Source: a virus
DNA: 40,810 bases
Virus record (IMG/VR): IMGVR_UViG_3300031952_000045
Coordinates: 1-40,810 of that record
Direction: 5' to 3' (one strand)
Shown one piece after another: positions 1-40,810 of the stretch. Numbering within the stretch: position 1 is the stretch's first letter; each line of letters opens with the position of its first letter. The notes below the pieces were generated by a model. The model made no database searches. It had not been told where the DNA came from and saw nothing but the letters and a program-made list of their open reading frames with translations. Position numbers and translations under genes: made by a program.

Positions 1-136
1 TCCCATTTCTATAGCTTTTGCCTGTAGCGTGGCCTCTGAAAGTGCAACACCAAAACGGCGCATTGGTTCAGTTTCACCCACCAAACCAGAACGTATGGCG
101 GTAAGAACATCCTCGGTCTTTATGTTTTTAAATGAT
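1..136. repeat. Terminal direct repeat, left copy (circular-map overlap)
   Basis: Bases 1-136 match 40675-40810 at every position except one: base 10 is T here and C at base 40684. The repeat lies inside the tape-measure gene and keeps its frame, so the two window ends overlap on a circular or terminally redundant genome of about 40,674 bp. The mismatch changes one tape-measure codon (Ile here, Met in the other copy), which fits strain variation in a mixed sample or a sequencing error. Confidence 0.95.
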
Positions 137-573
137 CCCCAATCCGCAGCCATTTTCACAACTTCAATGCTCATCTTGGCTGCTTCGTTTGTAGTTAGGC
201 CCAAACCTCTCGCGAGTGATCCAACTTCCGCCGTAAGTTGCATGGCTTCCCTATTACTCATCGCGTATGATTTTGTTAATTCATCCAATCCTGCCTTTGC
301 CGTACCCTGTGCCCCTTTGAAAGTTTCTTCCCAATAGTTTGTTGCTTCTTCGAGTTTTGATGATGCTTCCACTACCTTATATAATCCAGTACCAAGAGCA
401 ATTGCACCCATAGCGGCGGCCATAAATACACCCTTTGCTTTTGACATCGAATCCAGAAAACCGGCGGATTTTGTTTTAGCAATACCCATTTGAGTATTAA
501 CTTTTATTAAGCCGGACAGTGCCTGTTCGACCTCACTTCTGATTATAAGTGTTATTATATCTTGCTGACTCAT
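1..573 (-). CDS. Tail tape measure protein, N-terminal part (split by the map join)
   Basis: This frame encodes the first 191 residues of the tape measure protein and continues in frame at base 40674. The full product is 750 residues. The start is the ATG at 573-571, which overlaps the TGA of the upstream chaperone extension as ATGA. A hydrophobic, Ala/Gly-rich segment lies at about residues 47-66, followed by a stretch rich in Glu, Lys and Ala that is typical of long helical tail proteins. Tape measure proteins set tail length, fill the tube and take part in DNA delivery. Position directly after the tail chaperone and the helical, Ala-rich composition support the call. It looks broken only because of where the sequence was opened. 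Confidence 0.9.
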   Translation of the reverse strand, partial: MSQQDIITLIIRSEVEQALSGLIKVNTQMGIAKTKSAGFLDSMSKAKGVFMAAAMGAIALGTGLYKVVEASSKLEEATNYWEETFKGAQGTAKAGLDELTKSYAMSNREAMQLTAEVGSLARGLGLTTNEAAKMSIEVVKMAADWGSFKNIKTEDVLTAIRSGLVGETEPMRRFGVALSEATLQAKAIEMG

Positions 574-755
574 TGTTTCTCGCTCTGTATTATTTTATTC
601 ATTTCATTAAAATAAGCAAAAAAGGTTACATAAGGCATTTTCCAAACATCCATTATTGAACATCCATAAAATCTACAAAATTTTGCAGTCATAAAAATTA
701 TATCCATTTTTGACTCAATTATTCTTTTGTCTTTTCCCGCTCCATTTCTAGAATT
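570..755 (-). CDS. Tail chaperone frameshift extension (gpT-like part of a gpGT fusion)
   Basis: This frame is -1 relative to the chaperone gene at 719-1075. It is open from the A9 slippery run (762-754) to a TGA at 572-570 that overlaps the tape-measure ATG. Read as a -1 frameshift product, the first 107 chaperone residues join 61 residues from this frame, giving 168 residues. Free initiation at an internal ATG (707-705) would give only a 45-residue protein, and no good ribosome binding site precedes it. In lambda and many long-tailed phages the same order (short chaperone G, frameshift product GT, tape measure) is standard, and both forms are needed to load the tape measure before tail tube polymerisation. 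Confidence 0.75.
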   Translation of the reverse strand, partial: NSRNGAGKDKRIIESKMDIIFMTAKFCRFYGCSIMDVWKMPYVTFFAYFNEMNKIIQSEKQ

Positions 756-1075
756 TTTTTTTCCTCTGTTTTCATTCTTTTGTATATAGTATCTATTTCG
801 TCCTCATTTACATCGTTGAACATTATGTGTGAAAATAAAGAAAAAAGAGACGGAGTTAAAATTTTCTGTAATTCCTCAAGTTCAACTTTTTGTCTTAAAT
901 TTAAAATTTTATGCATGGTGTGTAATGTTTTATTCTCGTCTACACCCTTACTTTCTTCATTTTTTAATTCCGCCCAAGTTAACATATCTATGTCGCCTGG
1001 TATAATCCATTCATGGCCACCTATGGAAATTTTTTTATCCTCCGCAATAAACTTATCCAAATTATAAATTTTCAT
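719..1075 (-). CDS. Tail assembly chaperone (gpG-like)
   Basis: A 118-residue charged, helical protein encoded directly upstream of the tape measure gene. Proteins in this position bind the tape measure and keep it soluble until the tube forms around it. The C-terminal third is strongly Lys/Glu-rich and contains the slippery A9 run at codons 105-108. The call rests on position, size and the frameshift architecture, because the sequence itself is not obviously similar to lambda gpG. Its IYKRMKT segment is shared, with identical DNA, with the DUF115 protein at 2772-3791. Confidence 0.75.
   Translation of the reverse strand: MKIYNLDKFIAEDKKISIGGHEWIIPGDIDMLTWAELKNEESKGVDENKTLHTMHKILNLRQKVELEELQKILTPSLFSLFSHIMFNDVNEDEIDTIYKRMKTEEKKILEMEREKTKE
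754..762 (-). promoter_or_regulatory. A9 slippery site for programmed -1 frameshifting
   Basis: On the minus strand the chaperone reads GAG GAA AAA AAA ATT, giving the heptamer A AAA AAA in the correct phase for -1 slippage. The -1 frame downstream stays open for 61 codons and ends exactly on the tape-measure start, while the zero frame stops after 11 more codons. The in-phase slippery heptamer and conserved gene order are the evidence; the efficiency is unknown and I did not identify a strong stimulatory structure. Confidence 0.7.
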
Positions 1076-1085
1076 AATACCTCTT

Positions 1086-1211
1086 TTAGTTTTTACAATA
1101 ACTGAACCCGCATATCGGGCAATAGTAACATTTTAATTCTCGTATCATCATATTGGTACAGTCTGGACATATTACTTTTTCTTTGGTCTTTTGGGTTTCT
1201 TTGTGTTGCAA
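1086..1211 (-). CDS. Small zinc-ribbon protein with TTG start
   Basis: A 41-residue frame with two CxxC pairs (CPDC and CPIC) spaced like a zinc ribbon, plus one further Cys near the C terminus. The start is inferred to be TTG at 1211-1209, since AAAGGGGG lies nine bases before it. The ATG at 1216-1214 is in another frame and gives only 14 residues. It fills the gap between the tail chaperone and the 88-residue tail gene. Such small zinc ribbons are common in phages. No specific role can be given. Confidence 0.55.
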   Translation of the reverse strand: MQHKETQKTKEKVICPDCTNMMIRELKCYYCPICGFSYCKN

Positions 1212-1226
1212 GGCATACCGCCCCCT

Positions 1227-1493
1227 TTAATAATATTTTTTAGTGTGTTGTTTGTACAGCCAATTCATAAACTCCTCGTTTGAACTAGCATTTAGATGTC
1301 CCCTATTTTGCAACTCTTTCCATATTTTAGTTTGCTTTCTTTCTAAATCAATTATCGTTTCCTCCGATAATTTCCACGCACTCGACTTTATGTATTTGAA
1401 TAACTCAATTAGTAAATTTTTCAAAGTACCAAATGAAATTTTTCTGATTGATACGTCAAATTCTTCCTGACTTATAGTTAGCAAACTTTTCAT
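1227..1493 (-). CDS. Hypothetical tail-module protein
   Basis: An 88-residue protein between the tail tube gene and the zinc-ribbon gene. It is charged and predicted helical, with no membrane segment, signal peptide or Cys motif. Its stop is followed by the AAAGGGGG site of the next gene. I do not recognise the family. Position after the tail tube suggests a tail assembly factor, for example a second chaperone component, but that is inference from gene order only. Confidence 0.7.
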   Translation of the reverse strand: MKSLLTISQEEFDVSIRKISFGTLKNLLIELFKYIKSSAWKLSEETIIDLERKQTKIWKELQNRGHLNASSNEEFMNWLYKQHTKKYY

Positions 1494-1495
1494 CT

Positions 1496-2521
1496 TTAAT
1501 AACCCGCCGTTGAATTTCTTACCTGTAATTGCACATAGTAGGAAGCCGCACTAGAATAAACAGCCGTAAATGTAGCTTCATTTTTTAACACTCCAGTATC
1601 ACCAACAACTGGATTGTTACTGTTACAATAAGCCTCTGGTATATTTATAATCATTGCGTACGTAGTACCACCGGCGGTCATGGTTATTCCAGAATCTATT
1701 GTAATTTGAATTGCACACGCGGTATTCTGTATAAATCTATCATAGCTTGTTGTAGTATCAAAATTCTGCGTTAATTTTAATGTTACTTCCTGTCTTTGTA
1801 CTGGAAGCGCATATACGTTTCTACTTCCTAGGTTTCTGGTTGTATCCCCAACTATGTTATTATTTAAAGAAAATTCAAAGCTAGTGAAATATTCTGTTGT
1901 AACTGCCGAAATAGTAATCCCAACACCAACAACTACATCTGTAAAATTTAATGGTGGTATAGAAGACAATGCCACGGACGGAAGTGTCGCTCCAGTACTG
2001 CAACCTCTGGCTAAAAAATCCACTGCAACCGTTACGGGATTTCCAACTTCCCCCTTTATGGTTAATGTGTTTATTTTACAACCAGAATGATTCCAGGTGG
2101 TTACGTTTCCCCTGCGAACGGCCACAGATAAAGACTTTGTGTCTGCCGCACTTACTGAACTGTCATTGTTTTCTGTATTTCCAGAATTAAATATATGTAA
2201 TAAATTTGATGCCACTGTTTGAGTTAAACTGGATACTGTTCCGCCCATTGCGTGCTTAAAAAAAAGACATATAGGATCGCTTGCAACATTCAGATATGTT
2301 TCTATATTTCCTGAAACTGTCTCATTTCCCTGCAATCTGCGTTTTATGTGTCTGGTTGAGTTTATGGTTTCTATTTTCTTTTCTTCTCTCTCCTGCTTGA
2401 AGCCCTCCGATATAAATTCCAAATTTGTTGTAGCTGTCACAAAAGTTCCGAATGTTGTTTCCTCTGCAACACCAATTATGGAATCCAATCCCATGTACGG
2501 ATTATTATTACCTATAGTCAT
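1496..2521 (-). CDS. Major tail tube protein
   Basis: A 341-residue protein rich in Thr, Ser, Val and Asn with alternating hydrophobic residues, as expected for beta-sandwich tube subunits. The start follows a strong AAGGAGG site with good spacing. The N-terminal part (residues about 15-60, with GVAEETTFGT) resembles tail tube proteins of siphoviruses and Mu-like phages that begin with a similar segment. It sits between the tail terminator block and the tail chaperone, the usual place. The C-terminal half may be an added Ig-like domain, because simple tubes are often near 200 residues. Its many surface-type Ser/Thr residues make it a candidate acceptor for the DUF115 glycosyltransferase encoded one gene upstream (inference). 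Confidence 0.85.
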   Translation of the reverse strand: MTIGNNNPYMGLDSIIGVAEETTFGTFVTATTNLEFISEGFKQEREEKKIETINSTRHIKRRLQGNETVSGNIETYLNVASDPICLFFKHAMGGTVSSLTQTVASNLLHIFNSGNTENNDSSVSAADTKSLSVAVRRGNVTTWNHSGCKINTLTIKGEVGNPVTVAVDFLARGCSTGATLPSVALSSIPPLNFTDVVVGVGITISAVTTEYFTSFEFSLNNNIVGDTTRNLGSRNVYALPVQRQEVTLKLTQNFDTTTSYDRFIQNTACAIQITIDSGITMTAGGTTYAMIINIPEAYCNSNNPVVGDTGVLKNEATFTAVYSSAASYYVQLQVRNSTAGY

Positions 2522-2784
2522 TTCAATTCCTCCTTAAATTTCTTATCTATTTTTTCTTTTATTTCTTTTATTTCTTCTTCTTTTATATATTCTTTTTTTA
2601 TTTCTTTTTCCTTAATTATTTCCCAAACATTTATTTTTCCATTTTTCAACTTTAATAACGTCTTGGCCTCTCCCTCGGTTGCCTCCAAAATGTTTGTCTT
2701 GTTTGGAAATCCAATACCATTTGGATATTTAGTTAATCTTGGAAATTCTATTTTTCTTATATCGTTATACTTTAACTTAACCAT
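2518..2784 (-). CDS. Small tail-adaptor-like protein with charged C-terminal helix
   Basis: An 88-residue protein. The N-terminal half carries an EGEAKTLLKLKNG segment like those in small phage proteins found near the tail tube gene. The C-terminal half is a nearly pure Lys/Glu/Ile helix. It overlaps the tail tube start by four bases (ATGA) and the DUF115 stop by 13 bases, so the three genes are translationally linked. The charged tail resembles that of the protein at 5555-5878. A connector or tail-completion role is likely, but the specific function is unknown. Confidence 0.65.
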   Translation of the reverse strand: MVKLKYNDIRKIEFPRLTKYPNGIGFPNKTNILEATEGEAKTLLKLKNGKINVWEIIKEKEIKKEYIKEEEIKEIKEKIDKKFKEELK

Positions 2785-3791
2785 GCCTCGACCTCCTTTG
2801 GTAAATATTTCACTATAATTTCTGTAATTTTTTTTGTTGATAGAAATTGATTTAATAAATTTTTATTTAATCCATTAAATTTTTGTTCTTCTAATTTTGA
2901 GTTAAAAATTATATTTTTCTCGTGTTGTTCTAATTTTCTAATTTTACATATATCTAGCGCCTTATCTAAATTTATATGTTGTATGCTTGACAACAAACCC
3001 TCTCCGCAATTAAATACATTTAAATATCCGAACTGTTGGTGATTTGCATAAAAATAATCAGATAACCATCGCATGGAAAAAAGTAAATTCTGACTACTAT
3101 TTATTATGTCACCTTTATAGTCTATCAATTCGATATGTTTCATCCAATATCGTTTGTCAGAATCTTCAAATGCATAATAATTGTCTTTATTGTACCAACC
3201 AAAATCAAAACCTAAAAGTAAATATCTATCGTATCCGAGTATTTGCGTACTAAACACTACAAGGGAATTTCCAACATTAGAAGCTGCTGGAATAAGTTCG
3301 TAACAACCAGAAATCTCACAATATATTTTTTCAGACTCGATATTGTCTTTGTTCACATAGAAATATATTTTACCTTTCCAATTTTGAGTCCATTCAATGT
3401 TAGCATTTATATTTGCGACCAATATTATATTCTTGGTTTGATCGATCCAAGGAGCGCAATATTTTTGATAGCTTATTCCGGCGTCTGCTATATGTACAAA
3501 TTTGGGAATTATACCCCTATCCAATAGCCTGCACATACTTTTATCGACACACGCTATATCTAAACCGGATTTATCTTTATATTTTTCTATTATATCAATT
3601 TTTTTTTCAAAGCTTGGCGAATTAGAAATGCAGAGCAACGTCCTTCCAGCTCCAGTAAAAAGCAAATCCTTATGTTTTGTTTTCATTCTTTTGTATATTG
3701 CACCGTTAATCTTAGAATGTTTTTCCCACGTCTCCCCCCACAGGCCTATTGCACTTCTCGACTGCTCTAGAATCTCTTTTGGTGTTAGCAT
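2772..3791 (-). CDS. DUF115 / Maf-like glycosyltransferase in the tail operon
   Basis: A 339-residue protein matching the core of the DUF115 (MptE-like, Maf) family. It has a Rossmann nucleotide-binding turn SNSPSFEK at 56-63 (the family usually has GPSL), the following segment IACVDKSMCRLLDRGIIPKFV at 79-99 in two halves, and the later GNSLVVF (174-180) and LLGFDFGWY (192-200) blocks. Maf proteins transfer nonulosonic acids such as pseudaminic, legionaminic or sialic acid onto Ser/Thr of flagellin. Full Maf proteins are about 600 residues, so this is a compact core version. It lies between the tail terminator and tail tube genes, sharing their transcript and overlapping both neighbours. With NeuB- and NeuA-like genes in the same phage, the most economical reading is a transferase that decorates a virion protein. 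The alternative DUF115 activity, a pterin pyrophosphokinase, fits the context poorly. Confidence 0.8.
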   Translation of the reverse strand: MLTPKEILEQSRSAIGLWGETWEKHSKINGAIYKRMKTKHKDLLFTGAGRTLLCISNSPSFEKKIDIIEKYKDKSGLDIACVDKSMCRLLDRGIIPKFVHIADAGISYQKYCAPWIDQTKNIILVANINANIEWTQNWKGKIYFYVNKDNIESEKIYCEISGCYELIPAASNVGNSLVVFSTQILGYDRYLLLGFDFGWYNKDNYYAFEDSDKRYWMKHIELIDYKGDIINSSQNLLFSMRWLSDYFYANHQQFGYLNVFNCGEGLLSSIQHINLDKALDICKIRKLEQHEKNIIFNSKLEEQKFNGLNKNLLNQFLSTKKITEIIVKYLPKEVEAWLS

Positions 3792-4273
3792 TACCTACTC
3801 CTATATTCTACATTTAAAGTTATTTTCGAGATTGAATTGTATGTATCGTTTTGTCCAATGTCGTATTCCGTATTTGTTCTTACAGCATAACTAATACTCG
3901 TTGACGATAATTTCGGGTAAGCATCTAGTAGAGTTTTAATGTTGTCTGTAAGTTTTAACATTTGTACATCACTTATATCCCTTCCTGATGTCTGACCGAA
4001 TCCAGAATCTACTATAGAAATAATATCAAAAGTAATAACATTTTTCCTATTTGCAGCCGAACCTATAAGGTCAAACGCGGCCGTATCTGATTTAAGTTCC
4101 ACAAAAATAACCGGATATACAATATTGGGAATTGGTATTTTAGAATAACCAGTTATAACGCGCTGTACTCTTTTTGTCAATCCCGTACTTATATCGGTAC
4201 TGGAAGTTGTGGTATTGTTTTTTAAAATTAAATTTCCCAAAGTAGTTCTTATTGTATTTACGTCTACAGACAT
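3791..4273 (-). CDS. Tail terminator-like protein
   Basis: A 160-residue protein with an N-terminal helix, a central set of beta strands (VIFVELKS, VITFDIISIVD) and a C-terminal strand pair ending in VEYRSR. This layout fits the lambda gpU / Mu-like tail terminator fold. Tail terminators cap the tail tube and join it to the head. It follows the virion morphogenesis gene and touches the next gene's ATG at its stop. The call rests on fold-like pattern plus position. Confidence 0.65.
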   Translation of the reverse strand: MSVDVNTIRTTLGNLILKNNTTTSSTDISTGLTKRVQRVITGYSKIPIPNIVYPVIFVELKSDTAAFDLIGSAANRKNVITFDIISIVDSGFGQTSGRDISDVQMLKLTDNIKTLLDAYPKLSSTSISYAVRTNTEYDIGQNDTYNSISKITLNVEYRSR

Positions 4274-4699
4274 TTATACCTCCGTATAAAATTTCAATAA
4301 AAATCTAATTATTTTTACTTTTGCCATTTCAGAAATCCACAAAAATTTCCTTAAATATCCATAAGACGGAACACTATCAGGATCGTTGTGATATTTTGCG
4401 TATTTAGTATTAGTATATAAATGTGCTTCATTTCTAAAACTTTTTCCACGTATGGAAAGCCTTAATAATCCCTTGTCTTTTAAAATTCCAGTTTTTGGAG
4501 ACTTTGCCCTAAGTGTACTTTGTGAAAGTGGATGCCATTTTCCGCTAGGGTTTTGCTCTTGTGAAAAATGATCCATTACATCCTTATGTCCCATTATTGA
4601 AATTACTTCCATAGCTTTAGTGCTGTCCTCCATACGCTCAATTCTTTTACTATATTTTTCTATAGTTTTGTCTATGTTTTGTAATTTTATATCTAACAT
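4274..4699 (-). CDS. Phage virion morphogenesis protein (Mu gpG / P2 gpS-like tail completion)
   Basis: A 141-residue protein with the family pattern: an aromatic segment with GKWHPLSQSTLRAK (residues about 53-66), an ILKDKGLLRLSIR block, then a TNTKYAKYHN segment and a basic/aromatic C terminus. This family works in tail completion at the head-tail joint. Placement between a gp36-like connector and a tail terminator matches the Mu/P2-type order. It lies 1-2 bases from both neighbours, so it is part of the same polycistronic unit. Confidence 0.75.
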   Translation of the reverse strand: MLDIKLQNIDKTIEKYSKRIERMEDSTKAMEVISIMGHKDVMDHFSQEQNPSGKWHPLSQSTLRAKSPKTGILKDKGLLRLSIRGKSFRNEAHLYTNTKYAKYHNDPDSVPSYGYLRKFLWISEMAKVKIIRFLLKFYTEV

Positions 4700-4701
4700 A
4701 A

Positions 4702-5187
4702 CTATCTCTCAATATTATCAACAAGATCATCATTAAATTTCCAATTGTATTCACTATCTATATCAAAAAAACTTTGTGCGTCTATCGTTGTTGAATCCAC
4801 AAAACTTTCCCCCACATCCCCAACCTTTGGTATCTGACTTCCGGAAGTATCGACCAAGTTTATATTGCCTAGCGCAATTTGTCCCAAGTCCTTAAGCGCA
4901 TCTGTCATAAATTCAAACATGGAATCCAGTTTATTATAATTATCCTGAGTAAAAAAACTTCTACACGTATAATATGTAGCTATATCCTCTGCTATGGATG
5001 CGATTAGTGGTGGTGTGGGACTTAGCGGAACTGCGTATTGTTTTGAAATAATTGAGTTTATTTTTGCGTCCGCACGCGTGATATGTCTATTTATTGTTGC
5101 CACCGTAATTGAATATCCGGCATCGGTTGTGGTTTGTGGCAACATTGGAACTATAGACAGAATTGATGTTATTGAGCTGTAGGCCAT
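4702..5187 (-). CDS. Mu gp36-like head-tail connector (DUF1320)
   Basis: A 161-residue protein with the DUF1320 pattern: an N-terminal SITSILSIVP segment, then ITRADAKINSIISKQYAVPLSPTP split across residues about 36-60, followed by SIAEDIATYYTCRS. Members connect the portal ring to the tail. The start overlaps the stop of the exported-protein gene. The extended C-terminal 30 residues are acidic. The Mu-like portal and protease further upstream in the operon agree with this family assignment. Confidence 0.75.
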   Translation of the reverse strand: MAYSSITSILSIVPMLPQTTTDAGYSITVATINRHITRADAKINSIISKQYAVPLSPTPPLIASIAEDIATYYTCRSFFTQDNYNKLDSMFEFMTDALKDLGQIALGNINLVDTSGSQIPKVGDVGESFVDSTTIDAQSFFDIDSEYNWKFNDDLVDNIER

Positions 5188-5558
5188 AGTTTCACCTTTG
5201 TTTTTGTATCTTCTTCATCTTCTTTTTCCATCTTATTTAAATATATTATCATTTTTTTTATATCAACTTTTTCCCACATATCAAACCAAGTTAGTTCTAA
5301 TCTGAAATTATAAGCAACGCCCTTAATTATCCACGGATCATCTGTACGAACAAATCGTACTCTTATCCAACCCTTACCCTCAACATAATTTAATTGTTGA
5401 ACATATTTAAAAGTGTCTATAATTTCCTTAAATTTTTTCTTTTCTATTTTCGCTACTAGTTTATTTGAATCATATATGTAAAAGTCATCGCTCCCCATTT
5501 CTAGTGCAGAAACAGAGAACGACAACATTAAAAATAATATTATAAATAAACTTTTCAT
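5169..5558 (-). CDS. Predicted secreted protein with signal peptide
   Basis: A 129-residue protein whose first 18-20 residues form a textbook Sec signal: basic start (MKS), hydrophobic core, and a VSALE cleavage region. The mature part is charged, with Trp- and Phe-rich strands and a Lys/Glu-rich end. It is encoded within the head-tail connector genes and overlaps both neighbours. An exported product here is unusual for a structural block. It may be an envelope-acting moron such as a superinfection-exclusion factor, or a periplasmic factor; neither is proven. Confidence 0.7.
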   Translation of the reverse strand: MKSLFIILFLMLSFSVSALEMGSDDFYIYDSNKLVAKIEKKKFKEIIDTFKYVQQLNYVEGKGWIRVRFVRTDDPWIIKGVAYNFRLELTWFDMWEKVDIKKMIIYLNKMEKEDEEDTKTKVKLWPTAQ

Positions 5559-5878
5559 TTTAAACCAAACTTTTTTTTGTCAACGCCAAAATCTTTAATA
5601 AGTTTCCCATCTTTTACTATTCCTATACATTTATTTTTAACGACACCATTTTTGTATGTTATGGACTCTATAATTTTAGATCGTTGTCCACTGGGAAAAG
5701 ATACAACTTTTTGCAGTTGTCCCTTTAATGAAATATTATTGGCAACAAAATCGCCATTATTTTTTAACTTTTTTAATTTCTTTTCTTTTTTTTCTTTTAA
5801 TTCTTTTTCTTCTTTTATAATTTCTTTTTCTTCTTTTTCTTCTTCTTTAATTTCTTCTTTTATAATTTCATCTGACAT
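5555..5878 (-). CDS. Charged coiled-coil protein downstream of capsid
   Basis: A 107-residue protein whose first 45 residues are almost only Glu, Lys and Ile, predicting a long charged helix. The rest is a small beta-rich domain. ATG at 5878-5876 is chosen because AAGGAG lies seven bases upstream; an in-frame TTG two codons earlier is less well placed. It is the first gene after the terminator hairpin behind the capsid gene. A head-completion role is possible from position. The family is not recognised. Confidence 0.7.
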   Translation of the reverse strand: MSDEIIKEEIKEEEKEEKEIIKEEKELKEKKEKKLKKLKNNGDFVANNISLKGQLQKVVSFPSGQRSKIIESITYKNGVVKNKCIGIVKDGKLIKDFGVDKKKFGLK

Positions 5879-5890
5879 AAACAAACTCCT

Positions 5891-5941
5891 TTTAAAAAAA
5901 TAATGCCCCTACTAGCAAACCATCCGGATACGTTCGGGGCT
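5891..5941 (-). terminator. Intrinsic terminator after the major capsid gene
   Basis: On the minus strand GCCCC and GGGGC form a stem around an inner self-complementary ATCCGGAT, followed by ATTATTTTTTT. It directly follows the capsid stop. Located inside the late operon, it probably reduces transcription of downstream tail genes relative to capsid rather than ending the operon, since no new promoter is visible after it. Confidence 0.75.
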
Positions 5942-5947
5942 AAGTGG

Positions 5948-6874
5948 TTACACTAATGTTACCGTTTTAAGCAGATATGCACAGCTAGTGGCAACCGCAC
6001 GAGCCTCATATTTTGTTTCTACTTCTATCCAATCACAATCACTATTTTCATCCCTGTATTTTTTTGTAGCAAACGGAAAACCGTAAGACTTGCTTCTAAA
6101 ATTACAAGCAGCCGTAACCTTTTTCAAGCTAGGGCTTGGATCAAAATAAGCCACCAAAACATCCGATCCCCAAACAAACCCGTTCGATGCAGTGGCGCCC
6201 TCGTTTCCTGTGTCTATAACGGCCGATCCGACATACAAACTTCCAACGTCAAAAAGACTTGCCAAAATTTGTTCTGTTATTAGCGCCTTTTCCACATACT
6301 GTATACGTCCGTATACGTTTGGATTTTCCTTTAAAGCATCTAGTACCGCACGCCCCATTATAATAGTATTCGGCATTTTTCCAGCCTGAATTATGACAGT
6401 AGTCGCACTCAAAATAGATTGAATTGGTGCAGACGTGGTAGTATTATAAACAAAACTTGTTGCTGTGGTAAGCGTCGCATTGTTTGACCAAGTTGTAGTT
6501 GTAAAACATAATCTCGCGGCATCATACTCTTGCCTAAGTAAAAGCTGATCTGTTAAATATTCTGTTGAATCTATGTCTAAATTTAACGGTGCGTCCGTAT
6601 TGTCTCTATCGTCTTGACTAATTCCATCCTTGAGAGCGTGCCTTACAACCTTATAACTGGAAGTCGATACTTCCCAAGTAACTTGATTGGCCGGTGTCTT
6701 ATTTGCCCTTCTTGTTTCTGCTAGCTTAAAAGCGTTTGCATAAACAAAATAACTGTCTGAATCTTTTACTACCGGAACGTCTTTCAAAAACTTTCCAGCT
6801 ATATATTCGTTATTACTATATTTTATACTTATATTTGTGAGTAATTGACTTACTCTGGTTGAACCTTGTGCCAT
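5948..6874 (-). CDS. Major capsid protein (HK97-fold)
   Basis: A 308-residue protein with the general layout of HK97-fold capsid subunits: an N-terminal arm, a segment with VSTSSYKVVRHALKDGISQDD near residues 75-95 (in two parts), a P-domain-like region, and a C-terminal A-domain-like region. The start has a strong AAGGAGG site. It is preceded by the accessory capsid protein and the protease/scaffold gene, the order seen in Mu-like head modules. The following terminator supports high-level separate expression. I cannot see whether the N-terminus is cleaved, but an upstream protease gene makes it plausible. Confidence 0.88.
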   Translation of the reverse strand: MAQGSTRVSQLLTNISIKYSNNEYIAGKFLKDVPVVKDSDSYFVYANAFKLAETRRANKTPANQVTWEVSTSSYKVVRHALKDGISQDDRDNTDAPLNLDIDSTEYLTDQLLLRQEYDAARLCFTTTTWSNNATLTTATSFVYNTTTSAPIQSILSATTVIIQAGKMPNTIIMGRAVLDALKENPNVYGRIQYVEKALITEQILASLFDVGSLYVGSAVIDTGNEGATASNGFVWGSDVLVAYFDPSPSLKKVTAACNFRSKSYGFPFATKKYRDENSDCDWIEVETKYEARAVATSCAYLLKTVTLV

Positions 6875-6885
6875 AATATTCCTCC

Positions 6886-7401
6886 TTATATAACCGCAAG
6901 TAAATTTTTATCGTAAAGTTGTGGATTTACCATAATTAAAATGGAATATCCAGTAGACCCACTTTGCAGAGCCCTTCCTAAAATAGTAATATGTGCGGTA
7001 GTTGATTGAGTTGCGGAAGTACAAGAAACACCGCTATGTCCAGCTTCTTGTATACAACCACCCCTTGAAGTAGTACTAACGCCACGATAAGGAACAACAT
7101 AAGAACCAGCCTGAACGCTTGCCCCACATACCGCTTTTGATAATCCAAAAACACGAACTGAACATATATTACTTCCAGATGCGGACATCATATTTGTCTG
7201 ACAAATTCCAACAGCGTGATGAGCACTTGTGGATTGAGCCGCCAAGTCTGCCGTAAAAGCCATTTGTGCAGTATAGTTTGCTGCTGTAGTTGTGTTTGGA
7301 ACCATTGCTACAACCTTGTACTGGCTAGTCGTTGTAAGCAAACTGGAGCCAGCGACCATATTTATATCGTATTCTTTTCCATTTCCTGCAATAGTATTCA
7401 T
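6886..7401 (-). CDS. Capsid accessory / decoration-like protein
   Basis: A 171-residue, Ala/Ser/Thr-rich protein with no strong charge and a repeated beta pattern, typical of small head decoration (cement) proteins. Its middle contains a Gly/Val/Ser block resembling DUF2190-like head proteins. It lies 11 bases upstream of the capsid gene and its start overlaps the protease stop. Six Cys residues are present, which is notable for a capsid surface protein. The assignment rests on position and composition. Confidence 0.6.
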   Translation of the reverse strand: MNTIAGNGKEYDINMVAGSSLLTTTSQYKVVAMVPNTTTAANYTAQMAFTADLAAQSTSAHHAVGICQTNMMSASGSNICSVRVFGLSKAVCGASVQAGSYVVPYRGVSTTSRGGCIQEAGHSGVSCTSATQSTTAHITILGRALQSGSTGYSILIMVNPQLYDKNLLAVI

Positions 7402-8405
7402 TATTTATCCTCCCTATATGCTCTTACTGCCTCCGAATAACTTACATTGTTTTCTTTTGCATAGTTGAGAGCAAATTTATGTATTTTATCATCTTCGTTT
7501 AAATTTTCAGGAATAACCGCCTGAGCCTGTTCTTGAAAATTCACGACCTTCGGTTGAATATCCAAAAATGATTTTAACAAATCAATTTCTTTTCCTTCAA
7601 CTTTTTTCTGTTCATTATTTTCTGTATAAGAATAAGACCTAATACTTTCAGAATCAGAACACAATGCAAAAAGTATAGATTTTTGAGATGGAAGTAGTTT
7701 TCCTTCTTCTATCTTTTTGTCTAACATGAAGTTAAGTTCCGAGTTATGTTTTAATTTTTTTTCTTCTTCTACGTTCAATAATAATTCTTTATTCTTATTT
7801 TCCAATTCAGCCATATATGCCCGATTGTCATTTAGGTCTTTTTCTAATTTAATTTTTTCTTTTTCCAGTAATTCTAATTTTTCTTGTAATTCGTCCATAT
7901 TATCCCCCTTTGGTATTGTAACAGATTGGCTCTGTTCGGTATATTCTAAATCAATTTGGTGGTTTTCGTAAACATTGGTAAGCATGTAATCCAAATCCAT
8001 ATCTGCCGGAAGCTCTGCTCCCAATAGCGCAACATGGTCGAGTACATTAAAATACTCTTTTGTATCAATGTTTAATTTTTTAAAAAATGCAGGCGATAAT
8101 CGCCCGTAGGCCTTTTTATTTATAAGTGTTTGTATTTTTTCCGGTACTTCCTTTAAATTTGCATACAAAGTGTCACCGTCTCTTTTTAATTCAGTAAGCC
8201 AACCTACTGCCGGCATACCAGAAAATTTTTCTGATTGTAGTTTATCGTGACCAAGTATAAGACGCGGTTTTACTTTTGCCCCAACGGCTTTAAACGTACT
8301 CACAACCGAATCTAAAAAATCAATTGTAATTTCGTCACCACCTTTCGCACTTCCCTTTCCTCTCCAACGTCCTGTGCTAAAAATAGGTACATTACTTATA
8401 TCCAT
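7401..8405 (-). CDS. Mu gpI-like head maturation protease and scaffold
   Basis: A 334-residue protein. The N-terminal 150 residues match the Mu I protease pattern (GRWRGKG start region, the LGHDK-like motif at about residues 52-57, and KAYGRLSPAFF). A Glu/Lys-rich coiled-coil scaffold-like region occupies about residues 160-230, followed by a C-terminal tail. The family makes protease and internal scaffold from one gene. ATG at 8405-8403 is chosen because a longer frame would read back into the stop region of the upstream gene without a ribosome site. Directly upstream of the capsid genes, as in Mu. Confidence 0.85.
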   Translation of the reverse strand: MDISNVPIFSTGRWRGKGSAKGGDEITIDFLDSVVSTFKAVGAKVKPRLILGHDKLQSEKFSGMPAVGWLTELKRDGDTLYANLKEVPEKIQTLINKKAYGRLSPAFFKKLNIDTKEYFNVLDHVALLGAELPADMDLDYMLTNVYENHQIDLEYTEQSQSVTIPKGDNMDELQEKLELLEKEKIKLEKDLNDNRAYMAELENKNKELLLNVEEEKKLKHNSELNFMLDKKIEEGKLLPSQKSILFALCSDSESIRSYSYTENNEQKKVEGKEIDLLKSFLDIQPKVVNFQEQAQAVIPENLNEDDKIHKFALNYAKENNVSYSEAVRAYREDK

Positions 8406-8406
8406 A

Positions 8407-8814
8407 TTATGCCCTCGTATATCCCTGACATACAAAATACATAGTACAAGAACCACCCGCCACAGCTGAAAGGGTTGTTGTCGCGGTAGTTGTTCCAGCT
8501 ATAGTTCCACACATAAGTCCTATAGGTGCAAAATTAAAACCTATACTATCGCTAGTGGCAGTTGCAATTATTCCTATTATATCACCACCTACGTGAATTT
8601 TAACATCCGCTGCCGCTGCTTTTTTTATTACACCCACATGTAAATTGGTAATATAATACTGATTATCGGTTGTGGCGGAACCGATTATTTTTAAAACCGC
8701 CGTGGTTGCACCACTTGATGCAGTCTGAAAATAATTCATTTTTTTGGGACTAAAATCTGTAGTCTTACTTTCAAGCGGAACAAAAAAACTCCCTATCGTG
8801 TTTGTTATTGCCAT
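8407..8814 (-). CDS. Decoration-like protein, paralogue 1
   Basis: A 135-residue protein rich in Ala, Thr, Gly and Ile. It aligns by eye with its neighbour at 8833-9222 over most of its length: FQTASSGATTAVLKI against YQGFNSGGTVGVMKI, and FNFAPIGL against YDFSPSGI, with a matching Gly/Ala-rich end. The pair therefore arose by tandem duplication. Beta-rich composition and placement between head genes suggest a virion surface or decoration protein. No family is recognised. Confidence 0.75.
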   Translation of the reverse strand: MAITNTIGSFFVPLESKTTDFSPKKMNYFQTASSGATTAVLKIIGSATTDNQYYITNLHVGVIKKAAAADVKIHVGGDIIGIIATATSDSIGFNFAPIGLMCGTIAGTTTATTTLSAVAGGSCTMYFVCQGYTRA

Positions 8815-8832
8815 CTAAAACCTCCTTTAAAT

Positions 8833-9222
8833 TTATATAAAATACCCCAACACATAGCATGACGCCTGACATGTTGCGCCAGCTATAACAAGTTCGACTG
8901 TATTTGTTGCTGCTGTTGTTGTTGCCCATTCTGCACTAACTATTCCAGATGGAGAAAAATCGTATTGCCATGAATTTATGGCTGTTCCCTGTAAAACTGC
9001 AATAGTATCTGTTTTTAATTTTATGGTTATAGTGCTCGCAGCGGTTGGATCGGATACATTCAAAAACATTTTAGTTAAACAAAACTTTCCAGACGTTGTT
9101 ATTGTTGGTAATATTTTCATAACGCCAACAGTACCACCCGAATTAAAACCCTGATAAAAAGTTCTCTCTGGACTATTTTGATATGGATAACGATATACGC
9201 CAGTTATTGTTGGAAATGCCAT
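8833..9222 (-). CDS. Decoration-like protein, paralogue 2
   Basis: A 129-residue paralogue of the preceding protein. It keeps the same order of blocks (N-terminal aromatic segment, SGGTVGVMKI, YDFSPSGI, C-terminal Ala/Cys-rich strand) but has diverged strongly. Divergent tandem copies of head surface proteins are common in phages and may give alternative capsid faces or host-facing variants; that is inference. Confidence 0.75.
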   Translation of the reverse strand: MAFPTITGVYRYPYQNSPERTFYQGFNSGGTVGVMKILPTITTSGKFCLTKMFLNVSDPTAASTITIKLKTDTIAVLQGTAINSWQYDFSPSGIVSAEWATTTAATNTVELVIAGATCQASCYVLGYFI

Positions 9223-9231
9223 ACTACCCCC

Positions 9232-9324
9232 TTAATCAAACCATTTTTTTATAAAATATTTATTTATTGCCCATATACATAAAGCCACAACACACAAACT
9301 TAAAACTATATATATTATACTCAT
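9232..9324 (-). CDS. 30-residue single-span membrane peptide
   Basis: A short frame encodes a 30-residue peptide with one hydrophobic span (residues about 3-22) and a Lys-rich C-terminal end. Its ATG overlaps the TGA of the upstream 112-residue gene as ATGA, so translational coupling is likely. The size and topology are those of small phage membrane peptides. A lysis or envelope role is possible, but nothing identifies it. Confidence 0.5.
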   Translation of the reverse strand: MSIIYIVLSLCVVALCIWAINKYFIKKWFD

Positions 9325-9659
9325 GCTTTTTTTTCCGTAAATATTATTTCAATTTTTTCATTGCTTTCTGACGATAACTCTATACTCTCCCTAGCCCTTC
9401 CGATAATCTGATCTAACATATATTTTATGTGATCGTAATTACCACTTTCATAAAAATTATAAAGTGATCTTATTATTCCCAATTCTAATAGGCTCATATT
9501 AGATTTATCTATATTATCGTTTTCCAATAATGTTAATTTCGAATATTTAGAAAAATTTTCAAACAACATTTCTTTTGTGGCTAATCTAACGGCTTTTATT
9601 TCAGGCTTGAGTGATGCCGCCCTATTTCCCTCTCTAAAATTTCCATCATTTATCGGCAT
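9321..9659 (-). CDS. Possible small terminase-like / DUF5681-like protein
   Basis: A 112-residue charged helical protein. Its N-terminal REGNRAASLKPEIKAVRLA segment and C-terminal IGRARESIELSSES segment resemble DUF5681-like phage proteins often annotated near terminase or as small terminase candidates. It sits between the portal gene and the decoration genes, not next to the large terminase. The family match is by eye; a generic head-assembly factor is the main alternative. Confidence 0.45.
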   Translation of the reverse strand: MPINDGNFREGNRAASLKPEIKAVRLATKEMLFENFSKYSKLTLLENDNIDKSNMSLLELGIIRSLYNFYESGNYDHIKYMLDQIIGRARESIELSSESNEKIEIIFTEKKA

Positions 9660-9668
9660 TTTCCGTTA

Positions 9669-11807
9669 TTACTCCGTTTCAATCAATTTTAAAAATCCGC
9701 CTTTTTCCTGTTCTGTATTCGGCATAGAATCAAACCCACTAAACTTTTCACTTCTAAATATAGGCATTAGCAACGATCTACATCTATAATGATTAGGTGG
9801 GTTATAGTATCTCATTTCACTTGGCTCAAAAATTTTCCCGTTTAATGATCTACATATAGGACTAGTCGCCTGATCCAATATAGCACTATATTCATAAGCG
9901 ATAATCTCGTCTGAAAGTTTTTCATATTGCTGTGCCCTTGCCTCGTTGAATGCTTTCGATATGTTTGTGCTTACTAAATTTTCAATTCTAGACAATACGT
10001 TCTCACCGGCAGAAATATTTAAGTCATATTTTTGTGAAATTTTGTCTATTTGTGACACAGTATCCCTGTAAGAATTACCCGCACGTATAGAATCAATAAG
10101 TATCCCCTTTATTTGTTTTAATAGTTCGTCATTTTCGGTTAACGATGTATACAATGCATTTTCATTTAGCCAAGATATGACATCCTCATCGTCCAATCCA
10201 ATTTGATAATTAACCGTAATTTTGGCAGAATTAAAAGAATCTTTTAAGCACTGTTTCCATAAGGCAGTCCTATTGGTAGTATACTTAAGGTCAAGTTTGT
10301 TTATTAAGTCCAACCTCTTGGATTCTATAATTTTTTTTGAGGATATTTCTTCTTTTATTGCATTTATGCACAATAAGTAAGATTCACTTATAGGCTTAAC
10401 ATGTTTTTTATCTAATTCATCAAGTTTTTTTCCAATTTCTTTTATGTTTTGTTTTTCGTATTGGATGTATTCCTGCAAATTAGAATAAGATTTTTTTTCT
10501 TCTTTTTTATTGGTATTTTCGTCATTCATTTTCTTCGTAATTAAATTTTCATTAGATGATTTGTCATTCATTTTGTCATTGACTTTGTCATTTTTGTTTA
10601 ATGTATCTTTAAAAGATTGTTTTTCTTCTTCTATTTTATTCCATTCCCCTTCTTCTATTTCGGGTGCATCGACATTCCTTAAAAACCAATTTGTAGTATC
10701 TAAATTTACAGGTATTTTCCCAGTTTTGACAGACTCTAACCATAATTTCAACATGGATTCTTTTTGATCATCATCCACGGGTGAAAAAGAAAACTCCGCC
10801 TCTTCTTTTATATAATTCCATTCCAATAATGGCTTTATTAAATCCTTATTAACAATTTTTTCTATAGACTGTCTGTCGTAATTGCGCATAGTATAGAATA
10901 TATCAAACTGTTCTTTTCCCAATGCAAAAGAACCGCCAGCCGTTTTTCCGCCACTGAATCCCATCAAGTCTGGTATAAGAAGTTTTCTGGCTATAATTGT
11001 GTTATATTTATCTATCGCACTTTCAAATTCTCCAGCCGAATTAGTACTCTGTAGCAACATGAGTTCAAAATCCGCCGGTATCGTAATTGCAGTTTTCGAC
11101 TGCAAATTTTTCATAACCTTTATGAAATCCTCTCGTTCTTTTGATCCGGCAGACCTTGGTATTTTTCCTACAGCCGTAGGACTTCCAAATCTCTCTAAAT
11201 ATATATTCCAAAATTTTATAATTGCATCCTTTGACCACCAAGCCCTATAAACACCCTTATTTAAATCACTTTGCCCATAAGGATTATCAAACTCCTTATT
11301 GTAGCTAAAAATTATAAAATTATTTAAATCTAATTGTTTGTTTCCGTTTGATAAATACTGTATTAATTTTATTATATTTCCAAAATCATCCAGTCTTATT
11401 TCAAATGTGTGCGGCGCTCGTGTGGCAAGTTTTTTATATATTATTTTTTTTCCAAAAGGCGTGTCCCTTAGTTCTGCAATTTTTTCGGTTACACTAAACC
11501 CATAATCATACGCCGAAAATATTTCATACAATTTTTTAATAAATATGTCATCCAAATTATTGAAAACATACGTAATAAAATCCACAACTTCTTGATTTTC
11601 GGACTTTATTGTCCATTTTGAATTTAATGTTATAATTTTTTTTAATGCCAAGCAAGACCATATCTGATCGTCTTCACGCATTTCGTCAAAAAGTGAATAA
11701 TCACCCCGTTTTTGATAAATTTCGGATGGGTTGTATGGCCTAAGTTGATACTTAGAATAATAACTAGAGTCGATTGAAGAAGATTCTATAAAATTTGGAT
11801 CAGTCAA
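9669..11807 (-). CDS. Mu gp29-like portal fused to a MuF head morphogenesis domain
   Basis: A 712-residue protein. The first 400 residues match DUF935 / Mu gp29 portals (for example the SVTEKI, PHTFEIRLDD and FALGKEQFDIFY segments). The linker is charged and low complexity (about 400-470). The last 200 residues carry a MuF domain ending in a Cys-containing block: SPICRSLNGKIFEP followed by NPPNHYRCRSLLMPIF. In Mu the portal and MuF are separate genes, so this is a natural fusion. The start is TTG at 11807-11805, with GGTGAG upstream; the nearby ATG is out of frame and stops after three codons. The portal is the DNA entry ring, and MuF is packaged into the head. Confidence 0.9.
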   Translation of the reverse strand: MTDPNFIESSSIDSSYYSKYQLRPYNPSEIYQKRGDYSLFDEMREDDQIWSCLALKKIITLNSKWTIKSENQEVVDFITYVFNNLDDIFIKKLYEIFSAYDYGFSVTEKIAELRDTPFGKKIIYKKLATRAPHTFEIRLDDFGNIIKLIQYLSNGNKQLDLNNFIIFSYNKEFDNPYGQSDLNKGVYRAWWSKDAIIKFWNIYLERFGSPTAVGKIPRSAGSKEREDFIKVMKNLQSKTAITIPADFELMLLQSTNSAGEFESAIDKYNTIIARKLLIPDLMGFSGGKTAGGSFALGKEQFDIFYTMRNYDRQSIEKIVNKDLIKPLLEWNYIKEEAEFSFSPVDDDQKESMLKLWLESVKTGKIPVNLDTTNWFLRNVDAPEIEEGEWNKIEEEKQSFKDTLNKNDKVNDKMNDKSSNENLITKKMNDENTNKKEEKKSYSNLQEYIQYEKQNIKEIGKKLDELDKKHVKPISESYLLCINAIKEEISSKKIIESKRLDLINKLDLKYTTNRTALWKQCLKDSFNSAKITVNYQIGLDDEDVISWLNENALYTSLTENDELLKQIKGILIDSIRAGNSYRDTVSQIDKISQKYDLNISAGENVLSRIENLVSTNISKAFNEARAQQYEKLSDEIIAYEYSAILDQATSPICRSLNGKIFEPSEMRYYNPPNHYRCRSLLMPIFRSEKFSGFDSMPNTEQEKGGFLKLIETE

Positions 11808-11834
11808 TCATATTTTCTCACCGTTTGGCTACTT

Positions 11835-12008
11835 TTAAGTTTTTTTGTTTTTAATTTCAGCGATTTGATAACTCAAAAAAAGTACACCGTATACACAAAA
11901 AATTTCATTTATTGGAATTTCTATTCCACTCATGGTGTAAAAACAAAAATAAAGTATAATACTACATATGGAAATTACAAATATTTGTTGTAAAAATGTT
12001 TTAATCAT
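11835..12008 (-). CDS. 57-residue protein with two membrane spans
   Basis: A short gene just downstream of the late promoter. Hydrophobic segments at about residues 7-24 and 35-50 are separated by a short Glu-containing turn, and the C-terminus is basic. AGGTAG lies close to the ATG. It is the first gene on the virion transcript, followed by the portal. Two-span topology with a basic tail fits a small holin-type protein, but topology alone does not prove it. Confidence 0.55.
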   Translation of the reverse strand: MIKTFLQQIFVISICSIILYFCFYTMSGIEIPINEIFCVYGVLFLSYQIAEIKNKKT

Positions 12009-12017
12009 ACTACCTAT

Positions 12018-12046
12018 AATATACTAAATTTTTAGCAATTTGTCAA
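12018..12046 (-). promoter_or_regulatory. Sigma-70-type promoter for the virion operon
   Basis: On the minus strand TTGACA (12046-12041), 17-base spacer, TATATT (12023-12018), with ATTTAG immediately before the -10. The first gene starts ten bases after the -10, so the leader is very short. The same ATTTAG-TATATTA block occurs at 21058-21085. Confidence 0.8.
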
Positions 12047-12047
12047 A

Positions 12048-12308
12048 TTATTTTTCAATATTTTCTTTTTTTTCTTGTTTATTTTTATTGTTCCAATTAT
12101 AAATACCAGCCCAAACCTGAACCAACGCCAAAACACCAAGCGTAAATGTATCAGAAAAATCAACTGGATTATTATTTATAAAATTATAAACAACAATTGT
12201 TAATTTCAAAATAAATGAAATTAAAACCATTATTAAAAATAATGTTATCCAAAAATAAACAGGTTGAAATTTATTTTCACCATAAAAAAAATCTTTAATT
12301 ATTTTCAC
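12048..12308 (-). CDS. Membrane protein, holin-like topology, GTG start
   Basis: An 86-residue protein with two hydrophobic segments (about residues 17-42 and 55-72) and a Lys/Glu-rich C-terminal tail. The start is GTG at 12308-12306, immediately following the TAA of the upstream gene. A few genes away lie an amidase and, further on, a transglycosylase. Holin is a reasonable call by topology and neighbourhood; a generic membrane accessory protein is the alternative. Confidence 0.55.
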   Translation of the reverse strand: MKIIKDFFYGENKFQPVYFWITLFLIMVLISFILKLTIVVYNFINNNPVDFSDTFTLGVLALVQVWAGIYNWNNKNKQEKKENIEK

Positions 12309-12461
12309 TTAATAACCTCGTATCTTTATATATAATTTATCCAACTCGGAAACCCAAATATCAACAATTTCATCGTTTATTATATCACTTGTCTCTATAT
12401 TAGATAATAAATTGTAACTTAAATCTAAAAATATCAATAATTCTTGTTTTTTTATTTTCAT
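12309..12461 (-). CDS. Small hypothetical protein
   Basis: A 50-residue helical, charged protein. Its ATG shares a base with the upstream TAA (TAATG), so it is translated by coupling. It is followed directly by the GTG-start membrane protein. No motif is recognised. Confidence 0.55.
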   Translation of the reverse strand: MKIKKQELLIFLDLSYNLLSNIETSDIINDEIVDIWVSELDKLYIKIRGY

Positions 12462-12664
12462 TAATCACACTCCCGTAATTTTCCATATAAACTTTCATAA
12501 TAAGAATCTCTTTCATTTTTAGAATCAAAATCAACTTCACAACTACCTTCATCCAATTTTAGAACACACGTATATGTATGTGGAATAAATTCATCATAAT
12601 TTATTTTATAAACACAAATTATTTTGTTTGTATTTATAATTCTATCTTTAATTTTTATAAACAT
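12461..12664 (-). CDS. Small hypothetical protein
   Basis: A 67-residue protein with alternating beta-type segments and a charged C-terminal half; start after a good AAAGGAG site. It overlaps both neighbours in the lysis-proximal run of short genes. The family is not recognised. Confidence 0.65.
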   Translation of the reverse strand: MFIKIKDRIINTNKIICVYKINYDEFIPHTYTCVLKLDEGSCEVDFDSKNERDSYYESLYGKLRECD

Positions 12665-12810
12665 TTTTTTGTTCTCCTTTTTAATATTTCAATAAATTTA
12701 TCAAAAAAATTCATTTTTTCCAAATAATCAATATAATCATATTTATACATTTTTTTTCTTAATTTATGTACACGTCTTTCAAAAAAATACAATCTTATTT
12801 TATTAAACAT
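12655..12810 (-). CDS. Small basic hypothetical protein
   Basis: A 51-residue protein rich in Lys, Arg, Phe and Tyr. Its ATG directly follows the TAA of the HNH gene, and its end overlaps the next start by ten bases. No homologue is recognised. The high Lys/Arg content suggests nucleic acid or membrane surface binding at most. Confidence 0.55.
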   Translation of the reverse strand: MFNKIRLYFFERRVHKLRKKMYKYDYIDYLEKMNFFDKFIEILKRRTKKCL

Positions 12811-13257
12811 TTACAAACCTCTTATATGATTTAAAACTAAATTATGTAATTTATTTTTAAAATATTCTATATTACTTTCATAAAATTCATTTGTTATTTT
12901 TACAAAACTAGATTTATTCCATCTAAAGTAAATTTCATCTAGTTGGTGTTCACTAAAAATAATAACATATTTCCTTCTATATATTTCAGAATCATTGCTG
13001 TGATGTTTAAAGTGGCACGATTTACACATGCATGTTGCATTTTTTTCATTCCACCTTGTATTAAGGCTGTTTCTTGAAAATAAATGACTACATTGCATAT
13101 CCCCATCATTGTCATATCCAATTTTTCCACATATAAAGCATGTATAATTATCCCTTTTTCTAATATATAAAGAAAATATCTCATCTAATTTTTTCTTTAA
13201 TAATTTTTTATTGTTTTTTTTCTTTTTTGGTTTTTTCTGTAAATCAATTTTCTGCAT
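12811..13257 (-). CDS. NinG/Rap-like HNH zinc protein
   Basis: A 148-residue protein with a basic N-terminus (Lys-rich, residues 7-25), then a zinc pair CFICG, a central CSHLFSR block with TRWNEKN, and the second pair CMCKSC followed by HFKHH. This order matches lambda NinG (Rap), a recombination endonuclease that cuts branched DNA, and related HNH enzymes. It lies in the lysis-packaging neighbourhood, 250 bases from the amidase gene. An HNH packaging nuclease is the alternative. Confidence 0.75.
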   Translation of the reverse strand: MQKIDLQKKPKKKKNNKKLLKKKLDEIFSLYIRKRDNYTCFICGKIGYDNDGDMQCSHLFSRNSLNTRWNEKNATCMCKSCHFKHHSNDSEIYRRKYVIIFSEHQLDEIYFRWNKSSFVKITNEFYESNIEYFKNKLHNLVLNHIRGL

Positions 13258-13477
13258 AATTTTTTAACTCAGATTTTATCATTTGAGAAATCATATCAAT
13301 ATATTTCTCGACACAATAATCATCCGACATGTGATCTGGCAGCACCAACGCTATAACCTGTCTTTCAACGTCGAATAATTTATAAACAACTGGGAAAATT
13401 TGAATATTATCTTTATTTTTCCAAATTTCTTTAAATTCATTATCGGTACTATTTAGATATTTTTTATCAACATCCAT
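13244..13477 (-). CDS. Small hypothetical protein (paralogue of 18507-18737)
   Basis: A 77-residue protein with the pattern FPVVYKLFDVERQVIALVLP at residues 28-47, which lines up with YPINSTFDNVKRTEIRVVLP in the 76-residue protein at 18507-18737 (each read here as a 20-residue block). The pairs also share an acidic spot after VLP and a hydrophobic C-terminal helix. They look like distant paralogues from the same genome. Function unknown. Confidence 0.6.
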   Translation of the reverse strand: MDVDKKYLNSTDNEFKEIWKNKDNIQIFPVVYKLFDVERQVIALVLPDHMSDDYCVEKYIDMISQMIKSELKNYAEN

Positions 13478-13482
13478 TTAAT

Positions 13483-14007
13483 TTACCTTATTTTTATTAA
13501 ACTCTCGTTTTTTATTTCAAATCCTATTGGTGTTATCGCGTTCCAATCAAAATTACCTGGGCACTGTTTATAAATACCAGTAAGTCTTTTTTGACATTGA
13601 CCGTGCCCCTCTATAATTTCTATGTAATAGTATTGTAATAAATAATCAATTAAAAAGTCTAAAGATTCATATTGTTTTGATGTAAATTCATCTAAATTTT
13701 TTGATGATGTATTTATCAATTCGATTCCTATTGTTTCTGAATCATGTTTTCCTGTTCCACTATGGTAAACCCACATCTCAGGACTTATAATTTCATAAAT
13801 TTTACCTTGACGATCTATGAGATAATGAAAAAGACCTATTCCCTGCTTATATCTCTCCTGTCTTTCACCCGTTAACATCCAATTAAACATACCTTCCGCG
13901 GTTGAACCACCGCCAGTACCATGTATAATTATTTCATATACATTATTGCCACGCAAGAATCCTTTTGTGAATTTTTCCCTAATTCTTAATTCTTTAATTA
14001 TTTCCAT
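13483..14007 (-). CDS. N-acetylmuramoyl-L-alanine amidase endolysin (amidase_2)
   Basis: A 174-residue enzyme with the zinc-site pattern of amidase_2 / T7 lysozyme-type proteins: His29 in IIIHGTGGG, His135 in EGHGQ, and the Cys149-Pro-Gly end. A Tyr-His pair (81-82) and GIELIN (94-99) match the family core. It cleaves the bond between muramic acid and the stem peptide during lysis. No signal peptide is present, so it needs a holin or other export. It lies next to the large terminase gene and a cluster of small proteins. Confidence 0.88.
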   Translation of the reverse strand: MEIIKELRIREKFTKGFLRGNNVYEIIIHGTGGGSTAEGMFNWMLTGERQERYKQGIGLFHYLIDRQGKIYEIISPEMWVYHSGTGKHDSETIGIELINTSSKNLDEFTSKQYESLDFLIDYLLQYYYIEIIEGHGQCQKRLTGIYKQCPGNFDWNAITPIGFEIKNESLIKIR

Positions 14008-14022
14008 ATAAAATTACCCCTT

Positions 14023-15231
14023 TCATAAAAATTTCCTCTCACCAATTTCTTCAAAATATTCACCATCGATATTCATTTTTCTACTACAAATAGCGTATTG
14101 CATAGCATCCATACAATCATCGTTTATTTTCAATGGTATTTCCTTTACGCTTCTTTTGTCCCACACATAAGAATCAAACTCCCTAAGCGTGTATGTGCAT
14201 TCCTTATTTACCTTTAAAATACCGCCACCAATTAAACCCTTAATAAACATTATTTGTGCAAATTTATCTTTTGTTATGGCAGAAACGGCATTCAATCCAT
14301 TTCTAACCAATTCTTCTATTATTTCTGGTCTGCTTGGATCACAGTAAATAATTTCTATATTCCATTGCATAACTTTTAACTTAACATTTTCTATAAGTTC
14401 TGTTATTGATAATTTATGTTTATATATTTCATCTAATATGTAATATTCTGGATCACGATATCCTACAACCACGAGCCCCATTGGGTGCGTAAAACCAAAA
14501 TCTAAACCAGCCCAAATCTCATTGTAATATTTTATTTCAAACATATTATCAACACGTTGCATCATAGGTAAATTATAAATTACACCTTCAAGTGCACCCC
14601 ACTTACCCATAACCATGCGTTCAAAATATTCTGGATTACGATCCGCAAAATTCTTTAAGTCTTCTAAATATTCCTTTGGTAAATAAGGGTTATCGAAACT
14701 AGTACTATAAACAACTCCAGAATTTACAATTGGATTTTCAATAAATTCCTTGTAAATCCAATGATTAAAATCTGCCGGATTTGTGCAAGCAAACATCTGT
14801 AATGGATAATTTCCTATTTGCCTTAATCTTGTTTTTAATGTTTTCCATGTATCGTAATTTATTCCAGTTAATTCATCAAGGGCAATAGCTCCAAAAGTAT
14901 AACCTCTTTTTGTACTCTCGTCTTCGGCAGTTCTAAAAATAACTTCCGAACCATTTTTAAACCAAAAATGTTGTTCTGTTTTATTATATTTTTCTATTAT
15001 ATCTACCGGACAAAAAGATATAAATTCCCTAAGTGTGGTATCCCTTAGAAGTGGATACGTTTGTGCCCCTACCAACATGAAAATTTTTGGATACGTTACC
15101 AAATATTTTATTGTTTTTAAAACCAATCCAATTGTTTTGGCTGATCCAACACCGCCAGAATTTAATAAATATTTTGATTTATTATTTATAAATTCTGTTT
15201 GCTTCGGTGTTAATTCAAAATTAAATTGCAT
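14023..15231 (-). CDS. Terminase large subunit
   Basis: A 402-residue packaging ATPase-nuclease. The Walker A-type SGGVGSAKT is at residues 25-33, the Walker B-like AIALDE follows near residue 130, and the coupling motif region has FACTNP. The nuclease half has LDFGFTH, a YCDPSRPE segment and a C-terminal DDCMDA block, giving the acidic metal site. ATG at 15231-15229 is chosen: it follows the upstream stop as TAAATATG, while a TTG 18 bases earlier overlaps the methyltransferase. No small terminase is adjacent; the protein at 9321-9659 is one candidate. Confidence 0.92.
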   Translation of the reverse strand: MQFNFELTPKQTEFINNKSKYLLNSGGVGSAKTIGLVLKTIKYLVTYPKIFMLVGAQTYPLLRDTTLREFISFCPVDIIEKYNKTEQHFWFKNGSEVIFRTAEDESTKRGYTFGAIALDELTGINYDTWKTLKTRLRQIGNYPLQMFACTNPADFNHWIYKEFIENPIVNSGVVYSTSFDNPYLPKEYLEDLKNFADRNPEYFERMVMGKWGALEGVIYNLPMMQRVDNMFEIKYYNEIWAGLDFGFTHPMGLVVVGYRDPEYYILDEIYKHKLSITELIENVKLKVMQWNIEIIYCDPSRPEIIEELVRNGLNAVSAITKDKFAQIMFIKGLIGGGILKVNKECTYTLREFDSYVWDKRSVKEIPLKINDDCMDAMQYAICSRKMNIDGEYFEEIGERKFL

Positions 15232-15233
15232 AT

Positions 15234-16547
15234 TTATTTCGCTTTCCAATACATCGCAATTTGATTTATGCAGTCAAAATATTTAAATGGATTTATTTTA
15301 TATACATTTCGCATGTGTTCAACTGCTTTGTCGATATTCTTTTTATAGAAAAATTCTATTTTTGATAAATACCAATATACTTCCTCATTGCCACCCTTTA
15401 TATCTAGCAAATAATTAAAAATTCTCTCTGATTCTTTTATATTGTTAGAAAAAAATCCAGATTTTTCAGGTGTATTTTCATCCCATTGTAAAAAAAGTTT
15501 TGCCAATCTAAGTAAAATTTTTATATCATCTTTATTTATTTCAATACATTTTGAAAGTATATCTTTTTGTATCTCGAAATTTTTCATATTGTCTCTGTCC
15601 AGAGATAATCCTAAATATGCATCGGTATAAGTTGGAACTAAATTTATAGCATCTAAATATTTTTTTTGATTAAATAATTCAATTGCGTCTCTATAATTAT
15701 TTAATTTCTTTTCTATTTCCTCTGGATTTTCTTTTTCTATATTATTACTTATTTCACATTTTTTACACAATACAGTATATCCATAATATATATTGTTTTC
15801 TTTTATAATTTCAAATCCACATTTTTTCAGTAAATTTTTAAATGATGTTTTTGAAAAAACATTTATATGATTTAAGTGAAATAAATTTTCAAAATCTCTA
15901 CAATCAGACATGCTGGGCTCATCTAATTTTTCAAACCAAATTGGAACTGAAACATATAAATATCCATCGTCCGAAAGTAATTTTCTTATTTTTTTAAGTT
16001 CAAATTCGGGATACTGAATATGCTCCAAAACGTGGTAATAAGATATAAATGTGTACTGCTGCTCTATAATTTCAGTTGTAATATTTTCTAAACAATATTC
16101 ATATTTTGCAAAATTTCTAAATCCTTTCGACCATTCCGTACCGTATGTTCCAATTTTAGATACACATAAACCTGTTTTTTCTGCAATTTTATGCTGCATA
16201 AAATTAAGGAATGCACCCTGTGCGCATCCAACGTCTAAAATGTTGTTTTTAAATTTAACATTTTCAAAAAATTCTTTTAAAAATTTTGAATGATATTCAT
16301 TTTTTCTATTGCACGTAACAATATTGTTTGCATTCATAACCGGTCTTTCTCTGTCATAATGCTGTTTTAATTTTTCAATTTCCATGTAATTGTATGTAAC
16401 AAATCCACACTCCAGACAAATTTCAAATCCTATAGGTTCATTTTTTTCTTTTAAATCCAAATTATACCAATAGAGTTGATCTCTCATATAATCTAGATTT
16501 TTAAAATGTTTATTTCCACATATAGGACACTGCATTAGTTCAATCAT
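15234..16547 (-). CDS. Class I methyltransferase with zinc-ribbon N-terminus and TPR-like C-terminus
   Basis: A 437-residue three-part protein. Residues 1-50 hold two Cys pairs (CPIC at 7-10, CLECG at 44-48). Residues about 100-260 form an SAM methyltransferase with motif I ILDVGCAQGAFL at 103-114 and HVLEHI near 172. Residues about 290-437 have helical repeats resembling TPR units. This architecture is common in surface-polysaccharide and glycan gene clusters, where the enzyme methylates a sugar or carrier-bound glycan. It overlaps the nucleotidyltransferase-glycosyltransferase gene (ATGA), which argues for one shared pathway. Confidence 0.82.
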   Translation of the reverse strand: MIELMQCPICGNKHFKNLDYMRDQLYWYNLDLKEKNEPIGFEICLECGFVTYNYMEIEKLKQHYDRERPVMNANNIVTCNRKNEYHSKFLKEFFENVKFKNNILDVGCAQGAFLNFMQHKIAEKTGLCVSKIGTYGTEWSKGFRNFAKYEYCLENITTEIIEQQYTFISYYHVLEHIQYPEFELKKIRKLLSDDGYLYVSVPIWFEKLDEPSMSDCRDFENLFHLNHINVFSKTSFKNLLKKCGFEIIKENNIYYGYTVLCKKCEISNNIEKENPEEIEKKLNNYRDAIELFNQKKYLDAINLVPTYTDAYLGLSLDRDNMKNFEIQKDILSKCIEINKDDIKILLRLAKLFLQWDENTPEKSGFFSNNIKESERIFNYLLDIKGGNEEVYWYLSKIEFFYKKNIDKAVEHMRNVYKINPFKYFDCINQIAMYWKAK

Positions 16548-17854
16548 ATTACCTCTTTATTTAATATTTTATTTGGATGATCACTTTCCTGACTTTTTTG
16601 ATTTTTTCTACGTCTATATTTCCATAATGGTTTATTTATGTACATATATCTAAACTCATTTTTAAATCTATTAAAAAATTCTGTTCCCTCTAGATATTTT
16701 ATATCATTTTTATATTTCATATCATTAACTATTTTTTTAATAAAAAAACTGCAACCAGCGTGCCACATATTATCACACACTTCCTTTATGAAATTACCTT
16801 TTTCGTCAATTTCGTCATATCCAGAAATAACGGCCTGCACAGAATTAAGTTTTATTGTCTCCAGCATTTCCTGTAAAAAATCTGGTTTTATAACATCGTC
16901 AGAATCAACCCTAACAATATATTTTCCGCGTGCCGCACAAAGCGCTAAATTACTGGAATGAGTCAAACCTAAATTTTCCGAATTTCTATATAATTTAATT
17001 TTTTTCCTTTGTTCATTATTTAATTTTGAATAATATTCCAAAATTAAATTACACGATTTATCTGTACTATTATCGTCAACAATTATATACTCAAAATCTT
17101 TAAGTGTTTGCGAGAAAATACTATCAAATGTTTCAAAAATATATTTATCCGTATTATAGGAACACGTAAAAATAGTAATTTCCGGAAGTCTATTTAATTG
17201 GAGTAAGAATTTATTCTTTTTAAGAAAATTTATAATATCCAATGTCGTAAAGGGCTCTTGCAAAAAAAGATAAAGTATTCTAATTAAAAATAAATCTTCT
17301 TCATAATCCATTGTTAGGCGATAATTATATCTATAACTTTTAGGTGGTATATATTCATATATCTTGAAACATTTATTTCTAAAATAATAATGAAAAAATT
17401 CTATGGATTTATTTCCTATTTTATCTATTACTTTTTTTAGTGATGATATTTTTATTACCTCGCCAGCCACCCCCTCGGGACATTGCCTCATAAAAGTATA
17501 ATCAGAATTTGAATTTAAATGCTTTTCTATTTGCTCATAAAGTAAATATGTATCAATAAAAATATCGTCCGATGTAATACGAACCGCATTGTCAAAATCA
17601 TTTTGTTGGGCACACTCATAAAATCTATGCATGGGTGAATCATTTTGCCCCTTGTAACATTTTATTCCGTGTTTGAACGCGATTTTTTCAAGTTCAATAT
17701 CCGCAACCGGTATGGCAAGAATAATTTCATATTTGGGATTTTGTAGTTTTCCTATTAAAATTTCAATCGCAGTTTTACCGGCAATTTTTTGTAATACTTT
17801 TTTATGAAGTCTCTCGGAATCTATGCGTGCTAAAATTATTATTCCTATATTCAT
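16544..17854 (-). CDS. SpsF-like nucleotidyltransferase fused to a GT2 glycosyltransferase
   Basis: A 436-residue fusion. Residues 1-215 resemble SpsF/NeuA-type cytidylyltransferases: an N-terminal IIILARIDSERLHKKVL region, RITSDD at 92-97, and a TMDYEEDLFLI block at 181-191. Residues 226-436 form a GT2-family domain with IVDDNSTD at 258-265 and the metal site DSDD at 317-320. One chain could thus both activate a sugar and transfer one. It is preceded by two small genes and followed by the methyltransferase. Along with the NeuA/NeuB genes at 27467-29015 this forms a second glycan cluster of the phage. Confidence 0.82.
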   Translation of the reverse strand: MNIGIIILARIDSERLHKKVLQKIAGKTAIEILIGKLQNPKYEIILAIPVADIELEKIAFKHGIKCYKGQNDSPMHRFYECAQQNDFDNAVRITSDDIFIDTYLLYEQIEKHLNSNSDYTFMRQCPEGVAGEVIKISSLKKVIDKIGNKSIEFFHYYFRNKCFKIYEYIPPKSYRYNYRLTMDYEEDLFLIRILYLFLQEPFTTLDIINFLKKNKFLLQLNRLPEITIFTCSYNTDKYIFETFDSIFSQTLKDFEYIIVDDNSTDKSCNLILEYYSKLNNEQRKKIKLYRNSENLGLTHSSNLALCAARGKYIVRVDSDDVIKPDFLQEMLETIKLNSVQAVISGYDEIDEKGNFIKEVCDNMWHAGCSFFIKKIVNDMKYKNDIKYLEGTEFFNRFKNEFRYMYINKPLWKYRRRKNQKSQESDHPNKILNKEVI

Positions 17855-18003
17855 TTTACCTCATTTTTCTTCCCTTCATCTAAACTAAAAAAATTCTTAT
17901 TATCGAAATTTTTAAATTTATTTAATTTACAAATTGACTGTGCTTTGGCTGTTAATCTGCAAAATTTTTTAACATTATTGAACCAATAACAACCATTACA
18001 CAT
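17851..18003 (-). CDS. Small Cys-containing protein
   Basis: A 50-residue basic protein with CNGC at residues 2-5 and further Cys at 15 and 25, spaced like a small zinc finger. Its TGA overlaps the ATG of the glycosyltransferase fusion (ATGA). The Cys spacing recalls the other small Cys proteins near 30326-30634. Function unknown. Confidence 0.55.
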   Translation of the reverse strand: MCNGCYWFNNVKKFCRLTAKAQSICKLNKFKNFDNKNFFSLDEGKKNEVK

Positions 18004-18142
18004 ACGTATCACACATTTCAAATAAAAATAAACAAAATAATAAAATATAAATTGAGATAACCCCCTGTATTAAACCACAAAAAAGTAAAAACATATTTAT
18101 AAATAATGCAGCAATAAAAGTAAAATAAAACCATATTTTCAT
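17996..18142 (-). CDS. 48-residue membrane protein
   Basis: A short protein with two hydrophobic spans almost filling the sequence (about residues 4-22 and 24-42). The start overlaps the TGA of the 120-residue gene upstream (ATGA) and the end overlaps the next gene by eight bases. Topology is holin-like, but there is no further evidence. Confidence 0.55.
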   Translation of the reverse strand: MKIWFYFTFIAALFINMFLLFCGLIQGVISIYILLFCLFLFEMCDTYV

Positions 18143-18501
18143 AATAATTTACCTTTTATTTTGTCTATGATTTGCTCCATATACCAATTATAAAAACCAT
18201 CGAACGTATCATAGCCATGATTGTCTTGCTTCCATAAAATAAAAATAACAGCATAAAGTCTTTGACTGGGTGTTTTGTTGTCAGATTTTTTTATTTCTGG
18301 TAGGTTGATTAGGTCATTAGGCTCAACCTGCGACGAACTAAATGTCAACCAACCAACATTTTTCATTCCAGCCATTCCAAATAATATTGAAAATTGCTCT
18401 TGACTGATATTTTCCTGCGTATCGAATACTATACGTACACTATTTGAAAGAGTTGATGCTTTTTGAAATTGTACCGGTACCTGAAATATTTGTTTATTCA
18501 A
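18139..18501 (-). CDS. Conserved phage protein of unknown function
   Basis: A 120-residue protein beginning with a beta-type domain (QVPVQFQKASTL) and ending in helices. The block KTPSQRLYAVIFILWKQ, followed by FDGFYNWYMEQIIDKIKGKL (residues about 98-117), is a pattern I associate with small conserved phage proteins, but with no known function. It is encoded with short genes between the glycosyltransferase and transglycosylase genes. Confidence 0.7.
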   Translation of the reverse strand: MNKQIFQVPVQFQKASTLSNSVRIVFDTQENISQEQFSILFGMAGMKNVGWLTFSSSQVEPNDLINLPEIKKSDNKTPSQRLYAVIFILWKQDNHGYDTFDGFYNWYMEQIIDKIKGKLL

Positions 18502-18506
18502 AAAAT

Positions 18507-18737
18507 TTATTGCTCCATTTTATTATTTAATCTCTCGTGAAATTCTACCACAAATTTAGATATAACTTCCTGAAAAAATTGAAATTCATCATCACACACA
18601 GATGGCAAAACAACCCTTATTTCAGTTCTCTTTACATTATCAAATGTGGAATTTATTGGATAAACCAAAAATTTATTAACATCTATCCAATATTCCAAAA
18701 ATTTTTCCAAATCTTGGTCGGACTTTATATTATACAT
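18507..18737 (-). CDS. Small hypothetical protein (paralogue of 13244-13477)
   Basis: A 76-residue acidic protein with a central beta-type segment ending in RVVLP and a C-terminal helix, as in the 77-residue protein at 13244-13477. Its start overlaps the transglycosylase stop by eight bases. Function unknown. Confidence 0.6.
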   Translation of the reverse strand: MYNIKSDQDLEKFLEYWIDVNKFLVYPINSTFDNVKRTEIRVVLPSVCDDEFQFFQEVISKFVVEFHERLNNKMEQ

Positions 18738-19242
18738 TTGTATTCCTTATTATTTTTTTTATATACCACCACCTATTATATTTACTTATATTACAACTCA
18801 TACCCGCATTATAATAAATACTTGCCAACCATTTTTTACCACCGGCCTTATTTAAGCAATCTCTCAAATAACCACATCCCACTTTAATATTTATTTCTGG
18901 TATAAATAAATCATTTTTATTTTTATTTTTATAATGATATTTGGGTATAACCTGCATTAGTCCCAAATCGTTTGATTTACCAACAGCCCTATGATTACCA
19001 TTACTTTCCACGTCAATTATGGCAATTATATATTTATGATCTATATTATATCTTTTTGAATTTTCTAAAACTATATCATATAAGTTCTTGTTTAGCCATT
19101 TGTATTTTTTTTGTAGCTGGATATATTTTGCATCCTGTATGATATATACATTTCTTTTTTGTGTGCATTCTAAAATTGAAAACATTGTTATTAAATAGGC
19201 TATTATACTTACATAAAATATATTTAAATAATCCTCATCCAT
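18730..19242 (-). CDS. Lytic transglycosylase (SLT family), membrane anchored
   Basis: A 170-residue enzyme with an N-terminal hydrophobic segment (residues 7-25) serving as signal or anchor. The catalytic region has the general acid Glu79 in IDVESNGNH and the substrate-binding GLMQV at 94-98, with YNAG near residue 148, all typical of SLT domains. It cleaves glycan strands of peptidoglycan. Together with the amidase the phage has two wall-cutting activities. This one has its own export signal, so it could act in entry, in lysis, or as a signal-anchor endolysin. Confidence 0.85.
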   Translation of the reverse strand: MDEDYLNIFYVSIIAYLITMFSILECTQKRNVYIIQDAKYIQLQKKYKWLNKNLYDIVLENSKRYNIDHKYIIAIIDVESNGNHRAVGKSNDLGLMQVIPKYHYKNKNKNDLFIPEINIKVGCGYLRDCLNKAGGKKWLASIYYNAGMSCNISKYNRWWYIKKIIRNTNV

Positions 19243-19244
19243 AA

Positions 19245-19451
19245 TTAAACTCCTAAAATTATATTTATAAAACCCTTAATTTTAGTATAAATAAATATAA
19301 AAAACATAACCAATATTACCCACCATAGAAAAGTTGTCAAGCAAATTATTATTAAAATTTCAAAAAAATATTCCCTAAATGATATATGTTTTTCCCGTAA
19401 AAGAAATAATATTATTAAAATAGATAATATAAATCCTGCTAATAAATACAT
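19245..19451 (-). CDS. Membrane protein, two spans
   Basis: A 68-residue protein, largely hydrophobic, with spans at about residues 2-19 and 28-55. It overlaps the 84-residue zinc protein gene at its start and touches the transglycosylase gene at its end. That position and topology make it a holin or lysis-helper candidate. Confidence 0.6.
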   Translation of the reverse strand: MYLLAGFILSILIILFLLREKHISFREYFFEILIIICLTTFLWWVILVMFFIFIYTKIKGFINIILGV

Positions 19452-19693
19452 ATGCCCTCTGGGTATAAAACTATTCTTTTAGTGTATATTTTATTATAAA
19501 ATTTCTTTTTTTTCCAACAATTAACATGAAATTTTGAATTTGATCCAGTGTTTGGATATGATACGGTTATCATTTCTGTGGCAATACCTCTTTGTCTGCA
19601 GACCTGACAATGACAAGTTTTTTCTGATTTAAAACGAGCCCTTTCTCTTCCCTTGTTGAGACAATCATAAGCCATGTGTGCTAAGTCAACCAT
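19439..19693 (-). CDS. Small zinc-finger protein (PARP-like finger pattern)
   Basis: An 84-residue basic protein. CHCQVC at about residues 27-32 and FHVNCWKKK near residues 55-63 give a CxxC...HxxC pattern like PARP-type zinc fingers, which bind DNA ends. The gene follows the metallophosphoesterase within three bases. Finger type is inferred from spacing only. Confidence 0.6.
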   Translation of the reverse strand: MVDLAHMAYDCLNKGRERARFKSEKTCHCQVCRQRGIATEMITVSYPNTGSNSKFHVNCWKKKKFYNKIYTKRIVLYPEGICIY

Positions 19694-19696
19694 TTT

Positions 19697-20536
19697 TCAA
19701 TCCTCTATGTTAAAATTATGAATTTTTGCGTCTATACTCCATCCATCGTTTTTTCTATCTATAGTATATTCCAATATCCCTATTTTGGTAGCCCTTGCGC
19801 ACTGCCTTCCCTCCATATATCCACTCGATCCAATATTAAAAGTTTCCAAAAAAGAAGGTGCAACAGCATATATCTTTTTTTTCTTTTTTAGTTCTAAATT
19901 TATACCTATTTTATATTGAAAAGAAAAATCTACAATTGGATTATGTATGTGCCCAACCACACCAAAATCCACATTCCACATATCCCATACCTTGTGAACG
20001 TAGTTTAAGGCATATCCATCCGTCATCCCGCCGCCACCTTTTCCATGCGTAACACCAATATCCACACTTAGTCCGGCATGACCATTGCCGGTATAGAAAG
20101 AATTTCTAATTATTCCAAAATAACCCATTTTTTTACATCCAAGTAATTGACAGTAGTAGTCATACACATCAAAATGGTGCTCCTTTATGTAGGACTCTTC
20201 GTGGTTTCCGATGCATGCATAAGAAATTAAATCTTTTATACTTTCCAATTTAGCTATAACATAATCTGCCTGTTTCCGAGGCAAGTCTTTTAGGTCTCTT
20301 AGGCTGTACTTTTCTGCAATTTCTACAGGACTAAATCTTTTATCGGAAATTTCTATACAATCTATTATATCACCATTTAAAATAACTTCTACTTTTCGAC
20401 TTTTTGATATTTCTTTTATGTAGGATATTGCTAGATCAAATTCTTTTTCGTTATGTCCAGCGTTTCCCTCGTGTACGTCAGAAACAACAAAAAGGCTATA
20501 ATGATTTGCTTCTATATCATTTTTAAATATTTCCAT
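19697..20536 (-). CDS. Calcineurin-like metallophosphoesterase
   Basis: A 279-residue enzyme with the full dinuclear metal signature: SDVHE at 19-23, NGDIID near 53, GNHEES near 110, and GHIHN near 190-195. Substrate is unknown; phage members include nucleic acid nucleases and protein or nucleotide phosphatases. Start ATG follows AAAGGGT. Its last 20 codons are duplicated as a frameshifted relic at 22823-22920, showing that the gene or its end has been copied within the genome. Confidence 0.88.
   Translation of the reverse strand: MEIFKNDIEANHYSLFVVSDVHEGNAGHNEKEFDLAISYIKEISKSRKVEVILNGDIIDCIEISDKRFSPVEIAEKYSLRDLKDLPRKQADYVIAKLESIKDLISYACIGNHEESYIKEHHFDVYDYYCQLLGCKKMGYFGIIRNSFYTGNGHAGLSVDIGVTHGKGGGGMTDGYALNYVHKVWDMWNVDFGVVGHIHNPIVDFSFQYKIGINLELKKKKKIYAVAPSFLETFNIGSSGYMEGRQCARATKIGILEYTIDRKNDGWSIDAKIHNFNIED
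19708..19741. repeat. 34-bp exact repeat, copy in the phosphoesterase gene
   Basis: These 34 bases, at the 3' end of the metallophosphoesterase gene, recur exactly at 22825-22858 in the intergenic relic. The repeat encodes the WSIDAKIHNFN segment. Confidence 0.9.
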
Positions 20537-20548
20537 ATTTACCCTTTT

Positions 20549-20604
20549 GAAAAATAACAGAGGAGAGAATCTACTATATTGGCGTAGATTATAGCCCTCT
20601 CCCC
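20549..20604 (-). terminator. Intrinsic terminator of the structured-RNA unit
   Basis: On the minus strand an eight-pair lower stem (GGGGAGAG with CTCTCCTC, one G-U), a six-base bulge, a perfect seven-pair upper stem (AATCTAC/GTAGATT) with a nine-base loop, then TTATTTTTC. It closes the unit that starts at the 21058-21085 promoter and lies just before the phosphoesterase start. Confidence 0.65.
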
Positions 20605-20633
20605 TGCTATAAAAAATTTAAGGAGGAGTTGAA

Positions 20634-20807
20634 TTATATCGTTTCCCACCTAGCCTCAAAAAAATACTTACTTTCAAAAATACCACAAAATATCATTCTT
20701 TCAAGTTTATAATTTTCACTGGTATATTTATAAACTTTTTCTTTAAAAATATCTTTATTTAATTTAGAGTTTTTTCTAACTCTATATATGTAAGTTGATT
20801 TTCTCAT
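20634..20807 (-). CDS. Small basic protein directly after the structured RNA
   Basis: A 58-residue Lys/Tyr-rich frame. Its ATG (20807-20805) lies one base after the last base of the 3' tRNA-like element, and there is no Shine-Dalgarno sequence: the bases before the start are the tRNA-like acceptor strand itself. It may be translated by an unusual route, or only after RNA processing, or not at all. No family is recognised. Confidence 0.45.
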   Translation of the reverse strand: MRKSTYIYRVRKNSKLNKDIFKEKVYKYTSENYKLERMIFCGIFESKYFFEARWETI

Positions 20808-20808
20808 C

Positions 20809-21051
20809 TGGATGGGCTGGAATCGAACCAACTTGTGCTATGGTGAGCACAAACTAACCATAAGCCACCCAACACGTCACTGTACGATTTGTCTAATTTT
20901 CCAGTGTGCCAACACAGTTGACGATTGCGTCTCGTCCAGTTACCGTTCTCTGGATACGTCTGTGGTTTTAAGAACTCCATAAAACTGTGGCATTTTGAGG
21001 GACTCGAACCTCTCGCGGATTATTGCCCGCTGCTCCTTTATGCTCTTGCCT
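20809..21051 (-). ncRNA. Structured RNA with two tRNA-like ends
   Basis: This roughly 243-base stretch is visibly richer in G and C than its surroundings and is full of stems. The 5' element (21050-20989) has a GGCA/TGCC closing stem, a GCGG/CCGC hairpin and a T-arm with GGTTCGAGTCC. The 3' element (20871-20809) has a seven-pair acceptor (TGGGTGG with CCATCCA), a long central hairpin and a perfect five-pair T-arm around TTCGATT. Both are 62-63 bases, about ten short of a real tRNA, and lack a normal D-arm and seven-base anticodon loop. Between them are hairpins GACG/CGTC (20931-20920), TCCAG/CTGGA (20954-20935) and CACTG/CAGTG (20906-20878). A dedicated promoter starts transcription at the 5' element. 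Function is unknown. Confidence 0.65.
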
Positions 21052-21057
21052 ACATAT

Positions 21058-21085
21058 AATATACTAAATATAAAAAAATAGTCAA
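21058..21085 (-). promoter_or_regulatory. Promoter of the structured-RNA unit
   Basis: On the minus strand TTGACT (21085-21080), 16-base spacer ending ATTTAG, TATATT (21063-21058). The predicted transcript start is at about 21051, the first base of the tRNA-like element. The -35 overlaps the end of the 145-residue gene. It closely resembles the plus-strand promoter at 31319-31346, including the preceding AAATGC. Confidence 0.8.
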
Positions 21086-21519
21086 GCATTTTTCTTGGAA
21101 ATACTTAATTTTTTTTCACAATCAATTATAAATTCGTCAATAATTTCTTTTAATTCTCCCCCTAATTTCCTAGCTTCTTTGATTTTAGTCCAGCTAGGTA
21201 TGTATTCAAATTTTCCATATTTGTTTGGATCAAAACCATTCATGGCTAACTCAACATCAATTCCATCCTTAAATGCGACTTTTCCGTTTACAATATTAAA
21301 CTCTATATTGTTGTTGTTTTCTTTTAATATCATTTTTGTCGCATTATCTGCAATCATATTATTGAATATAAAATGCTCTAATTTTTTCTGTGTTTCATAT
21401 ATATTACTATTTAATTTTTTTATTTTCAAATATACGATACCAACCGTTTCAACTGGATAATTTTCTGGATTCTTTATTATATCAATTTCGTTATTTTCAA
21501 ATTTAATTATATCATTCAT
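21082..21519 (-). CDS. Hypothetical protein
   Basis: A 145-residue acidic-basic mixed protein without membrane spans. A helical N-terminal half with Asn-rich segments is followed by a block DGIDVELAMNGFDPNKYGKF in the centre (residues about 84-103) and a charged C-terminal helix. Its last codons overlap the RNA-unit promoter. The start shares ATGA with the gene upstream. The family is not recognised. Confidence 0.7.
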   Translation of the reverse strand: MNDIIKFENNEIDIIKNPENYPVETVGIVYLKIKKLNSNIYETQKKLEHFIFNNMIADNATKMILKENNNNIEFNIVNGKVAFKDGIDVELAMNGFDPNKYGKFEYIPSWTKIKEARKLGGELKEIIDEFIIDCEKKLSISKKNA

Positions 21520-21782
21520 ATTACACCCAATAAATGAAACAATAAATAGAAAAAAGAGATTATTTGCATTAACAATAAAGCATATAAAATATATTTAATA
21601 TACCCATTCCATATATCACCTTTTATTTTATGTTTATAATTTGTTATTTCAAAAATTTCATTATCACATGTTTTTGTAAAATTATTCATAGCATTTAAAC
21701 AATCATAATTTAAATTTTTTTTTAAATATTTAATATTTTTTTCATATTCACAATATTCTTTAAATTCCATATTTAATACCAT
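21516..21782 (-). CDS. Small protein with C-terminal membrane anchor
   Basis: An 88-residue protein with a charged N-terminal domain and one strong hydrophobic span near residues 67-86. Either ATG at 21782 or 21770 could be the start; neither has a strong ribosome site, and the first overlaps the end of the SGNH gene. The tail-anchored layout places the domain in the cytoplasm. Function unknown. Confidence 0.6.
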   Translation of the reverse strand: MVLNMEFKEYCEYEKNIKYLKKNLNYDCLNAMNNFTKTCDNEIFEITNYKHKIKGDIWNGYIKYILYALLLMQIISFFYLLFHLLGVI

Positions 21783-22540
21783 ACCAAATTATTTTTAAAA
21801 TAAATGTCTAATTCTTTATACCACAATTCATACCCAGCGCTATTTAGGTGTACTGGAAGTCTATCGTACGATCTGGTATACCACGGTAATTCATCCATAT
21901 TCAAATATCTTACGGAAATAGAATCATTTAAAATAACACTTCCGTTTTTTATTTTAATTATTTGCGATTGTGTGCAATTAAATACTTCAAATATTCCAAT
22001 ATATCCACAATTATTATGTTCACATAAAAAATATAATTGTTCATTAAATTTTCTTATTTCCTCATTTTTCGCCTTTCCGTGTACGAGAACAGGAAGGCAG
22101 CAATGAAAAAATATTTCTGTTTGTGGGCAATATCTTTTTACCGCAAATATAATTTTTTGTAAATCACCGATAATTGATTGATAGCTTTGACCACTTCCAA
22201 TGTCATTTCCGCCAACACCTATAAATAAAAGTTTTGGATTTATATCTATAATGTGCTGTATACAAACTCTCTTGCTCCATTCGCTTGCTCTTGTACCACC
22301 TATTGCTTGCTTATCAATTTTAATTTTTTTTGCAATTTCCAATCTATTCCAATCACCTCCAGCAATACGACTATCACCTATGAATAAAAATTCATTTTTG
22401 ACTATTCCACTATTGCAATTATAATTATGTTTTTCTAATGCATGGTTTTTAAATAAACAATCGAATAAACCATAATTACAGTTTTTTGATACTTTTTTTA
22501 TTATTTCTTTTCTGTAACAAAAACTTGTTATATTATACAT
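21773..22540 (-). CDS. SGNH/GDSL hydrolase
   Basis: A 255-residue esterase-type enzyme: the nucleophile block FIGDSRIAGGDW (residues about 52-63), the GGTRASEW turn, the oxyanion GVGGND and the catalytic His in DRLPVHLNSAGY. SGNH enzymes add or remove O-acetyl groups on sugars, including sialic-type acids and peptidoglycan. An extra 45-residue Cys-containing N-terminus precedes the domain. Being in the same early block as the NeuB/NeuA genes suggests a sugar substrate, but that is inference. Confidence 0.82.
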   Translation of the reverse strand: MYNITSFCYRKEIIKKVSKNCNYGLFDCLFKNHALEKHNYNCNSGIVKNEFLFIGDSRIAGGDWNRLEIAKKIKIDKQAIGGTRASEWSKRVCIQHIIDINPKLLFIGVGGNDIGSGQSYQSIIGDLQKIIFAVKRYCPQTEIFFHCCLPVLVHGKAKNEEIRKFNEQLYFLCEHNNCGYIGIFEVFNCTQSQIIKIKNGSVILNDSISVRYLNMDELPWYTRSYDRLPVHLNSAGYELWYKELDIYFKNNLVWY

Positions 22541-22560
22541 TTCTTACCTCTTTTAAATAC

Positions 22561-22812
22561 TTAATTTTGTTCCCCATTATAGCATCCACTTATAACATTT
22601 ATTGGTATTTTTATAAAGAATATAAATAGTATAAACAATATGAAAATACATAAATATGCAAGAAAACCGAAATAAACAGATAATATTCCATCTAAAATAA
22701 AACAATATTTAAAAAATAATTTTATGATCCGTATTCCATAAAATAGTAAAGCTGGAATAGCTGGCCAAAGTAACAATAATAAATATTTTGCATTTTTTTT
22801 ATATTTAAACAT
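22561..22812 (-). CDS. Membrane protein, two or three spans
   Basis: An 83-residue strongly hydrophobic protein. ATG at 22812-22810 is chosen because AGGGGTG is eight bases upstream; the in-frame GTG three codons earlier overlaps the ribosome site. It lies just after the phosphoesterase relic, whose end supplies this ribosome binding site. No family is recognised. Confidence 0.6.
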   Translation of the reverse strand: MFKYKKNAKYLLLLLWPAIPALLFYGIRIIKLFFKYCFILDGILSVYFGFLAYLCIFILFILFIFFIKIPINVISGCYNGEQN

Positions 22813-22822
22813 TTTAATCACC

Positions 22823-22920
22823 CCTGTTAAAATTATGAATTTTTGCGTCTATACTCCAAAGACCGCCTTTCCTATCAATCATTATTTCAGGATTCCTATT
22901 TTTGATGCTCCGCCACCCCC
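22823..22920 (-). pseudogene. Frameshifted relic of the metallophosphoesterase C-terminus
   Basis: Translated on the minus strand the stretch reads KIGILK, then after a one-base loss IDRKGGLWSIDAKIHNFN, matching KIGILEYTIDRKNDGWSIDAKIHNFN (shown in part) of the protein at 19697-20536. An ATG beyond the shift would give a 22-residue peptide, but the upstream part is gone. It is a duplicated, decayed gene end. Confidence 0.85.
22825..22858. repeat. 34-bp exact repeat, copy in the relic
   Basis: Exact copy of 19708-19741 within a decayed phosphoesterase 3' end between a membrane protein gene and the radical SAM gene. Confidence 0.9.
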
Positions 22921-22936
22921 GTTAATTTATATAATT

Positions 22937-23860
22937 TCATTTACTTACCTCAAAAATGTAAGATTCATTTGACATACAATCAACACACGATGGAATTTCA
23001 AAATTATTATTTAATAATTTTTTTCTAATAACATTCATGGCTTCATTTTTCCAAATTTTTTTAATAGATTTTTTTTTAATATTTCCAACCTTATATTTTC
23101 CGAACCAATCCGCACAACACGCATAAACCGAACCGTTCCACGCAATTGTAAGTCTCTGCCACGGGAAATAACAATTTTTCCTACCTACAATTTTTCGTCC
23201 GTCCAATAAAATTTCCTTATTTGTGCTTCTATCTGCGCAATTCGTAATTCTTATTTCGTCAGCGTAATTTTTCCAGTATTCCATAAAATAATCAACCTCG
23301 GATTCATTATAGGAATTTTTAACCATTTGTATCTTTATTTTACAATTACTTTTTTCCAAATTTCGTGTTGTGTAAAAATTATTTATATTATGTAATAATT
23401 TTTGTAAATTTGCTCCGCGGGCTTTTTTGTATGATGTATTCGTCATTCCATCTACAGAAAAAATGATCTTATCAAGACCGGATTCAATTAAATTTTTAGA
23501 AAAATCGGTATCCAGCAATAAACCATTAGTATTTATGGCAACCTCCAATATGCCAAGATTTTTTGCAAATTTGATTATGTCGGGTAATCTTTTATATAAA
23601 GTAGGCTCACCGCGCCAATTAAATTTTATCGAACTAACACCGATTGTGGCGGCTTCAATAATAATTTGCTCCGCAAGATCATACCTCATGTTGCCTATAC
23701 TGAAATTTTTTTCTTTATTTGAATGTACACACATTTTGCATTTTAAATTGCAATTATTGGTTAATTCTACGTCTAAGTGCGTAGGACAACCTGAAATTAT
23801 ATTTAGTTTTGGAAAATAATTCCACTTAAAACGATAAATTAAATATTTTATTTTATTCAT
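22937..23860 (-). CDS. Radical SAM / SPASM enzyme
   Basis: A 307-residue protein with the radical SAM cluster motif CNLKCKMC (Cys37, 41, 44) after LDVELTNN, and a C-terminal SPASM region with Cys-rich VYACCADWFGKY and CVDC. Radical SAM/SPASM enzymes modify peptides or sugars through auxiliary Fe-S clusters. The internal RGEPTLY-type block is conserved in the family. Its target is unknown; a neighbouring short Cys-rich protein overlaps its start (ATGA). Its 3' end is followed by the phosphoesterase relic. Confidence 0.87.
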   Translation of the reverse strand: MNKIKYLIYRFKWNYFPKLNIISGCPTHLDVELTNNCNLKCKMCVHSNKEKNFSIGNMRYDLAEQIIIEAATIGVSSIKFNWRGEPTLYKRLPDIIKFAKNLGILEVAINTNGLLLDTDFSKNLIESGLDKIIFSVDGMTNTSYKKARGANLQKLLHNINNFYTTRNLEKSNCKIKIQMVKNSYNESEVDYFMEYWKNYADEIRITNCADRSTNKEILLDGRKIVGRKNCYFPWQRLTIAWNGSVYACCADWFGKYKVGNIKKKSIKKIWKNEAMNVIRKKLLNNNFEIPSCVDCMSNESYIFEVSK

Positions 23861-24261
23861 TTATTACCTTCTATTTTTTTTATTAAATTATCATAAAATT
23901 TATCATCCATTATATCGTAAATTCTTTTACCTGGTTTTGATCTCCAATTTGACACCTTATTCCACACACTATCAGTCGATAAACATTCACCATGATTTTT
24001 TGCATATTCACACCTATGACAATTAAATTTATCCGGTGATAAATATTTAATGCAATATGGACAAACCACCCAACCCATACCAAATACATATTTTTGTGTT
24101 ACATGGTCAAGTATTTTCAAATATATGTTTTTACAATCTTTTTCAGACCAACTCAAAATATCATTTTTGTCTTTTTCATTAAAATATATTATTCCAGTAT
24201 GTTTTTTTATTATCTTATTCTTTTCCTGCATAAACTTAATTATTTTTTCTTTATATGTCAC
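23857..24261 (-). CDS. Cys-rich protein next to the radical SAM gene
   Basis: A 134-residue protein with CPYC near residue 67, CHRCEY near 80 and a further Cys, giving a zinc- or iron-binding layout. The N-terminal half is charged and helical. It starts and ends with four-base overlaps with its neighbours. It could be a substrate or partner of the radical SAM enzyme, judged only by adjacency. Confidence 0.65.
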   Translation of the reverse strand: MTYKEKIIKFMQEKNKIIKKHTGIIYFNEKDKNDILSWSEKDCKNIYLKILDHVTQKYVFGMGWVVCPYCIKYLSPDKFNCHRCEYAKNHGECLSTDSVWNKVSNWRSKPGKRIYDIMDDKFYDNLIKKIEGNK

Positions 24262-24476
24262 AATTCACCCCACAAAATATTATTATTTAATAATAATCCA
24301 ACCTGACCATTAAATTCACACTTAATTTTATGTGTCAAGCAAATTATTTCTTTTTCTGAATTTTTTATCAATTCCATTTCACGCTTGGTGTATTTACATT
24401 TTTCAAATATTGCATTGTAATTTTCATCTATATAAAATTTTTCATTTAATATTTTTGAATATATTTCTTTTTTCAT
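24258..24476 (-). CDS. Small hypothetical protein
   Basis: A 72-residue charged protein with two Cys residues in its middle and C-terminal parts. ATGA overlaps link it to both neighbours. No family is recognised. Confidence 0.6.
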   Translation of the reverse strand: MKKEIYSKILNEKFYIDENYNAIFEKCKYTKREMELIKNSEKEIICLTHKIKCEFNGQVGLLLNNNILWGEL

Positions 24477-25150
24477 TTTCCATCAATTTCTATAGCTTCA
24501 TTAGCTAATTTTATAAAATCTATTTCTTTATTTGAACGATAAGCAGCAGCAGCAGCATAAGCAGCAGCAGCAGCAGAAGCAGCATAAGCAGCATAAGCAG
24601 CATTAGCAGCATTAGCAGCAGCATTAGCAGCAGCAGAAGCAGCATTAGCAGCATAAGCAGCAGTATTAGCAGCAGCATAAGCAGCATCAGCAGCATAAGC
24701 AGCATCTATTTTTCCGGTCTTCAAATATTTCTTTGCTGCTTCTATTGCATTACGTGGTCTAGCATCTTCTGGATATTTTTCATTCCAAATCGGTAGTACT
24801 GCTTCCGCACATAATATCGCAAATCGTATATATACTCGCTTCCTAGTTTCTTCATCTTTATACCATGCCGGTGTTTTCAACTTCTTTATCGGTGTTAACT
24901 CAAATACTCCAACCTTATCCCAATCTTCAACCACCACTTTGCCTTTGCACTCGTATATATTGGGATTGTCTATATTAGCGTGACGCGGATTCATCAGTAA
25001 TCCGAAATTCAAATCTTTGTACGCATGGATTACGTCTCCACTGCAAAGTTCTGGATTGCTACATTTTCGTACAATATTTTTATTTCCTATTTTCCATTTC
25101 ATATTGTTTTTTGTAGTGTTGTCTTTCTCTGTTAATTTATATAGTTTCAT
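24473..25150 (-). CDS. Phage protein with DUF7666-like N-terminus and Ala-rich repeat tail
   Basis: A 225-residue protein. Residues 1-110 follow a pattern common in phage proteins: MKLYKLTE start, SGDVIHAYKDLNFGLLMNP (19 residues, about 37-55) and a mid ILCAEAVLP segment. Residues about 149-205 are almost only Ala with regularly placed Tyr, Asn and Ser. The DNA there is a low-complexity run based on GCA/TGC triplets. Such tails probably form long helices and vary in length between strains. Function is unknown. Confidence 0.65.
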   Translation of the reverse strand: MKLYKLTEKDNTTKNNMKWKIGNKNIVRKCSNPELCSGDVIHAYKDLNFGLLMNPRHANIDNPNIYECKGKVVVEDWDKVGVFELTPIKKLKTPAWYKDEETRKRVYIRFAILCAEAVLPIWNEKYPEDARPRNAIEAAKKYLKTGKIDAAYAADAAYAAANTAAYAANAASAAANAAANAANAAYAAYAASAAAAAYAAAAAYRSNKEIDFIKLANEAIEIDGK

Positions 25151-25193
25151 TTCTTACCTCAATTATTATAAAAAATTTTACAATCATTTTTAT

Positions 25194-25316
25194 TCATTCA
25201 TTTACCTCAATTTTAGCTCCACATTTTCGACAAATTATATATTTAGATGGCTTATTAAATAAATCCATTTCATACACAACCACATAACCGCATTTACAAT
25301 AATATCGATATGTCAT
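25194..25316 (-). CDS. 40-residue zinc-ribbon peptide
   Basis: A short frame with CKC near residue 7 and CRKCG near 30, a simple zinc ribbon. Its ATG overlaps the TGA of the 187-residue gene (ATGA), indicating coupled translation. No specific role is evident. Confidence 0.6.
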   Translation of the reverse strand: MTYRYYCKCGYVVVYEMDLFNKPSKYIICRKCGAKIEVNE

Positions 25317-25876
25317 ATTAGTCCTTGCTTTTTCAAAAACTCTGTTTGTTCAACTAGTTCCGACTCGTTCCAATCATACCTACTGCAAACATCGTAAAAA
25401 TTTTTCAAACTTGCATCATCCGTTATTTTAGAAATCATTGCTAGGGCAATTTTTTGGTTACCCCTATATTTTTCTTTTTGTTTTTGTGATGTATTATTAG
25501 AATTATTATCTTTTTTTGCCTTTACAATTTCCTCTTTGGAACAGAATCCATTATTGTATCCTGCATTATCCAGAGCCCTTCCTACTGCGCTTTCCTCTGC
25601 ATTTTCACACCAGCTAGAATAGTTAACGCTTTCATATTCACTTCCGGAACGACTCACCAGCTTTTCTGTTTCTCTTATTTCAAGAGCGTTTCCGGATGCA
25701 AAAATTAAATTTTTTTCCTGATCTTCTTTATTCTTGTATATATTACAACAAAATAAAGCGTATTCAAGAATATTTTCGTTTTGCAATTTAACAAGAATGC
25801 GCCCGTCTGGATAATCTACATAAAATCTTTTTTTTCTAGATTTAACATTTTCATAATTTTCTAAATTAAAACTCAT
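25313..25876 (-). CDS. Putative ssDNA-annealing / recombination-associated protein
   Basis: A 187-residue protein. The segment WCENAEESAVGRALDNAGY (residues about 89-107) matches the ETSAxGRAL-type signature of a broad set of phage proteins linked with ERF/Sak-like annealing or ssDNA binding. A Lys/Asn/Gln-rich linker and a helical C-terminal domain follow. Such genes usually sit in early replication blocks, as here. A general ssDNA-binding role is the cautious call. Confidence 0.6.
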   Translation of the reverse strand: MSFNLENYENVKSRKKRFYVDYPDGRILVKLQNENILEYALFCCNIYKNKEDQEKNLIFASGNALEIRETEKLVSRSGSEYESVNYSSWCENAEESAVGRALDNAGYNNGFCSKEEIVKAKKDNNSNNTSQKQKEKYRGNQKIALAMISKITDDASLKNFYDVCSRYDWNESELVEQTEFLKKQGLI

Positions 25877-25917
25877 CTTACTTACCTTTCTTTAAATTTT
25901 TAATATATTCATTCATT

Positions 25918-26157
25918 TTAATATTCAATAAATCCAAGGATTTGTCGGATAGAGAATACAATTATACTCTTTTTAAACATCTTCTTTTTTAAATTATATA
26001 TGTCCTTATTTATAATTCTATCTTCAAATGTTAAAAAAGTACAACCCCACATTATAAAAAGTAAAACTATTACTGCAATAGACATACCATAGAAAATATA
26101 ACAAAGTGTAATTATATCGTCTAGTTTTGTAATTAAATATAAAAAACCTGTACTCAT
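25918..26157 (-). CDS. Membrane protein
   Basis: A 79-residue protein with hydrophobic spans at about residues 17-42 and possibly at the N-terminus, and a Lys-rich C-terminal cytoplasmic part. A GAGGTTATAAT site precedes the ATG. No family is recognised. Confidence 0.6.
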   Translation of the reverse strand: MSTGFLYLITKLDDIITLCYIFYGMSIAVIVLLFIMWGCTFLTFEDRIINKDIYNLKKKMFKKSIIVFSIRQILGFIEY

Positions 26158-26178
26158 ATTATAACCTCTTTTTATTTA

Positions 26179-26364
26179 TTATTTAAAAAATGCACAATAT
26201 TTACAACGAAATTCCAACCAAGAATAACCAATCAACATTGTTTTCGTTTCTCTTATTTCGTTTTCAAAAAAATCCGCCCAAATTTGCTCTAAAATTTCCT
26301 CTACTTCTATTTCCATTTTACAATCATCATCATAAAATCTTTTACATTCCTCGCATGTTTTCAT
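26179..26364 (-). CDS. Small Cys-rich acidic protein
   Basis: A 61-residue acidic protein with CEEC at residues 4-7 and CKYC near the end, probably a metal-binding pair across a helical middle. ATGA overlap with the upstream gene indicates coupled translation. Unknown function. Confidence 0.6.
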   Translation of the reverse strand: MKTCEECKRFYDDDCKMEIEVEEILEQIWADFFENEIRETKTMLIGYSWLEFRCKYCAFFK

Positions 26365-26546
26365 GTTTCCTCTACTTCTTCTATTTTTTTATATAATTTT
26401 TTGCAATTTGATGAATTATAACATTTTTTTGTTTCTTTATATCCCTGCGCACCACATTGACGTAAATCATAATTTACATCTATATTGAAATTAAAACTAA
26501 CCTCAACTAGATTAGAACACAATGTACAATTTGGTATTTCCTTCAT
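26361..26546 (-). CDS. Small Cys-rich protein, first gene after a promoter
   Basis: A 61-residue protein with CTLC (7-10) and further Cys at about 31, 42 and 48. It is the first gene after the 26564-26592 promoter and is coupled to another small Cys protein. The pair may bind zinc. Function unknown. Confidence 0.6.
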   Translation of the reverse strand: MKEIPNCTLCSNLVEVSFNFNIDVNYDLRQCGAQGYKETKKCYNSSNCKKLYKKIEEVEET

Positions 26547-26563
26547 GCTTCAACCTCACGGTT

Positions 26564-26592
26564 AATATAATAAATTATAATTAAAATGTCAA
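26564..26592 (-). promoter_or_regulatory. Sigma-70-type promoter behind the epimerase gene
   Basis: On the minus strand TTGACA (26592-26587), 17-base AT spacer, TATATT (26569-26564). The -35 overlaps the end of the epimerase gene, so downstream genes from 26546 leftward can be expressed apart from the sugar cassette. Confidence 0.75.
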
Positions 26593-27470
26593 TCATTTTT
26601 TATAATTTCAACTATTTTTAATTTATTCAGATAGTCTTCATATATTTTAGTCATTCCATCATAAAATGTAATTAGTGGATACCAGTTTAATAATTTAGAT
26701 GCCTTACATATACTTATTTTTTCACTTTTAATTTGACCGTATCTGTCACCCATATGAACATATTTACAATTCAAATGTGTTAATTCCTTTACTATATTTA
26801 TAACATCCCACACAGAAATTTCTTCATCACCACATATATTTATTATTTCATTACAGTCAACATTTTGCAAATAATTAACTGACTTGATTAAACCATTAAC
26901 AAGATCATCTATGTAAATTAAATTTCTAGTTTGTTTTCCATCACCATGTATGTGTATGGTTTTGTTGTTAATAATTTTTTCAAATGCAATGGCAGTAAAA
27001 AGATTATCTCTTTGTCCTATTCCGTATGTAGTACCAATTCTTGCAATTATATAATTTAACCCAACCATACCCTTAATTATATATTCACCCGCCATTTTTG
27101 AGCACGCATAAACCTCTTTTGTGTTTGGATAACTTTCTTCATTTTCGATTTTATCATAAGAATTTCCATACACGCAGCATGTGGAAATAAATAATAATTT
27201 CTTATTGTATTTGGCACAATATTTTGCTATGTTATATGTTCCACGAATATTTACCTCAAAATTCTTATCATTATCTTTTGCTGAATCATTTAAATCCGCA
27301 ATAGCGGCCATGTGTACTACAATGTTAGATTTTTTTATGGATTTTTTTAAATTTTCTTCATCTAGAATATCATCAGGAAAATCATAATTTATTATCTTGT
27401 AATTATCTTTTAATTTTTCACAAAATGCTTTTCCAATAAATCCACTTGATCCAGTTACCAATACTTTCAT
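26589..27470 (-). CDS. NAD-dependent sugar epimerase/dehydratase (extended SDR)
   Basis: A 293-residue extended short-chain dehydrogenase. It has GSSGFIG at 7-13 for NAD, STCCVYG at 96-102, and the catalytic YACSK at 121-125. Such enzymes epimerise or dehydrate nucleotide sugars. The start overlaps the NeuB stop (ATGA), placing it in one cassette with NeuB and the NeuA-like gene. It may make a precursor or modify a final sugar; the exact reaction cannot be read from sequence. Confidence 0.87.
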   Translation of the reverse strand: MKVLVTGSSGFIGKAFCEKLKDNYKIINYDFPDDILDEENLKKSIKKSNIVVHMAAIADLNDSAKDNDKNFEVNIRGTYNIAKYCAKYNKKLLFISTCCVYGNSYDKIENEESYPNTKEVYACSKMAGEYIIKGMVGLNYIIARIGTTYGIGQRDNLFTAIAFEKIINNKTIHIHGDGKQTRNLIYIDDLVNGLIKSVNYLQNVDCNEIINICGDEEISVWDVINIVKELTHLNCKYVHMGDRYGQIKSEKISICKASKLLNWYPLITFYDGMTKIYEDYLNKLKIVEIIKND

Positions 27471-28348
27471 ATTTTGGGCCTCACCATTTTAATTTTTTCG
27501 TTTGTAATCGTATCTCCGCAACCTATATCGGTTATGGCAACCATACCCCTGCGCAAATAATCCCTTTTCTCTATTTCGCATAAAAAACATTTTTTTTCTT
27601 TTAAACCCAACATATACGGGATAAATCTTATTTTGTCAACCATTTTTTTAAATTCATCCGTATTTGCAGAAATAAAATGATCGTGAAAAGTTTTTCCGTT
27701 TCTATCTAACGTAAAATGTTTTTCTATTATTTGAGCACCCATCAATACGGCCAATTCACAAGCAAACGTATCATTTGTGTGATCAGAATATCCAATTATA
27801 TTATTTGGAAATTTTTCCCTTAAATATAAAATTGAATTTAAATTAACATCTGTTTGTTGTGTCGGGTATGATGCAATGCAATGCAATATTGATACTGTAT
27901 TGGTTATGCTTCGTCTGTGCACTTCTAACATTCTAACTGCATTTTTTATTTCCAGTATATTACTAGCGGCAGTTGAAATTATTATTTCTCTATCTGTTTG
28001 AGATGCAGCATATAGAAAATTAGAATATATAATGTCACCGCTAGCAATTTTAATAATATTACAATATTTTCTTGCAAATTCCAAAGTTTGAAAACAAAGC
28101 GGTGTTAAAATAAATTCAATGTTACATTTTTTAGCTAAATCATGTAATTCAATAAAATTTTCTTTTGATAATTCAAATTTTTTAGCTAACTTGAATCGTT
28201 CTTTAAAATTTTTATTTATATAATTTTCAGCAATATAACACGTAAACTTAACAGCATCCGCACCTACTTCTTTTGCGGCATAAATCATTTGTTTTGCCGT
28301 TTCAATATTTCCCTCGTGGTTAACACCACATTCTGCTATTATATACAT
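27467..28348 (-). CDS. neuB: NeuB-family nonulosonic acid synthase (short SAF end)
   Basis: A 293-residue PEP-dependent synthase. Motifs: IAECGVNHEGN at 4-14, IASGDI at 101-106, LHCIASYPT at 155-163, IGYSDHT at 185-191, IEKHFT at 208-213, and DHFISA at 223-228. The enzyme condenses PEP with ManNAc or a 2,4-diacetamido sugar to form sialic, legionaminic or pseudaminic acid. The antifreeze-like SAF domain starts near 262 (RDYLRRG) but stops about 30 residues later, whereas family members usually run to about 335-350. The SAF arm normally covers the partner subunit's active site, so loss of its end may alter activity. It is coupled with the epimerase and follows the NeuA-like gene by four bases. 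Confidence 0.9.
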   Translation of the reverse strand: MYIIAECGVNHEGNIETAKQMIYAAKEVGADAVKFTCYIAENYINKNFKERFKLAKKFELSKENFIELHDLAKKCNIEFILTPLCFQTLEFARKYCNIIKIASGDIIYSNFLYAASQTDREIIISTAASNILEIKNAVRMLEVHRRSITNTVSILHCIASYPTQQTDVNLNSILYLREKFPNNIIGYSDHTNDTFACELAVLMGAQIIEKHFTLDRNGKTFHDHFISANTDEFKKMVDKIRFIPYMLGLKEKKCFLCEIEKRDYLRRGMVAITDIGCGDTITNEKIKMVRPKI

Positions 28349-28352
28349 ATTT

Positions 28353-29015
28353 TCACCTCGCTAAAATTTTCATAAATTCAACAAAATCGTCCTCTGAATC
28401 AATGTCCAGTTCTGTATTTTCATTTCTATCAATTTCATAAAAAACAGAATCCTTATTATAAAGTTGATTATTTAAATTTTTAATTTCATCTATTCTAAAA
28501 GCTATAATATAACCGAACCTCTCCCAAAAAATTGGAAAATCTTGTCTATTTACCATGTTCTCGTTAAACCATACTGGATTATAATTTACATCCAACATCC
28601 TAGCGGGAGTCATGCGTCCATTTATTTTTTTAACCGTAATTAAAGATTTAAAATTTTCATTTTCTAAATATTTATATATATCCAAAATGTGCGTACTAGA
28701 CCTAAGCGGAAAAGTTAAGTATAACATCATTACGGTGTCATAATAATCATTCATCCAAGGTGTTTTATAAAAAATATCCTCAAGACATTTTTTTATTTGG
28801 GTTTCTGATTTTGAATACATACTAGACCGAAAAATTATTTTATAATTATTATCAATGGCCATTTTTTTTATATATTCATCATCCGTATATATATAAATAT
28901 CGTGTGGATTTATTTCTGCATTTTTTAATTGGGATACCGAAAATGGAAATAAAAATCTATTTTTGTGATCTAACGTACTGTGTTCTTTGCATGGAATTAA
29001 AAACATTGTTTTCAT
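28353..29015 (-). CDS. CMP-nonulosonic acid cytidylyltransferase-like protein (NeuA family, divergent)
   Basis: A 220-residue protein with the NeuA layout: LYLTFPLRSSTHI at 98-110 (the family's LQPTSPLR block), NRQDFP at 156-161, and DIDSEDDF at 204-211. These enzymes activate sialic-type acids with CTP. The N-terminal nucleotide loop is unusual: LIPCKEHSTLDHKNR at 6-20 in place of the common IPARxGSKxxxxKN. Some key contacts may differ. It is directly followed by NeuB. A related N-acylneuraminate cytidylyltransferase is the best call. Confidence 0.75.
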   Translation of the reverse strand: MKTMFLIPCKEHSTLDHKNRFLFPFSVSQLKNAEINPHDIYIYTDDEYIKKMAIDNNYKIIFRSSMYSKSETQIKKCLEDIFYKTPWMNDYYDTVMMLYLTFPLRSSTHILDIYKYLENENFKSLITVKKINGRMTPARMLDVNYNPVWFNENMVNRQDFPIFWERFGYIIAFRIDEIKNLNNQLYNKDSVFYEIDRNENTELDIDSEDDFVEFMKILAR

Positions 29016-29019
29016 TCGC

Positions 29020-29427
29020 TTACCTCAAAAATGGATTTTTTTTAGCACATTCTAATTGTCTTATAGCCAAATCTATATCTGATCTTCTACATTCACCACG
29101 AACTATTGGATCATGTTCATTTTGTTCGTTATTTGTAAATTTAATGTTTTCCAAATATAACGTTGTTTGTTCTATTTCTTCAATATTTTTATATTCACCT
29201 GAATTATATATATCAGATAATTCTTTTAATATTGGATAAAACAAACAAGTTTCTTTTATTTTTTTTATAAACAAATCAATTTTGTTTTCGTTTATATTTT
29301 CCAAACAAAATTTATAAAAACCATCAACACGTGGGTGAACCTTATCACCAAATATTGGAGTTTGATTGTAATACGCAGCCAATTCTAAACTTTTGATATT
29401 AAATAAATTTTCTTTATCATTTATCAT
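29020..29427 (-). CDS. Protein coupled to the replication initiator
   Basis: A 135-residue acidic, helical protein whose ATG overlaps the initiator's TGA. A small gene in this place behind an O-like initiator often encodes a helicase loader or replication partner (as lambda P follows O). No AAA+ motif is present, so that role is only suggested by position. Confidence 0.6.
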   Translation of the reverse strand: MINDKENLFNIKSLELAAYYNQTPIFGDKVHPRVDGFYKFCLENINENKIDLFIKKIKETCLFYPILKELSDIYNSGEYKNIEEIEQTTLYLENIKFTNNEQNEHDPIVRGECRRSDIDLAIRQLECAKKNPFLR

Positions 29428-30254
29428 TTTTTTAAACCCGTATTTTTTAATAATAAATATGCTTTTTCAGTATCACTAATTATTTGCATATTTTTTCTAT
29501 CTTTATTATTTGTAATTTGAAAACTTTCTTTTGGATTACATTCTTTTCCAAATTTCAAATAACCCCTAATAATGAAATCCCAAAAATCCCATCTGTGATT
29601 ATACCAGTATCTTGTTTGATTATTTTTTATTTCACCATAATCATGTATGCAATCAATATAATAATCTATTGTGTTTTCGTCAAGCATTTCTTTATATTTT
29701 TCTTTTATTTTTCCATTTTTTTGAAATATTTGTTTTTCAACTACATTCCACTTGTGACTTGTTAAATTGGAATTTAGCCATATTGAAAATAGTTTTTTAA
29801 TTTTATCTATATATATATTATATGTATTATTAACTGTATTATTATATAATGTAATATTATCCTTGACGTTTTCGTCAATAGGGGTATTGATCTTTTCGTC
29901 AATACCCTCTTGATCTTTTTGTTGGGAGGTCTTGACGTTTTCGTCAATAGGGGTATTGATCTTTTCGTCAATGTTAAAATCTATATATATTTTTCTTTCA
30001 ATTATTTGACTTCCATTGTAAGTCATTTCTATTTTTATATAATTATATTTTCTTAGTCTTGAAATCCATCTAGAAACCGTCTCGATAGATACTTCATACA
30101 ATTCTGAAAAATATTTATTTGTTGCCCAACAATAACCCTTTTCGTTACTTAGCGCAGTTAGTTCACCGTATAATAATTTGGCATTAGCGTTTAATCTTTT
30201 ATCATATCTAACGTTTGCCGGTATGATAGCATAATAAGATTTTTTTTCACACAT
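29424..30254 (-). CDS. Replication initiator, O-like, with winged-helix domain
   Basis: A 276-residue protein. Residues about 15-75 form a helix-turn-helix of the type found in phage replisome organisers (LNANAKLLYGELTAL, then YCWATNKYFSELYEVS). Residues 95-131 form a flexible, repeated linker whose DNA holds five palindromic iterons. Residues 140-276 make the C-terminal partner domain. Lambda O has the same layout: origin-binding domain, origin inside the gene, and helicase-loader contact domain. No phage helicase or polymerase is seen, so host enzymes must be recruited. Confidence 0.8.
   Translation of the reverse strand: MCEKKSYYAIIPANVRYDKRLNANAKLLYGELTALSNEKGYCWATNKYFSELYEVSIETVSRWISRLRKYNYIKIEMTYNGSQIIERKIYIDFNIDEKINTPIDENVKTSQQKDQEGIDEKINTPIDENVKDNITLYNNTVNNTYNIYIDKIKKLFSIWLNSNLTSHKWNVVEKQIFQKNGKIKEKYKEMLDENTIDYYIDCIHDYGEIKNNQTRYWYNHRWDFWDFIIRGYLKFGKECNPKESFQITNNKDRKNMQIISDTEKAYLLLKNTGLKK
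29797..29972. other. Predicted replication origin inside the initiator gene
   Basis: Five 16-base near-palindromic units built on TTGAYS-TTTT-CGTCAA start at 29863, 29887, 29910 (degenerate), 29932 and 29956, spaced 22-24 bases. Two pairs form an exact 42-base repeat (29862-29903 and 29931-29972). Next to them, 29797-29860 is almost pure AT with runs of TATATA, a fit for the unwinding region. In the gene direction the order is iterons then AT-rich DNA, as in the lambda origin. Confidence 0.75.
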
Positions 30255-30269
30255 ATATAACCTCTGTAA

Positions 30270-30301
30270 ATAAAAATAAGTCTATGTGAATTACCATAGA
30301 C
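30270..30301 (-). terminator. Intrinsic terminator upstream of the initiator gene
   Basis: On the minus strand GTCTATG and CATAGAC form a perfect seven-pair stem around an eight-base loop, then TTATTTTTA. It lies between the small Cys gene and the initiator, so it likely lowers read-through into replication and sugar genes. Confidence 0.7.
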
Positions 30302-30325
30302 CGTTTAAAAAAATATTTTTATAAA

Positions 30326-30472
30326 TTATAATTGTTGTCTTTCAAATTGTGTTTTTTTATCCCATTTCCAATCTTTACAAATACAATCACCGTAATACTC
30401 ATCCATACAGAATTTATATTTAACACAATTTCCACAACATTTCAAATCATCAACGTTATATTTTTTCATCAT
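30326..30472 (-). CDS. 48-residue Cys-rich protein
   Basis: A short protein with CCGNC (residues 12-16), Cys22, and CIC near residue 31, plus a Trp-rich end. This is a common phage small metal-binding layout. It starts next to the stop of the preceding Cys protein. Unknown function. Confidence 0.6.
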   Translation of the reverse strand: MMKKYNVDDLKCCGNCVKYKFCMDEYYGDCICKDWKWDKKTQFERQQL

Positions 30473-30634
30473 TCACTTTATCCTCCCAGCTTTACAGCAA
30501 TCAAAAAAATCTAATGATAAATATTTTGAATGTAATTTGCAGTCTATGCAAATATATTTATTTTTATAAAAATAACAACCCATACATCTTTTTCCAGAAA
30601 TAAAAGAATGTATTAAATTTAATAATTTTATCAT
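30473..30634 (-). CDS. 53-residue Cys-rich protein
   Basis: A small protein with CMGC (17-20) and CIDC (29-32), then CC near the end. ATG at 30634 is chosen: AGAGGT precedes it and the 30653-30681 promoter reads into it. A longer frame starting at 30670 would overlap the promoter and has no ribosome site. Confidence 0.65.
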   Translation of the reverse strand: MIKLLNLIHSFISGKRCMGCYFYKNKYICIDCKLHSKYLSLDFFDCCKAGRIK

Positions 30635-30652
30635 ATATATACCTCTAATAAC

Positions 30653-30681
30653 AATATATTTTATGTGCATATAAAAGTCAA
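30653..30681 (-). promoter_or_regulatory. Sigma-70-type promoter
   Basis: On the minus strand TTGACT (30681-30676), 17-base spacer, TATATT (30658-30653). It follows a terminator and precedes the 53-residue Cys gene, so it restarts transcription for the Cys genes and, past the next hairpin, the initiator. Confidence 0.75.
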
Positions 30682-30694
30682 ATAGATTTTAATT

Positions 30695-30728
30695 TAAAAA
30701 TAAAAAAACCGGCCATTGTAGACCGGTT
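30695..30728 (-). terminator. Intrinsic terminator
   Basis: On the minus strand AACCGG and CCGGTT form a stem (30728-30723 with 30712-30707) around a ten-base loop, followed by TTTTTATTTTT. It ends the short unit of the 48-residue protein. Confidence 0.8.
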
Positions 30729-30735
30729 GATGTAA

Positions 30736-30882
30736 TTATTTAGGTGCGGTTGGTCTTGGAATACAACTATCGTTTTTTGTTTCAGAAAAATAAACGGCAT
30801 TATGCTTATATTTCAAAATACTTCCCTTAATTTTTTGTTGATAAAAAATATGAGGATACTTTACATTTTCGTACATAACCAT
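30736..30882 (-). CDS. 48-residue hypothetical protein between two terminators
   Basis: A short basic, Tyr-rich protein with an AAGGAG site ahead of the ATG. It lies between terminators at 30904-30935 and 30695-30728, so its level is probably tightly set by read-through from the 31185-31213 promoter. No family is recognised. Confidence 0.6.
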   Translation of the reverse strand: MVMYENVKYPHIFYQQKIKGSILKYKHNAVYFSETKNDSCIPRPTAPK

Positions 30883-30903
30883 AATTTACTCCTTAATTAA
30901 ATT

Positions 30904-30935
30904 TAAAAAAAAATAACAGTATATAATCTGTTATT
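30904..30935 (-). terminator. Intrinsic terminator after the first early gene
   Basis: On the minus strand AATAACAG and CTGTTATT form a perfect eight-pair stem with an eight-base loop, continued by T9. The upstream stem arm overlaps the end of the preceding gene. Confidence 0.8.
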
Positions 30936-31164
30936 GTATTATACCATTTTCAATTTTATAATTAGAATATCCCCTCATGGATTCTATAACAAATTCGTTT
31001 TCAATTTGATCTACTATATTCTTGTTGGAAAAATCTGAATTTATTCTATTAGCTTTATTTATTCTATTATGAAGAATATAGTTAATCTTATGTTCAACAT
31101 AAAAATCATAATTTCGTATGTCACTGTAGTTCATGTCGTCGGCTTCTATATTTATGTTTAACAT
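30931..31164 (-). CDS. First early-operon protein
   Basis: A 77-residue charged, Asn/Ile-rich protein. The ATG at 31164 is preferred because AGGAGG is eight bases upstream; an ATG two codons earlier is only two bases from that site. It is the promoter-proximal gene of the leftward operon and its stop lies in the terminator. Function unknown. Confidence 0.65.
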   Translation of the reverse strand: MLNINIEADDMNYSDIRNYDFYVEHKINYILHNRINKANRINSDFSNKNIVDQIENEFVIESMRGYSNYKIENGIIQ

Positions 31165-31184
31165 CGTCATATCCTCCTATATAT

Positions 31185-31213
31185 ATAGTACTAAATATAT
31201 ATGTTATTGTCAA
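31185..31213 (-). promoter_or_regulatory. Leftward early promoter
   Basis: On the minus strand TTGACA (31213-31208), 17-base spacer ending in TTTAG, then TACTAT (31190-31185) and TATATATAGGAGG. It is back to back with the plus-strand promoter at 31319-31346, so the 31165-31447 gap is a divergent control region. Confidence 0.75.
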
Positions 31214-31318
31214 GTTTTTTTTAATATTTTTTAAAAAAATAATATATACAGAAGAGAATAAAATTAAGTTAGTTTCAACTAACAAGTTAAAATTTATTTA
31301 TACACAATAAAAAAATGC

Positions 31319-31346
31319 TTGACTTTTTTTCTAGATTGAGTATATT
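31319..31346 (+). promoter_or_regulatory. Strong rightward promoter of the only plus-strand block
   Basis: TTGACT (31319-31324), 16-base spacer with six T then CTAGATTGAG, TATATT (31341-31346). Apart from minor changes it matches the RNA-unit promoter at 21058-21085, including the bases before the -35. An upstream A-tract (31310-31315) may act as an UP-type element. Confidence 0.85.
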
Positions 31347-31352
31347 AGTATC

Positions 31353-31447
31353 AAGAGAGAGCAGAGGAAAATCGCACCGCAACTGGAGAAAGCGGAAAGC
31401 GTTTGAATGTTTCTCAAACCAGTATAAAAAAATAAGGAGAAATTGAT
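31353..31447 (+). promoter_or_regulatory. Structured leader before the acidic protein
   Basis: About 95 bases between the predicted start site and the ATG. It is richer in G and C than its surroundings, with two overlapping possible hairpins: GAGAAA with TTTCTC, and GTTTGA with TCAAAC. The two exclude each other, so the leader could act as a simple switch or 5' stabiliser. A strong AAGGAG site precedes the ATG. Confidence 0.5.
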
Positions 31448-31951
31448 ATGAATAAAAATGAGATTAACTTTTATGACACCATGTTTGAATATGTTTCTTG
31501 TGCAACTATAGACAATTGCGATGAAGTGCAATCTTGGCAACCATTTGATCAACCAGATTTTTGTGTTTATGACGATGATGAAGTTACAGTTGATGGAAAA
31601 GTATATGTAAGAGTAAATTGGGGAGAGAATAAAGAAGAAAAGCATTATTTGAATCGAAGAGCACTTGTGGATTATATCTGGACATATAGAACAGAGATAT
31701 ATGAAAATGAAGACGATGCAATGGACGAATGGAAAAGAGATGTACAAGAAAATATTGATATTGAAGTACATGGTACTTCTTTACATATAAAAGTATATTG
31801 CGAAAATTATGATGTTGCTTATTCTGTAGCTACAGAATATATGGAAAGCATCGGATGGAAATATGATAGTGTAGAATATAATTATGTAGAATTTAATTAT
31901 ATAAATAATGGTACTTTTCGCATGATCTGTCATGCTGTAGAAAATTCATAA
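31448..31951 (+). CDS. Acidic protein, first gene of the plus-strand block
   Basis: A 167-residue protein with roughly three times as many Asp/Glu as Lys/Arg, including a DDDE run near residues 42-45, and many Tyr and Trp. There is no signal, membrane span or known motif. Strong promoter, strong ribosome site, and the opposite strand to all other early genes suggest early high expression. Acidity and size fit a DNA-mimic or anti-defence factor, though that is inference from composition and context. Confidence 0.75.
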   Translation: MNKNEINFYDTMFEYVSCATIDNCDEVQSWQPFDQPDFCVYDDDEVTVDGKVYVRVNWGENKEEKHYLNRRALVDYIWTYRTEIYENEDDAMDEWKRDVQENIDIEVHGTSLHIKVYCENYDVAYSVATEYMESIGWKYDSVEYNYVEFNYINNGTFRMICHAVENS

Positions 31952-31974
31952 TAGCCCTGCAAGGCTACCCCGAA

Positions 31975-32003
31975 TTGACAGACATAGTCATATATGTTAA
32001 ATA
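31975..32003 (+). promoter_or_regulatory. Possible secondary promoter after the acidic gene
   Basis: TTGACA (31975-31980), 17-base spacer, TAAATA (31998-32003). The -35 is perfect but the -10 is weak. It follows a small hairpin TAGCC-CTGCAA-GGCTA right after the acidic gene stop. Confidence 0.4.
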
Positions 32004-32023
32004 AAAAGTAATGAGGAATTAAA

Positions 32024-32203
32024 ATGATAATTAAAGATAAATATGGAACAAAAATACATATTAAACAAGCAAGGAACGGAAGAATAATTATACCAATCGG
32101 AGACATATGTATCTATTTGGAAAAAAAAGAAGCTGAAAAATTTACTTTATATGATATAGAAGATTTTGACATAGAGAAATATTTTGCAGCATACGCAGGG
32201 TAA
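32024..32203 (+). CDS. 59-residue protein preceding the pentapeptide genes
   Basis: A small protein with N-terminus MIIKDKYGTKI, similar in protein and DNA to MIIKNLYGKII of the following pentapeptide genes. Beta-type first half, acidic helical second half. ATGAGG-type ribosome site ahead. Its stop lies at the start of the DNA segment later duplicated (32192 onward). Function unknown. Confidence 0.7.
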   Translation: MIIKDKYGTKIHIKQARNGRIIIPIGDICIYLEKKEAEKFTLYDIEDFDIEKYFAAYAG

Positions 32204-32272
32204 TAAATTTAAATAAGGAGACATGAAATGATAATTAAAAATTTATACGGTAAAATAATTTTTGAAGGCGAT
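32192..32272. repeat. 81-bp exact direct repeat, copy 1
   Basis: Includes the end of the 59-residue gene, the intergenic ribosome site and the first 45 bases of the first pentapeptide gene. It recurs without mismatch 550 bases on, at 32742-32822. Confidence 0.95.
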
Positions 32273-32776
32273 GATTTAAGCGGAGCAGATTTATACGAAG
32301 CAGATTTATACGGAGCAAATTTACGAGGAGCAAATTTAAGCGGAGCAGATTTATACGGAGCAAATTTAAGCGAAGCAAATTTACTCGAAGCAAATTTAAG
32401 CGGATCAGATTTACGAGGAGCAGATTTATACGGAGCAAATTTACGAGGAGCAAATTTATACGAAGCAAATTTAAGCGGAGTAAATTTACGCGAAGCAAAT
32501 TTATACGGAGCAAATTTAAGCGAAGCAAATTTACTCGAAGCAAATTTAAGCGGATCAGATTTATACGGAGCAGATTTACGCGGAGCAGATTTACGCGGAG
32601 CAAATTTATACGGAGCAGATTTAAGCGAAGCAAATTTACGCGGAGCAAATTTAAGCGAAGCAAATTTACTCGAAGCAAATTTAAGCGGATCAGATTTACG
32701 AGGAGCAGATTTATACGGAGCAGATTTACGCGGAGCAGATTTACGCAGGGTAATAAATTTAAATAAGGAGACATGA
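32228..32776 (+). CDS. Pentapeptide-repeat protein, truncated duplicate
   Basis: A 182-residue protein. After a 15-residue start (MIIKNLYGKIIFEGD) there are over 30 consecutive A(D/N)LXX-type five-residue repeats. Such repeats fold as a right-handed square beta-helix; some bacterial members mimic DNA and bind gyrase. It lacks the C-terminal domain present in the next gene, and its last nine residues come from duplicated intergenic DNA. The DNA is a 15-base minisatellite using very few codons (GCA, AAT/GAT, TTA, then TAC/AGC/CGC/CGA/CTC and GGA/GAA). Confidence 0.85.
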   Translation: MIIKNLYGKIIFEGDDLSGADLYEADLYGANLRGANLSGADLYGANLSEANLLEANLSGSDLRGADLYGANLRGANLYEANLSGVNLREANLYGANLSEANLLEANLSGSDLYGADLRGADLRGANLYGADLSEANLRGANLSEANLLEANLSGSDLRGADLYGADLRGADLRRVINLNKET

Positions 32777-32822
32777 AATGATAATTAAAAATTTATACGG
32801 TAAAATAATTTTTGAAGGCGAT
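32742..32822. repeat. 81-bp exact direct repeat, copy 2
   Basis: Copy of 32192-32272. Because it joins in the middle of a pentapeptide codon run (TTACGCAG), the first pentapeptide gene ends on intergenic-derived codons (RVINLNKET), the mark of a tandem duplication. Confidence 0.95.
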
Positions 32823-33512
32823 TATTTACTCGAAGCAAATTTACTCGAAGCAAATTTAAGCGGAGCAAATTTAAGCGGATCAGATTTAAGCGGAGCAGAT
32901 TTACGCGGAGCAGATTTACGCAGAGCAAATTTACTCGAAGCAAATTTAAGCGGATCAGATTTACGAGGAGCAGATTTATACGGAGCAAATTTAAGCGGAT
33001 CAGATTTAAGCGAAGCAAATTTACGCGGAGCAAATTTAAGCGAAGCAAATTTACTCGAAGCAAATTTAAGCGGAGCAAATTTAAGCGGAGCAGATTTATA
33101 CGGAGCAGATTTACGCGGAGCAGATTTACGCAGAGCAAATTTATACGGAGCAGATTTAAGCGAAGCAAATTTACGCGGAGCAAATTTATACGGAGCAGAT
33201 TTATACGGAGTAAATTTAAGCGGAGTAAATTTAAGCGAAGCAAATTTATACGAAGCAAATTTAAGCGGAGCAGATTTACGCAGAGCAAATTTATACGGAG
33301 CAAATTTAAGCGGAGTAATAATACAGATAAACGGAAGTAGACACCAATTTATTTATGTGGAAAGTTGTAATCAAATTCAAATTGGGTGTCTAATTTATGC
33401 TGTAGAATATTGGATAGAAAATTATAAAATAATTGGAAAAGAAAATTATTATTCGGGCGAACAAATACAAGAATATTTTAAATATATAAAAATGTGTTGT
33501 GAAAATAAATAG
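32778..33512 (+). CDS. Pentapeptide-repeat protein with C-terminal phage domain
   Basis: A 244-residue protein with the same N-terminus as the preceding gene, about 33 pentapeptide repeats up to near residue 182, and a unique C-terminal domain of about 60 residues (SRHQFIYVES, IGCLIYAVEYWIENY, then EQIQEYFKYI). That C-terminal domain is seen in many phage pentapeptide proteins. The ATG follows the same GGAG site as gene 1. It ends two bases before the converging minus-strand gene, with no terminator in between. A DNA-mimic role is possible but unproven. Confidence 0.88.
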   Translation: MIIKNLYGKIIFEGDYLLEANLLEANLSGANLSGSDLSGADLRGADLRRANLLEANLSGSDLRGADLYGANLSGSDLSEANLRGANLSEANLLEANLSGANLSGADLYGADLRGADLRRANLYGADLSEANLRGANLYGADLYGVNLSGVNLSEANLYEANLSGADLRRANLYGANLSGVIIQINGSRHQFIYVESCNQIQIGCLIYAVEYWIENYKIIGKENYYSGEQIQEYFKYIKMCCENK

Positions 33513-33514
33513 GA

Positions 33515-34000
33515 TTAAAATTTATACATGGCTCCGATTTGCCACCCTATATCGGAGTTATTGTTTTCCTGTTGAAATATAAGCCCACAACCCAATCCAA
33601 TATTAAAAACTAATTCCCTATAATACATTATTGAAAAATTTTGTACTAAATTAGTTTTAAAAAAATGCCCATAGTTAAATGTAATCATATTTTTTTTTGA
33701 TATTGAATTTAGTTTGAATTTTTTTATAGTTCTCTTACATGAATCCTCAGCTGATACAATCATTTCATTGTTTTTTATTTTTCCATGTATATTTATTGTT
33801 GATTTATAACATTCCCACAGTGCCGGCATATCTGTAGATTCAACTATTTTTTTATATTCAGTTTTAACAACTTCCTCTTTAATTATTTTTATATTTTCTT
33901 TTTGAAAAAACCAGCAACCTATAATTCCAAAAATCAAACCAGAAAAAAATATTATTATATAAATTTTAAATTTAAAAATTAATTCTTTAATTTTTTGCAT
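33515..34000 (-). CDS. Membrane-anchored protein with beta-rich C-terminus
   Basis: A 161-residue protein with one N-terminal span (residues about 11-32), a charged middle, and a C-terminal part of alternating strands ending in MYKF. The final Phe and amphipathic strands resemble outer-membrane-type ends, so it might bridge membranes like a spanin. That is inference. It is the last gene of the late operon. Confidence 0.6.
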   Translation of the reverse strand: MQKIKELIFKFKIYIIIFFSGLIFGIIGCWFFQKENIKIIKEEVVKTEYKKIVESTDMPALWECYKSTINIHGKIKNNEMIVSAEDSCKRTIKKFKLNSISKKNMITFNYGHFFKTNLVQNFSIMYYRELVFNIGLGCGLIFQQENNNSDIGWQIGAMYKF

Positions 34001-34232
34001 GTTTATCTCCCATATCTATGATCGTAATAACTCTTTCGAGTTTTAATCCTATATCGTCAATTTTGTTTAAAATTTCCTTAAAGTTTATTTTATCTTCATC
34101 TAAATTTTTTTTTAAATTACAAATTTCCAATTCACACATTTTAAGTTTTCCTTCCTGCCTTATCGCGTAGATTACAACCCCTATAGTTGTTGCCAACATT
34201 GAAATTGAAACACTAATTATAATTGAAATCAT
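33987..34232 (-). CDS. Membrane protein with coiled-coil tail
   Basis: An 81-residue protein with an N-terminal span (residues about 2-24) followed by a charged heptad-like helix. This is a usual layout for phage lysis or tail-associated small proteins. It overlaps both neighbours. No family is certain. Confidence 0.6.
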   Translation of the reverse strand: MISIIISVSISMLATTIGVVIYAIRQEGKLKMCELEICNLKKNLDEDKINFKEILNKIDDIGLKLERVITIIDMGDKHAKN

Positions 34233-34492
34233 ATTAGATTACCGTCTTTATCTAATTTACCAGATAATTTTAATTTTGCAATTGCATCCTGCTTTATTTG
34301 ATCGTCAATCAATTTTTGTATTTCCATATTTTTATTGTGTTCTATTGTTTTTTCGACCTGAATATCGTTTCTAATTTTTATTTTATCCAAATATAGTTTA
34401 GATGGATTTTTTAGAATTTTAATTTTAATTCCATTATCTTGTGTTATTTCTTTATGCTCCCCGAGTTCATCTTTAATTATTTTTGTTTCCAT
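34229..34492 (-). CDS. Small charged hypothetical protein
   Basis: An 87-residue Lys/Ile/Asp-rich helical protein. ATG at 34492-34490 is chosen for its AAAGGAT site; a longer frame to 34630 would run through the end of the appendage gene and has no ribosome site. Encoded between the appendage genes and two membrane proteins. Function unknown. Confidence 0.65.
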   Translation of the reverse strand: METKIIKDELGEHKEITQDNGIKIKILKNPSKLYLDKIKIRNDIQVEKTIEHNKNMEIQKLIDDQIKQDAIAKLKLSGKLDKDGNLI

Positions 34493-34496
34493 TATT

Positions 34497-35222
34497 TTAT
34501 CCTTTTGTAAAAATTTGTATTGAAGTACCAGTTGCAAAATCTTTACCATTGTTTCGAAAAAAAACAAATGACGTAATTGTATCCGCAACATTTGACCATT
34601 TACCGCAAAGCGTGCCAGCATAATCCACATATTTATTTTGAGAGTGACCAGAAAATCTAGATAAAAAAATTCTTTGTGTTGAAAGTCTAGTGTAAATGTG
34701 CGATTGAATCAAAATAGATTGACTTCCCGTTGTTGCAAGTGCCCACTCCCTAGCCAACGTAGCAATGGATTCTGTCGTATACGTTGCAACATCCGTTGTA
34801 GAGTGATATTGCATTTGAACGTTATAACTTGCCGCCGAATCACCATTAAAGGCTATACCAATGTCTCCGCCCGCGGTATTGGTATTTGATATAATTCTTG
34901 CCACAATATAATATACATAACTTGTATCACCATTGAGTCCAGAAAATACTATTCTAGCTGTTTGTGTGTTCACAGAGTTTACGGAAAACGATGAAACCTG
35001 ATTAAATACAGACGTTATTGCCCCAACGTCTCCAGATAAATTTATGTTTTGACAATGTACGGAATTAAACTTATAAGAATTTGATCCTAAGTCATATACA
35101 TTTGATGTATATCCTAGCGATACCCCACCCATAGGAATCCAGTTTCCCTGCACACAGTGGTAAAAGTTTGCGTTCATTTCGGATGCTGTTACTGTTGTAT
35201 TTTCCAAAAAAACAGTATACAT
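34497..35222 (-). CDS. Tail appendage protein, paralogue 3
   Basis: A 241-residue protein, third of three tandem relatives. Shared blocks: NANFYHCVQGNWIP near residues 18-31, DLGSNSYKFNSVHC near 44-57, then a beta-sandwich-like body rich in Ser/Thr. They probably form virion fibres or a tail tip decoration. The C-terminal body differs most from its relatives, consistent with changing receptor contacts. Confidence 0.75.
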   Translation of the reverse strand: MYTVFLENTTVTASEMNANFYHCVQGNWIPMGGVSLGYTSNVYDLGSNSYKFNSVHCQNINLSGDVGAITSVFNQVSSFSVNSVNTQTARIVFSGLNGDTSYVYYIVARIISNTNTAGGDIGIAFNGDSAASYNVQMQYHSTTDVATYTTESIATLAREWALATTGSQSILIQSHIYTRLSTQRIFLSRFSGHSQNKYVDYAGTLCGKWSNVADTITSFVFFRNNGKDFATGTSIQIFTKG

Positions 35223-35929
35223 TATTTACCTCGTTTGAGAATTAAAATATACGACGCTGCATTAAAATTCCCCGCACTAGTAGCAAATACAAAACTTGTT
35301 ATAGTTGCCGTTGTTGCACTACCAGCATAAGTTTGTCCAACGTTATTTAGGTCTACTAAAGCGCCATATGTTGTGTCAGACCTGGTTGTTTGAAAAGTTT
35401 TGCATTCGGAAGTTTTTCCGTAAATATCAATAACCGTAAATGCAATATTTCTTGCTGTTGTTATATCACCAATCGTAATTCCGCTTCCGCTACCACGATA
35501 TGCACCAATAGCACCAGCCAAGGAATAAAGGGCTTGATAACACGTAGAATAAGAAGAGTTTCCGTTTGGATATAGCCAATATGTGGAATTTGCATTATTA
35601 TTCATATACACAAATATTTTATAATCAGTATCGACATCTCCGTTTAGTCCAGAAATTTCAACACGTCCAGTGGTAGAAGTAAAAATAAATTCAGCTGCAA
35701 TTTTCCAAGTTTGACCAACGGTATAATTTATGGATGTATTTGTTATATTATTTGCGTATATAGTTTTCCAAACTGTGGTTGAATTTCCTATATTTACAGA
35801 ACCGGTAGTATAAGAAAGGTAATTTCCATCCATCGGGTATACCGTACCCTGCGCACAATGGTAAAAATCGTCGTTTATCTCGTCTGGATATGGTACGGTG
35901 TTGTTTGCGGTTATTGAATATATGGCCAT
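35222..35929 (-). CDS. Tail appendage protein, paralogue 2
   Basis: A 235-residue relative of its two neighbours: NDDFYHCAQGTVYP near residues 19-32, and a NIGNSTTVWKTIYANN block. The Gly/Ser/Thr-rich body with VEISGLNGDVDTDY (about 91-104) is shared. Tandem paralogues here suggest gene duplication of a receptor-binding or tip protein. Confidence 0.75.
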   Translation of the reverse strand: MAIYSITANNTVPYPDEINDDFYHCAQGTVYPMDGNYLSYTTGSVNIGNSTTVWKTIYANNITNTSINYTVGQTWKIAAEFIFTSTTGRVEISGLNGDVDTDYKIFVYMNNNANSTYWLYPNGNSSYSTCYQALYSLAGAIGAYRGSGSGITIGDITTARNIAFTVIDIYGKTSECKTFQTTRSDTTYGALVDLNNVGQTYAGSATTATITSFVFATSAGNFNAASYILILKRGK

Positions 35930-36661
35930 TTATTTTTTACTCCAAAGTAAAATTACTGTTCCCGTTCCTATTTGATTTGCAACAGAACTTTCAAAAACCA
36001 AACTTGTTATAGTGGAGCTCGTGTTTGACCATACATAATTAGAAAAATTAAAACAATTTAAGTACGGTGCTCCAGTAGTTCTGTTTTCATAACTATTTAA
36101 TTCGTTTATCATCGCAGTCCTTTCGAATCCTGTTTCCGCATATATAAGTATTCTAGAAAAATTTCGAGTCGCTGTTGTTGTTGCTATTCTAGTTGAATTG
36201 CACGCAGTAATGTATGTTTCTGATACATCTCGCGTTGAAGTTCTGGTAGTATTTTGAACGGAAATTTTTTGATAACCATAACTCGCAGACGAGTCTCCAG
36301 AAAGAAAAAGATTTAATGTCGTACTCGCAGAAATATCCTTAAATAAAATATCAATATAATATTCTTTTTGTGTATCACCGTTTAGTCCAGATATTGTTAT
36401 GGAACTGGAAGTAGATGTTATTTCTATTCTGGTTTCCAAATTCCACAAAGAATTAGTATTTAAATTTCCAGAAACATTTAGCGTTGTACAATATATATTA
36501 TTCCATCTATACGTTGCCGAACCAATATCTAAGGAACCCGTTGTCGTTTCCAAATTTGCATTTTCGCGCGGAAGTCTATCGCTCTTAAAACAATAATAAA
36601 AATTGTCAACCAATTCGTTAGCATCCGACATGGTGTGTGCTGCAAAAATTGTAAATGCCAT
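35930..36661 (-). CDS. Tail appendage protein, paralogue 1
   Basis: A 243-residue protein with the same family blocks: VDNFYYCFKSDRLP, DIGSATYRWNNIYC near residues 49-62, and ITISGLNGDTQKEYYI. Adjacent starts and stops join the three as one unit. It follows the tail tip/hub genes as in many siphoviruses. Confidence 0.75.
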   Translation of the reverse strand: MAFTIFAAHTMSDANELVDNFYYCFKSDRLPRENANLETTTGSLDIGSATYRWNNIYCTTLNVSGNLNTNSLWNLETRIEITSTSSSITISGLNGDTQKEYYIDILFKDISASTTLNLFLSGDSSASYGYQKISVQNTTRTSTRDVSETYITACNSTRIATTTATRNFSRILIYAETGFERTAMINELNSYENRTTGAPYLNCFNFSNYVWSNTSSTITSLVFESSVANQIGTGTVILLWSKK

Positions 36662-37935
36662 TATATTTCCCTAAGCAAAGTTTTTGATTTAAATTCGTTA
36701 ATATTGTGTGTTAGATTTATTATTTTATAATCCACGTCGTTTAGATTTATATTATATCCGACCGCACCACCCCAAATCCCCTCGTCCCAATTAAAATATC
36801 CCCACTTGTCCTGTCCTATTAAAGTTTTTGTTTTATATGTGAGAGAAACCCTGTCCAGCAAATTTAATTGTGGTACGAATTTTACTTCCAGTTCAACTTC
36901 CTTTTTGGGTCTGGAGTATTCATTGTAAATATTGTCGGCGATCACAGAAGCCGTAACGGTTTCTAGCCAGTAATTTTCATAATTGTATTCCCGAACTCCA
37001 AACATGAAACTACTAGAAGAGTCCCCCCACTGCCATGTTTCATTTTTGATATAGTAGCTAGTAAGCGTGTCTTCATTCGATATTTTTATTTTAATTCTAT
37101 TATATACTTTCCTAATTCCATCGTCTATGCTTATCTTTTTCATAATGTTATGTCCGTATGTTTTATCTGTATCGGACAAACCCGAAAAATGATATTGAGC
37201 TGTAGTTGTATTTACTGTTCTTTGTATAAAATTAAAATTTCCAGTAGAGTCAACATAAACCACAAAATTTTCAGCACCGGCAAGTTTTTGCATCAACTCC
37301 CAACATGATACGTTTTGTAAACTAGTACTAGTCGCAAGATTATAATTTGTAGTTGTAGTCTGTATATTCCAAGCTGTCGAACTTATATATTTTTGAAATA
37401 TTTTAACGGCTCCAGCGTCAGCGTGATCTTTTATTTTAGTTATTATATCGCTTGCTGTTTGTGTCGCACCCAATCCCGTTATTCTATCCGCCTGAAATTC
37501 TTCAAAAATACTTGATATGTGTTTTGTCTGAAAAGACACCCTATTGTCTTCTTGGTACTTCATGTCCTCGCCAAGAACTCCTATATATAAAGTAGAATTA
37601 GTTGGAAGTTCAACACCGTTATTGTCTATATATCCAGCTTCCAATTTAACTAGTGTTCTATATCTACTTAAACATCCAAAAAAAAGAGAAGACGGAGCGT
37701 CAGTATTGGAAAAAAATCCGTCATTATTTACAACTTCAAAAGTATTGCCAGAAAAGCTATAAAAATTAGGCATAATATCGTCTACTTGAAAATTAACCTG
37801 TCCCCACGATGTTATGTATTGGTTTGGGATTTGTATCCAACTTGATTCATACTCCCCAGTTTGGAGTCTCCGCTTAAACCAAAGACGTCTAAATACATTA
37901 TGTTTTTTTTTCTTTATTTCTGAAATAATACTCAT
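36661..37935 (-). CDS. Tail tip / baseplate hub-like protein
   Basis: A 424-residue protein with repeated beta-rich segments, lying after the distal-tail-like gene and before the appendage genes, the usual place of hub or tail-associated proteins. An early segment FYSFSGNTFEVVNNDGFFS (19 residues) and a late KVYNRIKIKISNED resemble phage tail-tip proteins. No catalytic motif for cell-wall cutting is seen. The call is mainly positional. Confidence 0.65.
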   Translation of the reverse strand: MSIISEIKKKKHNVFRRLWFKRRLQTGEYESSWIQIPNQYITSWGQVNFQVDDIMPNFYSFSGNTFEVVNNDGFFSNTDAPSSLFFGCLSRYRTLVKLEAGYIDNNGVELPTNSTLYIGVLGEDMKYQEDNRVSFQTKHISSIFEEFQADRITGLGATQTASDIITKIKDHADAGAVKIFQKYISSTAWNIQTTTTNYNLATSTSLQNVSCWELMQKLAGAENFVVYVDSTGNFNFIQRTVNTTTAQYHFSGLSDTDKTYGHNIMKKISIDDGIRKVYNRIKIKISNEDTLTSYYIKNETWQWGDSSSSFMFGVREYNYENYWLETVTASVIADNIYNEYSRPKKEVELEVKFVPQLNLLDRVSLTYKTKTLIGQDKWGYFNWDEGIWGGAVGYNINLNDVDYKIINLTHNINEFKSKTLLREI

Positions 37936-38711
37936 TTGGGCGTTTCCCTAATTTTCAAACTTCCGGAATATCCATTGCCTTTGTAATTATCAGAAAATTG
38001 ATAAAATCCAAAATCATCGACCCAGTTTACCTCGTATATATCGCCAGACCAAGCCGTGCCCGTGGGCTCAGGTACGAAAACGAACGGCATAACCATGTCG
38101 AAAATTCCCTTAAGTTTAATTCTATCAGCGAGAGAAACGAAATCTAAATTTATTGTCGCCTGAAACGAATTGGCAATTTTATAAACGCTTAATCCGCCAT
38201 CGCTCATCTCATGGTTATATTGTTTATTATCGAAAATTGGTTTATAATTTTTTGCACTAGGATTATTTGTAAGAGTATGATATTTATTGCAAATCCACAA
38301 GTTACCACATTTTTTTTCTTCATTTGCAGCCATGGTTGATGTTACATTAATTGTTATTAAAGAAACGGATGTCGTTGCAAAAATAAGATACAAACTAGTT
38401 TCAGAATTGGAAACCCAAGACGACGTTGATGTCAAATTATTTGTTAACGTAAAAGTATTTGCAGTATTGGAATTATAATAAATTTTAAAACTTTTAAAGT
38501 TAATATTTTCAAGAATAATTCTTGATATATTTACGGCAGACAAAAGATCAATTCTTATTGTTGTGGTAGTCAAATCTGAATTATCGCCAGACGTTGCGAA
38601 TTGTGTTGATGAATCTCTATCTATAAGATATGATACAGTACTAGTTCCATTCGTAACACTCGCCATTGTGGTGGTATTAAATAGATTATATTCCAAAAAT
38701 TCCATATTCAT
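37932..38711 (-). CDS. Distal tail-like protein with possible discoidin-type N-terminus
   Basis: A 259-residue protein. The first 130 residues, with SYLIDRDSSTQF and a beta-sandwich pattern, resemble F5/8-type carbohydrate-binding domains. The second half (SDGGLSVYKIANSFQATIN and on) looks like distal-tail proteins. It joins the tape measure neighbourhood to the tail tip genes. Sugar binding is inferred, not shown. Confidence 0.65.
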   Translation of the reverse strand: MNMEFLEYNLFNTTTMASVTNGTSTVSYLIDRDSSTQFATSGDNSDLTTTTIRIDLLSAVNISRIILENINFKSFKIYYNSNTANTFTLTNNLTSTSSWVSNSETSLYLIFATTSVSLITINVTSTMAANEEKKCGNLWICNKYHTLTNNPSAKNYKPIFDNKQYNHEMSDGGLSVYKIANSFQATINLDFVSLADRIKLKGIFDMVMPFVFVPEPTGTAWSGDIYEVNWVDDFGFYQFSDNYKGNGYSGSLKIRETPK

Positions 38712-38998
38712 TTCAACTCACCTTCTCCGCTGTTCATAGCATGATGCAACATGGTAGCAAATATATCAACAAATTTTTCATCCCCCCCTAAATCATTATT
38801 TATATTATACAAAATAAAGTGCACAAGTTCGTGTATGTATGTTTGCTCGGTTCTCTCTCTGTTTCTTTTACTTTCTAGAATTATTTTATTTTTCTCAAAC
38901 AAACTTAAACCGTGTGCCTGTTCATCTTTTATTATTGTATCGGAATATTCTATTGTTATAGTTTGGCCACAGAGTTTAAATTTTTTTGGAATTTTCAT
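38708..38998 (-). CDS. HExxH metallopeptidase-like protein
   Basis: A 96-residue protein with HELVH near residues 56-60 (YIHELVHFIL), the zinc-binding motif of small phage zincins. The rest matches small ImmA-like or SprT-like phage proteins loosely. It sits between the tape measure and tail tip genes. It may process or chaperone tail proteins; no substrate is known. Confidence 0.7.
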   Translation of the reverse strand: MKIPKKFKLCGQTITIEYSDTIIKDEQAHGLSLFEKNKIILESKRNRERTEQTYIHELVHFILYNINNDLGGDEKFVDIFATMLHHAMNSGEGELK

Positions 38999-40810
38999 CT
39001 TAGTGCCAAACTTGATTTATCTTGTTGTAATTTATATAATGCTTTATCTATAGCTAGCGCCATATTTCTAGGAACCTCTTCGCTTGCGTATAAATTAGAA
39101 ATATTAAAAACTATAGTAGTCCCACCCGATCCCATTATTTCTCGTCCTCTCTCTCCTTCTAGTGGTACAACTGCTTCCGATTTACCCTTTTCGCCTAATC
39201 TAACAAGTGTTCCCTCTGCCGTTCCACGAACAATACCACCCTCTTCTAGCCAAGGTATTGGTTGGTTTCTTATTGCTCCAGCCAGCATAAGGCCAGTAGC
39301 CAGTGTTGCGGCCGCGACTACACCACCAACAATTAAATTTGCAGGAAATGGCAACCACATGGCGGAACTAAAAGCCTGTACTGACGCCATAAATGCTGCA
39401 ATTACGGCCTGTGCAAACGCCATTTCGCGTTGTCTTACAGCTTCCTTGTGTTTCAAATACATGTTTCTGGCATCATTTACTTCCCTTATTCTTTGTTGTT
39501 CTTCTAACATCTTCTTTTCGTTTAGTCCGCGTTCGTTATCCAGTGCTTGTTTTTTATCATTATATTTTTTATCCACATTTTGTAATGCAATTGCTCTCGC
39601 GTCTGCGTCTGCGATTGTGGCATTTATAAAATCAACTTCCTGTTGTTTTTCCTGCTCTAATTGTGAATATCTTTCCGTAAATTTTTGCTCAAAAGATGTT
39701 CTTTGTGCCTCAAGAAATTTATCCATAAATTTATTTTGCTGATCCAGTCTAATTTCCGTATTTTTTGCCATTTGATTCTGAACTGCAAAAACGCCATTCA
39801 TTAAATTTTGCTGTATACCCATAAGTTTGCCGGACTCATCCAGCCCCCTTTTAAATCCGTCTTCTATTTGTTTATTTTTTAATTCGCTTAATTTTTTTTG
39901 ATGTGCTTTTTCTATTTCTATGACAGACATTCCGTATTGTTTTGCATTTTGTATTTGTTTGGAATAAGCAGCCTCTTCTTGTTTTATTGCTGCTTCCGTA
40001 AGATTATTTGTGTATGTATAAAAACTGGCCTGTGCGGAAAGTTTTTCTTGAAGCATTTTTGCCTGATCCGCGGTCATGGTTTGAGCGCTTTTTTTGTTTC
40101 CTTCCTCTGTGTCCTTGTATTGTTTTGCAGTTTTTGTTTTTTCTATAGCAACCCATGTTTTCTGAATTTCGTCTATTTTCTTAAAATGAGAATCCATGTT
40201 CTGCTCTTGTTTAAATAGGGCATTTTCGGCTTTTCTTAAATCCTGCTTAAACCAATTGCTTATTGTTTCACTTTGTACCAACTCTCCGAATTTAACACCA
40301 ACCTTATTTATTCCTTCCGATATTTTTTCAATTCCATAATCAATTGCCGAAAACATTATCTGTTGCGCACTATACGCGGCTTTTATAACCAAAAGAAATT
40401 TACCTATAATTTCACCTATTTTATCGCCCATATCAGCGCCCATTGCGGCATTTACGTCCTTTAAATAAAGTTGCAATGCCGGTATTACCTTATTTCCTAT
40501 TGCAGCTGCAAAATCCTCCGAATTGGCTTTAAATTTTTTTACTTGATTTGCCCAAGATTCGGCAGTTCTAATCATGTCACCTTTTGCGTTTACAGCTGCA
40601 AATTTTTCGGCTATAATATTATAAGCCGCGAGTGCCTTTGCCTTTGCGTCCAGCGTACCCTTTCCCTTTGCAAGTCCCATTTCCATAGCTTTTGCCTGTA
40701 GCGTGGCCTCTGAAAGTGCAACACCAAAACGGCGCATTGGTTCAGTTTCACCCACCAAACCAGAACGTATGGCGGTAAGAACATCCTCGGTCTTTATGTT
40801 TTTAAATGAT
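38995..40810 (-). CDS. Tail tape measure protein, main and C-terminal part
   Basis: The frame is open from the window edge to a TGA at 38997-38995 and supplies the remaining part of the 750-residue tape measure protein. The centre is a long Lys/Glu/Gln-rich region with coiled-coil character. Near the C terminus there is a hydrophobic, Gly/Ala-rich segment, probably one or two membrane-active helices, then a Gly-rich end. The family lines the tail tube lumen and is expelled into the cell envelope during DNA entry. The stop overlaps the start of the HExxH gene as ATGA, so translation is coupled. At 750 residues it predicts a tail of roughly 110 nm using the usual 1.5 angstrom per residue rule; that figure is inference. 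Confidence 0.9.
   Translation of the reverse strand, partial: SFKNIKTEDVLTAIRSGLVGETEPMRRFGVALSEATLQAKAMEMGLAKGKGTLDAKAKALAAYNIIAEKFAAVNAKGDMIRTAESWANQVKKFKANSEDFAAAIGNKVIPALQLYLKDVNAAMGADMGDKIGEIIGKFLLVIKAAYSAQQIMFSAIDYGIEKISEGINKVGVKFGELVQSETISNWFKQDLRKAENALFKQEQNMDSHFKKIDEIQKTWVAIEKTKTAKQYKDTEEGNKKSAQTMTADQAKMLQEKLSAQASFYTYTNNLTEAAIKQEEAAYSKQIQNAKQYGMSVIEIEKAHQKKLSELKNKQIEDGFKRGLDESGKLMGIQQNLMNGVFAVQNQMAKNTEIRLDQQNKFMDKFLEAQRTSFEQKFTERYSQLEQEKQQEVDFINATIADADARAIALQNVDKKYNDKKQALDNERGLNEKKMLEEQQRIREVNDARNMYLKHKEAVRQREMAFAQAVIAAFMASVQAFSSAMWLPFPANLIVGGVVAAATLATGLMLAGAIRNQPIPWLEEGGIVRGTAEGTLVRLGEKGKSEAVVPLEGERGREIMGSGGTTIVFNISNLYASEEVPRNMALAIDKALYKLQQDKSSLALR
40675..40810. repeat. Terminal direct repeat, right copy
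   Basis: Right-hand copy of the 136-base overlap, equal to bases 1-136 apart from position 40684. Joining the copies restores a single uninterrupted tape-measure reading frame of 750 codons. That is the best evidence that the window is a complete circularly permuted or circularly assembled genome rather than a fragment. Confidence 0.95.

What the first reader, a model, noticed from the sequence alone, without database searches (positions are those of the whole stretch)
20809..21085. Independent transcription unit for a structured RNA bounded by two 62-63-base tRNA-like elements
A consensus promoter begins transcription right at the first tRNA-like element, and an intrinsic terminator ends the unit after a small frame. 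Both end elements carry T-arm consensus GGTTCGANTCC and closing stems but no normal D-arm or seven-base anticodon loop. Between them are several perfect hairpins. The GGCA strand at 20992-20989 can pair with TGCC in the first element or with the core (20910-20907), which would be mutually exclusive. I know no RNA class with this shape.
Basis: partly seen in the sequence, partly recalled or inferred. Interest (0 to 1): 0.8.

Follow-up and report, generated by a model that had tools for sequence, protein, structure and literature searches.

The report
Non-decoding tRNA mimics in phage leader
A virus of bacteria makes an RNA that carries two shrunken tRNA look-alikes which cannot read codons; similar look-alikes, missed by standard tRNA and RNA-family searches, turn up in untranslated RNA regions of other phages, where they probably act as cutting marks for the host's tRNA-processing enzymes.

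Summary
The unit is real, on the minus strand: promoter (21085-21058), start near 21051, 243 nt of GC-rich non-coding RNA in a 31% GC phage, then a 57-codon gene and an intrinsic terminator. Both ends carry exact T-arm consensus; no pair like this arose in 400 shuffled windows. The 3' element (E2, 20871-20809) is a compact 63-nt tRNA-like fold: 7-bp acceptor stacked on a 5-bp T-arm, a D-loop-like GG segment, a stem with a 6-nt loop. The 5' element (E1) is weaker. The middle folds no better than chance. ARAGORN and Rfam call nothing. Aberrant tRNA-like elements recur elsewhere: in a relative (L183, terminase 54% identical) behind a similar promoter; in Latilactobacillus phages, where one slot of a leader RNA holds unrelated non-decoding tRNA types; and in several other phages. 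Best reading: phage "t-elements", tRNA-shaped processing signals known from plant mitochondria and Haloferax. The 57-codon gene lacks a ribosome-binding site and its AUG follows E2's discriminator base directly, so RNase Z cleavage would give a leaderless mRNA. Processing is inferred, not shown. Rivals: tRNA decay, decoy, cis-regulatory leader.

The parts
21058..21085 (-). sigma-70-type promoter P1 (TTGACT-16-TATATT); expected start near 21051
   Evidence: 88% identical second copy at 31311-31351 +
20986..21054 (-). E1, 5' tRNA-like element: GGCA/TGCC closing (plus TGT/ACA across a bulged A), D-loop-like GC-ATAAAGGA-GC 21043-21032, stem GCGGG/TCCGC with 6-nt loop 21030-21015, T-arm GAG(A)GG-TTCGAGT-CCCTC 21014-20997, AAAA linker
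   Evidence: fold z -2.19, 6/200; exact T-arm consensus; coordinates. Weaker than E2
20872..20985 (-). intervening core RNA, 44% GC; no fold beyond chance, no coding signal
   Evidence: z 0.68; frames through the region score 0.05 and -0.12 per codon
20809..20871 (-). E2, 3' tRNA-like element, 63 nt: acceptor 20871-20865/20815-20809 (7 bp), D-loop-like CTTATGGTTAGT 20864-20853, 7-bp stem with 6-nt loop CACCAT 20852-20833, T-arm GTTGG-TTCGATT-CCAGC 20832-20816; no CCA; discriminator position G20808
20634..20807 (-). ORF57 (57 aa, no database match); AUG is the base after E2's discriminator; no Shine-Dalgarno
   Evidence: codon score 0.32 against wrong-frame maximum 0.24 and true-gene median 0.30; SD scan; translation; no Pfam match
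20554..20610 (-). intrinsic terminator hairpin followed by TTATTTTT
   Evidence: -26.7 kcal/mol; sequence

Best explanation
The unit is a phage transcript punctuated by tRNA-like, non-decoding processing signals (phage t-elements). Shown by sequence: a promoter starts an RNA at E1; E1 and E2 keep the parts that tRNA-processing enzymes read (T-loop, D-loop GG, and in E2 a 7+5 bp acceptor/T helix) and lack a 7-base anticodon loop and an encoded CCA; a coding ORF without a Shine-Dalgarno starts exactly one base after E2; a terminator closes the unit. Inferred: host RNase P and RNase Z cut at E2 (and perhaps E1), releasing a core RNA of about 114 nt and a leaderless mRNA for the 57-aa protein that begins with AUG. 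E2 is the secure element, E1 the doubtful one.
For: T-arm pair not met in 400 shuffles. E2 geometry exact, 63 nt. In 3.1 Mb of fetched phage and prophage DNA the T-arm-plus-acceptor descriptor finds 27 ARAGORN tRNAs and 7 non-ARAGORN hits; 1 hit in 9.4 Mb of shuffled control. Five of the 7 lie in non-coding stretches: E2, L015, L218 (two), L228. Related phage L183 has an ARAGORN-negative (RF00005 33.8 bits), 8-nt-anticodon-loop tRNA-like RNA behind a CGCTTGACA promoter, upstream of portal. Latilactobacillus phages hold either a 6-nt-loop Leu-like or an unrelated 8-nt-loop element in the same slot of a leader RNA between late activator and terS. None of about 11 aberrant elements encodes CCA, against 20 of 36 ARAGORN tRNAs in the loci, a count that still includes the aberrant L260 and L261. 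ORF57 is coding, lacks an SD, and its AUG abuts E2. t-elements are substrates of RNase P and RNase Z and are not aminoacylated (PMC11658184); flanking an RNA with two of them releases it (PMC4326828).
Against: No RNA data. E1's acceptor is poor and has a 4-nt linker that normal tRNAs lack. In the full transcript the predicted probability of E2's acceptor is only about 0.16 and of E1's closing stem 0.03. AUG directly after the element is seen only here; L015, L183, L218, L228 and L231 do not show it, so it may be chance (about 1 in 64 for ATG at that exact place). No homologue of this exact RNA was found, so no covariation test was possible. RNase Z in the likely host group was only a sub-cut-off match in one MAG.
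Confidence: 0.42

Rival explanations
1. Decaying tRNA genes: the phage once carried a small tRNA cluster, and E1 and E2 are remnants that have lost D-arm and anticodon.
For: E1 has bulges and a linker; phages gain and lose tRNAs; E2's 3' end GGTTCGATTCCAGCCCATCC equals that of a real phage tRNA-His. Non-functional tRNA fragments are common in prokaryotes (PMC9897764).
Against: E2's 12-bp acceptor/T helix is intact and compact, not randomly eroded; promoter, GC content (0.48 in a 0.31 genome) and terminator persist; comparable non-decoding elements recur in leader RNAs of other phages, with identical sequence across otherwise diverged flanks in L259 and L262.
Confidence: 0.2
2. Cis-regulatory leader (antitermination or translation control): a promoter-leader-terminator module before a late gene block, working like the lambda pR'-6S-tR' region, with tRNA-like folds as binding sites for a factor.
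For: The unit ends in a terminator upstream of lysis, packaging and structural genes; Latilactobacillus elements lie between late activator and terS, in several of them before a U-rich hairpin; L218, L228 and L206 elements lie just upstream of terminase genes.
Against: L015 and L231 are not in that position; other promoters lie inside the block; no antiterminator gene identified. Compatible with the t-element reading.
Confidence: 0.2
3. Trans-acting tRNA decoy: the stable RNA titrates host tRNA-binding enzymes or tRNA-targeting defences.
For: Elbow and acceptor kept, anticodon discarded; phages are known to counter tRNA-targeting defences with tRNAs (own knowledge, not tested).
Against: Single-copy element linked to an ORF; anticodon nucleases need an anticodon loop, which is aberrant here; no CCA end.
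Confidence: 0.1
4. Attachment-site tRNA fragment, functional tRNA pair, tmRNA, tRNA-Sec or Y RNA.
For: T-arm sequences; a weak tRNA-Sec alignment (20.6 bits, gathering 47).
Against: Both elements have 5' closing strands; ARAGORN and Rfam negative; no 7-nt anticodon loop; no TROVE/Ro gene; ARAGORN tmRNA calls appear only at very relaxed thresholds.
Confidence: 0.04

Closest known systems
t-elements of plant mitochondria and of Haloferax 5S rRNA
   Same: tRNA-like, not decoding, no encoded CCA, at the ends of other RNAs; two t-elements flanking an RNA release it (PMC11658184, PMC4326828)
   Different: those described keep typical tRNA-like secondary structure; here in phages, with reduced D region and 6-nt loop; processing untested
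Mitochondrial tRNA punctuation model
   Same: tRNA structures abutting ORFs; excision would yield leaderless mRNA
   Different: a bacterial virus; the element is not a working tRNA
D-arm-less mitochondrial tRNAs
   Same: short, D-stem replaced by a loop
   Different: those decode with a normal anticodon loop; E2 has a 6-nt loop
tmRNA tRNA-like domain
   Same: acceptor plus T-arm, D-loop without a proper stem, no anticodon arm
   Different: no resume ORF, no conserved 5' end, not found by ARAGORN
lambda 6S late leader (pR'-tR'), recalled
   Same: promoter, short RNA and terminator ahead of a late gene block
   Different: no tRNA-like parts in lambda 6S; antitermination untested here

Membership tests
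functional tRNA | cloverleaf with 7-nt anticodon loop | tested here: not met
   ARAGORN negative; relaxed ARAGORN gives a 6-nt loop for E2; E1 loop also 6 nt
functional tRNA | 7-bp acceptor stacked on T-arm | tested here: met
   E2 7/7 and 5/5; not met by E1
functional tRNA | CCA encoded or added, aminoacylation | not testable with these tools
   no CCA encoded after E1 or E2
t-element | tRNA-like fold at the end of another transcript | tested here: met
   E2 abuts coding ORF57
t-element | cleaved by RNase P and RNase Z | not testable with these tools
   needs end mapping or in vitro cleavage
tmRNA | paired 5' and 3' ends plus tag ORF | tested here: not met
   ARAGORN and Rfam negative
tRNA-Sec | Rfam gathering score 47 | tested here: not met
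   20.6 bits
bacterial Y RNA | Ro60/TROVE protein gene in the same record | tested here: not met
   PF05731 absent; the record may be a fragment
tRNA-derived attachment site | 3' half of a tRNA without its 5' half | tested here: not met
   E2 has a fully complementary 5' acceptor strand; two elements in tandem

The most novel reading that the evidence does not exclude
Phages use a widespread but overlooked class of non-decoding mini-tRNAs, down to acceptor, D-loop and T-arm only, as swappable modules of leader RNAs, which host RNase P and RNase Z cut to release small RNAs and leaderless mRNAs.
Probability: 0.3. Interest if true: 0.8.

Novelty: new variant of a known kind. Interest (0 to 1): 0.6.

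Why it matters
If true, phages use tRNA-processing enzymes as general RNA scissors, as mitochondria do, and a set of phage RNA elements is missed by standard annotation. It gives testable cases (Latilactobacillus phages are in culture) for what minimal tRNA shape these enzymes accept and for how some phage mRNAs become leaderless.

Tried and rejected
Homologues of the exact RNA: none in phages, plasmids or IMG/VR nor in the L092 genome. Rfam at relaxed thresholds: chance hits only. Y RNA via TROVE: none. Coding through the RNA: rejected. Structured core and switch: not beyond chance. Two descriptor hits, L099 and L157, lie in GC-rich sequence and were treated as probable chance matches in coding sequence, without a direct check. 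Relatives L181, L182, L184-L190 show no tRNA-like match in the stretches held. Exonuclease-adjacent synteny: not found in relatives. An RNA covariance model was not built: too few homologous sequences.

Full report
What the sequence holds. The window is a 40,810-base virus record, 30.6% GC. The unit lies on the minus strand. A promoter TTGACT-16-TATATT ends at 21058, a near copy of which stands at 31311-31351 on the other strand. RNA from about 21051 to 20809 has 47.7% GC. It is followed by ORF57 (20807-20634) and a terminator hairpin at 20610-20554. Codon statistics place ORF57 among real genes (0.32 per codon; wrong-frame maximum 0.24), while the frames running through the RNA score like non-coding sequence.

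The two elements. GGTTCGANTCC occurs only twice in the window, both in this RNA; 400 shuffled windows gave no such pair. E2 is a 63-nt tRNA-like fold: 7-bp acceptor, a 12-nt D-loop-like stretch with GG, a 7-bp stem with a 6-nt loop (or a nearly equal alternative hairpin, -21.7 against -22.6 kcal/mol), a 5-bp T-arm with TTCGATT, no variable loop and no CCA. E1 has the T-arm, a D-loop-like GG segment and a 5-bp stem with a 6-nt loop, but its acceptor is broken by a bulge and a linker. The middle and the whole do not fold better than shuffled sequence. In the full transcript the predicted pairing of both closing stems is weak, so formation would rely on folding during transcription or on tertiary contacts; this is inference.

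The phage and its relatives. The terminase large subunit has a 51% identical relative in a Spirochaetia MAG contig and 49-55% relatives in IMG/VR, several with shared structural gene order; a spirochaete host is therefore likely but not shown. One relative, L183, carries a promoter CGCTTGACA followed by non-coding RNA with an ARAGORN-negative tRNA-like element (RF00005, 33.8 bits; 8-nt anticodon loop) about 70 bases upstream of the portal gene. The other relatives show no tRNA-like match in the stretches held.

Recurrence outside the family. A T-arm-plus-acceptor descriptor applied to 3.1 Mb of fetched loci gave 27 ARAGORN tRNAs and 7 others; a Markov control gave 1 hit in 9.4 Mb. L218 has two elements without any anticodon arm, one with the D-loop ACTTGGTAGTTGATC; L228 has one in which a CGGC-UUCG-GCCG hairpin could stand in place of the anticodon arm. 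For L218 and L228 the predicted minimum-energy folds do not show the tRNA-like arrangement, so the parse there rests on the descriptor. Both loci hold these elements between the gene preceding the terminase region and terS/terL. L231 and L206 hold further examples that the descriptor did not score. In Latilactobacillus phages, which L228 led to, the leader RNA between the late activator and terS carries a Leu-like element with a 6-nt loop (L259, L262), a Leu-like element with an altered middle (L263), or an unrelated element with an 8-nt loop (L260, L261), with shared flanking structure and a U-rich hairpin after the element in L259-L261. None of these elements encodes CCA, against 20 of 36 ARAGORN tRNAs in the same loci, a set that still contains L260 and L261.

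Mechanism. The features kept are those read by RNase P, RNase Z and CCA-adding enzyme (established knowledge of tRNA processing); the features lost are those needed for decoding. This is the description of a t-element: in Arabidopsis mitochondria they are cleaved, CCA-tailed and base-modified but not aminoacylated (PMC11658184); in Haloferax one upstream of 5S rRNA is cut by tRNase Z, and two flanking a crRNA release it (PMC4326828). Here ORF57 has no Shine-Dalgarno, and its AUG follows the discriminator base of E2, so RNase Z cleavage would leave an mRNA that begins with AUG. The cleavage, the leaderless translation and the release of the core are inferred.

What weakens it. There is no expression data, no homologue of this exact RNA, a doubtful E1, and the AUG position is not shared by the other examples. 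tRNA decay and a cis-acting late leader remain serious rivals; the latter is compatible with processing. Searches of the held library found no report of such elements in phages, which is not proof of absence because most subscription papers are not held.

Noticed in passing
window 31311-31440 (+): Second copy of the P1 promoter, driving a leader of roughly 100 nt before a 167-aa ORF of unknown function.
   Followed up: partly
window 12046-12019 (-): A third promoter of the same style (TTGACA...TATATT) puts the start a few bases before the AUG of another 57-codon ORF, upstream of portal: possibly near-leaderless.
   Followed up: no
window 26589-29015 and 15234-17854: Sugar module: NeuB-like synthase, nucleotide-sugar epimerase, cytidylyltransferase-like protein, methyltransferase and glycosyltransferase, partly shared with relatives L182, L184 and L188.
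   Followed up: partly
window 32228-33512 (+): Two tandem pentapeptide-repeat genes with identical upstream 20-mers, on the plus strand while most genes are on the minus strand.
   Followed up: no
window 24473-25150 (-): Protein with an Imm5-like immunity domain.
   Followed up: no
L015 6505-6305 (-): Promoter, structured RNA with no Rfam match, and a D-arm-poor tRNA-like element with an 11-bp hairpin, before a 118-aa gene.
   Followed up: partly
L259-L263, leader between late activator and terS: One slot of a Latilactobacillus phage leader RNA holds different non-decoding tRNA-like types; identical element in L259 and L262 despite diverged downstream flanks.
   Followed up: partly
L206 8801-9734: Over 900 nt of non-coding DNA directly upstream of terL, containing a T-arm element; no Rfam match and no blastn match in phages.
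   Followed up: partly
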